51,460 bases of DNA from Acidobacteria bacterium 5-1 (GTDB lineage Bacteria; Acidobacteriota; Blastocatellia; Pyrinomonadales; Pyrinomonadaceae). The DNA is taken from positions 1 through 51,460 of the forward strand of contig MWZA01000168.1 of assembly GCA_002050455.1 (NCBI GenBank). Direction: 5' to 3'. This document shows positions 1-51,460 of this stretch, piece by piece. A model generated the notes under the pieces. The model did no database searches, was not told where the DNA came from, and saw only the letters and a program-made list of their open reading frames with translations. Within the stretch, counting starts at the first letter, position 1. Each line of letters begins with the position of its first letter. The translations under genes and the position numbers were made by a program.

Positions 1-1
1 A

Positions 2-1333
2 ATCATCCGCGAAATGCGCCGTTTTCTTGACGACGCAGGCTATATCGAAGTCGAAACACCGATGCTCACGCCAAAAGCGACGGGCGCGGCGGCTCGCGCC
101 TTTGAAACTTTTCACGAAGCATTGAAAATTCCGCTTTATGCGCGAATCGCGCCCGAACTTTATCTCAAAAGATTAATCGTCGGCGGTTTTGAAAAGGTTT
201 ATGAATTAAACAGAAACTTCCGCAACGAAGGCATCTCGACGCGCCACAATCCCGAATTTACGATGCTCGAATTTTACTGCGCGTATATGGATGTCAACGG
301 AATGATGGATTTTTGCGAGAAGATGTTGAAGGAATCGGTGCAGAAAGCAACCGGAAATTTGCAGGTGAAATACGGCGAGAACGAGATTGATTTTTCAAAG
401 TTTGAAAGGCTGGCAATGAAAGAAGCAATTGTTAATTATTTTAGAAAATACTTAATTCCAGAATTTGAAATCTCTTGGCTTGATGACAAGGTTAAAGTTG
501 TTGCTTTAAGTTGGTCAATTGAAAGATTACATAGAAGATGGAATCATATTGTATTAGGTAGTAAAGACGCAAACAAAAAATTAATCATCAAGAATTTTGA
601 TGAAAGATTTGAAGAATCGGAGATTAAAGAACACTTAAAAAACAACTGGTTTGTTATTCCAAGTTCCAAAGGTGGTAATGACATTGAAGAAGACTGGAGA
701 AATGATTTAAGAATGGCTGAGTTTAGTATTGAAGCCAACGAAATGTCTGATAAGGAGATTGAAGAAACCCTTTCAAATTTACTCCGAAATGTTTTTAATG
801 ACAGTTTGAAAGAGGCAGTGAAAGAGAATATCTCTGCTAATGAACAGGAGAAGAAAATTGTAGATATTTTTGAATTATCTGCTGAAAAAAAATTAGGAAT
901 AATTCAAAAATTAGGTAGAATTATTGTCCAACCGACATTCATCATTGATTACCCGAAATCAGTTTCGCCTTTGTCGAAAGCGTCGCCGGAGAATCCGAAT
1001 ATCGCCGAACGGTTTGAACTTTTTATCAACGGAATGGAATGCGCCAACGGTTTTTCGGAACTCAACGACCCGAAAGAGCAATACGAGCGTTTCCGCGACC
1101 AGATGAAAGAGCGCGAAACGGGCGATGAAGAAGCGATGGTGATGGACGAAGATTACATCCGCGCGCTCGCCTACGGAATGCCGCCCGCCGCCGGAATCGG
1201 CATCGGGATTGATAGATTGGTGATGCTTTTGACGAATAAACATTCTATCCGCGACGTGATTCTTTTCCCGCATATGCGACCGGAAAGAAAGAATTTAACC
1301 GCAGAGGACGCAGAAAGCGCAGAGGAAAATTAA
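2..1333 (+). CDS. lysS: Lysyl-tRNA synthetase, class II (5' end outside window)
   Basis: Charges tRNA-Lys with lysine in the cytosol. The frame is open from the first bases of the window, so the N-terminal anticodon-binding domain is missing and only the catalytic core is seen. Visible are the motif-1 region ([18 protein letters not shown]), motif 2 ([20 protein letters not shown]) and motif 3 ([13 protein letters not shown]), with the LysRS-specific [15 protein letters not shown] and [14 protein letters not shown] stretches, so identity is secure. Odd: between KEAIVNY and QPTFI there are about 160 residues where E. coli LysS has about 55-60. This stretch (about nt 415-935) is AT-rich and lysine/asparagine-rich, unlike the flanks, but the frame is kept. 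The last residues after HMRPE come from a 9-nt repeat. Confidence 0.95.
1299..1327. repeat. 9-nt tandem repeat in the lysS 3' end
   Basis: Three 9-nt units (GCAGAGGAC, GCAGAAAGC, GCAGAGGAA) occupy 1301-1327 and encode the lysine synthetase tail [10 protein letters not shown]. The same kind of unit recurs at 28718-28744 and 51226-51252. Confidence 0.75.
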
Positions 1334-1434
1334 TTAGCGGTTGATTCCTTAATCGCATTGAAAATTATTCAATAAATTGAAAGAATTGAACAGTTAAATA
1401 AATCAACAAATTTTATTTCAAAGGAGTTATAAAA

Positions 1435-1683
1435 ATGGCACAGGAAAACAACAAAACAACAACACCTAAAAAAGACGAAGAACAAACGGGCAGCGACATT
1501 TCGGGCGGCGACGGCACGGTTTCCGACGAAGATGTCAATGCAATTACTGATGACGGCAGCGGCAAACCAACGGGACAAGACCATTCGCTCGAAGATTACG
1601 AAAAATCTGAACCTGAAAGCGGTGTCGGTGCAATTCAAGACAATTCGCTGATCAAGGAAAACGTTGCACACATCGAAGATTAA
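1435..1683 (+). CDS. Small acidic, probably disordered protein
   Basis: An 82-residue protein rich in Asp, Glu, Gly, Ser and Thr, with no hydrophobic core, Cys or recognisable domain, so probably intrinsically disordered. The start is well supported: AAGGAG at 1421-1426 lies 8 nt before the ATG. It follows lysS by about 100 nt and precedes an RraB-domain gene. Codon use matches the neighbours. No function can be assigned. The good ribosome binding site is the main reason to believe it is expressed. Confidence 0.6.
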   Translation: MAQENNKTTTPKKDEEQTGSDISGGDGTVSDEDVNAITDDGSGKPTGQDHSLEDYEKSEPESGVGAIQDNSLIKENVAHIED

Positions 1684-1740
1684 TCAGAGAAATTTTACAA
1701 TTAAATCATTTGAGGTTTGACTCAAAATCACAAAAAAACA

Positions 1741-2151
1741 ATGAATTTTACAGATACAAAATCACAAATCGAAGGCATCGAGAAAATCTTTGCCGACGCT
1801 GAAAAAGAAGACAACTGGAATTTAGACGAACCGATGCTTTACAGCTATTACTTCGTTGACCAAGACGTTGATAAACTCGAAAAACTCGGACTTTATCTCG
1901 ACAAACAAGGCTACGATTTTATAGATGTTTTTGAACTCGGCGACGAAGAAACCGGCGAATCAACCGGCGAAAATCTGCTGCATATTGACAAGGTTGAAAC
2001 GCACACGCCGCAGTCTTTGGCGGAAAGAAATGTCGAATTTGCCAAACTCGCCGAAGAATATAAAATTGTTTCCTACGACGGTTGGGAGTTTGGCGAAGTC
2101 GGAGTTTATGACGAGGAAGACGACGAACTGGACGACGATGTTATTGAGTAA
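1741..2151 (+). CDS. RraB-family (ribonuclease E regulator B) domain protein
   Basis: About 136 residues, acidic. The pattern LYSYYFVDQDVDKLEKLGLY ... a G-Y-D strand ... EEYKIVSYDGWEFGEV fits the RraB fold, which in Enterobacteria binds RNase E and inhibits it. Outside that group the partner is usually unknown, so the role here is inferred from the family only. The tail is a run of Glu/Asp. An upstream TTG at 1717 would add eight residues, but the ATG at 1741 begins the conserved part. Neither start has a well-spaced Shine-Dalgarno. The EamA transporter starts 12 nt downstream, so they are probably cotranscribed. Confidence 0.7.
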   Translation: MNFTDTKSQIEGIEKIFADAEKEDNWNLDEPMLYSYYFVDQDVDKLEKLGLYLDKQGYDFIDVFELGDEETGESTGENLLHIDKVETHTPQSLAERNVEFAKLAEEYKIVSYDGWEFGEVGVYDEEDDELDDDVIE

Positions 2152-2163
2152 AGTTTTGTTTGA

Positions 2164-3021
2164 ATGAAAATAATTCTTTACACGAGCTTTGCCTTAATCG
2201 CTTTTGCTTTTAACTCGATTTTGTGTCGGTTCGCGCTCGGCGCAGAGGCAATTGACGCGGCGAGTTTTACGGCGGTTCGACTGATTTCAGGCGCGATTAC
2301 GCTTATTATAATTAGTTTGATTTTTGGTAAAAAAACAACAAAAATGAAGGGCGGAAATTGGTTTTCCGCTTTTTTTCTGTTTGGATACGCGCTTTGTTTT
2401 TCGTTTGCTTATATCAGTTTGACAACCGGAACGGGCGCGTTGATTTTATTCGGCTGCGTGCAGGCGACAATGATAACTGCCGCGCTCGCGTCGGGTGAGC
2501 GTCCAAAATTCTTAGAATGGATTGGTTTGTTTTTTGCGCTCGGCGGTTTGGTTTATCTGGTCTTTCCCGGACTTTCCGCGCCGCCGCTTTTCAGTTCCCT
2601 GCTGATGATGCTGGCGGGAATTTCGTGGGGCTTTTACACTCTGCGCGGCAAGCCAAGCGTCAATCCCTTAGCTGATACAACGGGCAATTTTGTGCGAGCC
2701 GTTCCGATGATTGTTTTGGCTGGTTTGCCGTTTTTCTATCAAATTCATCTGTCCCGAAAAGGAATTTTGCTTGCATTTTTGTCCGGCGCGATTGCTTCCG
2801 GCATCGGTTATTCGGTCTGGTATACCGCGCTCAAATTTCACACGGCGACACGCGCCGCGATTCTGCAACTATCAGTTCCCGCACTTGCAGCAATCGGCGG
2901 TGTTATTTTATTGTCGGAAATCGTTTCATTTAGATTGTTATTGGCGACGGCTTTGATTCTCGGCGGCATTGCACTGGCGATTGTCGGGCGCAAATATGGC
3001 AAAAGTAAAGTGAAAAGTTGA
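2164..3021 (+). CDS. EamA/DMT-superfamily transporter
   Basis: A 285-residue integral membrane protein with about ten hydrophobic helices in two five-helix halves, the usual size and layout of drug/metabolite transporters of the EamA (RhaT-like) type. The N-terminus (SFALIAFAFNSILCRFALG) and the second-half signature (GIGYSVWYTALKFHTATRAA) are typical. It should sit in the inner membrane and export or import a small metabolite. The substrate cannot be read from sequence. It follows the RraB-domain gene by 12 nt and precedes the acyltransferase by 15 nt, so the three are likely one operon. Confidence 0.85.
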   Translation: MKIILYTSFALIAFAFNSILCRFALGAEAIDAASFTAVRLISGAITLIIISLIFGKKTTKMKGGNWFSAFFLFGYALCFSFAYISLTTGTGALILFGCVQATMITAALASGERPKFLEWIGLFFALGGLVYLVFPGLSAPPLFSSLLMMLAGISWGFYTLRGKPSVNPLADTTGNFVRAVPMIVLAGLPFFYQIHLSRKGILLAFLSGAIASGIGYSVWYTALKFHTATRAAILQLSVPALAAIGGVILLSEIVSFRLLLATALILGGIALAIVGRKYGKSKVKS

Positions 3022-3036
3022 TTTTTATAAATTCGA

Positions 3037-4485
3037 TTGAAAAACTTAAACGAACAAAAACGACCTTTAGAACAGCCTGAAACGGTCAGAACTTTGCGCC
3101 TGTGGCAAATGATTTATCTCGGCAAAGGTACTTTTGCGCGTCAGCTGTTTCACGCTTTTATCTGTGTCGCGCTGCGCCTTTTCTTTCGCCGCATCGAGGC
3201 TGCCGGAGTCGAAAAAGTTCCGAAGGACGGCGCAATAATTTTTGTTCTCAATCATCCGAACGGTTTAGTTGACCCCGGACTTGTCTTTGTCAGCCTGCCG
3301 CGCCGCGTTTCCTTTCTCGCCAAATCTACGCTATTCGATATTCCAATCGGCGGTTATCTTTTGCGGTTAATCGAAGCGTTGCCCGTGTTTCGGCGGATTG
3401 ATGCAGGTGCTGATAAAGAGAAAAATCAATTTACCTTTCAGAATTGCGAAGAACTTCTGGCGCGTGGTCGCTGTATTGCGATTTTTCCCGAAGGGATTTC
3501 GCACAACGAAACCAAACTCCAGCCGATTAAAACCGGCGCGGCGCGAATCGCACTCGGTTCATTGGCAGTTGGCAAAGACAATACCGAATTAGTTCAAAAC
3601 GGTTTGAAAATAATGGCAGTCGGACTTTATTACACTTCAAAAACCGCGTTTCGCAGCGAAGCGTTGATTCGTTACGGTGAAATTTTCGATGTCGAACCCA
3701 TCGAACTCGACGAAAACGGCGAACCGCCGCGCGATGAAGTTTTGCAATTGACGCAGAAAATCGAAGACGCGCTGCAAAACGTCACGCTTAATCTGGAAAA
3801 CACCGAAGAACTCGAAACCGTCGCCCGAGCCGAAGCACTTTTTTCGTCCGTCTATGAAAATCTGATTTTCAAACAGACGTTGACGCAGACTTTTTTGCGC
3901 CTTCAAGATTTGGCGGACAAATACAAACTGTTGGGACAAAGCAATCCCGCAAAGATGGAAAAACTGCGCGAAAGGATTGAAAAATACGAAAGCAATCTGC
4001 AAACCAGCGGTTTGACCGTCGAGAGCCTTTCCGTTTTACAGCACCCGACGGCGTATGTTTTTCGTTACCTGATTTTGCGCGTTTTGGTCTTACTTCTGCT
4101 TTCGCCGCTGATAATTGTTGGTGCGATTATTCATTCGCCCGCATATCTTTTTTCCAATCTGCTCGGTCATATGATAACGACGCACGGCGCGGACGCTGTC
4201 GGTTCGACTTCTAAAATTCTCGCCGCCTGTGTTTTTATGCCGCTGACGTGGCTGATTTTTGCCGCAATTGTTTTTTACTTTTTCGGCTGGCAGTTTGCGT
4301 TTCTCTCAATTCCGCTTCTTGTTATCTGCGGCTACATTGCTTTGCGCTCGTTTGAAACGCTGATTGATATGCGCGTCTGGCTCAAATCAGCGTGGTTTTT
4401 GCTGCGTCAAAAGGCGTTGTTTCTGCGCTTGCTCGTGCAGAGAGAAACTTTGCAAAGGGAAATCAGCGAGATGATTAAAAAATAA
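3037..4485 (+). CDS. PlsC-type glycerophosphate/lysophospholipid acyltransferase
   Basis: Transfers an acyl chain to glycerol-3-phosphate or lysophosphatidic acid in membrane lipid synthesis. The catalytic NHxxxxxD-type box is NHPNGLVDP, followed by FPEGISH (the substrate-binding FPEG motif). After about 200 residues of acyltransferase domain comes a charged helical stretch (about 230-330), then a C-terminal part with several hydrophobic helices (about 340-460). This is longer than bacterial PlsC (about 240 aa) and resembles the two-part architecture of larger GPAT-like proteins. The start is a TTG 15 nt after the transporter stop; an ATG at 3106 is an alternative. Ends just before a hairpin terminator. 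Confidence 0.8.
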   Translation: MKNLNEQKRPLEQPETVRTLRLWQMIYLGKGTFARQLFHAFICVALRLFFRRIEAAGVEKVPKDGAIIFVLNHPNGLVDPGLVFVSLPRRVSFLAKSTLFDIPIGGYLLRLIEALPVFRRIDAGADKEKNQFTFQNCEELLARGRCIAIFPEGISHNETKLQPIKTGAARIALGSLAVGKDNTELVQNGLKIMAVGLYYTSKTAFRSEALIRYGEIFDVEPIELDENGEPPRDEVLQLTQKIEDALQNVTLNLENTEELETVARAEALFSSVYENLIFKQTLTQTFLRLQDLADKYKLLGQSNPAKMEKLRERIEKYESNLQTSGLTVESLSVLQHPTAYVFRYLILRVLVLLLLSPLIIVGAIIHSPAYLFSNLLGHMITTHGADAVGSTSKILAACVFMPLTWLIFAAIVFYFFGWQFAFLSIPLLVICGYIALRSFETLIDMRVWLKSAWFLLRQKALFLRLLVQRETLQREISEMIKK

Positions 4486-4504
4486 TTTTAATAAATTCTC
4501 ACAA

Positions 4505-4544
4505 AAAAATGTGAAGTCGGAAACGATTTCGACCTCACATTTTT
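4505..4544. terminator. Shared terminator between convergent genes
   Basis: A 15-bp stem (4505-4519 with 4530-4544) around a 10-nt loop, with an A-tract on the left and a T-tract on the right, so it can act in both directions. The single mismatch is A-C when read rightwards and a U-G wobble when read leftwards. It separates the acyltransferase (rightward) from the receptor gene (leftward). Confidence 0.85.
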
Positions 4545-4560
4545 AGATTGAACAAATAGT

Positions 4561-5190
4561 TTAGAAAACTAATCTTGCGCCCAAAATGATGCGGCGATTT
4601 CCGCCATTCGTTGCGCCTTCGTTCAAAAAGTTAGCTCCCGAAGTGATAACCGAATTGGGAATACCGTAATTACGTTCATTCAAAGAGTTGAATATATCTG
4701 CACGAAGCTGAAAACGAACCGTTTCGGTGATGCGCGTATTTTTGATAATGCCGAAATCAACGAGTTTGATGCCGTCCGACCGCAGAATGTTTCGTCCCGC
4801 GTTTCCGACGCGCTCGCCCGGAGCCAATCCTCTGAATAAGGCGGCTCCGCCGCTGGCTTTTAGCGGAACATCAACAACGGCGTTCTGATTAACATCCAAC
4901 GTGATTCCGGTCTGAACATATTTGGAAAAGTTTGCGGCTTCCGCCGTAACTTCATATGCGCCGATTGGCAAATTGACGAAATTATAACCTCCTTCGCCAT
5001 TGGTTTGAGTAGTTCGGGTAAATCCTGTTTCCACGTTCCGCACCGTAACAGTCGCGTTCGGAACTACGGCTTGTTGCTCATCTAATACTGTTCCTGAAAT
5101 TGAAGCAGTAGTTGATTGTGCAGACAGCATTCCAACACTACTCAAAATCAGAATTATCAAAAACACAAGTAAATGTAACTTTTTGTTCAT
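4561..5190 (-). CDS. TonB-dependent receptor reduced to signal peptide, CnaB domain and C-terminal strands
   Basis: A 209-residue ORF. Residues 1-25 are a signal peptide ending LSAQ. Residues 26-112 are a carboxypeptidase-regulatory-like/CnaB domain (ISGTVLDEQQAVVPNATVTV ... GGYNFVNLPIGAYEVTA). Residues about 118-209 match the last barrel strands of Oar-like TonB-dependent receptors (NILRSDGIKLVDFGIIKNTR ... FQLRADIFNSLNERNYGIP), ending in a terminal Phe. Such receptors usually run to about 1000-1200 residues, so the plug and most of the barrel are gone, deleted in frame around nt 4835-4860. A strong AAGGAG lies upstream (5197-5203 region). A functional outer-membrane transporter is unlikely; a small exported protein is possible. 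Confidence 0.8.
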   Translation of the reverse strand: MNKKLHLLVFLIILILSSVGMLSAQSTTASISGTVLDEQQAVVPNATVTVRNVETGFTRTTQTNGEGGYNFVNLPIGAYEVTAEAANFSKYVQTGITLDVNQNAVVDVPLKASGGAALFRGLAPGERVGNAGRNILRSDGIKLVDFGIIKNTRITETVRFQLRADIFNSLNERNYGIPNSVITSGANFLNEGATNGGNRRIILGARLVF

Positions 5191-5477
5191 AAAACTCTCC
5201 TTTTGGTTTTTTCTGAATTAAATTTTGAATGAATTAAAGCAAAGAATATACAACAAGATTAAAAAACAATATGTAATATATGTTCCTAAATACCTAAATA
5301 AGTCTTTTCAACACTTTAAGTTTTATCTATTAAGTTTAAAGTTTATAAAAATTTGTTAAATATCCAAAAAAATGAATTATAAAGTTCTGAGATTTGTTTA
5401 AACCGAAATTGAAAAAGGTATTTGGAGGTTATGAAAAATCACTTTTCTTTCTAAACTCCGCGATAAAAGCGTAACTT

Positions 5478-6575
5478 TTATTCATTCATCAAAACCAACA
5501 CCGGGTCAATGTCTGACGCACACCACGCCGGATAGAGCGCACCGAAAAGGCTTCCGCCAATCGCAATAATTATCGCGGTTATAATCCAGCCTGAACTAAA
5601 TTCAAACTGTAAATCAAATTGTTTTTGAATTAGGAAAGAAGCGATAAACGAAACTGCAAAACCGAGCAGAACGCCAAACACGCCAATCATTAACGCTTCG
5701 CCTTCGATGACTTTGATGATGAAGGATTTTGACGCTCCCAAAGATTTCAAAATACCAATTTCCTTACGCCGTTCGGTAATCGTCGTATACATCGAAAGCA
5801 GAACAAAAATCGTGCTGACAAACGCGCCGAGTCCGACCAAAACGCGCAAAAATGTCTTCAAAGACGGAATGCGTTCTTCAGCATCAATTACCAAATCGCG
5901 CGTTAGATTGATTTTATTGCCCGGAAGCTGCTCGTTAATACGGGCAGCAACTTCGTCAACATTCGCGCCGTCTTGGAGTTTGACTAGAATATATGTGGAT
6001 TTGTCGGGCGATTCGAGCGCGTCCTGCATTGCTGCCAGCGACATTTTTATCCGCGCACCGGAAGGCGGCGCGAAAACGCCGACAATTTTGTAATTTTTAC
6101 CGAAAAGCTCAATCGAATCGCCGAGTTTATATTTGTCGTCCTGCATTTTGCGTTCATCCAAAACAACTTCATCATCGGCAGTTGCACCTCGTCCCTCAAC
6201 GATTTGCATATCGTTCATTTCGGCAAACGGCTGCCATTCAACACCATCAATCTGCTCCAAACCCCAACGCGCTTTCGTGTTCGGCGTGATGTAGCGAATG
6301 ACGGGAACGGTTGATTTGACACCTTCGATTTCAAGCAGTCTTTCGGCGTAAGCGGTGTTGACGTTGGCGTTTGAGCTTTGCAGCTCCATCGCGCCCGGTC
6401 GCGTGAAAATAATTTCTGCTTCCAAGTTAAAAGCACGTTTTGCCATATCGTCTGATACTCCACGTGCCAGACCTGTAAAAAGTATGACTAAAACAACACC
6501 GAGCGCGACACCGATAACACTTATCAATGTCCGAAACGGGCGCGTTTTTAAGTTGGCTAAAACAAGTTCTAACAT
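5478..6575 (-). CDS. MacB/FtsX-type ABC transporter permease
   Basis: Inner-membrane permease with the MacB architecture: one N-terminal helix (TLISVIGVALGVVLVILFTG), a large periplasmic core domain of about 200 residues, then three C-terminal helices of the FtsX domain (GLGAFVSTIFVLLSMYTTIT, GEALMIGVFGVLLGF, GWIITAIIIAIGGSLFGALY). ERRKEIGILKSLGAS is the typical cytoplasmic loop that contacts the ATPase. The start is taken at the ATG giving MLELVLANLKTRPF; the frame is open to 6629 but the extra residues do not fit the family. No ATP-binding subunit gene adjoins it, so its partner must be encoded elsewhere. Substrate unknown (lipoprotein, peptide or drug). Confidence 0.85.
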   Translation of the reverse strand: MLELVLANLKTRPFRTLISVIGVALGVVLVILFTGLARGVSDDMAKRAFNLEAEIIFTRPGAMELQSSNANVNTAYAERLLEIEGVKSTVPVIRYITPNTKARWGLEQIDGVEWQPFAEMNDMQIVEGRGATADDEVVLDERKMQDDKYKLGDSIELFGKNYKIVGVFAPPSGARIKMSLAAMQDALESPDKSTYILVKLQDGANVDEVAARINEQLPGNKINLTRDLVIDAEERIPSLKTFLRVLVGLGAFVSTIFVLLSMYTTITERRKEIGILKSLGASKSFIIKVIEGEALMIGVFGVLLGFAVSFIASFLIQKQFDLQFEFSSGWIITAIIIAIGGSLFGALYPAWCASDIDPVLVLMNE

Positions 6576-6690
6576 AAAAGCAATAAAAATTTGAAAAGAT
6601 AAATTATATCTTAAGGCGAAGCAAAGCAAAAATATCCTAATCCAAAATAGACGTAAATTGTTTCTTCTCTTACATTTAGCAGAAATTTAC

Positions 6691-6719
6691 TTGACAATAT
6701 AAAATGACCCAATTATGAT
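6691..6719 (+). promoter_or_regulatory. Consensus sigma-70 promoter
   Basis: TTGACA (6691-6696), a 17-bp spacer, then TATGAT (6714-6719): a near-perfect housekeeping promoter. Transcription should begin near 6726, leaving a leader of about 125 nt before the ATG at 6852. Confidence 0.75.
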
Positions 6720-6851
6720 ATTTGCATCTCAAAACTACGGAGATTGGAGTTTTATGTTTTACCTTGCTTCTCCAAATTTTTTACAGAGAGCCTCTTTCAT
6801 TCAACTCTACGATTTTTTGTCTGAAAACTAATGTTGATAGGAGTTCGCGCA

Positions 6852-8155
6852 ATGAAAATTTTTATCCAACCAAGTTTGAAATTTTGGATTTTAAGCGGAT
6901 TTTTTTTAGCTTTGTTTGGATTTCCAGAAAACATAAAAGCGCAAGAAAAATAGAATACAATTATATCACCAGTGTAAATGAAGATGGAAAAGAAACCAAA
7001 ATAGTTGATTTGAGTAGAGAAGTTCATAAAAGGTGCAATAAATCGTTAAAGAAGAATATTGGAAACAGTTATATCGAAATGAAATTTCCCGCTGAACTTT
7101 TTAGCAAAGCAGAAAATCTCGCAGATTCGATTGAAAAATCAATAAAAAGAACTCAAGAAATTTTATTCCCGTTACAAATAGAAGGGGTAAGATTTTATTT
7201 ACTGCAGTTAGATGAAGTTCCTCTTAGCTATAAAATAACCGACGAATTGAAAGGTCAGAATTTTTATTTACATTTGTTAGTATTCAAGAATAAAGAAGAA
7301 TTAAATTTAGACTGCTCCGATGATGATAAATTGTGTGAAGGTATTTACTCCACAATTCCGCACGAATTAACGCACGGTGCTGTTGAGAATTTAGTAACCC
7401 AGAAAAACCTAAAATGGTTTGATGAAGGTTTAGCCAATTATATCGGAGCGGAAGTAAGCCGTGAATTTAGACCATCAGTAATGCAAACAAAATTTAAAGA
7501 AAATGTCCCAAAAGTTTCTTTGCATAGACCTGAAATTCGTGAAGGTTTATGGACTTGGAGCGATTATGCTAACAAAAAAGACACTTACTTTATGAGAAAT
7601 CAGTGGTTTAAATATAAAGCATCGGAACAATTATTAAGGTTAACCATTGAAGAATCAAAGAAAAAAGGTGTTGAAAATCCGCTTAAAGTTTTGTTTGAAG
7701 AGTTAAGAAAGTTTCGAGAAGCAAATGGAAAAGCCGCAAACGCGGAAGATTTAATCTCAATTATTGAGCAAAGATTAAAAGTTATTCCAAAGGAATTAGG
7801 TGTTTTGGATAATGCTGCACAAAAGCAATTGGTCGAAGAGGCTATAAAAATTCTTTCGGAGTCAAATTTGACTGACGCGGATAAATATTATGCTTTGATT
7901 ATTTTAGCGAGTGTTGACGAAGTTCCGCTTTCAATAGATTGGTTAAAATTTTTACTCAAAAATGTTTATACAAATAGAGAAAAAATTTATTTACAAAACT
8001 TAGCCGCAACAGCTTTGTCAAGAAGAGCTAGACAAAAGGAATTTGATGAGGCAGTAAAAAGTTTTCTCAACGAAAATCCTAATTTGAAAAAACTTAATTT
8101 GAAAAATATAAAAACAAATATTGAACAACTTTCAATTCGTCAATCAGTAGGTTAA
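6852..8155 (+). CDS. Exported gluzincin zinc metallopeptidase, frameshifted after the signal peptide
   Basis: The body carries HELTH (7361-7375) and, about 20 residues on, WFDEGLANY, the zinc-ligand pattern of the MA-like (gluzincin) peptidases. It continues with a helical C-terminal region. The true start is probably the ATG at 6852: AGGAG sits 8 nt upstream at 6839-6843 and a consensus promoter lies further up. From there 33 codons encode a clean signal peptide (KFWILSGFFLALFGF ... KAQ) and then hit TAG at 6951. The body is in the -1 frame. Adding one A to the A5 run at 6946-6950 would give an unbroken AQEKIEYNY. The body frame also extends upstream to 6722, but that product has no sensible N-terminus. 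Either a real null mutation, slippage at the A-run, or a sequence error. Confidence 0.75.
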
Positions 8156-8204
8156 GCGGATTTGAAAAATTAAACACTTTGAAAGAAATTTGCAAAAAAT
8201 CTCT

Positions 8205-9572
8205 TTATAGTTTTCTGCTCACTAATTTTGCAAAATTGAAACTTTTCGCTTTTTCTCTATCGGTAAAAAGTTCATTTCGTCTTTGAAAATCTTCATACAA
8301 TTTATCGTAAGTTTTAATCAGAAAGTTGGTCGAAGCCTCGCGTGTGTTTTGTTTGGCGGTTTCCAAAGCGTTGGCGGTTTTCCGTTTTGTTAATTCAGGA
8401 TTTTCGACGATTTCACGAATCGCCGCCACAAAATTTTCCGCCTTTGGTTCAGCCAGCCACATGTTTTCGTTGGTTGCATAGGAAAGCAAACCGCCTGCGT
8501 TTGGCGCAACTGTCGGAACGCCGGAAGCCATGGCTTCGAGCGGCGCGATGCCGAACGGCTCGCGCGGATTCGGATGCACAAAAATATCGCAGTTAGCATA
8601 ATAATTCGCCAAAGTTTCTTTATTGAGATGTCCGAGTTGGGTAATTTTATTCGGAATTCGCGCATCGGTTTGTTCTTTGAGCCATTCGGCTTTTGGTCCT
8701 GCACCCGCAATTAGCAAGCGATAATCTTCCTCATCTTTCGCTAAAACTGCCATCAAATCGGGCAATAAACTGATATTCTTTTCCGGCGAAATTCTTCCCG
8801 CATACAGTAAAATAATTGCGTTTTCAGGGATATTTGCCTTTTGCCGCATCTCGCATTTTACCGTGTCGGACTTTCTTTCGGGTGAAAACTGCTCGATGTC
8901 AACGCCGCGCGGACAAACGAAAATCCTTTCTTCAAACGGAACACGCGGAGATTTGAGAAATTGCCAGCACTTATTAAAAAACCAATCGGAACGGCGCGGA
9001 TTTTCACTTTTTTTGATTGCCTGATAAAATTCTTCCGCCGTATATGGCGAATTGGCGATATGAAAATCAAACGAAGGAAAATTATAATTTCCCATCAAAC
9101 GCCGCGCTGCCCATTTGCCGAATTTTCCGTTTGACAAAAATGAGCCGATGTTATCGTCCATCCGTTCGCACGAAAAATGCACGAGCATCGGTCTGCCGAG
9201 TTGTTTAAATTGGTTGCGGCGAATCATTGCGCCCATCAAACTGAGCGTGTATTTGTCGGTAACTTCAATCATATCAGGCATTTCAGAAAGTAAAATTCTG
9301 CGAATGATTGAATTATTCGCCATATATTGCCACGGCATCATCACGCGGTAACGCTTATCGAAAACAGGCGATTGTTTGGCGGGAACATAATAGATTTTAG
9401 CGAAATCGTTGATTTGTTCGACGGCTTCGGTTTCGCCCGGCACAATCAGGCGCATATAACGCTTGTGTTTTCCGGCGGCAGCAAGCAAATTATTGTAGGA
9501 CGTGCTGACACCGCCCGAATTTTTATGATAATAGTTGGTTATGTGAACCGATTTAAAGGGTTTTTTTTGCAC
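8205..9572 (-). CDS. GT-B glycosyltransferase, family 4 type
   Basis: A 455-residue cytosolic or membrane-associated glycosyltransferase. The N-terminal half has the acceptor-side start HITNYYHKNSGGVSTSYNNL. The C-terminal half has the donor-binding signature GRISPEKNISLLPDL and the E-x7-E-like stretch PREPFGIAPLEAMASGVPTV. GT4 retaining enzymes with this layout transfer hexoses from nucleotide sugars to lipids or polysaccharides. Acceptor and sugar are not readable. It is the last gene of a leftward group with a membrane protein, a second GT and a PHP protein, which suggests synthesis of one glycolipid or surface glycan. Confidence 0.85.
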   Translation of the reverse strand: MQKKPFKSVHITNYYHKNSGGVSTSYNNLLAAAGKHKRYMRLIVPGETEAVEQINDFAKIYYVPAKQSPVFDKRYRVMMPWQYMANNSIIRRILLSEMPDMIEVTDKYTLSLMGAMIRRNQFKQLGRPMLVHFSCERMDDNIGSFLSNGKFGKWAARRLMGNYNFPSFDFHIANSPYTAEEFYQAIKKSENPRRSDWFFNKCWQFLKSPRVPFEERIFVCPRGVDIEQFSPERKSDTVKCEMRQKANIPENAIILLYAGRISPEKNISLLPDLMAVLAKDEEDYRLLIAGAGPKAEWLKEQTDARIPNKITQLGHLNKETLANYYANCDIFVHPNPREPFGIAPLEAMASGVPTVAPNAGGLLSYATNENMWLAEPKAENFVAAIREIVENPELTKRKTANALETAKQNTREASTNFLIKTYDKLYEDFQRRNELFTDREKAKSFNFAKLVSRKL

Positions 9573-9598
9573 TAAGATTCAAACCATTGCTCAAAGAG

Positions 9599-10429
9599 TT
9601 AATTTTTTACATATTGACGGTAAATTCGCGCACCGACAGCAACAATCAACGTCCAGACCAGCATAATTGCCCACGCGCCGAGCGCAGTCGTCCACGCCCA
9701 CGACCATTTGCCGCGAAAAACGCCGAGCAATGTGCCAATTATTAGTCCGAAAGCCGAAAAAACTCCGATTGCCGCTAAAATATTGCCTTTATTTATAAAA
9801 CTTAAAATTTGAAGAGGCAAGAATGTAACAAATTCACCGATTAGAAGCGGAATGCGCTTCAAATCGCCCCACAAAGATTTCGTTTCGCGCCCTGCGCCGA
9901 CCAGTAAAACACCGTGGCGCATCACAAACAGATTAAACAAAGCCGACAGCACCGAAAACAAAACCGAAATAGCAAAGGCTTTTTGCCGCGCATTGTTTTC
10001 AGAAGCGGCAAAAACATTGCTGAAAAAATGTTCCTGCGAATAGTGTGTGATGTATTCAACGCTATGACTAAAAAGCGGAAGCGAAATTGTAACAATCAGC
10101 GTTGCCAGCCACTTCGGTGTCGCACGGCGAAACGACTGGACTAATGAACCGGAAATGCCGGACGTAACAAATCGAAAAGCTAACTCAATAATAACCGCCG
10201 TAAAAGTAACAATCCAAGATTCTTTACTTGCCTTATAAACCGTAAAATAAAATGAAGCTCGCAAAATTGCGCCAAGCAAAGCGGATTTCCAATTCCATCG
10301 CGTAATAATCTGAAACGGATGTTGTCCGAGACTGCGGAAAACATCGCCGATGGAAATCTCCTGCTCTTCTACTTCTTCCAAGTCATCAGCTTCGGCTATT
10401 GAGCGATGTATTTCATTTACATTAGTCAT
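9599..10429 (-). CDS. Polytopic membrane protein of unknown function
   Basis: 276 residues. After an acidic cytoplasmic N-terminus (about 45 residues with EADDLEEVEEQEISIGDVF) there are about five to six hydrophobic segments, including SALLGAILRASFYFTVY, AISVLFSVLSALFNLFV and AWAIMLVWTLIVAVGARIY. No family is recognised. It lies 27 nt upstream of one glycosyltransferase and about 50 nt downstream of another, all on the same strand, so a role in handling a lipid-linked sugar is plausible but unproven. Confidence 0.65.
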   Translation of the reverse strand: MTNVNEIHRSIAEADDLEEVEEQEISIGDVFRSLGQHPFQIITRWNWKSALLGAILRASFYFTVYKASKESWIVTFTAVIIELAFRFVTSGISGSLVQSFRRATPKWLATLIVTISLPLFSHSVEYITHYSQEHFFSNVFAASENNARQKAFAISVLFSVLSALFNLFVMRHGVLLVGAGRETKSLWGDLKRIPLLIGEFVTFLPLQILSFINKGNILAAIGVFSAFGLIIGTLLGVFRGKWSWAWTTALGAWAIMLVWTLIVAVGARIYRQYVKN

Positions 10430-10479
10430 TTATTTACGTTCAAAATACTTTCCGACATTATCGTTAAGTTACAATTTAA

Positions 10480-11712
10480 TTATTTCTTCTTTCTCAATTT
10501 TTTCTTTCCGTCCAAAAACACCTTTGCTTCATTGTATGCTTGATAAACAGCTTCAAAAACCGAATCCCACGAGCGCGACAGCGCAAATTCACGCGACAAC
10601 CTCTTCATTTCCGCCAGTTTTTCGGGATTGTCTATCAATTCAGCAGAATATTTGACAAAATCGTCAAAATTCTCGGCAATAAAACCCGTTTCGCCGTGTT
10701 TGACGATAAATTTCGGTCCGCCCTGATTTGTAACGAGTGCGGGAACGCCCGAAGCCATTGCTTCTTGCGGAACGTTACCGAAAGCGTCAGTTTCCGACGG
10801 AAATATGAAAACGTCCATGTTAGCATAAGCCTCTGATAATTGCTCGCCTTCGAGAAAGCCGGTCAACTCTGCCGTCATCATATTTTTTTCCAAAAAATCA
10901 CGTTCGCTGCCTTCACCAACAATTAAAAATTTAAAGTTCTTTTTGCCCGCTTTGAGCAGTGCCTTTTCCAAATCCGCTAACATCCGCACATTTTTTTCAG
11001 CGCGAAGTCTGCCGACAAAACCAAAGCGCAGAATGTTGTCATTAACTGTTCTTTTTTCCGTCGAAAACATCTCCGTGTCAACGCCGCGAATCATCAGACG
11101 AACCGTTCTGCCGGTGCCTTTCGATAGCATATCAATTAACTCTTGATTGGGCGCAAGCAGAATTTGCGGCATTTTGTAATAAAGTTTTGCTCCGTCCAAA
11201 ATTCGTTTTTTGAGAAATTCGGCAAATGATTGGTGATGTTTTTTCGGCAGAAAATTTAATTTTGTTCGCAGACGACTGGCGGCGTATTCATGCAGATTCG
11301 TGTGCCACGAACCGACCAGCGCAACATCCATTTTCCACGCCAGATACGCGCCCATAATACTGACATCGTTTAAGCCGGTAATGTGAAAAACGTCGGGGCG
11401 AAATTTTTCCAATTCTTTTTGAACCAGCGAAATGTGCCGCTGGAAGAGCGGATCGTATTTTAAGTCTTCGTCCATCCTGAAAGACAGAGCCGAGCGTTTA
11501 AGCGAAACGAAGGTAATGTTTCCGTCCTGCGAAACTTCTGTTTTTTTGCCCGCAAAAACACACAAGAAAGGATAGCCGCGTTTGCGGGCAAACCCCACGA
11601 GTTTATTACTTGTCATCGCTACGCCGTTGACTTCCAAAAACGAATCGGGAAAATAAACGACGCGCAGGGAATTATTCACAACGGTCAAATTTCGGAAAGG
11701 GGAAAAGGGCAA
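10480..11712 (-). CDS. GT-B glycosyltransferase, family 4 type (second copy)
   Basis: About 400 residues. The N-terminus VVYFPDSFLEVNGVAMTSNK is typical of GT4 mannosyl/glucosyl transferases acting on lipids, with GFVGRLRAEKNVRMLADLEK as donor-binding loop and FIFPSETDAFGNVPQEAMASG as the E-x7-E region. It differs clearly from the GT at 8205-9572, so this is not a tandem duplication. The start is uncertain: the frame opens at a TTG (11712), but a GTG at 11679 would place translation right before the conserved part. The C-terminus is very basic (KKLRKKK), which could help membrane association. Confidence 0.8.
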   Translation of the reverse strand: MPFSPFRNLTVVNNSLRVVYFPDSFLEVNGVAMTSNKLVGFARKRGYPFLCVFAGKKTEVSQDGNITFVSLKRSALSFRMDEDLKYDPLFQRHISLVQKELEKFRPDVFHITGLNDVSIMGAYLAWKMDVALVGSWHTNLHEYAASRLRTKLNFLPKKHHQSFAEFLKKRILDGAKLYYKMPQILLAPNQELIDMLSKGTGRTVRLMIRGVDTEMFSTEKRTVNDNILRFGFVGRLRAEKNVRMLADLEKALLKAGKKNFKFLIVGEGSERDFLEKNMMTAELTGFLEGEQLSEAYANMDVFIFPSETDAFGNVPQEAMASGVPALVTNQGGPKFIVKHGETGFIAENFDDFVKYSAELIDNPEKLAEMKRLSREFALSRSWDSVFEAVYQAYNEAKVFLDGKKKLRKKK

Positions 11713-11760
11713 TTCGTAAAGGTTTCACCCTTTACTCACAACCCTTTTCTATATATTTAG

Positions 11761-13008
11761 TTATGATGCAAATTCTGTTTTTGTCTGCGGCTGTTCAACT
11801 GCCAGACTAGCTGCAATTTCCTGCAGATCGGGAATTTCAAACATCGTCTTGGTTACGTCTTTCGGCACACGGTCATGCGGTTTTCTGGCTAAACTGAAAA
11901 ACGGGCGCATCTTCGGACTGCCGAAAACTCCAAGCGTCCAAATCGCCGTCCGCAGCCACGCCGGACCGCCGCGTATCCAATGAACCGAAAGCTGGCGCAC
12001 GCCTCCGCCGTCGCCGATGTCGAAATAAACGCGGTCAAACCACTTCTGACGACCTTCGGGAAATGTCGAGTAATTTCTCAAAATTTCCGAAAAAGACTGT
12101 AATTGGCGCGAGTGAAGCGGCTGCCGATATTCGGGCATCAAAGCAACTTCGCTGCGCTTACCGGCGCGAATTTCTTCGGCAAATTCGCTGAAAGTTTTGC
12201 TGTTGGTTAAATTGATGACCGTGTTTGGTTGGCAGCCGTGCCGGTCGCCGCCCGTAATAATCGGATAACCCAACGCTTCTGCCATCTCAATGACGACTTT
12301 ATTTTCTGACCACGAGCGAAAACCGTTGATCTCCAAGGCGTGAATACAACGACCGTGTTCTTTCAGAAAATTTTTGAGCAAAAGCGCGTGTTTTTCTTTG
12401 CCAACCCTTTCAATATCCCAAATTGGATGGTTGAGAACGACCAGCACATCGGGAATTTCATTGAGCATTAAAAACATTTGGCGCAAGTTTTCGTTGCTAT
12501 GATTCTCCTTGTTAAAAGTGTAATCAAGCAGAGTTTTCGTTAATTCGACGGCACGGTCTTTCGGCAGATTATGAACGCCGACGTGAAAAAAACCACATTC
12601 AAACGGAACTGTCCATTCCAGCGAAATCGGGGCTTGTTCATTGGCGGTCGTTTCGCCGACCTGCAAATTGGCAGCAATGCTGTCGTGGTCAGTTATTGAT
12701 ACGATAGCATCAAGCCCTGTTTTATTAATCTGCGTTTTTTCAAGATGATAAACTTCCTGCGGAGTTAAGGGCGGCAACCAATAACCGGTTGAAAAATCAG
12801 GATTTTTGCCCTCACGGTTCAAGTATTTAATGCGCTCCTTGTTCCAAAAATACGAAATAATTGGTAGTTTGTCCGCATAATGCGGCACAAAATCAAGCAT
12901 TTCTTTGGAATACTCAGTATGACAATGGAGAGAAACACCTGTCTTAGCTTCTTTGCTCAAGTCTTTTGGCTTGTGCAAGATATGCAATCGAGTTTGTTTT
13001 AAGTTCAT
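11761..13008 (-). CDS. PHP-domain metal-dependent phosphoesterase
   Basis: 415 residues with the metal-ligand motifs of the PHP superfamily: HCHTEYS near the N-terminus, SITDHDS, NHPIWDIER and GGDRHGC. PHP proteins use two or three metal ions to hydrolyse phosphoester bonds; the substrate here is unknown. The start is supported by GGAG (reverse complement of 13015-13018) 7 nt before the ATG. It is the first gene of the leftward glycosyltransferase operon, so removal of a phosphate from a sugar-lipid intermediate or a regulatory nucleotide is a reasonable guess. The C-terminal 100 residues fall outside the usual PHP core. Confidence 0.75.
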   Translation of the reverse strand: MNLKQTRLHILHKPKDLSKEAKTGVSLHCHTEYSKEMLDFVPHYADKLPIISYFWNKERIKYLNREGKNPDFSTGYWLPPLTPQEVYHLEKTQINKTGLDAIVSITDHDSIAANLQVGETTANEQAPISLEWTVPFECGFFHVGVHNLPKDRAVELTKTLLDYTFNKENHSNENLRQMFLMLNEIPDVLVVLNHPIWDIERVGKEKHALLLKNFLKEHGRCIHALEINGFRSWSENKVVIEMAEALGYPIITGGDRHGCQPNTVINLTNSKTFSEFAEEIRAGKRSEVALMPEYRQPLHSRQLQSFSEILRNYSTFPEGRQKWFDRVYFDIGDGGGVRQLSVHWIRGGPAWLRTAIWTLGVFGSPKMRPFFSLARKPHDRVPKDVTKTMFEIPDLQEIAASLAVEQPQTKTEFAS

Positions 13009-13297
13009 TTCATTCTCCGTAAATTCTCGCGTTAATTAAATCAATAAAACTATCAAATTCAATTGGCAAAGTAAATTCTCAGATGTCTAATTACGGTAAA
13101 CTGTTGTATTCGTTTGTGTTGACACATCATTTAATAAAGGAGAACATTCGACCTGCGAAAAGTGTAACATAACGGATGAAAAAATAAAGTCGGTTGAAAA
13201 AAAATGTCACAAATCAGAAACTTGCGGTGTTCTTCAAATAACAAGGAAAAAAATTCCTGAATTTATTTCATATTTATTCTAAAAGGAGAATGCAGTT

Positions 13298-15145
13298 ATG
13301 TCTTGGTTATATTCACTTATTTTCGCAGGGTTGATGTTTTCGACTGAAAGCACTTTACCGATTCAAATAAATTACGGTTACACGGAATCAAACATTAGAA
13401 AGGTCATTAAACTTGACGAAACCGAAAGATTTGAGCAAACTTATCCACTCAATGCAAACGGCAGAGTCAGCGTTTCAAACGTCAACGGTTCGATTACAAT
13501 TGAAACTTGGGACAATCCGCAAGTTAAACTCGAAGCCGTCAAAATCGCCGACAGCAAGGAAAGATTAATGGAAGTTGAAATTAAAATTGACGCGCGGCAG
13601 GATTCTTTCAGCGTCGAAACCGATTACGAAAATATGCGGAGCAGAAACGGCGACAAAAATCGGAATAACGGCAAACTGCAGGTCGAATTTCATCTAATTG
13701 TTCCGCGCGGCGCGATTTTAGACGAAATCGAAACCGTCAATGGTTCAATCAGTATCTCGAATGCGGTAAATACCACTAAAGCCTCTGCCGTCAACGGAGA
13801 AGTCAAAGCGACGAATCTACGCGGCACGGCTAATTTATCAACCGTCAACGGCACGGTTGAAGCCGATTTTGAGCAACTGCAAGCGGGAAGTCGCATTTCA
13901 CTCAACACCGTCAACGGAACGGTAAATTTAACTATTCCGTCTGACGCAAACGCCACTATTAAAGCTGATTCGCTAAACGGAAATATCAGTAACGATTTTG
14001 GTTTGCCGATGCACAAAGGGCAGTATATCGGGCGCAATCTTTACGGCAGAATCGGCAGCGGAGATGTCCAAATTAAACTCAATAGTGTCAACGGCGGTTT
14101 GTCCATTCGGCGAAAAAACGACGGCAAAAATCCGAGTCCGGCGATAAATCTTCTTCCGACTAAAAACAACGATGATTTTGATGGTGATTATGATGCAAAT
14201 ATCAAAAGGACAATCAAAAATACAAATAAAACCATTGTCAAATCTGAACGAGAAATCGGCGAAGCGATAAGCGGCGCGATAATAGAGGGAGTTACAAAAG
14301 TCACTACCGATTCGATTAAAACAGTTATGGATGCTACTAATGAAAAGATGCAGGCGAAAATTAAAGAAGCACAACAAAAAGCACTGGCGCGAATGTCGGA
14401 CGTAAATTGGATTGTTAGCTCGCCTAAAATCGAAAAAAAAAGTGATTCTTTTGCGGTCAAGGGAATTCCGAAAGTTACGGTTGAAGCGGAAAACAGCGCA
14501 GTCAGCGTGCGCGGTTGGGACAAATCGGAAGTGCAGTATTTTGTATCGAAAATTTCAAGAAATCAAAATCAAACGCCGTTGGAATTTGCGGCGGAGCAAA
14601 ACGGTTCGGATATAAATATAATAAATATAAAAGTAATAAACAAAGATGAAGCAAATCGTTTCAACGAACCGAATCGCGTTCGCGTGGAGGTTTTCGTGCC
14701 AAAAAAGTCGAATCTAAAAATTGTTACGAGTGGCGAAATTCGGCTCGAAGGCGTTTCGGGCGAGATTGAACTAATCGGCGAAGATGGCGCGTTGAATGTG
14801 CGCGATGCGGACGGCAAACTGCGCTTGACGGCGGCGGACGGACGCATTCGCGTGATTGGTTTCAGAGGCGAAATTTCTGCTCAAACCGCTGACGGCGATA
14901 TGAATCTTGAAGGCGATTTTCAAAAACTTTTCGCGCATACCGAAGACGGCACAATAATCTTGACCTTGCTCGAAAATGTCAATGCAACTCTTTCGTCAAA
15001 CAAAAGAATCAATGTCGAAGGAATAACTTTAACCGAAACAAGCGAAAATAATTGGCGCATCGGCAAAGGCGGCACAAACTATCAGTTACAGACAACCGAT
15101 GGACAAATATTTGTTCGCCCGGCGAATATAATAAAAACAAACTAA
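13298..15145 (+). CDS. DUF4097-type beta-repeat envelope protein
   Basis: 615 residues beginning with a short hydrophobic segment that may be a signal peptide. Residues about 40-260 carry repeated VNG-centred strands (GRVSVSNVNGSITIETW, IETVNGSISISNAVN, LSTVNGTVEADF, LNTVNGTVNLTI), the right-handed beta-helix-like pattern of DUF4097. A helical Lys/Ala/Glu-rich linker follows (about 290-360), then a second such region (about 390-610) with DG-centred strands (EDGALNVRDADGKL, AADGRIRVIGFRGEI). AAGGAG lies 11 nt before the ATG. Such proteins are common in Acidobacteriota and usually lie near cell-envelope genes; no enzymatic motif is visible. Confidence 0.75.
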   Translation: MSWLYSLIFAGLMFSTESTLPIQINYGYTESNIRKVIKLDETERFEQTYPLNANGRVSVSNVNGSITIETWDNPQVKLEAVKIADSKERLMEVEIKIDARQDSFSVETDYENMRSRNGDKNRNNGKLQVEFHLIVPRGAILDEIETVNGSISISNAVNTTKASAVNGEVKATNLRGTANLSTVNGTVEADFEQLQAGSRISLNTVNGTVNLTIPSDANATIKADSLNGNISNDFGLPMHKGQYIGRNLYGRIGSGDVQIKLNSVNGGLSIRRKNDGKNPSPAINLLPTKNNDDFDGDYDANIKRTIKNTNKTIVKSEREIGEAISGAIIEGVTKVTTDSIKTVMDATNEKMQAKIKEAQQKALARMSDVNWIVSSPKIEKKSDSFAVKGIPKVTVEAENSAVSVRGWDKSEVQYFVSKISRNQNQTPLEFAAEQNGSDINIINIKVINKDEANRFNEPNRVRVEVFVPKKSNLKIVTSGEIRLEGVSGEIELIGEDGALNVRDADGKLRLTAADGRIRVIGFRGEISAQTADGDMNLEGDFQKLFAHTEDGTIILTLLENVNATLSSNKRINVEGITLTETSENNWRIGKGGTNYQLQTTDGQIFVRPANIIKTN

Positions 15146-15297
15146 AAGTAAATTTCAAATACACAAAAGTTTATTTTGCTTTCAAGCTGTTTATTTAAAA
15201 CTTTCTGACCAAATATACGTTTTAGTTAAAGCAAGTGATTTTAAAATTTGCTTTCCAATCAATAATCTATCTCCTTTTTATAAAACTGAGGTGTCGT

Positions 15298-17826
15298 ATG
15301 AAAAAGTTCTACGCTTTTCTAGTCATTATATTTTTTGCAATTTATACAAACGCGCAGCCGACAAACACAAATGTTTCCAATGATTCAAACAATAAAAAAA
15401 CAACTTCCGACAAAAATCCCAAATTAATTCTTCCGCCCGAGAAGGCAAATCCTGTAAAAATCACGAAAATCTCCACGCTACCCGTAATTGACGGCAAACT
15501 TGACGATGAGATTTGGAAGACTGCGACTGTTTTTAAGGATTTTATTCAAACCGGTCCGGGCGATAATGTCGAGCCTTCAAAACCAACCGAAGCGTATCTG
15601 GCATATGACGAAAAAAATCTCTATATTGCGTTCAAATGCTGGGACGAACGCGACAAAATTCGCGCTACGCTTGCCAAGCGCGACGAAGTTCTCGGCGAAG
15701 ACAACGTGCGCGTCTGGCTCGATACTTATAACGACCAACGCCGCGCGTATGTTCTTGGCTTTAATCCGTTGGGAATACAACAGGACGGAATTTTTACTGA
15801 AGGGCAAGGACCGGATTTTTCGGTTGACATCGTGATGGAATCAAAAGGCGTAATTGAAGATTGGGGCTGGTCGGTTGAAGTTAAAATTCCATTTAAATCT
15901 TTGCGTTATTCAGCGGGCAAAGGCAAATTTTGGGGCTTCAACGTGGCGCGAAACATTGACCGACTTAATGACGAGTTTGATTCGTGGATGCCGGATGACC
16001 GAAATATCTCAGGATTTCTTATTAAACACGGTAAAATCGGCGGGCTTGACGAAATAAAAACCGAGCGAACACTGGAAATTACGCCGAGCGTTACGATTTC
16101 CGAAAGCGGCAGACGACTTGCCGTTTATCCTAATACATTTGATTCCGATAGATTTGTTAACCAATCCATCAAACAAGATATTGGCGTAACGCTCAAATAT
16201 ACAATCACGCCGAATATAACACTTGACGCGGCTTATAATCCCGATTTTGCGGAAATTGAAGCAGACGCGCCGGTGGTTACGGCAAATCAGCGTTTTCCGA
16301 TTTTCTTTCAGGAAAAACGTCCGTTTTTTCTTGAAGGCTCGGAAATTTTCGGGTCGCCGCTGCAAGTTTTTTATTCACGGACGATTGTTGATCCTGATTT
16401 AGCGGCAAAATTAACGGGAAAAATTGGTAAAACTTCCTTCGGATTTCTTGCCGCATCCGACAACGCGCCCGGAAACTACGACGAAGATGAGCGAAATAAT
16501 CCGAATTTGCGTCCGCGCATCAGCGAATTTCTGGACAAAAACGCGCTTTTCGGTGTTCTTCGCCTCAAGCGTGATTTCGGCAAGGAAAACAACGTCGGGT
16601 TTTTCGGCACTTACCGCAGCTTTCCCGAACAGCACAATATTTTGGGCGGTTTTGACGGGCGTTTCAAACTAAATCCGAATACAACATCGCAATTTCAAGT
16701 GGTTGGAACAAACTCGCGTCGGTGTTTCTTTGATGCGACATTTGAACCGACGCTTAATCCGTTTCAAGCGCGGCGCAACCGCGAAATTTGCGATAACAAT
16801 CAATATCGAAATTACCGAACAGGAAACGGTTTCGGTTATACATGGAATTTGGATTACACGGAAAAAAATCGCGGCTTTTATCTTGAAACAAGCGGCAGAA
16901 CAAGAGATTACCGTGCCGATGCCGGTTTTACGCGCCGCACAAACACAAACAGCATTTTTCTCGCCGGACGTTTAAGCACCGAGCCGAAGCCGAAATCAAA
17001 AATTATTCGGATTGACTGGCGACCGGCTGTTTCGACCAAATACGATTGGCAGGGACGTTCGCAGGACGTTGGTCTCTCTTCTAACTTTAACTTCAGTTTT
17101 CAGCACAATACTTTCGCCAACTTTCAAACCGGTGTTTTCTTCGAGCGGATTTTTGAAGAAGAATTCGGATTAAAACGTTCACCAACGCGAAACGGCGCAT
17201 TTTTCGGCGAAGGCGAACGTTCGACGTGGCAGCAATATGTTAGCGGAAGCATAAACAGTCAAATCAACAAAAAAGTGGCAGTGGGTTTGTTCATAGGCAC
17301 TATCAACAACGCTTTTGACTTTGATTTCGGCGGCGGTTATCGTTTTCCGCGTCGAAGTCCGGCATATTTGGCTTATCTGAATGAACGTTTGATAAATCCG
17401 AATGCCGTTGTGCCGCCGCTCGACCCCGGACCGGGTAGACAATTCGACCTCGGTTTTGAAGTTGAACTTAAACCGATTGACCCGCTCAGAGTTTCGCTCG
17501 AATACAACAAAAATACTTTAAAACGTTATGACACAAGTCAAACGGCGTTTGATTCAAATATCGTTACTTTGCGCTCGACATATCAATTCACCCGATTTTT
17601 ATTCACGCGCCTGCGGGCTGATTACAATTCGCTTTCTTCAAACGTCAGCGGGCAATTCCTTGTCGGCTACAATCCGAGTCCGGGAACCGCGTTTTATGTC
17701 GGCTACAACGATAATTTCAATTATAACGGCTTTAATCCATACAGCGGACAACTCGAACCGCGATTTGAGCGCAACAACCGCACGTTTTTTATTCGCGCTT
17801 CGTATTTGTTTAGAAAGAGTTTTTAA
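15298..17826 (+). CDS. DUF5916 outer-membrane protein with CBM9-like domain
   Basis: 842 residues from the ATG at 15298, which begins a clear signal peptide (KKFYAFLVIIFFAIYTNAQ) after a GAGGTG ribosome binding site. The frame is open further upstream, but those residues would precede the signal peptide. Residues about 55-240 match a carbohydrate-binding family 9/DOMON-like domain (VIDGKLDDEIWKTA ... AYLAYDEKNLYIAFKCWD). The rest is the DUF5916 beta-barrel, with alternating aromatic strands and a last strand FFIRASYLFRKSF ending in Phe, as expected for BAM-inserted proteins. Probably binds or imports a glycan or peptide breakdown product. Followed by a terminator. Confidence 0.85.
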   Translation: MKKFYAFLVIIFFAIYTNAQPTNTNVSNDSNNKKTTSDKNPKLILPPEKANPVKITKISTLPVIDGKLDDEIWKTATVFKDFIQTGPGDNVEPSKPTEAYLAYDEKNLYIAFKCWDERDKIRATLAKRDEVLGEDNVRVWLDTYNDQRRAYVLGFNPLGIQQDGIFTEGQGPDFSVDIVMESKGVIEDWGWSVEVKIPFKSLRYSAGKGKFWGFNVARNIDRLNDEFDSWMPDDRNISGFLIKHGKIGGLDEIKTERTLEITPSVTISESGRRLAVYPNTFDSDRFVNQSIKQDIGVTLKYTITPNITLDAAYNPDFAEIEADAPVVTANQRFPIFFQEKRPFFLEGSEIFGSPLQVFYSRTIVDPDLAAKLTGKIGKTSFGFLAASDNAPGNYDEDERNNPNLRPRISEFLDKNALFGVLRLKRDFGKENNVGFFGTYRSFPEQHNILGGFDGRFKLNPNTTSQFQVVGTNSRRCFFDATFEPTLNPFQARRNREICDNNQYRNYRTGNGFGYTWNLDYTEKNRGFYLETSGRTRDYRADAGFTRRTNTNSIFLAGRLSTEPKPKSKIIRIDWRPAVSTKYDWQGRSQDVGLSSNFNFSFQHNTFANFQTGVFFERIFEEEFGLKRSPTRNGAFFGEGERSTWQQYVSGSINSQINKKVAVGLFIGTINNAFDFDFGGGYRFPRRSPAYLAYLNERLINPNAVVPPLDPGPGRQFDLGFEVELKPIDPLRVSLEYNKNTLKRYDTSQTAFDSNIVTLRSTYQFTRFLFTRLRADYNSLSSNVSGQFLVGYNPSPGTAFYVGYNDNFNYNGFNPYSGQLEPRFERNNRTFFIRASYLFRKSF

Positions 17827-17858
17827 GTTTCTTCTAAATTTATTTACTTCATAATTTT

Positions 17859-17893
17859 GGCAGTGAACTCTATTCAAGTTCACTGCCGTTTTA
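17859..17893 (+). terminator. Rho-independent terminator after the DUF5916 gene
   Basis: An 11-bp perfect stem (17859-17869 with 17877-17887), 7-nt loop, then GTTTTAT. The T-tract is short but correctly placed for rightward transcription. Confidence 0.75.
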
Positions 17894-17913
17894 TCACCCG
17901 ATAAGTTTTCCTG

Positions 17914-19452
17914 TTACTGAAAAACCTTTTCAACCGGTGTAATTGTTATGTTTTCCGCTTTTACATTAATCGGATACGTCGAGATTATCTTGTCCTCGTC
18001 AAGAATTTCCTTCGGTTTTTCCGCCGCGTAAGAAATTGTTCCGGGTTTGTTGTTGACAATCGCATCACGTAAATCTTGCGCGTTTTTTGTAATCATTACA
18101 ACCCGCATTTTGTCGGTTGAAAGATATTTTTTAATTGCTTTGTTAACATCTTCCAAAGTCAATTTAGCCAATTGCGCCTTCATATATTCGTTATAGTTCG
18201 GAATGCCGTAATAACGCGAATCGAGCGCGTAGCCGAGTTCGGCATCTTTCGTCTGCGTCAGGATGTTAACGTATTTGGTCAAAAAGTCGCGTGTTTCCTC
18301 AAAAGTCTTTTGCGTCATTCCGTTGCGCACGAGTTTGTCAAATTCGTAAAGCGCGGCGCGAAGCGCGAAATTAGCATTTTGGGGTTCGACGGGACGAATC
18401 CAAATTTGAAAAATCTGCTGCTGCCGCGCCAGATTCGGGTCAGGCTGAAACTGAAACATTCCGCGCGGAAAATATTCGATATAAGCATAATCGCCGTAAT
18501 TGAGTCCGCGTTTTTCGCGCAATTGTCCGTAAAGATAGCTGTTTGACGAGCGATGCTGACCGAAATATGAAGCAACCAGCGCAAGCGCGGCATAATCTTT
18601 ACTTGCGCGATTGACACTAATTGGAAAACCGAGCGAGATCGCCGTCGCGCGGGTTTCGCGCTCAACAATGTCAATCTTCATTCCGTCAGTTAAAGTCGGC
18701 GCAGATATTTTTCGCGCCACCTTCATACCTTTCGGTAGTTTGGCAAAATCAGTTGTAATTTCCCTTGAGAATTTATTATCAAATCCGCCGGAAAGTCCGA
18801 TAACCGCATTCGCCTGCGTATAATTTTGTTTGTAAAAATCCTTCATATCCTGCAAAGTCATTTTTTCCAAACTGCTGACAGTTCCGAGCGTGTAATGTTC
18901 ATACGGATGACCTTTGTAAATAATATTGTAAAGTCGTTCTTTACCGAGTTCCTCGTCGTTGCTTTGCCGCAGTCCGACTTTTAGGGAATTTATCGCATCT
19001 TGTTTGATTCGCGTGAAATCATCTTCACGAAATCCGGGGTCGAGCAGCATTTGGCTGATTAAATCGTAGTATTTATCGAGGTTGTCGGCGTGAGTTAAGC
19101 CGACAAAAGTTGTCATTTCTTTGTCAACCTGATAGCCGAAACCCGCCGCTATTGGATAAAACTGTGCGACAATTTCATCGTAAGTCAACTTTTTGCTTCC
19201 GCCTGTGGCAAGCATTGCGGCAGTCAGATTCGCCAGTCCTTCTTTGCCGTCGGGGTCGTCAACCGCACCTGTCAAAAATTGGATGCGAAACGAAACAAGC
19301 GGCGATTTGCTTGGCTGAAAGACGGCTGCCGTATGTTCATTCATAGATTTTACAGGTATTTTCGTGCGCTTCTGGGCAATTGCCGTCGTTGACAAAGCAA
19401 AAACGAAAAGCGAAATAAATAAAAATTTTAGTTTAGATAAGTTTCTGTTCAT
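17914..19452 (-). CDS. M16-family peptidase homologue lacking the zinc motif
   Basis: 512 residues with a signal peptide (FLFISLFVFALSTTAIAQ). The fold-defining features of M16 are present: the N-terminal strand SFRIQFLTGAVDDPDGKEGL, then the helix where active enzymes have HxxEH. Here the helix reads GLANLTAAMLATGG, so both histidines and the glutamate are missing. It is therefore the non-catalytic partner, like the alpha subunit of mitochondrial processing peptidase. The active partner is encoded upstream on the same strand (20140-21480). In between lies a toxin-antitoxin module. The pair probably acts in the periplasm on peptides. Confidence 0.85.
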   Translation of the reverse strand: MNRNLSKLKFLFISLFVFALSTTAIAQKRTKIPVKSMNEHTAAVFQPSKSPLVSFRIQFLTGAVDDPDGKEGLANLTAAMLATGGSKKLTYDEIVAQFYPIAAGFGYQVDKEMTTFVGLTHADNLDKYYDLISQMLLDPGFREDDFTRIKQDAINSLKVGLRQSNDEELGKERLYNIIYKGHPYEHYTLGTVSSLEKMTLQDMKDFYKQNYTQANAVIGLSGGFDNKFSREITTDFAKLPKGMKVARKISAPTLTDGMKIDIVERETRATAISLGFPISVNRASKDYAALALVASYFGQHRSSNSYLYGQLREKRGLNYGDYAYIEYFPRGMFQFQPDPNLARQQQIFQIWIRPVEPQNANFALRAALYEFDKLVRNGMTQKTFEETRDFLTKYVNILTQTKDAELGYALDSRYYGIPNYNEYMKAQLAKLTLEDVNKAIKKYLSTDKMRVVMITKNAQDLRDAIVNNKPGTISYAAEKPKEILDEDKIISTYPINVKAENITITPVEKVFQ

Positions 19453-19461
19453 AATGTTTCT

Positions 19462-19870
19462 TTAGGGAACAATCTCGAAAACGTCGCAATGTTTCGGACG
19501 AAAAATACTGAAATCGCGGCGGTCAACAGTTAAAATTCTTTCAATGTCGAGCCTTTCAGCAATCGCCATTATTACAGCGTCAACGTAATCAATCTTGCTG
19601 TTGGTGTATTTATCAAGAATTTCCGCCGCTCGTTCAATGTCTTGAAGTTTAGTTGATAAAATAGGTAACTCACCTGCGGCGATTGACCGTTAAATCAATC
19701 CAGACTTTGTACCCAAGGTCGCGTAAAACCAAATACGCTAATTCCGGTAAAACAACTTCGGGCAAAAATGGAGCAATCTCTGCTTCTAAAGCTGATGTGC
19801 AAGCATTATGTCGAACATCTTTTTCGTCAAGTACAGCAAACAGAAAGCCGGTATCAGTCAACGAGTTCAT
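19462..19870 (-). pseudogene. PIN-domain (VapC-like) toxin, frameshifted
   Basis: Two frames together make one PIN protein. The N-terminal part (19870 down to 19670) has MNSLTDTGFLFAVLDEKD and LPEVVLPELAYLVLRDLGY and stops at TGA. The C-terminal part (19671 down to 19462, 69 codons) reads ELPILSTKLQDIERAAEILD ... YVDAVIMAIAERL ... TVDRRDFSIFRPKH and ends at TAA. All acidic residues expected for the metal-dependent RNase site are present (D6, the Glu of LPELA, the Asp of YVDA, the Asp of TVDRRD) but split over the two frames around nt 19670. The start overlaps the antitoxin end by 17 nt, as usual in vapBC operons. Broken by a single-base change, or a sequence error. Confidence 0.8.
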
Positions 19871-20135
19871 CTTTTAAACTCCAACCGCTTCGCCGTTTAA
19901 TTTCTTTTTCAAGAATTTCTTCGGCTCTGGCAGATACATCACCCGTTTCACTTCGTCCAATACCGATAAACGAATAGCGTTTCGATTTTTGGTCAGTTTT
20001 TGGCTTTGTTTCACTTTGCATTTCGTATCCGTTTGACTCTTCGTCTGTTAAAACTTCGACAAAAGCTAAAACTTTCGCTTGTTTAACGGGCGGCAAAGCA
20101 TGAACTTTTTCTTGAATAATTGTTTCGAGATTCAT
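19854..20135 (-). CDS. VapB-like antitoxin (DUF2281 type) of the PIN module
   Basis: A 93-residue protein from the ATG at 20135 (a GTG one codon earlier is possible). The N-terminus NLETIIQEKVHALPPVKQAK followed by VLAFVEVL is the short helical pattern of DUF2281-type antitoxins. The C-terminus (SARAEEILEKEIKRRSGWSL) is the amphipathic tail likely to bind the toxin. AGGAG (reverse complement of 20146-20150) is 10 nt upstream and lies inside the end of the M16 gene, so the module is translated from the M16 message. It should neutralise the PIN RNase, which is now frameshifted. Confidence 0.75.
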   Translation of the reverse strand: MNLETIIQEKVHALPPVKQAKVLAFVEVLTDEESNGYEMQSETKPKTDQKSKRYSFIGIGRSETGDVSARAEEILEKEIKRRSGWSLKDELVD

Positions 20136-20139
20136 CACT

Positions 20140-21480
20140 TTATTTCTCCTTTTTCGATGTCAAAGTTACGACCGTTTGGCTGTTGTCGGTAAAATATTTT
20201 TCCGCCATTGCACGAATGTCTTCGGGCGTAATCGAATCATAGAGCGCGAAAACTTTATCAATTGTTTCGGGCGAACGCCGGAGCGCAATAAATCGCGCCA
20301 ATGTTCCGGCAATTGCATCATTGCTGTTCATCGCCAGCGAGAAACCGTAGCGCAGACGCGAGCGGGTTTCGTTCAATTGCTTTTGCGGAATTTTTCCCCG
20401 CGTGTATTTTTTGTATGTTTTGATAATTTCGTCTTTCACATAAGTTAAATCTTTTACATCTTTCACCTGCGCGAAAACGGTAAAAAGTTCGGGGTCAAGA
20501 TGATTATCAAAATCAGGCGAGACAAAAACTGCCTTTTGTTCTTCCAGAACGAGTTTTTGATAAATATCGGAATTTTCGCCAAAGGCAATCGCGCTTAACA
20601 AATCGAGTGCCGCCGCATCTTTTTCGGTTTCGGAAAATGCCGGTGCGCGATAAGCGACGGCGACATACGGCAAAGTCGGCGAATCCCAATCAACATGCGC
20701 TTTTCGCGCTTCTTTTTGGATTGGTTCGACGGGAATTTGCTGTTTAAAGTCCTCGCCCTTCCAATCACCGAAATACTTTTTCACTTTCGCCAAAACTTCG
20801 TCCGGTTTGACATCGCCAACGACAACAATTGTTACATTGTCGGGGCGATAAAAGCGTTTGAAAAACTGCAAAGCATAATCGTATTGATTCGGATAGTCTT
20901 TGATGTCCTTCAAATAGCCCATTGTCGTATGGCTGTAAGTGTGGTTGTTAAAAGCCGTTTCGCGCAAAACTTCATACATTTTAAAAAGCGGCGACGCGCT
21001 GTTTTTGTTGTATTCGCCGAGAACCGCGCCCGCTTCAGTTTTGAACTGCTCGACTGAAAATTTTAGATTTTTGAAACGGTCGGCTTCCAATCCGAGAATT
21101 TCGTCCAAATCTTCTTTGGCAAAAGTTTCGTGATAAACCGTGCGGTCGTCCGAAGTGTAGGCGTTTGAAGACGCGCCCGCTTTTTTCATTATGCGGTCAA
21201 AACTTCCCGCCGGATAATTCGCGCTTCCGCGAAACATCAGATGCTCAAAAAAATGCGCGTAACCGCTTTTGTTTTCTTCAACTTCGTTGCGCGAACCGGC
21301 TTGCACAACCGTATACAGCGAAACCAGATTTGGATAATCCGTCGGCACAATCACAACGCGCAAACCATTTGGTAAATCATTTACCTTGTATTCATATGGA
21401 AAAACCTTCCGAGTCTGAGCGGCAGTTGTTAAAACCGAACCTGCCAGAAATAAAACGCAAAATAAAATTAAAATTTTCAT
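20140..21480 (-). CDS. M16-family zinc peptidase, catalytic subunit
   Basis: 446 residues with signal peptide (MKILILFCVLFLAGSVLTTA). The inverted zinc motif HxxEH is intact in GYAHFFEHLMFRGSANYPAG, and the downstream Glu-containing helix follows (ETFAKEDLDEILGLEADRF). The second M16 half (residues about 200-440) has the usual FFKRFYRPDNVTIVVVGDV strand. Together with the inactive homologue at 17914-19452 it should form a periplasmic heterodimer that degrades peptides. Transcribed leftward and first in the group. Confidence 0.9.
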   Translation of the reverse strand: MKILILFCVLFLAGSVLTTAAQTRKVFPYEYKVNDLPNGLRVVIVPTDYPNLVSLYTVVQAGSRNEVEENKSGYAHFFEHLMFRGSANYPAGSFDRIMKKAGASSNAYTSDDRTVYHETFAKEDLDEILGLEADRFKNLKFSVEQFKTEAGAVLGEYNKNSASPLFKMYEVLRETAFNNHTYSHTTMGYLKDIKDYPNQYDYALQFFKRFYRPDNVTIVVVGDVKPDEVLAKVKKYFGDWKGEDFKQQIPVEPIQKEARKAHVDWDSPTLPYVAVAYRAPAFSETEKDAAALDLLSAIAFGENSDIYQKLVLEEQKAVFVSPDFDNHLDPELFTVFAQVKDVKDLTYVKDEIIKTYKKYTRGKIPQKQLNETRSRLRYGFSLAMNSNDAIAGTLARFIALRRSPETIDKVFALYDSITPEDIRAMAEKYFTDNSQTVVTLTSKKEK

Positions 21481-21597
21481 AGTTATTCTTTTGATAAAAA
21501 AATTTGGTGTCAGGATGTTTTAATTTTACCGGAAAAACTTGTTTTTTCCAATGAGATTTTGCTTCATTTTGCTATTAGCAGTAAATTTCCATATTTT

Positions 21598-21745
21598 TCA
21601 AAAGGCGTATCCAACTAATGCCCATTGAAAAGAAGAGATAATTATTAGTACAAAAAAACCAATCCCGTTGCCCCACCAACTATTAGCAAAAGATGGAACT
21701 GCATTAGTTAGCGGAGAGAAAATCAAGCCACAAAATAATAGAGAA
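21598..21745 (-). pseudogene. C-terminal scrap of a membrane protein
   Basis: On the reverse strand the last about 35 codons before a stop at 21598 read as a plausible membrane tail (NSWWGNGIGFFVLIIISSFQ then WALVGYAF). Upstream of about 21745 the same frame becomes a low-complexity shadow of the opposite-strand gene. This suggests the 3' end of a gene cut off at about 21745. Family not recognised; could also be chance. Confidence 0.3.
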
Positions 21746-21919
21746 GGCGTGTCGGCGGATGAACTTCTCGGAAGAGAAACGAACAAGCCGAAAGCCAGAG
21801 CGACGGGCAAAGTCCAACAACTGTTTGAAGAAGTCTCCGCCCTGCCGCGTCGCCAGCAAGACAAAGTAGTCGAGTTCGTCTCCGCCTTTGTCCGCCAGCA
21901 ACAGCAAGCCGAAAAGTAA
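21746..21919 (+). pseudogene. C-terminal fragment of an XRE-family HTH regulator
   Basis: The residues GVSADELLGRE, then KVQQLFEEVSALPRRQQDKV and a VEFVSAFV tail, match the part that follows the helix-turn-helix in XRE-type regulators (the dimerisation tail). The DNA-binding half is absent: the open frame reaches back to a TTG at 21668, but those residues (KDGTALVSGEKIKPQNNRE) are not HTH-like. The break falls at about 21745, exactly where the reverse-strand membrane remnant also begins. A truncated, probably non-functional relic. Confidence 0.6.
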
Positions 21920-21951
21920 AAGCTCATTCAATAAAAATAGCTTATGATCTT

Positions 21952-22490
21952 TTAGAGATTTTCTTTCATCCAATCTTTCCACCAGAGTTGTATCTTCTCT
22001 CTATTCTTGCGCTTTTCAACGTAAGTAAAGTAAGCATATATTCCCCGTGTTTCCCACTGTTTTTTAACATCATCAGGTAGTATTTCTTCAAGAGGCTCAT
22101 TGGTGATTCTATGAAGCATAAATACGGCGGCATCACCAACTCTAAATTCGTGGATGTGTGGAGCTTCTCTTGGGTCGAGCATTAAAGTAACATCCATGAT
22201 TTTTTCCACAAGACAAGGAATGCCTCTCGTCCTTTTTCCTTTAACCCGTCATAAATGGGATCGCCTGCTACCTCAGCTTTATTGGGCATTCTTTTGAGTT
22301 CGTATAACTTACTACATAATGCAGTAACATCATCCACGGAACGCGACGTATTATCATTTTGCACTTCAGGTTTCACAGATTTTTTGTTCAAACCTTCATT
22401 CATCCCATTTTCAGATGTAGCTGAAACGCAGGATGAATTTGTTCCAAACGTTATTACACAAATAATCGCAATAAAGAATATTTTATTCAT
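21952..22490 (-). pseudogene. Exported protein of unknown family, frameshifted
   Basis: Two overlapping reverse-strand frames read as one protein. The first (22490 down to 22182) has a signal sequence MNKIFFIAIICVITFGTNSS followed by Cys, so it may be a lipoprotein, then SVDDVTALCSKLYELKRMP and PIYDGLKEKGREA. The second (ending 21952) carries on with PCLVEKIMDVTLMLDPREAP, VGDAAVFMLHRI and an aromatic C-terminus. One missing base near 22218-22222 explains the break: with an extra A the join reads GREAIPCLVEKIM. Without the shift the first frame ends 11 residues later in an unrelated tail. No function is recognised. Confidence 0.6.
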
Positions 22491-22545
22491 AATTTAAATT
22501 GTTATCCTATAAAATAAGAACTTAACTTTATTTAATCCACTGATA

Positions 22546-22640
22546 TGGTCAAGTGAATCAGGACACAAAACTCATGCTGCTGCTTTTATTTTTATTTTTA
22601 ATTTTCAATTCCTTTTCAAATTCCATTGGGCTTTTGTATA
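22546..22640 (-). mobile_element. Terminal scrap of an IS3-family element
   Basis: On the reverse strand this encodes YKSPMEFEKELKIKNK ... and a stop at 22558, matching the C-terminus of IS3-family OrfB (the 'GYKSPMEFE' end). It is followed by a candidate terminal inverted repeat starting TGTCCTGATTCACTTGACCA. The rest of this element is missing: it ends exactly at the inverted repeat of the next IS and does not resume on its far side. Confidence 0.6.
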
Positions 22641-22707
22641 TACTGCTCCCCGCTAAGACAAACTGAATTCAGAGCGAGTATTCTAACAATTTGGGAGAAT
22701 ACTTTTT

Positions 22708-22977
22708 ATGGGAAAAGGCAGAATTTGGACTTCTGAAGAGAAGGCGAAAATCGTTGTTCAAGGTTTGAAAGGTCGCGCCGTATCTGAGATTTGCAACGAG
22801 TATCAGATTCATCAAACGCAGTATTACAAGTGGCGCGAGCAGTTTTTAGAAAACATTCCGAAGGTCTTTGAGACTAAGGCGCAATCCAAAAAGGAAGAAC
22901 GGCTGGAGCGGGAGAATCAGAAACTGAAAACGATGGTCGGCGAGCCCGCGATGGAACTTAAAAAAAACGATTGGTAA
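22708..22977 (+). CDS. IS3-family transposase OrfA
   Basis: An 89-residue protein. The N-terminal helix-turn-helix (WTSEEKAKIVVQGLKGRAVS then EICNEYQIHQTQYYKWR) binds the IS ends. The C-terminal leucine-zipper-like helix (EERLERENQKLKTMV) is for multimerisation. GGGAGAATAC precedes the ATG. Near its 3' end lies an A8 run with the slippery heptamer A-AAA-AAC at 22962-22968, from which a -1 shift would give the OrfAB fusion transposase. Confidence 0.9.
   Translation: MGKGRIWTSEEKAKIVVQGLKGRAVSEICNEYQIHQTQYYKWREQFLENIPKVFETKAQSKKEERLERENQKLKTMVGEPAMELKKNDW
22962..22968 (+). promoter_or_regulatory. Programmed -1 frameshift site A-AAA-AAC
   Basis: This lies in frame in orfA just before its stop. 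A -1 slip leads directly into RLVKPHRRRSAMTEEAD of OrfB, which has no good start of its own before this point. This is the normal way IS3 elements make OrfAB. Confidence 0.65.
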
Positions 22978-23765
22978 AACCGCACCGTCGGCGAAGCGCG
23001 ATGACCGAAGAAGCCGACCGAGCGGTTTTGCCAGTTATCCGGCAGCTCAAAGCAGAGCATCCGTTTTGGGGTTATCGAAGAGTTTGGGCGTATTTGAGGT
23101 TTGTCGAGCGGCGGCAAATCAACAAAAAGCGTGTTTATCGGCTGCTTGGTGAAAACGGGTTGCTCGTCACAGGTCACGAGAAACTAAAAGCTCGGAGAGC
23201 AGTCAGCTAGTCGAAACCGCGTCCCTCAAAACCAAACAATTGGTGGGGCGTGGATATGACAAAGGTGCCGACTGCGGAGGGTTGGGCATATTTGGTGGTC
23301 GTTAATGATTGGTTCACGAAGAAGATTTTGGGAGCGTTTGTCGGGAGTCGCGTCTCCGCCGCCGATTGGCTCGAAGCGATTAATCAAGCGGTTTGTCGGC
23401 AGTTTCCACAAGGCATTCGAGAGGATGAAAATCTGGAATTGAATCTGATGAGCGATAACGGCAGCCAGCCGACATCTTTGACTTTTATGCGCGAGTGCCG
23501 CGCTCTCGGCATCCGGCAGGCGTTCACCGCTTACGCCAATCCAAAGGGTAATGCTGATACCGAACGCTTGATTCGCACCATCAAGGAAGAACTCTGCTGG
23601 CTGCAGGAATGGTCGTCGGTCAAAGAGTTGGCAACGGAGATAGAGAAGTTTGTTGAGTATTTCAACGAACAATATCTGCATTCGGCAATCGGCTATAAAA
23701 CGCCGAATAAGTTTGAAAACCAATGGTTCGAAAATAATCAAATTACTCTCTCTGCGACAGCTTGA
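22971..23765 (+). pseudogene. IS3-family transposase OrfB (DDE integrase) with amber codon
   Basis: The frame encodes the HTH_21 region (RQLKAEHPFWGYRRVWAYLR then INKKRVYRLLGENGL) and the rve/DDE integrase core. First Asp in WWGVDMTKV, second in MSDNGSQPT, catalytic Glu in NADTERLIRTIKEE; the end is YLHSAIGYKTPNKFENQ. It is interrupted by TAG at 23208-23210, between KARRAVS and SKPRPSKPNNWWG, just before the catalytic domain. Everything else is intact, so the mutation looks recent. Translation restart at the ATG at 23250 would give the core minus the first strand and DNA-binding part. Confidence 0.85.
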
Positions 23766-23845
23766 TTAATGGGGAGCAGTACATTGGCAAACTCCTTTTC
23801 TAAATATTCAAAATCTGCTAGACTCTACCCAAAACAAATTCTCAA

Positions 23846-25996
23846 ATGTTCAGAGAAGGTCAACAAATCGGCAGTTACACTCTCATCCGCAAACTTGGTC
23901 GTGGTGGTTTTGGTGAAGTGTGGCTTGCTGAGCGCAAATCTAAATTCGTAACAACAAAGGTCGCAGTAAAACTTCCTCACGATGAACAAGTAGACCACGA
24001 AGCCATAAAATCTGAAGCCATTCTGTGGGAGCAAGCAAGCGGTCATCCTAACGTGCTGCCAATTATTGACGCTGACGAATACGACGGGCAAATCGTCATT
24101 GTGAGCGAGTATGCGCCAGATGGCTCACTAGAGGAACTAATTGACGAGGTAGGCACACTTTCGATAAGAAGAGCTATTGAATTTACCATTGGGATATTAA
24201 GAGGGTTGGAATTTCTGCATTCCCGCAAAATAATTCACCGAGATATAAAGCCTGCAAACATTCTGCTTCAAGGGGATACGCCCCGTCTTGCAGATTTTGG
24301 CATATCGCGGGTGATGAAAACTACAAGCGTAAGTGTCAACATTGGCGGAACCCCTGTTTACATGGCTCCCGAAGCTTTTGACAGGAAAAGAACGGCACAA
24401 ACGGATATATGGTCAGTCGGTGTGATTTTGTATCAAATGCTCAAAGGAAGTCTCCCTTTTCCATATATCAATTTTACTGATTTGCTGGGTGCGCTCTTTA
24501 GGGAAGAACCACAACCATTTCCTGAATCAATTCCAATAGAATTACAAAAGATTGTTTTAAAAGCTTTAGCTAAAAAACCAGAAGAACGTTATCAAACCGC
24601 CAGAGATATGCGGAAAGATTTAGCGGATTTCCTAATCAGAATATCGCAGCAAACTATAGAGCCGACGGTAATCAATAATCAACTAGCGGAAACATTTTTG
24701 CCATATCAGCAGTTAAATAAAACCGAAGCCAGTTCAATTTCAGATTCATTCAATTCCTTAGCCACACCAAAAGAGCGAGATATTAATCAAACACAAGCAA
24801 GTCCGACAATGAAAAGTCCTAATCCAGCTCCAAATATAGGAGAAGAAGGGTTAGGCAAATCATATTCTTTTAATGAAATACTGGAATTGCCGAAAATTAA
24901 ATTTCAAAGAAAGTCAAAATATCGAATCGTCAAAATTTTATTGCCGGCAGCAGTTTTGATTTTGTTAATTGCAGGCGGGTTATTTTACTTAATCTATAAA
25001 CAACAAATTAAGGAAAGTGAAACTTCAAATCAAATAACAGAGCAATCTCCTAACCCCAATCAAACAACAGAACAAACATCTTCAATCAATGAAGAGGCTC
25101 TAAAGTTTATTCCGTATCGTAAAGGCGATAAGTTTGGCGTTATTGATATAAACAGGAATGTAATTGTTGAGCCTAAATATGATTTTATGTATCCATTTAG
25201 CGAGGGGTTTGCAAGTGTAATGCTTAGAAATAAGGCGGGATTTATCGACCAGACGGGAAAAGCAGTCATTCCTATGAATTATGATAGAGTATTTATATTT
25301 TCGGAAGGTATTGCAAGAGTTGCAGCTAAGGGTAAATGGGGAGCAATTGATAAATTAGGCAACGAAGTCATACCTATAAAATTTGAAGAGTTACACCACG
25401 AATGCAGTGAAGGGTTGATAGGGGCGAAACAAAACGGCAAATGGGGCTTTGTCGATACAAGGGGCAATATAATAGTGCCGTTTGTATATGAGAGTATTAA
25501 TGATTTTGGCGAAAATTTAGCGGCAGCAAAGCTAAAGGGTAAATGGGGGTTCATAGACAAATCGAATCGTGTAGTTATTCCTTTTAAATATGAGAATAGA
25601 ACAATGTTTCGAGAGGGTTTAGGAGGCGTCAGCCTAAACAATAAATGGGGTTATATAGACAAAACCGAGGCACTGATCATTCCGTTCAAATACGATTCGA
25701 TAAATAGTTTTAGTGATGGGTTAGCTGGCGTGAGACTTAACAATAAATACGGCTTTATTGATAGGACAGGGAAAGAAATCATTCCATTTAAGTATGACGA
25801 TACAACAGGTTTTTCCGCAGGTTTTGCTCCAGTAAAATTCAATGGGAAATGGGGAATTATTAATAAGGTCGAGGAAGTTATTGTGCCTTTTAAATATAAA
25901 GAGATGAGCTTTATTTTCGATGGGTTAAGTTTGGTCAAGCTCAAAAACAAAGACTTCTGGATTGATGTAAATGGAATGGAATATTATGAACCATAG
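23846..25996 (+). CDS. Membrane Ser/Thr protein kinase with WG-repeat sensor domain
   Basis: 716 residues. Kinase domain about 8-270: glycine loop GRGGFGEVW, VAVKLPHDE lysine, catalytic HRDIKPANIL, DFGISRV, and GGTPVYMAPEAF, all intact, so it should be active. A Ser/Thr/Asn/Gln-rich linker leads to one membrane helix (about 366-386, AAVLILLIAGGLFYLIY). The external part (about 425-716) holds eight WG repeats of about 35 residues (W/F-G-x-I-D ... G-x-x-V/I-I-P-x-K-Y-D ... F-x-E-G-L/F-A) plus a partial ninth. WG domains are thought to bind ligands or proteins, so this looks like a transmembrane receptor kinase. Its start lies 64 bp after the IS. A HEPN-CBS gene follows by 37 bp. Confidence 0.9.
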   Translation: MFREGQQIGSYTLIRKLGRGGFGEVWLAERKSKFVTTKVAVKLPHDEQVDHEAIKSEAILWEQASGHPNVLPIIDADEYDGQIVIVSEYAPDGSLEELIDEVGTLSIRRAIEFTIGILRGLEFLHSRKIIHRDIKPANILLQGDTPRLADFGISRVMKTTSVSVNIGGTPVYMAPEAFDRKRTAQTDIWSVGVILYQMLKGSLPFPYINFTDLLGALFREEPQPFPESIPIELQKIVLKALAKKPEERYQTARDMRKDLADFLIRISQQTIEPTVINNQLAETFLPYQQLNKTEASSISDSFNSLATPKERDINQTQASPTMKSPNPAPNIGEEGLGKSYSFNEILELPKIKFQRKSKYRIVKILLPAAVLILLIAGGLFYLIYKQQIKESETSNQITEQSPNPNQTTEQTSSINEEALKFIPYRKGDKFGVIDINRNVIVEPKYDFMYPFSEGFASVMLRNKAGFIDQTGKAVIPMNYDRVFIFSEGIARVAAKGKWGAIDKLGNEVIPIKFEELHHECSEGLIGAKQNGKWGFVDTRGNIIVPFVYESINDFGENLAAAKLKGKWGFIDKSNRVVIPFKYENRTMFREGLGGVSLNNKWGYIDKTEALIIPFKYDSINSFSDGLAGVRLNNKYGFIDRTGKEIIPFKYDDTTGFSAGFAPVKFNGKWGIINKVEEVIVPFKYKEMSFIFDGLSLVKLKNKDFWIDVNGMEYYEP

Positions 25997-26033
25997 ATGG
26001 TAAAGACTTATCCCAAAATCCGAAAACTAAAAT

Positions 26034-26804
26034 ATGAGCATTATTTTATCTTGCGAGCAAAAAATATATTTTCGGGATTTGTTTCGCCAAGCCAGAGCAA
26101 CAGCCTTAAGTAATGCTGAAAACTACGGCGAGTTACTTTTTTCTTTAGAAAAATTAGGAAACTGTTTGCGCGGAGAAACAAGTGCTGTTGGAAGTCTAGG
26201 AAATTACAAAGAGAAAATTTGTGAGTTGGCTTCTAAATCTTGTTTAGCTGAAGGAATCTCAAAGGATTGTTCAGAATTTCACACTTCCTTTTCTTCACTT
26301 TATGATTATGTTACAGATGCTAGAAATTCTGTAATGCACGAAGGCGCTTTTGCGCGTCACTTAACTCAACATGCAATCGAAATCTCAATCATTTTGGAGG
26401 ATGCTTTAATGAGCGAAGAGAAACAAGTAAAAGACTTTATGGTTAGAAATGCAGTCTGCGCTGCTTTATGGCAACCAATAAGTTTTCTCAGGCAAAATAT
26501 GCTCCTAAATTCATATTCTTATTTACCTGTTTTCAATGAAAATCAGTGGCACTTAATTTCTGATTTTGCAATTACAAAATATCTTAAGCGAACAGAAGGC
26601 AAGGAAAAACGAAGAAGACTGTCTCGAAAATTAGAAGATACGCTTGAATTAGGACAACTCGAAATTACTTTGGCTGAAACTGTCAAGCCAGAGTATTTTA
26701 TAAACGAACTTCTTAAAGGAAATTGGAATGGATTACCTCTTTGTGTAGTTTCTGAAAATTCAACTGAAATTATTGGAATTTTAACTCCTTTTGATTTGTT
26801 ATAA
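26034..26804 (+). CDS. HEPN-like domain fused to a CBS pair
   Basis: 256 residues. The all-helical N-terminal part (about 1-125) ends with DARNSVMHEGAF: R97-N-x3-H102 is the Rx4H active-site motif of HEPN RNases. After it come two CBS-like units: about 133-185 (VKDFMVRNAVCAALWQPISF ... YLPVFNENQWHLISDFAI) and about 215-256 (VKPEYFINELLKGNWNGLP ... EIIGILTPFDLL). CBS pairs bind adenine nucleotides, SAM or cyclic dinucleotides, so a nucleotide-gated RNase is a reasonable inference. A basic patch (KEKRRRLSRK) separates the two. It follows the kinase by 37 bp, probably in one transcript, and its 3' end overlaps the convergent FG-GAP gene by 6 nt. AT-rich compared with the core genes. The HEPN call is by motif and helicity, not by database. 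Confidence 0.65.
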   Translation: MSIILSCEQKIYFRDLFRQARATALSNAENYGELLFSLEKLGNCLRGETSAVGSLGNYKEKICELASKSCLAEGISKDCSEFHTSFSSLYDYVTDARNSVMHEGAFARHLTQHAIEISIILEDALMSEEKQVKDFMVRNAVCAALWQPISFLRQNMLLNSYSYLPVFNENQWHLISDFAITKYLKRTEGKEKRRRLSRKLEDTLELGQLEITLAETVKPEYFINELLKGNWNGLPLCVVSENSTEIIGILTPFDLL

Positions 26805-27737
26805 CTGTCCGAGTGTTTGAGATTGGAGTTGTCCGTCGCTGCTTCTGATGGCATAAAACGTCAGGCTGCCCGGTCGCCAGAGTGCGATGTCAGCCTTTCC
26901 GTCGCCGTCGTAATCCGCCGGTGCAGGCACATCGCCGTTTTGTCCGAATTGCTGACTCGTCATACCCAATGAGCTTCGCTGGATATACCAGTAACCGTTC
27001 GCCGGACGGAAGACTGCCGCATCCGTCTTCCCATCTCCGTCATAATCAGCTTGCGCCTGCTGGTCGGTTTGTGCGCCGAAATAGAGTTCAATCGTATAGC
27101 CGTTACTGCTGTTGCTGATATACCAATAGCCATTGGCGGGGCGAAACACCGAAAAGTCGGTCTTCGAGTCGCCGTCATAATCTCCGGGAACAGGCGTGTC
27201 GCCTGCTCCGCCCCACAGAAAGGAAGTTTGCTGCGAGCCTTGTCCGCCCAAGACATACCAATATCCGGTTGATGGTCGCCAGACCGCCAAATCAGCCGGA
27301 GGCGCGGCAGAGGCGTTGGCATCTTCAACCGCCAGCATTCTGCCTCCCGCATAAATATATTCTTTTGAGAGTTGCGGTGCGGCAGTCGGCTCGACAAATG
27401 GATTGAGACTGCCGAGCCAACTTTGGTTTTGACTTTTGGCATTATTTGGCGAGGTAGTATTTGCCGCTTGCTGCTTTTGTGCCGCCTCTTCCAGATATTT
27501 GAGACCTGCGCCAAACGCGCCGAGCGAGAGCAAGACAATCAATCCGATAACCCACCAATGCGACGAATTCTTAATATAAGACCGCCAACCGGCTTTGCTT
27601 GCTTGGCTTGGTTCAATGGAATGAGCAGTATCGCTCGCTTCACCTATCTGCTTTGCCGCCGCTCGCTCGACGGTTGATACCGCTAGTCCTAACTCAATCG
27701 GAGTCATTCGACGCTCGCTTGTTTTGTTCTTTGACAT
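26799..27737 (-). CDS. FG-GAP-like repeat membrane protein
   Basis: 312 residues. A cytoplasmic N-terminus (about 60 residues, with TPIELGLAVSTVERAAAKQI) is followed by one helix (WWVIGLIVLLSLGAFGAGL), then a Gln/Asn/Ser/Pro linker. The segment EYIYAGGRMLAVEDANA looks like the end of an RHS-type repeat protein. Four repeats follow, of the type A-D-x-A-V-W/F-R-P-x-x-G-Y-W-Y, three of them preceded by the calcium-binding loop DYDGDGKTD. This repeat family is common in Acidobacteriota surface proteins. The C-terminal repeats should lie outside the cytoplasm. The 5' leader holds a 182-bp folded element that ends 41 nt before the start. Confidence 0.8.
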   Translation of the reverse strand: MSKNKTSERRMTPIELGLAVSTVERAAAKQIGEASDTAHSIEPSQASKAGWRSYIKNSSHWWVIGLIVLLSLGAFGAGLKYLEEAAQKQQAANTTSPNNAKSQNQSWLGSLNPFVEPTAAPQLSKEYIYAGGRMLAVEDANASAAPPADLAVWRPSTGYWYVLGGQGSQQTSFLWGGAGDTPVPGDYDGDSKTDFSVFRPANGYWYISNSSNGYTIELYFGAQTDQQAQADYDGDGKTDAAVFRPANGYWYIQRSSLGMTSQQFGQNGDVPAPADYDGDGKADIALWRPGSLTFYAIRSSDGQLQSQTLGQL

Positions 27738-27778
27738 AACTTTTACTCAACTTTACAATCCAATTTTCCGCACAAAAA

Positions 27779-27960
27779 AACCGACAAATTATTAAATCTA
27801 ATAAAAAGAATTACTGCTCCGTCAGCTTTCGTAAAAGCTGAGCAAGACACAGCTTGCCAAACTGATTGACACGGCTCGGAGTCAATCAGAAAATTCTTTT
27901 ATGTTTGGTCAACCTCGTCGGTTGGCGGGGATTTGCACCCTTAGATTTTGTTTGTCGGTT
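27779..27960 (-). other. 182-bp folded element bounded by inverted repeats (riboswitch-like RNA or MITE)
   Basis: This fills most of the 323-bp gene-free stretch 27738-28060. The outer stem pairs 27779-27788 with 27951-27960 (10 bp) and 27794-27801 with 27941-27948 (8 bp). Inside are hairpins 27823-27829/27834-27840 (loop CGTA), 27842-27846/27853-27857, a perfect 9-bp 27862-27870/27881-27889, and 27910-27914/27920-27924 (loop of 5). The reverse strand also has GGGTGCAAATCCC. Read leftwards it is in the leader of the FG-GAP gene, and a T7 run follows the closing stem. No known riboswitch class was recognised. The rest of the stretch shows nothing. Confidence 0.5.
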
Positions 27961-28060
27961 GTTTGGGAAAAGAAATTGGAGCGATGGTAAAGTATCCTAA
28001 AATCCATGTCAAGCAGAAAACAATGGTTTGGATTACTTTAACAAAAATAATTTTGCACGG

Positions 28061-28699
28061 TTACTTATACAGTTTCGGGCAAATATTTTCCAAAACACAT
28101 TCTTCACATTTCGGCTTTCGCGCCTGACAAATTTTTCTGCCGTGCCAAATAAGCCAATGCGGGAACATTATCCAATCTTTTTTCGGCACAAGTTCAGCCA
28201 AATCCTGCTCAATCTTTTCGGGTGTTGTTTTTTCGGTCAGACCGAGACGCTGCGCCAGCCGTGAGACGTGCGTGTCAACCACAACGCCGGAAGCGATGCC
28301 GAAAGCGTTGCCCAAAACGACATTTGCCGTCTTTCGCGCGACGCCGTTGAGCGTTAGAATTTCGTCCATCGTGTTTGGAATCTCGCCGCCGAAGTTCTCG
28401 ATGATTTTCTCGCACGCGGCTTGAATATTTTTGGCTTTGTTGCGAAAAAATCCGGTTGAGCGAATGTCTTGTTCGAGTTCTTCTTGCGAAACCTGCAGAT
28501 AATCCTGCGGTGTGCGGTATTTGCGAAAAAGCTCTGCCGTAACGATATTTACGCGCACGTCGGTGCATTGCGCCGAAAGAATTGTAGCAATCAGTAGTTC
28601 AAAAGCGTTGGCGTGATTCAAAGCGCAGCGTGCGTCCGGATATTCCTTTTTGAGCCGTTTGATAATTTCGGCAGTGCGTTTCTTTTTGTCGGAAGTCAT
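28061..28699 (-). CDS. nth: Endonuclease III (DNA glycosylase/AP lyase)
   Basis: Base-excision repair enzyme removing oxidised pyrimidines. 212 residues, normal length. The helix-hairpin-helix is LNGVARKTANVVLG with catalytic Lys123, and the catalytic Asp is D142 in VVVDTHVSRLAQRLGL. The C-terminal iron-sulfur cluster ligands are C191, C198, C201 and C207 (C-x6-C-x2-C-x5-C). Single gene on the reverse strand, divergent from the TPR protein gene, with a 9-nt repeat just upstream. Confidence 0.97.
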   Translation of the reverse strand: MTSDKKKRTAEIIKRLKKEYPDARCALNHANAFELLIATILSAQCTDVRVNIVTAELFRKYRTPQDYLQVSQEELEQDIRSTGFFRNKAKNIQAACEKIIENFGGEIPNTMDEILTLNGVARKTANVVLGNAFGIASGVVVDTHVSRLAQRLGLTEKTTPEKIEQDLAELVPKKDWIMFPHWLIWHGRKICQARKPKCEECVLENICPKLYK

Positions 28700-28717
28700 T
28701 TAACAGAATTTTATCGA

Positions 28718-28744
28718 AAAGACACAAAGGCGCAAGGACACAGG
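28718..28744. repeat. 9-nt tandem repeat between nth and the TPR gene
   Basis: Three degenerate 9-nt units (AAAGACACA, AAGGCGCAA, GGACACAGG) in the short divergent spacer. Same type as at 1301-1327 and 51226-51252. Confidence 0.65.
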
Positions 28745-28847
28745 ATAAAATAATAAATTTACATTTTAAGACGCGACCTTCAATTTGCGTTTCCGCCTTG
28801 AAATTGTCAAGATAAGTTTTTATTTTTATTTGGAAAGTTTCCGAAAA

Positions 28848-30131
28848 ATGAGAAACGACAAGGCACAAATCGAAATTTTGGATTCGCGCCGTTTGCCGGT
28901 GCGAATTGCCATCGGCGCGGCAATCATTTTCGCGCTGGCTTTCGGTTGGTTTGCCGTGCGCTGGCAGCTCGGCGATATGTTGGCAACACTGACAAGTCCC
29001 GCCGACCCGAACGCTCAAGCCGCCGCCGCTTTAGCCGTTAAACTTGCTCCGCGCGACCCGTTGACAAATTGGCTGGCTGCCAGCACGAAAAATGAGATTT
29101 CTTCGTCAGTGAAGGATTTTGAAACGGTAATCCAATATTCGCCTTATGATTTTCGCTGGTGGGTTGAACTCGGACGTGCTTATGAACAACTGGAAAATAA
29201 TGAAGAAGCAGAGAAAGCATATCTTCGCGCCGTCGAATTAGCTCCTGCTTATTCTTATCCGCGCTGGCAGCTCGGCAACTTTTATCTGCGCCAAAACCGG
29301 AGCGACGAAGCCTTTGACGAACTAAAAAAAGCGGCTGAAACCAATCCCGTCTACCGCGACCAGATTTTTTCGCTGGCGTGGGACTTTTATAATCAAGATA
29401 CCGCCAGACTTGAGCAAATCGCGGGTGATTCAGCGGCGGTCAAAGCAGGTTTGGCACGATTTTACGCCGCCAAAGAACGCGCCGATGATTCTTTGAAAAT
29501 TTGGAATACGCTTTCCGAAGAAGAAAAACGGGCAAATGTCGCATATGCTCAGGTAATTGCCCAAGCCTTTTATGAAAAGCGGTTTTACCGACAGGCGATT
29601 GAATTTTATCGCGGACTCGGAATTGAACCCGATGCGAAAGCCGAAACTATTCTAAACGCCGGTTTTGAGAAACCAATTGGAGATATAAAAACCACATATT
29701 TCGGCTGGAAGGTTTTGCCGACCGAAAAAATGGATGTCAAACTCGACCCGACCAAAAAGCACGAAGGAAACCGCAGTTTACGTGTTTCATTCAACGGATA
29801 TTCCGCCGCGACGCTTTACAACATTACACAAATTATCGTGGTTGAACCGTCGGCGAAATATCGTTTGACGTTTTGGCTTCGAACGGAAAATTTGAAAAGC
29901 GGCGGAACACCGAAACTCGAAGTTGCCAACGCGAAAGACGGCGGCAGTATTGCCACCAGCGCACCTTTTCAAAACGGCACAAACGATTGGCAGCAGGTAA
30001 AAGTGGAATTTACCGCACCGGAAAATGCCGAAGCCGTCATAGTTCGCACAATTCGTGATTTCTGCGGAGAAGGATGTCCGATTTTCGGCACGATTTGGTA
30101 TGACGATTTTAAATTGGAGAAAATCAAGTGA
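28848..30131 (+). CDS. TPR protein with C-terminal carbohydrate-binding-like domain
   Basis: 427 residues from the ATG at 28848; the frame is open upstream but the ATG immediately precedes the natural cytoplasmic head. A helix (VRIAIGAAIIFALAFGWFAV) anchors the protein in the inner membrane. Residues about 55-250 are tetratricopeptide repeats (WWVELGRAYEQLENNEEAEK, YPRWQLGNFYLRQNRSDEAF). Residues about 270-427 form a jelly-roll like CBM4/9 domains (NAGFEKPIG ... YRLTFWLRTENLKSGG ... WYDDFKLEKI). It precedes an O-antigen-ligase-type gene by 72 bp, so it may help polysaccharide assembly or tethering. Confidence 0.8.
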   Translation: MRNDKAQIEILDSRRLPVRIAIGAAIIFALAFGWFAVRWQLGDMLATLTSPADPNAQAAAALAVKLAPRDPLTNWLAASTKNEISSSVKDFETVIQYSPYDFRWWVELGRAYEQLENNEEAEKAYLRAVELAPAYSYPRWQLGNFYLRQNRSDEAFDELKKAAETNPVYRDQIFSLAWDFYNQDTARLEQIAGDSAAVKAGLARFYAAKERADDSLKIWNTLSEEEKRANVAYAQVIAQAFYEKRFYRQAIEFYRGLGIEPDAKAETILNAGFEKPIGDIKTTYFGWKVLPTEKMDVKLDPTKKHEGNRSLRVSFNGYSAATLYNITQIIVVEPSAKYRLTFWLRTENLKSGGTPKLEVANAKDGGSIATSAPFQNGTNDWQQVKVEFTAPENAEAVIVRTIRDFCGEGCPIFGTIWYDDFKLEKIK

Positions 30132-30132
30132 A

Positions 30133-30189
30133 CAGGTATCAGTTATCAAATTGACAGAATAAAACTGACAATTTGATAACTGATACCTG
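30133..30189. repeat. 21-bp perfect inverted repeat made of 7-nt units
   Basis: Arms 30133-30153 and 30169-30189 pair perfectly around a 15-nt loop. They are built from heptamers (TGATAAC, TGATACC, TGACAAC, CGACAAC) that run on to about 30205. It lies between the TPR gene and the O-antigen-ligase gene. With no T-tract it is a repeat rather than a standard terminator. Confidence 0.85.
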
Positions 30190-30203
30190 ACAACCGACAA
30201 CTG

Positions 30204-31619
30204 ATGATTAAAGATTTGGATACAACTTGGGCAAGCAAAATTTTATTCTTTCTGCTCTGTGCAACGGTTATTTTTACGACCTTGGCATACGGCACGGTGC
30301 ATCAGCCGGTTCTTGCGATTTTTTACCTGCTGGCGGTGCTTGTAATTTTATTGTGGGCGTTTGACGCTTTTTCAAGCGGCGTTCTGCGCTTTAACAAAAG
30401 CCTTATCCAACTTCCGTTAGCAGCACTGTTTTTCTACAGCATTTTTCAGATTATCCCGTTCGGCAGTCTGGCGGAAACGGCTGGTGTTTCCGATATTCCG
30501 CGCACAATTTCGCAAGAGCCTTTCTGGACGCTGGTTACCGCTTTTCATATTTTGGCGTTTATTATTTTTCTTGCCGCGTGGCTGACCTATATTGATAGTT
30601 CCAAACGCTTGAAAAAAGTAGTGTTGGTTATTACGATTTTCGGTTTCGTGTATGCTTTTTTTGCCATTTTGCAAGCCGTTTTAAGTCCTAATAAAATTTA
30701 TGGTATTTATGAAGCCGCGTATGCCGCGCCGTTTGGTTCGTTTGTCAACCGGCACAATTTCGCCGCTTATATGGAAATGACTATTTGTCTTCCGCTGGGG
30801 TTGATATTTGTCGGCGCGGTAGATAAAGACCGGCGGCTTCTTTATTTAACCGCCATCGGTTTAATGGGCATCGCGCTTCTTCTGAGCGGTTCGCGGGGCG
30901 GTTTGGTTTCTCTTTTAGCGGGAGTTTTCTTTCTGGTTATTTTAACGACCAAGACGAAAAGTTCGGGTCAGATGTTTTTGAAAATTGGTTTGGCGGTTTT
31001 GCTGATTGCGACAATTGTCGCGGGAGCGATTTTAATCGGTGGTGAATCTTCGTTGACGCGGTTTGCGGAAACTGCCGGTTCGGACGATTTTTCGACCAAC
31101 CGGACACATATCTGGAGCGTAACACTCGATATTATAAAAAATAATCTTCCGTTCGGAGCAGGACTTGGCGCATATGCCGTAGCATATACGCCTTACGATT
31201 CGTTGAGCGGCGTGGCGCGGGTTGAGCAAGCGCATAACGATTATTTGCAGATTGTGGCGGATGCTGGGATTATCGGTCTGCTGATCGGCGCATTTTTTTT
31301 CTATCGTCTTTTCCACACGGGTTTGCAAAATACTCAAACTTCCAACTTGTATCGGCGCGGCGTTGCCGCCGGCGCACTCGCGGGTTGTTTTGCGATTTTA
31401 GTTCACAGTCTTTTTGATTTTGTTCTGCACACGACGGCGATTACGCTTTTATTTATTACGCTGGTTTCGCTGGTTGTCGTCAGCGGATATAAATTTTCCG
31501 ACGACGGCACGGAAATTTATCCGAAACAGAACGGTAAAAAACGCCGTTCCGCAAATGTTACGCCGATTGATAAAGGCAGGAAAAGAAACAAGAATGGAGA
31601 ATTAAATGCGGAGAGCTAA
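30204..31619 (+). CDS. O-antigen ligase / Wzy-like polymerase family membrane protein
   Basis: 471 residues with about ten to twelve membrane helices and the Wzy_C/O-antigen-ligase signature: a long external loop and the conserved region RTHIWSVTLDIIKNNLPFGA then GLGAYA, followed by RVEQAHNDYLQIVADAGIIG. Family members join or polymerise glycans at the outer face of the inner membrane. A basic cytoplasmic tail (KKRRSANVTPIDKGRKRNKN) ends in NGELNAES, encoded by repeat sequence. Paired with the TPR protein upstream. Confidence 0.85.
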   Translation: MIKDLDTTWASKILFFLLCATVIFTTLAYGTVHQPVLAIFYLLAVLVILLWAFDAFSSGVLRFNKSLIQLPLAALFFYSIFQIIPFGSLAETAGVSDIPRTISQEPFWTLVTAFHILAFIIFLAAWLTYIDSSKRLKKVVLVITIFGFVYAFFAILQAVLSPNKIYGIYEAAYAAPFGSFVNRHNFAAYMEMTICLPLGLIFVGAVDKDRRLLYLTAIGLMGIALLLSGSRGGLVSLLAGVFFLVILTTKTKSSGQMFLKIGLAVLLIATIVAGAILIGGESSLTRFAETAGSDDFSTNRTHIWSVTLDIIKNNLPFGAGLGAYAVAYTPYDSLSGVARVEQAHNDYLQIVADAGIIGLLIGAFFFYRLFHTGLQNTQTSNLYRRGVAAGALAGCFAILVHSLFDFVLHTTAITLLFITLVSLVVVSGYKFSDDGTEIYPKQNGKKRRSANVTPIDKGRKRNKNGELNAES

Positions 31620-31629
31620 AAATCGTAAG

Positions 31630-31657
31630 ACTCTCAACTCTCAACGCTTAACTCGCC
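31630..31657. repeat. 7-nt repeat between convergent genes
   Basis: Units ACTCTCA, ACTCTCA, ACGCTTA, ACTCGCC. Read on the reverse strand they encode the PssA tail GELSVES. The rightward gene ends in the similar NGELNAES from a related inverted copy at about 31597-31619. Confidence 0.7.
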
Positions 31658-32509
31658 GGTTTTTTCCTTTCTTTTCGGATTCAAAAAACCTAAAACATAC
31701 CAGATAATGCCGTGCGCGACATACGCCGAAGCAATACCAAAAAGCATATACCGCGAATAAAGCCAGATGAGCATTCCCAGCGCGGCAATAACCAAAATTA
31801 AATAAACGCTCCGTCTGCCCATGCCGACGGTTTTAAAACTCGTATAACGAATTGTGCTAACCATCAAAAGCCCTAAACCCGCCACTAAAATCATTATCAA
31901 AATCGTATAGACATTTGACATATTCTCAGACAGAGTGTTGAGCGGAAAAGGCGATAGATAGACGATTGAAGCAAGCAGTCCGGCGGCGGGTGGAATCGGC
32001 AGACCAACAAAGTTTTTTTTGTCAACTTTCGGCGTTCCTTCAATCAAAACACGCGGGCGCGTGGCTTGGAGATTAAATCTTGCCAGCCGAAAACTCCCGC
32101 ACATCAAATACATAAACAAAACAAACACACCGAAGGCATGAAGCGAATTTGCTTCGCTGAAAGTCGCGCCGACTGCCCAGCCATAAATCAAAACGACCGG
32201 TGCGATGCCAAAGGTCAAAACGTCCGCCAAGGAATCAAGTTGCACGCCGATTTCGGTTGCCGTGCGCGTCATTCGTGCCAATCTGCCGTCGAGCGTGTCA
32301 AAAACAATCGCCAAGGCGATGGCTTTCGCAGCATATTCAAAATAAACGGCGGCTTGTTCGGGATTTGCGGTAATAACTTGGAAACCGCGCACCGAAGAGA
32401 GAACCGCCAGAAAACCCATAGCGATATTTGCCGCCGTGAAAGCTGTCGGAATCAGATAAAGCCCTTTTTTCAAGCCTTTGTGGATTGGTTTATTTTCTTC
32501 AGTTGGCAT
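31634..32509 (-). CDS. pssA: CDP-diacylglycerol-serine O-phosphatidyltransferase
   Basis: Makes phosphatidylserine from CDP-diacylglycerol and serine in the inner membrane. The CDP-alcohol phosphotransferase motif D74-G-x2-A-R-x8-G-x3-D-x3-D96 is complete (DGRLARMTRTATEIG, then QLDSLAD). About seven to eight hydrophobic helices. 291 residues, within the range for the class II enzymes. The start codon lies inside the end of psd (11-nt overlap), so the two are translationally coupled and carry out consecutive steps to phosphatidylethanolamine. Confidence 0.93.
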   Translation of the reverse strand: MPTEENKPIHKGLKKGLYLIPTAFTAANIAMGFLAVLSSVRGFQVITANPEQAAVYFEYAAKAIALAIVFDTLDGRLARMTRTATEIGVQLDSLADVLTFGIAPVVLIYGWAVGATFSEANSLHAFGVFVLFMYLMCGSFRLARFNLQATRPRVLIEGTPKVDKKNFVGLPIPPAAGLLASIVYLSPFPLNTLSENMSNVYTILIMILVAGLGLLMVSTIRYTSFKTVGMGRRSVYLILVIAALGMLIWLYSRYMLFGIASAYVAHGIIWYVLGFLNPKRKEKTGELSVES

Positions 32510-33155
32510 ATTGATTGATGGACGATTGATGTTCAGCTGCCGGAATTGAGTAATTATCCTTTAATCTGCCGATAATCGTTTCGCCGCCGACCACTTTATC
32601 ACCAATTTTAACAAAAATCTCAACATTTATCGGCATCAGCAAATCGGTGCGCGAGCCGAATTTGATAAGCCCGTATTTTTCGCCGAGTTCAAGGTTATCG
32701 CCTGCTTTGCTCCAACAGACAATCCGCCGTGCCAGAATTCCGACAATTTGCGTGCAAGCGACGGTCATTTTTTCGCCTTCTATTGTGATTGCATTTCTCT
32801 GATTGGTCTGGCTGGCTTGGTTGCTGGTCGCGGGTGCTTTTTTGCCTTGAAAAAGTTCGACTTTCATAACTTTTCCCGCGATCGGGGCGCGGTTGATATG
32901 AACATCGAGCGGCGACAAAAAAACGCTGACAAATTTACCGTTTTCTCTATCCTCAATGTGCGTTACTTTGCCGTCGGCAGCAGATACAATAATATCCGCT
33001 TCGGTTGGAATTATGCGGTGCGGGTCGCGGAAAAAAAACGCCATAAAAAGCGCGAGTCCGACAAAAAAACCGGCAATAATCCAAAGTTGAAAAAAACCAA
33101 AAATTAAAGCAATTGCAAGCGGAACTATAACAAACGGAAGACCTTCTTTAACCAT
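32499..33155 (-). CDS. psd: Phosphatidylserine decarboxylase proenzyme, short type
   Basis: Converts phosphatidylserine to phosphatidylethanolamine. About 218 residues from the ATG at 33155 (MVKEGLPFVIVPLAIALIF), the normal size of the short, archaeal-like type. Two N-terminal helices, then FFRDPHRIIP, VSAADGKV, FLSPLDVHINRAPIAGKV and the self-cleavage site in IKFGSRTDLLMP, where the Ser becomes the pyruvoyl group. The frame is open to an ATG at 33209, which has an AAGG nearby, but those 18 extra residues are encoded by a 7-nt repeat, so the inner start is preferred. Overlaps pssA by 11 nt. Confidence 0.92.
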   Translation of the reverse strand: MVKEGLPFVIVPLAIALIFGFFQLWIIAGFFVGLALFMAFFFRDPHRIIPTEADIIVSAADGKVTHIEDRENGKFVSVFLSPLDVHINRAPIAGKVMKVELFQGKKAPATSNQASQTNQRNAITIEGEKMTVACTQIVGILARRIVCWSKAGDNLELGEKYGLIKFGSRTDLLMPINVEIFVKIGDKVVGGETIIGRLKDNYSIPAAEHQSSINQYAN

Positions 33156-33163
33156 AAAAAATT

Positions 33164-33214
33164 GGTCAGATACTGAATGTTGGATGTTAGAAAAACCGGC
33201 ATCTGACATCTAAC
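33164..33214. repeat. 7-nt repeat cluster at the psd 5' end
   Basis: Heptamers ACTGAAT, GTTGGAT, GTTAGAA ... CATCTGA, CATCTAA, partly self-complementary, cover the region of the alternative psd start. Confidence 0.55.
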
Positions 33215-33263
33215 CTTTGAAATCTATATTTCATCTTACGTTAATTTTTTGAGTTTGGAAAAC

Positions 33264-33294
33264 AAAAAAAGCCCGATGTTATCGAACATCAGGC
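33264..33294 (-). terminator. Rho-independent terminator after the TM2 gene
   Basis: Read leftwards: 10-bp stem (33285-33294 with 33271-33280, one G-U pair), loop of 4, then seven U from the A-tract at 33264-33270. Ends the transcript of the small membrane protein before psd. Confidence 0.9.
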
Positions 33295-33323
33295 GCAAAG
33301 GAGGAGTCTACGAAGTAAAGTTT

Positions 33324-33533
33324 TCAGTTTCTGACAGGATTATCTTTAGCGTAACTGTAAGCACACCAAGCAGCTACTAAATGAACAATCCAGCCCAAAG
33401 TTCCGGCTGAACCAATCCACGAAAAGCCCGTTAAAACCAGCCAAATTATACCGATAATAATTCTGCCGTTGTAAATCTGTCCGAGTCCGGGAATTAAAAG
33501 ACTTAAAATTCCTGCTATCCAAGGTTCACGCAT
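33324..33533 (-). CDS. TM2-like small membrane protein
   Basis: 69 residues from the ATG at 33533, which has GGAGG (reverse complement of 33545-33549) 11 nt upstream. Two hydrophobic segments: PWIAGILSLLIPGLGQIYNG, with the typical PGLGQIYNG turn, and IIWLVLTGFSWIGSAGTLGW. The tail WCAYSYAKDNP is also family-like. TM2-like proteins sit in the inner membrane; their function is mostly unknown. Probably transcribed on its own and ended by the terminator at 33264-33294. Confidence 0.75.
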   Translation of the reverse strand: MREPWIAGILSLLIPGLGQIYNGRIIIGIIWLVLTGFSWIGSAGTLGWIVHLVAAWCAYSYAKDNPVRN

Positions 33534-33613
33534 ATTAAAATTTACCTCCACTTTACTTAACGACAAAATAAGACTTTAAGTTCCAAAATTTTTTATCGGC
33601 GCTACTACCGATG

Positions 33614-35422
33614 TCAAACCCTTTTAACTTCAACGATTTTTCCGCGAAAGATGCGTAACGCTTTTTTAACAAGCGGGTGATTTTCGGCATATCGCCAGAG
33701 TTCCTCATCGGTTGGATTTTCGGACAATTCGGGAATTTCCTCAGAAATTTCTTTTTCATAACCGGGCGGAATAAAAGCAATTGTTTCTTTTGCCGGCGCA
33801 AAACCCGCCGCGCCGCCGTTTGAAGTTTCGATTTTTGCCGAAACCTGATTTGAAAAATTTTCATCCAACAAAACTTCCACGATTTTCGAAGCGTTTGGAA
33901 TCGGACTTAAGTTATCGCCCAAAATTTGCAGTGTGCGCTCAAAGGCATCGTCAAGCCAGCTGTCTTCGATGTGTTCGAGTTCTTCGGCAGTTATCGGCGG
34001 AAGTTTTATCGGCATTGACTCCACAAAATCTATTGATTTGGGATTTGTATTTTGCCCGGCGTTGACTATTTGTGGCTCGTTTTTTGTTGCTTGTTCTGTT
34101 TCTTTATTTGGAATTTGGAATCTGGAATCTGGAACTTCTCGGATGGGAAAAGGAACTTCTTCGGGCGGAAAATCAACCGTTAAAGTTTTTTTTTCTACGG
34201 ATGGTTCAACAGCTTTTTCTTCACTGGAGTTTTCGATTTGAGAATTTCCGCCAGCCAGAGCATTTTCGAGTTTTGATAAACGCTCAAGAAGTTTCTCAAT
34301 CGGTGCAACGCGGCGCATTTCAATCAATTTCACTAAACCGACTTCCAAAACATAACGCGGCTGCGTCGCTTCGCGGAGTTTGCTTTCGGTTTCGCTCAAT
34401 GAGTTGAAAAATCTGATTAAATCGGCTTCGGAAAAAGGTTCTGAATTTTTCTGCAATTCTTCGCGGCTCAAAACTGCGGTATCAAACAAGTTCTCAGCAT
34501 CGCCAGCCATTTTGAAAACGAGTAAATCGCGGAAAAATGAAAGCAAATCGCGGCAAAAGTTTCGCAAATCCTGTCCGCGCCCGATTAAATCATCAACGAC
34601 TTTCAATGCTTCGGCGGGTTTATTATCGGCAATTGCCTGAGCAGTTCGCGTCAGCATTTCTGCGCTGGCAATTCCGAGTGCCAGCGAAACATCTTGAACG
34701 TCAATTTTCTCGCCGGAAAAACTAATAACTTGGTCAAAATTGCTTTGCGCGTCGCGCATCGAACCTTCGCCAGTTCGGGCAATCTCGCGTAAGGCTTGGT
34801 CAGATATGTCAATTTTTTCAGCTTCGGCGATAATTTTTAATCTGTCAAAAATTTTAATGAGCGGAATTGTCCGAAACTCAAACTCCTGACAACGCGACAA
34901 AACTGTGTCGGGAAGTTTGTGCAGTTCGGTAGTCGCCATTATGAAAACGACATTTGGCGGCGGTTCTTCCAAAGTCTTCAAAAGCGCATTAAACGAAGAA
35001 TTGGAAAGCATATGAACCTCGTCAATAATAAAGATTTTGTTGCGGTCGCGGGCTGGATTGATGTTGATACTTTCGATTATTATCTCGCGCACATCGTCAA
35101 CGCCCGTGTGTGATGCCGCGTCAAATTCCAAAACATCAATCGAACGGCTTTCGGCAATCTCCTTGCACGAAACGCAAGCGTCAACGTCGTCAGCCGCGCA
35201 CGGTTGCGAATTCGGTTTATCGGTTTTGCGGCAATTTAAGGCTTTGGCGAGAAGACGCGCCGTTGTGGTTTTGCCAACGCCGCGCGAGCCGCTAAAAATA
35301 TAAGCGTGATGAAGGCGGTCGTATTCTATCGCGTTTCGCAAAGTGCGCGTAATCGCTTCTTGTCCGGTAACTTCTTCGAATGTTTGTGGTCGCCATTTGC
35401 GGGCGATTACTTGATAAGACAT
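33614..35422 (-). CDS. dnaX: DNA polymerase III subunit gamma/tau
   Basis: Clamp-loader ATPase of the replisome. 602 residues from the ATG giving MSYQVIARKWRPQTFEEVTG; a TTG four codons earlier is not needed. Walker A GSRGVGKTTTA (about 45-55), the zinc-binding cysteines C64, C75, C83 and C86, Walker B IIDEVHMLS (about 132-140) and the sensor region ATTELHKLPDTVLSRCQEF. Domain III follows to about 370. The C-terminal third is a variable Pro/Glu/Ser-rich tau region, which includes a stretch derived from a 7-nt repeat (PDSRFQIPN, nt 34104-34137). No gamma-type frameshift site was identified. Confidence 0.95.
   Translation of the reverse strand: MSYQVIARKWRPQTFEEVTGQEAITRTLRNAIEYDRLHHAYIFSGSRGVGKTTTARLLAKALNCRKTDKPNSQPCAADDVDACVSCKEIAESRSIDVLEFDAASHTGVDDVREIIIESININPARDRNKIFIIDEVHMLSNSSFNALLKTLEEPPPNVVFIMATTELHKLPDTVLSRCQEFEFRTIPLIKIFDRLKIIAEAEKIDISDQALREIARTGEGSMRDAQSNFDQVISFSGEKIDVQDVSLALGIASAEMLTRTAQAIADNKPAEALKVVDDLIGRGQDLRNFCRDLLSFFRDLLVFKMAGDAENLFDTAVLSREELQKNSEPFSEADLIRFFNSLSETESKLREATQPRYVLEVGLVKLIEMRRVAPIEKLLERLSKLENALAGGNSQIENSSEEKAVEPSVEKKTLTVDFPPEEVPFPIREVPDSRFQIPNKETEQATKNEPQIVNAGQNTNPKSIDFVESMPIKLPPITAEELEHIEDSWLDDAFERTLQILGDNLSPIPNASKIVEVLLDENFSNQVSAKIETSNGGAAGFAPAKETIAFIPPGYEKEISEEIPELSENPTDEELWRYAENHPLVKKALRIFRGKIVEVKRV
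34104..34137. repeat. 7-nt repeat inside the dnaX linker
   Basis: TTATTTG, GAATTTG, GAATCTG, GAATCTG, GAACTTC. The same heptamer family occurs at 42430-42485. It encodes PDSRFQIPN in DnaX and keeps the frame. Confidence 0.8.
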
Positions 35423-35513
35423 TGTTGAAAACAATCAACTATTCGATTGATTTCTAAATATATCACGCTTTGAGTTTGCTTTGTAGCTGAAACGGTTTCT
35501 TCTAAATTTTATT

Positions 35514-35551
35514 AAAAAATGCGATATGTGAAAGTAAATTTCACTTATCGC
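35514..35551 (-). terminator. Rho-independent terminator after glf
   Basis: Read leftwards: 13-bp stem (35539-35551 with 35521-35533, one mismatch), 5-nt loop, then a U-rich tract from 35514-35520. Separates glf from dnaX. Confidence 0.85.
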
Positions 35552-35593
35552 AGATTAAATGTTGGTAAACAATTTGCAGCCGATTCAAAATTT

Positions 35594-36796
35594 CTAGCTT
35601 GAAGGAGCAGTCGCGCTGATGCCGCTGCCGTTTGCTTTATCCATCGAATGAGCCGCCGCAAACACTTTTTCCTCAGTTTTAACTTTCGCCGTCGCCTCCT
35701 TGCGTTTCATTCCGACGATTTTGCCGTAAGTCATCAAGGCTTGGGCGACAATTTGATCCATATTGTAATACTTATAAGTCGCCAACCGCCCGACAAAATG
35801 AACATCGGAACGCGCGTCCGCCAAGGTTTTATATTTGGCGTAAATGTCAGCATTTTCTTTGCGCGGAATCGGATAATACGGGTCGCCCGTCGCTTGCGGA
35901 AACTCATAAACGATGCTGGTTTTTTTGTGTTCTTGTCCGGTCAGATACTTAAATTCCGTGATGCGCGTGAACGCCTGTTCGTTTGGATAATTAACTACCG
36001 GCGCGGTTTGAAACTGTTCGGTGTCGTGTGTTTTATGCTTAAATTCCAGCGAACGGTAGGGAAGTTTGCCGTAACGATAATCAAAAAATGCGTCAATCGG
36101 TCCGGTGTAAATCATCTCCTTAAACGCAATTTGGTTGATGATTTCACGATAATCGCAGTTGAGCATTATTTTAATGTTCGCGTGAGCGAGAATTTTTTCA
36201 AACATCCGCGTAAAACCGTGTTTCGGCATTGCTTGAAAAGAATCGGTAAAATAACGGTCATCACGGTTGGTGCGCGTCGGTACGCGCGAAGTTACCGAAG
36301 CATCGAGTTCCGAAGGGTCAAGTCCCCATTGCTTGAGCGTGTAATTGCGAAAGAATTTTTCATAAAGTTCACGCCCGACTTTTGAGACAACGACATCTTC
36401 AGATGTGCGGATAACATCACATTTTTCAGCCAAAGACGCAAAAAATTCTTCGACTTCAAAAGCTGTCAGATTTAATCCGTAAAGTTTATTGATGGTGTCA
36501 AGATTTATCGGAATCGGCAGCAACATTCCGTCAACCGATGCTAGAACACGATGTTGATATTCACGCCATTCGGTAAAACGCGATAGGTAATCAAAAACTT
36601 CCCGTGAATTGGTGTGAAAGATATGAGGTCCATATTTATGGATTAAAATACCTTCGTCGTTGTAAAAATCAAAAGCGTTTCCCGCAATGTGCGGACGCTT
36701 ATCGCAGATTAAAACCTTTTTATCAGAGCCATTGGCAAGCCTTTCGGCAAGAACGCTGCCGGCGAAACCCGCACCCACAATCAAATAATCAAACAT
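35594..36796 (-). CDS. glf: UDP-galactopyranose mutase
   Basis: FAD enzyme converting UDP-galactopyranose to UDP-galactofuranose for surface glycans. About 400 residues from the ATG at 36796, preceded by GGAGGGGAG. FAD-binding Rossmann start FDYLIVGAGFAGSVLAERLA, HIAGNAFDFYNDEGILIHKYGPHIFHT (shortened here as the GGN/H-rich cofactor loop), the KQWGLDPSEL loop, and substrate region YFTDSFQAMPKHGFTRMFE, and the C-terminal FVGRLATYKYYNMDQIVAQA. It is followed by a terminator and preceded by a glycosyltransferase, which probably uses the product or a related sugar. Confidence 0.95.
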   Translation of the reverse strand: MFDYLIVGAGFAGSVLAERLANGSDKKVLICDKRPHIAGNAFDFYNDEGILIHKYGPHIFHTNSREVFDYLSRFTEWREYQHRVLASVDGMLLPIPINLDTINKLYGLNLTAFEVEEFFASLAEKCDVIRTSEDVVVSKVGRELYEKFFRNYTLKQWGLDPSELDASVTSRVPTRTNRDDRYFTDSFQAMPKHGFTRMFEKILAHANIKIMLNCDYREIINQIAFKEMIYTGPIDAFFDYRYGKLPYRSLEFKHKTHDTEQFQTAPVVNYPNEQAFTRITEFKYLTGQEHKKTSIVYEFPQATGDPYYPIPRKENADIYAKYKTLADARSDVHFVGRLATYKYYNMDQIVAQALMTYGKIVGMKRKEATAKVKTEEKVFAAAHSMDKANGSGISATAPSS

Positions 36797-36823
36797 TTTA
36801 TTCTCCCCTCCGTTGTTGTTGAG

Positions 36824-36860
36824 TTTAGATTGTATCACAGTTATTGAATTTAGATTGTAT
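36824..36860. repeat. Direct repeat upstream of glf
   Basis: TTTAGATTGTAT occurs at 36824-36835 and again at 36849-36860, 25 bp apart. On the reverse strand each reads ATACAATCTAAA, containing a TACAAT -10-like box. Possible tandem promoter or operator of glf. Confidence 0.45.
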
Positions 36861-36904
36861 AAAAAATCACAAACTCCTTCTGTCTGCTAGCATACAATTA
36901 ATTT

Positions 36905-38071
36905 TTACGCAGCGGAAACTTTTGCGCTTTTTATGATTTTTTCATCAATTAAATTCGCCATTTGCGTCCAAGTCTTATCCCACGAAGTTTGCGCTAGAAA
37001 TTTGTCAGTTTTCTTTAATCTTTCCACCGCATTTTCCTGCATCGCATTTTCGCAAGCCGCAATAAATTCTTCCGCCGTCCGTGCAATATGCACCAAATTC
37101 ATTTCGCCGTAAGGACGCACGACATCGCGTATCGGCGTAGAAATGACGGGTTTTCCGGCGGCGAGATATTCGGGCGTTTTCGTCGGGCTGATAAATCTTG
37201 TTGATTCATTCAGCGCAAACGGCATCAACGCTACGTCCCAACCTGCCAAATACGCGGGCAAATCCTGATAATTTTTTCCGCCGAGATAATGAATGTTTTC
37301 GCGGCGCGGCAAATCTTCGTCGCTGATTTTAACGACCGGACCAACCATTACGAATTGCCATTCGGGACGCAAATCAGCCATTTCAGACAAAAGCGCAAGA
37401 TTTATTCGCTCATCAATTACGCCGTAGTAGCCGAGGCGCGGATGCGGAATTGATTTTTGGTCTGCGGGTTCTTCATTGATGTTGCGTGCTTGCCGGAAAT
37501 GTTCCGCGTCAATGCTCGAAGGAAATGCGCGGACGTTTTTGTGCTGTGATTTTTTAGCTTCGTAAAGGCTTTGTCCGCCGGTGAAAACCAAATCGGCTTT
37601 TTGGAAAAGTTTTGCTTCATTGGCGATTAAATCAGGCGGCGCAAACTTAAAACCGGAAAGCTCGTCCATACAATCATAAATAATTGCCATCGGCTCTAAA
37701 TGCGCGGCAAATGCAAACGCCATCGGTGTATAAAACCAGGCTACAAAATTTTTTATGTTTTGTTCGCGGGAAAGTTGGTCAACTAGTTCGCACTGAATTT
37801 CTTCAACGTTCCGCGTTTCTCTGTCGGAATGTGAAATATGCGGTATGACAACAAACAAATTGTCTTCGCGAGAGGTGATATTCAAATTCGTTTTTTCGTC
37901 AACAAAAATCGGTTCTTCAAAAAAAAAGACGCGCCTTTCCCGCGCAAACCGGCTCAAAAGATGCTGCGGTCTTTGATAAACAAAATCCCAACGCAGATGT
38001 GAAAAGCAAACTAAATCAAAATTTTCTTCTTTATTCGATAAAGACGTTTCTAACAAATCTCGTTTGTTCAA
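36905..38071 (-). CDS. Glycosyltransferase of the type found beside glf
   Basis: 388 residues, GT-B fold. The N-terminus DLVCFSHLRWDFVYQRPQHL is characteristic of a group often encoded beside UDP-galactopyranose mutase. The C-terminal donor site includes NIHYLGGKNYQDLPAYLAGW and FISPTKTPEYLAAGKPVIST. It starts at a TTG (38071) with GAGG 9 nt upstream (reverse complement of 38081-38084). About 110 bp lie between its stop and the glf start, so the two are probably one leftward operon for a galactofuranose-containing surface glycan. The sugar specificity is inference. Confidence 0.8.
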   Translation of the reverse strand: MNKRDLLETSLSNKEENFDLVCFSHLRWDFVYQRPQHLLSRFARERRVFFFEEPIFVDEKTNLNITSREDNLFVVIPHISHSDRETRNVEEIQCELVDQLSREQNIKNFVAWFYTPMAFAFAAHLEPMAIIYDCMDELSGFKFAPPDLIANEAKLFQKADLVFTGGQSLYEAKKSQHKNVRAFPSSIDAEHFRQARNINEEPADQKSIPHPRLGYYGVIDERINLALLSEMADLRPEWQFVMVGPVVKISDEDLPRRENIHYLGGKNYQDLPAYLAGWDVALMPFALNESTRFISPTKTPEYLAAGKPVISTPIRDVVRPYGEMNLVHIARTAEEFIAACENAMQENAVERLKKTDKFLAQTSWDKTWTQMANLIDEKIIKSAKVSAA

Positions 38072-38170
38072 GTTTTTAATCCTCTTTTTTTATCGGCAAA
38101 TTAAATTCAAAAACCAAAATCCGACGGCACAAAATGAAATTATGATAAGTGGTAAAAGTATAGTATAGTC

Positions 38171-38192
38171 TTGACAATCGTTTATCCGTCAA
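38171..38192. promoter_or_regulatory. Possible operator or promoter element upstream of the Crp-type gene
   Basis: TTGAC (38171-38175) and GTCAA (38188-38192) form an inverted pair with a 12-nt gap, 54 bp before the regulator start. TTGACA also fits a -35 box, but no good -10 follows at 17 bp. Confidence 0.25.
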
Positions 38193-38245
38193 CTAGCGGA
38201 CATATCCCGATTTTTTGTTTTATAGATTAGACATTAAACCAATTC

Positions 38246-38989
38246 ATGCACAACCCGCAGTGTTCCAAAAACTTCATTATCAAAAATTTACCGGAAGAAA
38301 CTTTTCTTAGAATCGAGCCGCATCTGGAAAAAGTTAAGATGCCCCGCGGTCAACTTCTTTATCAGCCTTGGAAGAAGATTCAATATATCTACTTTCCTGA
38401 AACCAGTGTCATTTCGACAGTTACCATGCTGGAAAACGGTTCCGGTGTCGAGTCAGGTATTATCGGCAGAGAAGGAGTCCTCGGAGCGTCAATCATATTT
38501 GCTAAAGATGTTTCTGCTTCAGAAGCGGTCATCCAACTCGACGGCGAAGGTTTGCGAATGGAAGCCTTAACTTTCAAAGATATTTTTGAAGAAAATAAAG
38601 ATTTCAGAAAAATGATACTATTTTATGTTTATGCTTTTATCGTGCAGATTTCGCAGAATGCAGTTTGTCTGTGTTATCACCACCTTGAAAAACGGCTTGC
38701 CCGCTGGTTGTTAATGCTTGATGATCGTTCCGACGGCAACAAGTTATTTTTAACTCAAGATTTTATTGCACAAATGCTTGGAGTTCATCGTCCGAGTATC
38801 AGCAAAAATGCCAATAAATTGCAGAATTTAGAATTGATTTCTTACAATCGCGGCAGTATTAAAATCTTAGATAGAGATGGTTTGGAAAAATTGGCTTGCG
38901 AGTGTTACAAGGTAATCAATAACGCTTTTAGCGGCTATACGAATTCCAAATGCTTCAATAGCTTTCCCAGACAAACAATTTACGAGTAA
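38246..38989 (+). CDS. Crp/Fnr-family transcriptional regulator
   Basis: 247 residues. The N-terminal cyclic-nucleotide-binding-like beta roll is MPRGQLLYQPWKKIQYIYFP ... GREGVLGASIIF, without the arginine signature needed to be sure of cAMP binding. A long dimerisation helix follows, then the C-terminal winged helix DFIAQMLGVHRPSISKNANK with recognition helix HRPSISKNAN and ELISYNRGSIKILDRDGLEK. No cysteine cluster of FNR type is seen. The divergent neighbour is the glycosyltransferase and the next gene is the GH1-RmlD fusion, so it may control exopolysaccharide genes. The N-terminal start has no strong ribosome binding site. Confidence 0.85.
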   Translation: MHNPQCSKNFIIKNLPEETFLRIEPHLEKVKMPRGQLLYQPWKKIQYIYFPETSVISTVTMLENGSGVESGIIGREGVLGASIIFAKDVSASEAVIQLDGEGLRMEALTFKDIFEENKDFRKMILFYVYAFIVQISQNAVCLCYHHLEKRLARWLLMLDDRSDGNKLFLTQDFIAQMLGVHRPSISKNANKLQNLELISYNRGSIKILDRDGLEKLACECYKVINNAFSGYTNSKCFNSFPRQTIYE

Positions 38990-39232
38990 TTGATAGAAGT
39001 TCGGATTTATGTGTAATCCTACATACAGACTTTTTATTTGATTTGTAATAGCTTGTATTTGCACAAATTAAGGTAACATCAAATGACCATTTGTGATTTA
39101 AAAGGCAGGGAATTTGAGGGTGGAAATAATTTTTCGCCCTATTTTTATGTTAGATCAATGTCTGAGAAGATTGTGCTTTTAAGCTATTTTAATAAACCAT
39201 AATTTGAGTTGTACAAAGAATTACAAATAGAT

Positions 39233-41446
39233 ATGGAATCATTTATCAACATTGAAAAAGATATTGAGTTGTGGGGTGGTGTCGAATGCACGGTTAATCG
39301 CGTAGGTAACAATTACTTTGACCAACTCAGGAAAAATGGACATCACAATCGCCTGGAAGACCTTGACCTCTTCGCAGAACTTGGCATCAGCCGCCTTCGT
39401 TATCCGGTTTTATGGGAGCGGGTTGCACCTGACGGTCTGGACAAAGCTGATTGGTCGTGGACGGATAGGCGTTTAAAATATCTGCAAAAACTTTCTATAC
39501 GTCCGATTGTCGGATTGCTTCATCACGGCAGCGGTCCGCTCGATACGAGCCTCGTTGACCCGAATTTTCCCGATAAGTTTGCGAAATTTGCGTTAAAGAC
39601 AGCCGAACGCTATCCGTGGGTTGATGCTTATACGCCAATTAATGAACCTTTGACGACAGCGCGTTTCAGCGGATTATACGGATTTTGGTATCCGCACGGA
39701 AAAGATGACCGAACTTTTGCTCAGGCACTTCTCGGTCAAAGCCGCGCTACCGTTTTGGCAATGAAGGCTGTTCGCAAAATCAATCCGAATGCGAAACTTA
39801 TTCAAACCGAAGATTTAGGTAAAACATACAGCACGCCAAAGCTCAGGTATCAGGCGGACTATGAAAACACCCGCCGTTGGCTGACTTTCGACCTTCTTTG
39901 CGGACGAGTCAACCGCGAGCATCCGATGTGGAGTTATTTGCGTTATGCAGGTATTGAGGAATCTCAAATTGAGTGGTTTCTGGAAAATGTTTGCCCGCCG
40001 GACATCATCGGATTTAATTATTATCTGACCAGCGAGCGTTTTCTTGACGAGAACATTGAAAATTATCCGGGTTTCCCAATTGGCGGAAACGGGCGAGAGC
40101 AATATATTGACGTTGAAGCCGTTCGTGTAAATATTGAATCTCCGAACGGTCTGCAAGCATTGATGCACGAAGCGTGGGAGCGTTATAAACTACCTTTGGC
40201 TATTACCGAAATTCATCTCGGCTGCACGCGTGAAGAGCAACTTCGATGGTTTGCTGAAACTTGGGAAACGGCTAATAGCTTAAAGCGGGAAGGCGTTGAT
40301 TTGCGAGCCGTAACGGCTTGGTCCTTGCTCGGTTCTTATGATTGGAACAGCCTTTTAACCGCTTCTCAAAATCATTATGAGCCGGGCGTATTTGATGTTC
40401 GCGGAAATCAGCCGCGTCCGACTGCTTTGGCGGATTTAGTGAAAAAAATTTCGCAGGGACAAAAGTTTGAACATCCCGTTTTTGAAGCTTTTGGTTGGTG
40501 GAAACGTCCTTCCCGATTTATCGTTCAATCAACTGCCGTAATACAATCACTAGCGGAAAAGGAAAACGGCAAAAAATTTATACAAACTGATAAATTACAA
40601 ATAAGAAAACTGCTGATTACCGGCGCAACCGGCACACTTGGGCGAGCCTTTGCACGGATCTGCGAAACAAGAGGGCTTTCCTATCACCTGCTCTCACGCC
40701 AAGAAATGGACATTGCCGACAGAGAATCCATTAATTTTGCGTTGGCAAAATATCCGCCTTGGGCAATTATTAATACGGCGGGATACGTCCGTGTAGATGC
40801 GGCTGAAAGCGAATCCGAATCGTGCTTTCGTGAGAACACAAAAGGTGCGGTAAATTTAGCGGCGGTTTGCGGGCAAAATAAAATTCCTTACCTAACATTT
40901 TCAACGGATTTAGTATTTGACGGAAATAAAAAATGTGCTTATATCGAAAGCGATTTCCCAAATCCTCTTAATGTCTACGGACAAAGCAAGGAGGAAGCGG
41001 AAAAACAGATATTAGAAATAAATCCCGACGCTTTGGTTATTCGCAGTGCCGCATTTTTCAGCCCGTGGGACGAATTCAATTTTTTAAGTGTTGCCTTACA
41101 ATCGCTCGTTTCAGGCGAAACATTTAAGGCGGCAAATGATAATTTTATATCTCCGACGTATCTTCCTGACCTTGTTAATGCCTGCCTGGACATTTTAATT
41201 GACGGCGAAAGCGGATTGTGGCATTTGGCAAATCAGGGAGAATTAACTTGGGCGGACTTTGCGCGTCGGGCAGCCGATCTTGCCAAACTTAAATCGGCAC
41301 TTGTTATTGATTGCTCAGCCAAAGAGTTAAATTTAGCTGCTCTAAGACCTGTTTATAGTGTGCTTGGCAGTGAACGCGGAATTTTACTGCCAAGTCTGGA
41401 TAATTCCTTAAACAGATTTGTGGATTCATTTAAGGCAAAATTGTAA
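39233..41446 (+). CDS. Fusion of GH1-type glycoside hydrolase and RmlD-type dTDP-sugar reductase
   Basis: 737 residues from the ATG at 39233 (frame open to a TTG at 39209). Residues 10-440 are a GH1-like TIM barrel: LWGGVECTVNR, TPINEP with the acid/base Glu138, and LAITEIHLG with the likely nucleophile Glu near 325. Residues about 458-737 are an NAD(P)-binding short-chain domain like RmlD: LLITGATGTLGRAFARICE, STDLVFDGN, catalytic YGQSK. RmlD reduces dTDP-4-keto-rhamnose. Joining it to a glycosidase in one chain is unusual but in frame, with a linker at about 430-455. The 243-bp gap before it shows no clear feature. Probably in polysaccharide synthesis or remodelling. Confidence 0.85.
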   Translation: MESFINIEKDIELWGGVECTVNRVGNNYFDQLRKNGHHNRLEDLDLFAELGISRLRYPVLWERVAPDGLDKADWSWTDRRLKYLQKLSIRPIVGLLHHGSGPLDTSLVDPNFPDKFAKFALKTAERYPWVDAYTPINEPLTTARFSGLYGFWYPHGKDDRTFAQALLGQSRATVLAMKAVRKINPNAKLIQTEDLGKTYSTPKLRYQADYENTRRWLTFDLLCGRVNREHPMWSYLRYAGIEESQIEWFLENVCPPDIIGFNYYLTSERFLDENIENYPGFPIGGNGREQYIDVEAVRVNIESPNGLQALMHEAWERYKLPLAITEIHLGCTREEQLRWFAETWETANSLKREGVDLRAVTAWSLLGSYDWNSLLTASQNHYEPGVFDVRGNQPRPTALADLVKKISQGQKFEHPVFEAFGWWKRPSRFIVQSTAVIQSLAEKENGKKFIQTDKLQIRKLLITGATGTLGRAFARICETRGLSYHLLSRQEMDIADRESINFALAKYPPWAIINTAGYVRVDAAESESESCFRENTKGAVNLAAVCGQNKIPYLTFSTDLVFDGNKKCAYIESDFPNPLNVYGQSKEEAEKQILEINPDALVIRSAAFFSPWDEFNFLSVALQSLVSGETFKAANDNFISPTYLPDLVNACLDILIDGESGLWHLANQGELTWADFARRAADLAKLKSALVIDCSAKELNLAALRPVYSVLGSERGILLPSLDNSLNRFVDSFKAKL

Positions 41447-41453
41447 AATTTTG

Positions 41454-41480
41454 AATTTCATTTTTCTAAAAAATGAATTT
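41454..41480. terminator. AT-rich hairpin between convergent genes
   Basis: A 12-bp AT-rich stem (41454-41465 with 41469-41480, one mismatch) with T- and A-tracts on either side, between the fusion gene and the fhaA-like gene. Weak evidence because of the AT bias. Confidence 0.35.
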
Positions 41481-42423
41481 ATTTCGGCTGAATTCTCAAC
41501 AAATAACTGCAGACTGTAATAGGAACGCCAGCCGAAACCGACCTTTTTTGCCCGACTTGAAGTTCATAATTGTTTATCATTGCCGGATTGCGCCCTTCGT
41601 TTATTATCCAGAAATTACCTTCTCCGTCAGACATCAAACTTAAATGACGGCGGCTGATTTCAGGGTCGCCGGAGAGCGATATGTCAACTGGTTTTGATTT
41701 TGAACCGCGTCCGATGCTGATTTCGTTTTGATAAACCGGCACGACTGTTTGGCGAACACCGTCGCGCCAAATTTCCAGTCGGTAGAGTTCTCTACTGCGT
41801 TTTTGAACGTGCGTCAATTCTTCCATTTCTCCGTCTTCAACGGACGAAACTTGCGGAACGCTCAATTGTTGAACAGTCGGCGGCGTTTGAAAGGGAATTG
41901 CGGGCTGATTCTGAACAAAATCTGGTGTTGGCAGAACCGGATTTTTTGGCTGAGGTTGCAGTTTTGGTAAATTTTTTGGACGGGCAAAAACGCTTGTTTT
42001 ATTACTTGAACTATCGTCCCAACTATGTTGAACGAAAACCTCACCTTGTTCGAGGGTGCCGTCAACACGCAGTTCGACGGCAAAGGATTGAGTTTCCAGC
42101 TGTTTTTTACCCGCAATTTCCCTCGCTCTTTCAGCCAGAATATGATAAAGACCTTGTTCAAGTCCGCGCCGTTTCACGCCTTGCCAATCTTTATCGTCAG
42201 CTTCGCTCAGGAAAATCATGTATTCGGTTGGAATAATCGCGGTGCCTTGCGGCAGTGGAACTAATTCACGCTGCATCACTTCTTCGACTGTCTTGGCAAT
42301 TTTAACGATAAATTCTTCCGCCCGGCTGCGCGGTTTAACCTGTGCATCGCGGGCGGCTTCTTCCAAAACAAATTCCGCACTTTCGCCGTCAATCCATTTT
42401 CTGACTTTGTCTAAAACACTCAT
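41479..42423 (-). CDS. FhaA-like protein: DUF3662 plus FHA domain
   Basis: 314 residues. The N-terminal part (1-130) matches the DUF3662 domain of actinobacterial FhaA (VEEVMQRELVPLPQGTAIIP, then RAREIAG). A Pro/Gln/Val-rich linker follows. The FHA phosphothreonine-binding domain is C-terminal (about 220-314): SIGRGSKSKPVDISLSGDPE, ISRRHLSLM, NEGRNPAMINN. It should recognise proteins phosphorylated by the adjacent Ser/Thr kinase. It lies 60 bp downstream of that kinase gene on the same strand, with a 7-nt repeat in the gap. Confidence 0.85.
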   Translation of the reverse strand: MSVLDKVRKWIDGESAEFVLEEAARDAQVKPRSRAEEFIVKIAKTVEEVMQRELVPLPQGTAIIPTEYMIFLSEADDKDWQGVKRRGLEQGLYHILAERAREIAGKKQLETQSFAVELRVDGTLEQGEVFVQHSWDDSSSNKTSVFARPKNLPKLQPQPKNPVLPTPDFVQNQPAIPFQTPPTVQQLSVPQVSSVEDGEMEELTHVQKRSRELYRLEIWRDGVRQTVVPVYQNEISIGRGSKSKPVDISLSGDPEISRRHLSLMSDGEGNFWIINEGRNPAMINNYELQVGQKRSVSAGVPITVCSYLLRIQPK

Positions 42424-42429
42424 ACTATT

Positions 42430-42485
42430 TTAGATTCCAGATTTAAATCTTAAATTTGGAATCTGGAATTTGGAATCTGGAACTA
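42430..42485. repeat. Eight 7-nt repeat units between kinase and fhaA-like gene
   Basis: TTAGATT, CCAGATT, TAAATCT, TAAATTT, GGAATCT, GGAATTT, GGAATCT, GGAACTA: a clean heptamer array, partly self-complementary (AGATTT/AAATCT), which fills the spacer and runs into the kinase stop codon. Confidence 0.85.
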
Positions 42486-43991
42486 TTCCTGCATATCAAT
42501 ATATTTGCCGCTCACCCAACCGTGTTTGGCGGAATCGGAAGCAGCTTCCGGGTCGCCTTGTTCGATTATATCAACTTCATACCAATTGTCTTGCGAACCG
42601 ACAATTTTTAAGCGCGAATCTTTAGTAACAATACCAACCGGCGATTTATCCGTGTTTGGAGACGGGCGTAAATAAACATCGCCATTTGCCGTGCCGAATT
42701 GTTGTTTAAACGGATTGCGAATTTCGGGCAAAATGCCGCGCCCGCGCAAATAATTATGCGTGGTAAAAAGAATTCCTGCAAATAATCCGATAAAAATTAC
42801 AAAAACAGCGAAGCGGCGAAGAAAACTCCGTTGGCGTTTCGGTTTTGGTTGAGAAATTATTTCCGGTTCTCGAATAGATTTGTTCCCAATGGATTGCGGC
42901 TGCCTGCTTGGAATTTGATTTTCCGTTCCAAGTTTTACGACCAAAGGCAAACCATTGGCATCGGTTAGGTTCGGATTTATTTTCAAATCCTGCGAGGTGC
43001 TAAAACGCGGGCGTTGCGGCGCAACCGGCGTGTAACCTCTGGCAACGTGCGGCTGCGGAATTGCGTGCGGACGCTCGGAAATCTGCCTCAAAGTTTCACT
43101 GTCCTCCGCGTCGGCAAGCAGTTTGATAACGGCTAAATCCTGCCAAAAATCCGTTACGCTTTGGTGTCGCTCTTTTGGATTGTTTCGGGTGGCTTTGCTT
43201 AAAACCTTAACCAATTCGTTTGCCCAAGCCGTTTGCCGCATATTAAACGGAAGTTCGGTTATCGGCTGATTGGTAAAAAAGCGCGGCGATTCGCCCGTTA
43301 TCAGCACATACGCCGATTTTGCCAGTGAATAAATATCGGCGGCGGGCGTAAGTTTCGTAATGGTTAAAGTTCCCGTATTTCCCGCAAACATCGGACTATG
43401 TTCGGGCGGCGCAAACATATTTGTCCCGACGCGCGTTATCGGCGAATCCGACTGCAACATCCGCGCTACGCCGAAATCGGCGATTTTGACGGTGCGGCGG
43501 TCTTCGGTCAAAAGCAAATTCTGTGGTTTGATGTCGCGGTGGATAACGCCGTTTTGGTGCGCGTGTCCGAGTCCGGCGCAAACTTGTTCGAGATAAAACA
43601 AAGTCTGTTTCAAAGTCAAACTCTTTTGCCGACAAGCCTTTGCCAAATCGCCGCCCGAAAGATATTCCAAAACCAAATAATGAAAAATCACGTTGCGCAA
43701 ATCACGCGCCGTGCCGTGTCCCAAACGGCTGATGACGTTTGGATGGCGCACGCGGTCAAGCGCAACCGCTTCGTTTTGGAAATTTTCAACCAGCGTGCGT
43801 TCCAAATCCGCGTCCAAATCGTCTTGCATAAAAACATTGAGAGCTTTAATAACGACTAGACTGTGCGGCGATTGCGGCGAAGCCGGCACATCACGCGCCA
43901 CATAGATTTCCGCATAACTTCCGCGCCCCAAAAGCGACTGAATGTCATAGCGTCCGTCGAGTCTGGTATTTATTAACGAAAGTTCATTCAT
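42483..43991 (-). CDS. Ser/Thr protein kinase with membrane anchor and SH3b domain
   Basis: 502 residues. Kinase domain about 14-285: GRGSYAEIY loop, VVIKALNVF lysine, HRDIKPQNLL catalytic loop, DFGVARML and FAPPEHSP; all essential residues present. After a basic linker comes a membrane helix (FAVFVIFIGLFAGILFTT, about 400-420). A periplasmic SH3b domain follows (about 435-500): GDVYLRPSPNTDKSPVGIVT ... NWYEVDI ... HGWVSGKYIDM. SH3b domains often bind peptidoglycan, so it may sense the cell wall, as PASTA kinases do elsewhere. It heads the leftward half of the cell-wall signalling cluster, divergent from the FHA-PBP-RodA-PP2C operon. Confidence 0.9.
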   Translation of the reverse strand: MNELSLINTRLDGRYDIQSLLGRGSYAEIYVARDVPASPQSPHSLVVIKALNVFMQDDLDADLERTLVENFQNEAVALDRVRHPNVISRLGHGTARDLRNVIFHYLVLEYLSGGDLAKACRQKSLTLKQTLFYLEQVCAGLGHAHQNGVIHRDIKPQNLLLTEDRRTVKIADFGVARMLQSDSPITRVGTNMFAPPEHSPMFAGNTGTLTITKLTPAADIYSLAKSAYVLITGESPRFFTNQPITELPFNMRQTAWANELVKVLSKATRNNPKERHQSVTDFWQDLAVIKLLADAEDSETLRQISERPHAIPQPHVARGYTPVAPQRPRFSTSQDLKINPNLTDANGLPLVVKLGTENQIPSRQPQSIGNKSIREPEIISQPKPKRQRSFLRRFAVFVIFIGLFAGILFTTHNYLRGRGILPEIRNPFKQQFGTANGDVYLRPSPNTDKSPVGIVTKDSRLKIVGSQDNWYEVDIIEQGDPEAASDSAKHGWVSGKYIDMQE

Positions 43992-44153
43992 TTAATTGGG
44001 CAAGAATAAAAAATTATCACTCAAAACAGAACATACGAAACGCCAGAGTTCAATGTTCTATGATAAATAATATATGATTATGGCAAAATGGTGAATCTTT
44101 GATGGATTTTATTCTTTCATTTGCGTTTCTTTTCGGCTAAAATGTTTGCAAAA

Positions 44154-45101
44154 ATGTCTGAAATAAACAACCCGACAACAAAAAAATCATTTTCGACCGA
44201 TTGGCTGGTGCGCGGAATTTTGACCAAACTCGGCGAAACTTTCGACCAATTTACCGGCAGAAATTGGAAACCTTCGAGCAGTCTGGCAACCAGCGAATTG
44301 ATTGAAAGGCTAAAGAAACTGCTTGATGCTGAAGTCAAAGACTTAGGCGAAAAAGGAAAGTTTGTTCCGCATAATATCAAACTTTTAATGCAGTGGGACA
44401 AATTTTCAACCGATGCGGAAAGTGCATTGAAAAAACTCGAATACGAACTGTTGACCGCCGCGATTGACCACATCAACGACAAGCGTTATCACACTTACGC
44501 GCCGATGCAGTTGGAAATCAAACTCGATTATTTTACCGAAGGCGTAAAACTCCTGGCAAGTTTCGATAAATTTGCCGAAGACGAGCGCGAGGCTGCCGTT
44601 AATGTTACCGTTCCCGATTTAAAAAATGTCGTTATCAATCCGATTGAAGAAGAAATTGCCGAACCTGAAAAGGAAATTTTTATTGCGGAGTTCACGGTAA
44701 ATGACAAACCCCAAAATGTTAAATTGGCTTTTTCCGAAAAAGAGCGTTTAAGTGTCGGCAGGACAAAAGAAAACTATCTGGTAATTGACGACCCAAGCAT
44801 TTCCAAAATCCACGCCGCGCTTGTTTTAAACTCCGACAGACAATTAATGGTCGCTGACACCGGCTCAACTAATGGAACATTTATCAACAATCAGCGTATT
44901 TCTTACGGTAGAGCTGTGGTTATTAACGAAGGCGATAAATTAAAATTTGGCATGGTTGAAGTTGTCTTTGAACACATAAAAAATGAGGCTGCGGAAGATT
45001 TACCAAAGGAAAATTCCGACGCTTCGGAAAATTTGCCGGAAAAAGACAACTTTCATTCAGGCAGACAAGAAATTATTTTAGATTTTGGCAAAAATAAATA
45101 A
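44154..45101 (+). CDS. FHA-domain protein
   Basis: About 315 residues. The N-terminal half (to about 150) is helical and includes LIERLKKLLDAEVKDLGEKG. The C-terminal half holds an FHA domain: LSVGRTKENYLVIDDPSISK, IHAALVL, DTGSTNGTFINNQRI with the conserved GR, S, H and N residues, so it should bind phosphothreonine. The tail is acidic. The start is uncertain: ATGs at 44142 and 44154 are both possible, and the frame is open from a TTG at 44121. Likely first gene of the rightward operon; the PBP gene begins 26 nt after it. Comparable to FhaB in Actinobacteria. Confidence 0.8.
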   Translation: MSEINNPTTKKSFSTDWLVRGILTKLGETFDQFTGRNWKPSSSLATSELIERLKKLLDAEVKDLGEKGKFVPHNIKLLMQWDKFSTDAESALKKLEYELLTAAIDHINDKRYHTYAPMQLEIKLDYFTEGVKLLASFDKFAEDEREAAVNVTVPDLKNVVINPIEEEIAEPEKEIFIAEFTVNDKPQNVKLAFSEKERLSVGRTKENYLVIDDPSISKIHAALVLNSDRQLMVADTGSTNGTFINNQRISYGRAVVINEGDKLKFGMVEVVFEHIKNEAAEDLPKENSDASENLPEKDNFHSGRQEIILDFGKNK

Positions 45102-45127
45102 AATTGAAGTTTTGATTATCAGTAAAA

Positions 45128-47026
45128 ATGCCTTTTCTTTTATTTTTCTTACAATTCGATTGGGAAAAACTTCGCCCCGAAAATCTTTTCGGCGGACAGG
45201 TTTTGGAACGTACGCCAGCCGGTTTAAGCATTGTTTATCTCATCGGCATCGCCATTTTAATTGTTTTTTTGCTCATTTCATTCTTTGGTAATTTTCACCG
45301 TCCGAAGTTTAATTTTGAACAAAATCTGCCGAAAGAAGTAAAACGCAAATTAACTAAAACCGTAACGAATCAAAGTTTGCGGATTTGGCAATTTGTGTTT
45401 ATCGGTTTGGCGTTTTTTGTTTATGGTTTTCACGTTTATTGGACGTATTATGCCGATGATTATAACGAGCAGTTTCAAGCGTTAAGCTATAAAGATTTAC
45501 GCAACCGGCGGGCGACGGCGGCGCGGCTGCGCGGTTGGATGCTTGACCGTTCGGGAAATCTGGGAAGTGCGCTCGCCTATTACAAACTTGATAAAAACGG
45601 CGATATTACACGCGCTTTTGCTTTGGAAAAAGAAATGGCGCACCTTTTGGGGACCGAGCGCGGAACGCCCGGACTTGAGCGCACGCTTTACAAAAAAGAA
45701 GCCGACAAAACGCCGGAAGCGTGGGAAGTTCTGACGCGCATTAAACGTCCCGCAGATGAAAACCGCGATGTCCGCATTACGATTGACCGCGATTTGCAAG
45801 CCTTTATCGCCGACCAGCTGAAAGATAAAAAAGGTGCGATTGTCGTGTTGAATCCGCAAACGGGCGATGTTTTGGCAATGTATTCAAATCCATCGTTTAA
45901 CTTGTCGGAAGCACAATCGCTCGACGATTGGCTCAAACTCGAAGGCAATAAGCGCGATAAGCCGCTTTTGAATCGGGCGACACGCGAATACTACGTTCCG
46001 GGTTCGACCTTTAAAACTTTTACGATGATTTCGGCTTTTCGCGCCGGAAAACAAAACACGACATTGACGAGTTCGCCGACGGGTTTTGTGCCGTTTCGCG
46101 GCTCGCGGGCAATTACCGATGCCAACGGCGGCTGCGAACCGCCTTACGGCTGCACGACTTTGAATATCGCGCAGGCTTTCGAGGCTTCGAGCAATCAGTA
46201 TTTTTCGCAAATGGCGGTTGAACTCGGACGGGAAAGAATCCGCGAAACTGCTGGAGCGTTCAGCATTTTAGCGGTTGACACGCCTGAAGATGCTCTGCAG
46301 ACAAAATTTTTTCCAGACATTTGGAATACGAGCAATAACCGAATAGCCAACGCGCTTGCGCCGGAGCAATCTACCATCGTAACGGGCAAACAAATCTCGG
46401 CGTATGATTTGGGTTTGGAAGGAATGGGACAAGGCTATGCCGGACAAATGACACCGTTTCAAATGGCTTTGATTGCGTCCGCGCCCGCTAACTTACAAGG
46501 AAATCTGATGAAGCCGAAAATCGAAGCCGACCAACCGCCGCAAGTTTTTTCGCAAGTTCTCTCGCCCGAACAAGCCGCGCAAATCCGTGAGATTATGGGA
46601 CTTGTAACCGAAGGAAGCGGCGGCACGGCGACGCGGGTTTTTGCCAATGTTCTGGCGGCGGGAATTCGTTCCGGCGGAAAAACCGGCACGGCGGAAAAAC
46701 TCGCGCCCGTCTATGACGAAAAAACGGGAAAACTGAAAACCATCACAAAAAAACGCAGAAATGAAAACGGCGAATTGGAAGAATATAAAGTTCCGCAGAT
46801 GTTTGAACGCACCGACAGTTGGTATATTTCGATTGCGCCGTTAGAAAAACCGACGCTGGCGATTGCCGTCGTCGTCGAAGGCGGTGGTTACGGCGCGAGA
46901 GTTTCCGCGCCGATTGCCGCCAACATAATTTTGAAAGCGCGTGATTTAGGACTTTTGGGTGAACAATACAAACCGAAAACACAAGTTCCAGCAACGAAAA
47001 AAAAGAGTATCAAAGCTAAAAAATGA
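45128..47026 (+). CDS. Class B penicillin-binding protein (transpeptidase)
   Basis: 632 residues. The transpeptidase domain has all three active-site motifs: SxxK in VPGSTFKTFTM (catalytic Ser), SxN in EASSNQYFS, and KTG in RSGGKTGTAEKL. Unusually, two hydrophobic segments precede it (IVYLIGIAILIVFLLISFFG and FVFIGLAFFVYGFHVYW) instead of the usual single anchor. The pedestal region is short, so it resembles actinobacterial PbpA. It cross-links septal or lateral peptidoglycan with the RodA-type polymerase encoded next, whose start codon overlaps its stop by 4 nt. Confidence 0.92.
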   Translation: MPFLLFFLQFDWEKLRPENLFGGQVLERTPAGLSIVYLIGIAILIVFLLISFFGNFHRPKFNFEQNLPKEVKRKLTKTVTNQSLRIWQFVFIGLAFFVYGFHVYWTYYADDYNEQFQALSYKDLRNRRATAARLRGWMLDRSGNLGSALAYYKLDKNGDITRAFALEKEMAHLLGTERGTPGLERTLYKKEADKTPEAWEVLTRIKRPADENRDVRITIDRDLQAFIADQLKDKKGAIVVLNPQTGDVLAMYSNPSFNLSEAQSLDDWLKLEGNKRDKPLLNRATREYYVPGSTFKTFTMISAFRAGKQNTTLTSSPTGFVPFRGSRAITDANGGCEPPYGCTTLNIAQAFEASSNQYFSQMAVELGRERIRETAGAFSILAVDTPEDALQTKFFPDIWNTSNNRIANALAPEQSTIVTGKQISAYDLGLEGMGQGYAGQMTPFQMALIASAPANLQGNLMKPKIEADQPPQVFSQVLSPEQAAQIREIMGLVTEGSGGTATRVFANVLAAGIRSGGKTGTAEKLAPVYDEKTGKLKTITKKRRNENGELEEYKVPQMFERTDSWYISIAPLEKPTLAIAVVVEGGGYGARVSAPIAANIILKARDLGLLGEQYKPKTQVPATKKKSIKAKK

Positions 47027-48699
47027 AAAACCGCGCATCAACCCATATTTTCATACTTCTTCTGATTGTCGCGCTGACGGCAATCGCGCATTATTCTATT
47101 CATTACAGCGCACTGATTCGTGGTTACGAAACTTCCTTTTTGACGGCGGGCAGAAATCTCGTTTTGCTTTTCATCCTCGCAATTCTTCCGATTTTTCTCG
47201 CCCGTTTTGCCAAATATCAAGGTAATTGGACGCTTTACACTTCCGCCGTTTTGCTTTTTTCAATCGGTTTGACCGTGCAGTATCGTCTTTTCAGCGACCC
47301 CGAATATACTTCGCGCAAAGACAAAGCCGAAGCGCGGGAAGCAAAAATCAAAACGCTGCAAATGCACTACATACAGGAAAATTATTCGGCGGAAAAAAAG
47401 CAAATGATGGGACTTCCAGCCACGCCGCCGTCGCCGGTTGATTTGTCAAAGGAAATGCCGCGTCCGGCTAATGAAGATTTGAGCGATGTTTTTTTATCGG
47501 GCAAAACTCTCATCCCGCTTTTTGCGATTGCTTGTTTTGTCGGCGTGTTTATTTTGTTTCGCCGCGATGACGTGCTGGAGATTTTGCAGAGAAACGGTTT
47601 TTTAATTGTTTTGCTGACGCTGGTGCCTTTACTTTTAGCGACAATCACGTCAAAGGCGGGAAAATCCATCGGCAATATGACACCTTGGGAGCCTTCAAAA
47701 ATTCCGTTTCTGATAGGTTTTGCCGCGATTTTAGCGATTTTGTATAAAAATTTGGCGCGGACTTATTGGGGCGTTCCGCGAGCGAAAGATGTAATTCCGC
47801 TAGTGTTTATGGCGATTCTACCGTTTGTGCCATTTTTTGTATTGAAGGATTTCGGGCAAATGATGGTTTTTAGTTCGGTTTATGTGACGCTTTATCTGAT
47901 TGCCGTGCGCCGTCTGCCGCAAAGAATTGTTTTGGTTGGCAGCGTTGTTTTGCTTATCAGCATTTTGGTTGTCGGCGCATTGCCCGTTAAAACGCAGGAA
48001 AAAATTCCGCTTCTGCCGACGCTTGCCGCGCCGGTCAAAAAAGTTCTGCCCGACAGAATACAGCAGCGTTTTCACCTGTGGCTTGACGGATTTAATCCGC
48101 CATCGCCGGATACCGGTTGGTGGAAAGAAGATTATGACGATTATTATAATGATTTAGTTAAAAGAGACCCGAATTTGCCTGAACTATTGGAACAAGACCC
48201 GACACTGCAAAAATCAATTAATGTTGACGCTTGGTTTGACATTTTGGCATTTCAGCCGGCGCAGGCGACCTTTGGCTTGGCTTCGGGCGGAGCAACCGGA
48301 CGCGGTTTAGGTTTAGGCTATGTCGAACTAATTCCCGTATCTGATTCCGATTATATTTACGCGGCACTTGCCGAAGAACTTGGACTTTTCGGCGGTTTAT
48401 TGATAATCTTTGCGCTAATAACTTTTGTCAGCGCGGGAGTTCGGACGGCGTTGGAGGCAAGAGATATGTTCAGCAAACTTTGCGCCGTCGGGCTAACAGC
48501 GTTTATCGGATTTCAAGCCCTGGTCAATATGGGCGGCATTACGCGGGCGTTACCGATGACGGGCATCACGCTTCCGTTTGTCAGTCACGGCGGTTTCAGC
48601 CTGATAACGAGTTTCGTGATGCTGGGAATGTTAATGGCGTTTTCACACCGCAACGCGGTTGACGCAAATCAAGTCCAATGTCCAAAGTCCAATGTCTAA
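47023..48699 (+). CDS. FtsW/RodA/SpoVE-family peptidoglycan polymerase
   Basis: 558 residues, a polytopic SEDS glycosyltransferase with about ten helices. Conserved parts: VRRLPQ-type cytoplasmic loop after YLIAVRRLPQRIVL, the ATFGLASGGATGRGLGLGYV region (SEDS G-rich loop), IPVSDSDYIYAALAEELGLF and GITLPFVSHGGFSLITSF. Between the early helices there is a long, charged insertion (DPEYTSRKDKAEAREAKIK ... MPRPANEDLS) and a second one before ATFGLASG, so it is longer than typical SEDS proteins (about 400 aa). The last nine residues (QVQCPKSNV) are encoded by a 7-nt repeat. Overlaps the PBP gene by 4 nt, so the pair is coupled. Confidence 0.92.
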   Translation: MKNRASTHIFILLLIVALTAIAHYSIHYSALIRGYETSFLTAGRNLVLLFILAILPIFLARFAKYQGNWTLYTSAVLLFSIGLTVQYRLFSDPEYTSRKDKAEAREAKIKTLQMHYIQENYSAEKKQMMGLPATPPSPVDLSKEMPRPANEDLSDVFLSGKTLIPLFAIACFVGVFILFRRDDVLEILQRNGFLIVLLTLVPLLLATITSKAGKSIGNMTPWEPSKIPFLIGFAAILAILYKNLARTYWGVPRAKDVIPLVFMAILPFVPFFVLKDFGQMMVFSSVYVTLYLIAVRRLPQRIVLVGSVVLLISILVVGALPVKTQEKIPLLPTLAAPVKKVLPDRIQQRFHLWLDGFNPPSPDTGWWKEDYDDYYNDLVKRDPNLPELLEQDPTLQKSINVDAWFDILAFQPAQATFGLASGGATGRGLGLGYVELIPVSDSDYIYAALAEELGLFGGLLIIFALITFVSAGVRTALEARDMFSKLCAVGLTAFIGFQALVNMGGITRALPMTGITLPFVSHGGFSLITSFVMLGMLMAFSHRNAVDANQVQCPKSNV

Positions 48700-48749
48700 A
48701 GTCATAAACGGGCAAGCTGACATTGGACTTTGGACATTGGATTTTAGAC
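48673..48749. repeat. Inverted 7-nt repeat between rodA-like and PP2C genes
   Basis: Arms of 31 nt (48673-48703 and 48719-48749) made of heptamers (GTCCAAT, GTCCAAA, GTCTAAA and complements) share a 23-nt perfect complement. The left arm encodes the RodA tail and its stop. Confidence 0.9.
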
Positions 48750-48769
48750 TTAATTTGGAGAAAACATTA

Positions 48770-50344
48770 ATGGAAAACAATTTTCAGATTGATTCGGCTT
48801 CTGTATCAGACCGAGGCTTGAGCGAAAAACGCCCGCAGAACGAAGATTCATTTTTAGAAATGAACGAGCGCGGGCTTTTTGCTGTTGCCGACGGCGTTGG
48901 CGGAGCGCAGGCGGGCGATGTCGCCTCGCAAATGGCGATGGAAATTCTCGGCGAAGCATTTATTAATCTGCGGGAAAACAGCGATGCGGAAGAAACGATG
49001 AAAGTTGCGATTCAACGCGCTAATGCGGCGATTTATCAAATGTCGCACGATTTGGCGCAGCTTTCGACAATGGCGACAACCATCGTTGCGCTTCACATTG
49101 CGGGAAATATCGCCACTATCGGACACACCGGCGATTCACGGCTCTATCGGCTTGACGAGAAGGGAAATTTTCACCGCGAAACCCAAGACCATTCGATGGT
49201 TGAAGAAGAAGTTCGTGCCGGACGGATGACATCCGCGCAAGCCGCCACGCATCCAAGCCGGAATGTCATCAGCCGCGCACTCGGCGCAGATTCTTCGGTT
49301 GAAGTTGATATGAAAACCATTATGTTCGAGCCGCAGACAACATTTCTGCTTTGTTCGGACGGCATCACGCGCCACATTGACGATTTTGAACTGCGCGATC
49401 TGCTGCTTTCAAACGCGAGTTCCGCCGAAATTGTCCGAAAGATGAAGGATATTTGTTACGAGCGCGGCGCGGAAGACAATCTAACTGCCGTTATTGCCAA
49501 AGTTACTAATAAAGTTACGGGCGGCTTTGCCGGTCAAACAAATGAAACTTCTGCCGAACATGAAGAAGCGACCGTGGCGACGGCGCGTCCGGCGGCGATT
49601 AGTAAAGACGCAGTTTATGCTGCACAATCTCTCGACGATGAAGAAATTCCGACACGAAATCTACAAATACCCGTTGTCAATAAATTTCAACCCGAAGAAG
49701 TTTCTCATTCGCGGGAAGTTTTGACTTCCGAAATTGGAAATAACCGGAACTCGATGTCCTTTCAGGCTGAAAGCGCAGAAACTCCGCCGGTTCAAAAGCG
49801 CGAAATTATAAGAGATGGAAAAAGGAGCAGCGGTTTTTTCGGCAAAGTTTTAACGCCTTTGCTGATGCTGCTTTTGGGCGCAATTTCAGGCGCGGGAATT
49901 TATCATCTCTGGGCGCAGAATAATCTGAAGCCCGAAACGCCGCAGTTGTTGCCGGTGCAAGTGTCGAATATACCTTTAACGTCTTTTGAGGAAGCACGGC
50001 GAAAGGTTGACCAAAATCCGCCGCAATATATTGCCGCAAATGTTTCACCGGAAAGTGCTGAAGATTTCTATTTGTTGGGACGTGCCTTTCTTTTAAACGG
50101 CAAATTTAACGAAGCAAAACAAATGTTTTTACAGGCAAAAGACCGTTTATCTCAAACCGGCGAAGTCAACGGTAAGGTGCTGGCAAATGATATTGTTATG
50201 AGCTTGGCGATTATTAATGATGAGTTTGCAAAAAGAGAAATCCAAAAAGAACTTAATCTGGATAATTCCGAAGCAAATGTGCAAACCAACGCCAACACAA
50301 ACACAAATTCCTTTAATGGAACACAAAATTTTAATGGCAGATGA
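48770..50344 (+). CDS. PP2C-type Ser/Thr protein phosphatase with membrane anchor
   Basis: 524 residues from the ATG at 48770 with GGAG 9 nt before it; the upstream open frame is repeat sequence. The PPM/PP2C metal-binding motifs are present: KRPQNEDSF, VADGVGGAQAGDVAS, GHTGDSRLYR, CSDGITR and EDNLTAVIA. A linker leads to one helix (LLMLLLGAISGAGIYHLWA, about 355-375). The C-terminal external part is helical and TPR-like (DFYLLGRAFLLNGKFNEAKQ), ending in a Asn/Thr-rich tail. This should reverse phosphorylation by the neighbouring kinase, matching PstP of Actinobacteria. A terminator follows. Confidence 0.92.
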   Translation: MENNFQIDSASVSDRGLSEKRPQNEDSFLEMNERGLFAVADGVGGAQAGDVASQMAMEILGEAFINLRENSDAEETMKVAIQRANAAIYQMSHDLAQLSTMATTIVALHIAGNIATIGHTGDSRLYRLDEKGNFHRETQDHSMVEEEVRAGRMTSAQAATHPSRNVISRALGADSSVEVDMKTIMFEPQTTFLLCSDGITRHIDDFELRDLLLSNASSAEIVRKMKDICYERGAEDNLTAVIAKVTNKVTGGFAGQTNETSAEHEEATVATARPAAISKDAVYAAQSLDDEEIPTRNLQIPVVNKFQPEEVSHSREVLTSEIGNNRNSMSFQAESAETPPVQKREIIRDGKRSSGFFGKVLTPLLMLLLGAISGAGIYHLWAQNNLKPETPQLLPVQVSNIPLTSFEEARRKVDQNPPQYIAANVSPESAEDFYLLGRAFLLNGKFNEAKQMFLQAKDRLSQTGEVNGKVLANDIVMSLAIINDEFAKREIQKELNLDNSEANVQTNANTNTNSFNGTQNFNGR

Positions 50345-50367
50345 GTTCCGACGACAAGCAATTTTGC

Positions 50368-50392
50368 AAGGCGGTTTTTAATCGCCTTTTTT
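50368..50392 (+). terminator. Terminator after the PP2C gene
   Basis: A 6-bp stem (AAGGCG/CGCCTT, 50368-50373 with 50383-50388) followed by T6. It contains the stop codon of the convergent methyltransferase gene. Confidence 0.75.
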
Positions 50393-51196
50393 ATAGATTT
50401 GCCGGTTTGCTTCAAACAAAATCACGCCGCACGAAACCGCCAGATTAAGACTTTCGACATTATTTTCCATCGGAATAATCAAACTTTCGCCAACTGCTTG
50501 GCGTTCTTTCGCGCTCAAACCATGCGCTTCCGAGCCAAAAACCAACAAGCGCGGCATTTTCCAATCAATCTCCAGATAACTTTTCCCCGCGCTGACATCC
50601 GCGCAAACCGGCATCAAACCGTTCTCTTTTGCCCAGCTCAAAACCTCAGAAAAATCGGCGTTTGTCCAGATCGGAAGCCGTAAAGACGCGCCCATCGCGC
50701 CGCGCAGAGCCTTCGGCGAAAAAACATCCGCCGAATTTTCGGTTAAAATCACGCCCGAAACGTTAACCGCTTCGGCGGTTCGCAAAATCGCGCCTAAATT
50801 CGACGGATTGTTTATTTGATGAAGTAGAACGACAAGCGGAAGTTTATGGTTTTTCGCTTGTAAATTGTTTTCGACAACACTTTTTCCGGTTGCCGGCTTT
50901 GCGGCAATAACGATTATGCCTTGCGGTTGTTTGGTATCAGAAAGGGAATTAAAAATTTTCTCGGTAACTTCGGCGAGATTTGCGGTTCGACTTTCAATTT
51001 CCCGTAAAAACGTCTGACCGCGTTCGGTTTGTCGAAAATTTCCGGTGAACAGAACGTCTAAAATTGCTAAATCGGTGCCTAAAACTTCTTCCGCAAGCCG
51101 CCCGCCTTCTAGAAAAATTGCATCTCTTACGCGCCCGTTGCAAACCTTTCCGGCAAATTTTAATCTTTGATTGTCGCGGCTGGTGATTTTCAGCAT
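50378..51196 (-). CDS. TrmH/SpoU-family RNA 2'-O-methyltransferase
   Basis: 272 residues. N-terminal substrate-binding region (about 1-100, with FLEGGRLAEEVL). The SPOUT catalytic domain follows: motif 1 HQINNPSNLGAILRTAEAVN, motif 2 LVFGSEAHGLS, motif 3 IIPMENNVESLNLAVSCGVI, with the conserved Asn, Glu and Ser-Leu-Asn. It uses SAM to methylate a ribose 2'-OH in rRNA or tRNA; the target nucleotide cannot be told (23S rRNA G2251-type RlmB is one option). Convergent with the PP2C gene and sharing the terminator region. Confidence 0.92.
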   Translation of the reverse strand: MLKITSRDNQRLKFAGKVCNGRVRDAIFLEGGRLAEEVLGTDLAILDVLFTGNFRQTERGQTFLREIESRTANLAEVTEKIFNSLSDTKQPQGIIVIAAKPATGKSVVENNLQAKNHKLPLVVLLHQINNPSNLGAILRTAEAVNVSGVILTENSADVFSPKALRGAMGASLRLPIWTNADFSEVLSWAKENGLMPVCADVSAGKSYLEIDWKMPRLLVFGSEAHGLSAKERQAVGESLIIPMENNVESLNLAVSCGVILFEANRQIYKKGD

Positions 51197-51225
51197 AAAA
51201 TATAAATTGCAGAGAGAATTTTAAT

Positions 51226-51252
51226 GCAAAGACACGCCAAGCCGCAAAGTTT
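51226..51252. repeat. 9-nt tandem repeat upstream of the methyltransferase gene
   Basis: GCAAAGACA, CGCCAAGCC, GCAAAGTTT: a degenerate array of the same family as 1301-1327 and 28718-28744. Confidence 0.65.
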
Positions 51253-51297
51253 CTGTGAATTTTATTCACCAAAAATTTTCAAAATATGATTTAACTT

Positions 51298-51333
51298 AAA
51301 ACGCCGAGAGCAATTTCCGCTTTGGCGTTTTTT
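51298..51333 (+). terminator. Terminator-like hairpin
   Basis: AAAACGCC (51298-51305) pairs with GGCGTTTT (51324-51331), with inner AGC/GCT pairs, followed by T6. No rightward gene ends before it in view, so it may be a relic of a lost gene. Confidence 0.6.
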
Positions 51334-51343
51334 GTTTGGATAA

Positions 51344-51460
51344 AAATTTTGTTTTCCAATCTTCGGCGGACCAATTCTCAGTACGGTTTTGCAAAACACA
51401 GCCGGAATCGGACAAGCTCTTGCCTTTTTCAAATTTAGCCGCGGCACGGAAGGAGAAGCT
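51344..51460 (+). pseudogene. 5'-truncated M48-type peptidase fragment (runs past the window)
   Basis: After a stop at 51341 the frame reads PIFGGPILSTVLQNTAGIGQ then ALAFFKFSRGTEGEA. This matches the segment after the HExxH helix in M48 zinc peptidases (the 'KFSRxxExEAD' region, in which the Glu is a zinc ligand). No start codon or HExxH lies upstream: the sequence before it is the terminator hairpin. It therefore looks like a gene whose 5' part was lost. It could instead be a chance resemblance, since only about 35 residues are visible. Confidence 0.4.

Follow-up and report, generated by a model that had tools for sequence, protein, structure and literature searches.

HEPN dimers cut RNA, and CBS pairs, which bind adenine nucleotides, usually sense AMP, ATP or SAM. 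HEPN is also used by Csm6 and Csx1. Both kinds of part are combined in a single protein in the anti-phage system DS-11 (DeWeirdt, Mahoney and Laub, Science 2026; PMC13092281), whose defence was lost when the HEPN catalytic residues or the CBS residue Y157 (Y157A) were mutated and whose ligand is unknown (PMC13092281). HEPN-CBS and HEPN-CBS-HD fusions, e.g. alr3009 and gi 118580987, were reported by Anantharaman et al. in 2013, and nucleotide-regulated RNA decay or cleavage was proposed for the HEPN-CBS fusions (PMC3710099). The window, the whole stretch of 51,460 nucleotides analysed here, contained a gene of this kind at 26034..26804 on the + strand, with an ATG start and a TAA stop, which was defined from the list of ORFs and from full-length homologues. 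Its ORF was intact, with in-frame stops immediately 5' of the start, and encoded a protein of 256 amino acids that consisted of a HEPN domain (residues 1-127, 26034..26414) and a CBS pair, or Bateman module (residues 128-256, 26415..26801).

The predicted catalytic Rx4H of the HEPN domain, R97-N98-S99-V100-M101-H102 (26322..26339, + strand), was located at the junction of helix 3 and helix 4, and both the position of this motif and the coordinates of the ORF were as claimed in the earlier note. On its own, an R-x4-H motif was weak evidence for HEPN: shuffles of the window protein contained R-x4-H in 23%, R-x4-6-H in 54% and RN-x3-H in 1.3%. Alignment of the homologues showed that R97, N98 and H102 were invariant in 48 of 48 members from about a dozen phyla, as were residues E39, G42, G104, R108, E122, R153, L157, P165 and G248. 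The family therefore has the Rx4-6H motif of the HEPN superfamily, in which the Arg is followed by a polar residue (here N98). Position 99 was occupied by Asp in 46 of the 48 members and by Ser in the window copy, which, with S99 instead of Asp, may be weaker or altered.

The full-length AlphaFold2 model, calculated from a 38-row alignment (A2), had a pLDDT of 94.2 and a pTM of 0.84. The HEPN half was also modelled separately (pLDDT 90.2, pTM 0.84) because the VIA-align list of the whole model was occupied by CBS chains; it contained helices at residues 7-26, 32-46, 55-66, 86-98 and 105-126. No match of the HEPN domain was significant in Foldseek alone (E at least 0.9). When its 599 candidate chains were realigned against the HEPN-only model with VIA-align, ranks 1-12 were all HEPN domains or HEPN-like, with Z values from 9.4 (8xeh) to 6.9 (2q00), and the best clearly unrelated bundle had a Z of 6.1; these values were modest for a helical domain, yet separated from the unrelated bundle. 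The 12 matches included HEPN-MNT toxins, AF_0298, the sacsin HEPN and a nucleotidyltransferase-like protein. No curated Pfam HEPN model was above its cut-off for the family, and the profile of the HEPN half gave chance matches only against the PDB sequences. Single members had sub-threshold Pfam matches to HEPN_RiboL-PSP (0.002), DUF4145 (0.006, 3 of 35) and HEPN_Apea (0.05). The missing Pfam match only means that the family lies outside the described HEPN families and does not decide membership of the superfamily. Because the list of structural matches was uniformly HEPN, the motif lay at the helix 3/4 junction and three Pfam HEPN families were weakly matched, the N-terminal half can be firmly assigned, as modelled, to the HEPN superfamily. 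The HEPN-type N-terminal domain of the earlier note was thus borne out by the predicted structure, in which the HEPN topology was found, by the VIA-align list and by the conservation of the motif.

In the C-terminal half of the window protein, Pfam detected one sub-threshold CBS stretch (residues 226-256, 16.3 bits against a cut-off of 24), and a sequence search of the PDB gave a weak CBS match. All ten members of the first alignment matched PF00571 (best 5e-8), and the profile matched PDB CBS proteins at 1.4e-9. The structure of this half was similar to those of AcuB, DarB and MJ0922: residues 130-256 of the model matched solved CBS pairs, of which AcuB was the best (Z 13.8, rmsd 2.7 Å over 115 residues), and the closest matches included AcuB with AMP/ADP/Ap4A. 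These profile and structure searches, which had been suggested together with the claim of two CBS-like units, confirmed both units. Residue Y161 (26514..26516, + strand) in the segment MLLNS-Y-SYLPV was the counterpart of Y157 of DS-11 in the BLASTP and hhalign register and was predicted to contact the adenine. This position was aromatic in all 48 aligned members (Phe in 46 and Tyr in 2), and a further pattern was found in the second CBS repeat, with S/T251 in 47 of 48 and D/E254 in 48 of 48. NCBIfam matches to ornithine decarboxylase (0.0045) were weak and were judged to be due to chance.

A comparison with DS-11 revealed shared parts in a different arrangement. The NCBIfam model NF053863 (DS11_antiphage, "CBS domain-containing anti-phage protein") had weak contact with 7 of 10 members of the window family, which scored 11-16 bits (at most 15.8) on CBS repeat 1 only, whereas the DS-11-type protein of E. 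coli KE47 scored 404.9 bits. This E. coli copy came from the plasmid collection, and a DNA search for DS-11 in E. coli genomes found nothing. In the KE47 protein the CBS pair (133-240) was followed by the HEPN domain with RNDVMH at 330-335, giving the order CBS-CBS-HEPN; the window family had the reversed order, HEPN and then CBS, and was without the additional N-terminal segment of DS-11. Membership of the family in DS-11 was excluded by scores of ≤16 bits against the cut-off of 260 and by the opposite domain order. Common to both were the construction as one protein, the CBS pair, the HEPN RN-x3-H and the occurrence on mobile DNA. BLASTP of the window protein against the E. coli DS-11 aligned only RNxVMH and ML-x-x-YS-x-LPV, in swapped order. 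The tyrosine of the latter motif was residue 157 of the KE47 protein, which we infer to be the published Y157, assuming equal strain numbering, so that the aromatic at the adenine-contact position would be Y157 in DS-11 and F/Y161 in the window family. Comparison of the profiles matched the CBS halves of the two with 96% probability (E 4e-9, hhalign), and the HEPN halves over 45 columns ending in RNDxMH with 78%. By analogy, the family likely works like DS-11, sharing both kinds of part, but lies outside the definition of NF053863. A DS-11 homologue above the cut-off (365 bits) was found in a genome of the same class as the window (G067, L067:1489-2538), so both domain orders are present within this class. 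Two haloarchaeal plasmids encoded short CBS-HEPN proteins without the N-terminal segment of DS-11 (L080:2022-2783 and L108:1965-2732), the former of which scored 109.5 bits to NF053863, below the cut-off; they are possibly an archaeal branch of DS-11.

The other known systems were less close in different respects. The fusions of the 2013 survey resemble the window family in having HEPN joined to CBS; alr3009 was filed under Swt1-like HEPN and some of the fusions carry HD, and one or more of them may belong to the window family. Csm6, Csx1 and Can1, like the window family, couple nucleotide sensing to nucleic-acid cleavage, but their sensor is CARF instead of a CBS pair. No CARF match was found with Pfam in the window protein, the sensor half of which was structurally CBS, and no CRISPR genes were recognised in the annotated neighbourhoods; a CARF or CRISPR linkage was set aside for want of support, and the analogy to Csm6 and Can1 had rightly been limited to logic. 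The closest solved HEPN folds belonged to the HEPN-MNT toxin-antitoxin systems (8xeh, 7ae6 and 5yep; Z 8.0-9.4, 6-12% identity), whereas in the window family no MNT adenylyltransferase partner was recognised and a CBS pair was fused instead. The remark in the earlier note that this was not a described family held for the libraries, since neither the HEPN models of Pfam nor any model of PADLOC or NCBIfam matched above threshold and PADLOC contained no model for the family, but not for the concept, which was known (PMC3710099, PMC13092281). The HEPN-first, CBS-second family appears to be undescribed in the libraries and literature searched; the supplementary tables of DS-11, outside this scope, may list it.

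Homologues were sparse and widely scattered. A copy with 46% identity was found in one of 96 related genomes, and tblastn revealed plasmid-borne homologues in Burkholderia, Cupriavidus, Acidovorax and Deinococcus, which were 28-35% identical and aligned with 80% or more of the protein. The phage records contained no match to the window protein. Single-sequence scans of the genome and viral contigs found no relatives, which were detected there by the profile alone: the ten-member profile A1 identified 44 loci in one-per-species genomes and two loci in the viral-contig data. The phyla with A1 loci included Acidobacteriota, Chloroflexota, Armatimonadota, Cyanobacteria, Verrucomicrobiota, Planctomycetota, Binatota, Methylomirabilota, Latescibacterota, Pseudomonadota and others. 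In Acidobacteriota, the phylum of the window, the family was present in 4 of 396 genomes. In the tree, the window copy was placed with the Herpetosiphon copy (98/82) and a row from Armatimonadota, apart from the copies of its own taxonomic family, and this conflict between tree and taxonomy suggests horizontal transfer. With its plasmid copies, an islet absent from a relative of the window and a tree at odds with taxonomy, the family is sparse and mobile. The homologue in a Verrucomicrobiales MAG (L039:2903-3676) was split into two frames, by decay of the copy or by an assembly error.

An all-against-all comparison of the neighbours of the homologues revealed no conserved partner gene, so the HEPN-CBS protein probably acts alone. 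Several copies adjoined genes of phage defence. In Deinococcus sp. QL22, the start of the HEPN-CBS gene was located within the final 13 bp of hsdR. In another genome (G098), the gene followed a Mod methylase at a distance of 20 bp. This methylase was type III-like, with Mod and EcoP15I as its matches in the PDB, and the locus also contained a DUF262 protein, a gene without a PDB match that was named by eye as a putative helicase/Res and, at a greater distance, an integrase. In Cupriavidus, HmaC (1459 bits) was found near the gene and Shedu was annotated about 7 kb upstream, and in Acidovorax a PLD-domain gene was found upstream. At 1e-10, 150 neighbour proteins matched 240 PADLOC models, among them those of type I and IIG R-M, DrmMII, DpdF, MzaA and PsyrT, whereas 149 background proteins matched 47 models, and the 25 of these that were listed were kinase-type models and mad2; as the background came from one phylum, the family loci were mostly betaproteobacterial and redundant models instead of proteins were counted, this is a contrast and not a statistic. 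Some members lay amid housekeeping genes. Downstream of the Herpetosiphon homologue, a helical-looking protein with an RNDFVH motif (L027:7789-8520) was perhaps a second HEPN.

Since the relatives were scattered across phyla and plasmids and several adjoined phage-defence genes, the protein is probably a one-gene anti-virus switch. We consider it fairly probable that the family is a stand-alone, horizontally spread anti-phage effector, a one-gene RNase gated by an adenine nucleotide, in which the RNase activity, the ligand and the protection are predicted. The idea of a ligand-gated RNase in the earlier note stands up, and its mechanism is likely by analogy; catalysis, dimerisation and ligand binding are inferred from the fold and from the described systems. 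The protein would be inactive in the healthy cell and would dimerise by contacts of both its HEPN and its CBS parts, which would bring two RN-x3-H motifs together in a composite RNase site. Infection, or the failure of a neighbouring restriction system, would alter an adenine-type nucleotide, for which AMP, ATP, an Ap4A-like molecule or a phage-induced derivative are candidates. The ligand would dock by F/Y161 and by S/T251-x-x-D/E254 of the second CBS repeat and realign the HEPN dimer, and the resulting RNA cleavage would halt translation and phage growth through dormancy or death, sparing the neighbouring cells. In some lineages the protein would perhaps serve as a back-up to restriction.

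The main rival of this proposal is ordinary energy-state sensing without a role in defence. The protein could be a nucleotide- or energy-sensing RNase, or a HEPN RNA-binding regulator, for general stress, in which the CBS pair reads AMP/ATP and the HEPN domain tunes RNA stability. The usual ligands of CBS pairs and the presence of nucleotide-bound AcuB among the closest structures were consistent with such a function, as was the copy next to mutS2 (L010/L022). The same logic was proposed in the 2013 survey (PMC3710099). However, a very sparse, mobile and plasmid-borne family with R-M neighbours was unlike a housekeeping regulator, and DS-11, built of the same parts, protects from phage (PMC13092281). 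We therefore regard a general stress function as unlikely.

The genes around the window copy suggested another explanation. The gene lies in a variable islet of about 6.5 kb (21565..28047), which, in BLASTN of L087 on the window, was replaced by about 57 bp in a relative (G007); in this relative the flanking proteins were 95-96% identical, and nth and the M16 peptidase gene were adjacent. The islet was either inserted in the window lineage or lost in the relative. It also contained, upstream, an element of the IS3 family at 22638..23784 (+ strand), recognised from its ORFs and from its terminal inverted repeats (I11), which were imperfect. The second transposase frame of the element was broken by a stop near 23208; the element is probably inactive, judging from this interruption. 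At its 3' end, the HEPN-CBS gene overlapped by 6 bp, tail to tail, with an FG-GAP/VCBS-like repeat gene, named by eye (26799-27737, - strand). A Ser/Thr protein kinase with eight C-terminal WG repeats in Pfam, an unusual sensor kinase, was encoded at 23846..25996 (+ strand), 37 bp upstream of the HEPN-CBS gene. The two genes shared a low G+C content of about 0.36-0.38, compared with 0.42-0.48 further out. They could be a two-gene unit, in which the kinase-WG protein would detect the trigger and would restrain the HEPN-CBS toxin or phosphorylate it. The common strand, the short gap, the common G+C of about 0.36 and the location in one islet agreed with this arrangement, and the kinase domain matched kinase models of defence systems. 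These PADLOC matches were unspecific because the random background set matched the same models, and no conserved adjacent kinase was found in the homologues, so that such a unit appears improbable. A HEPN fold without catalysis, in which the window copy or the whole family would be decayed or would serve as a scaffold with no enzymatic role, might be suggested by S99 in place of a near-universal Asp and by the interrupted transposase nearby. This is very improbable, since the window ORF was intact and R97, N98, H102, E39, G42, G104, R108 and E122 were retained in 48 of 48 members over a large divergence.

The case for an anti-phage RNase is stronger for the family than for the window copy, because the latter carries S99 and no defence gene was recognised beside it. 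More tentatively, with a chance slightly below even, the family would be a second HEPN-CBS immune RNase that was assembled separately from DS-11 in the reverse order. It would respond to an adenine nucleotide that infected cells make as a common danger signal and would act, in several lineages, as a suicide back-up in R-M operons. If it is true that two families fused CBS and HEPN in opposite orders and kept one aromatic contact, a general signal of infection is the probable ligand, and the question of which adenine derivative activates DS-11 could be tested in a comparison of two unrelated sequences. The about 50 homologues, including those of the cultivable Burkholderia, Cupriavidus, Acidovorax and Deinococcus, would provide material for the question of whether R-M operons carry suicide modules that are gated by nucleotides.
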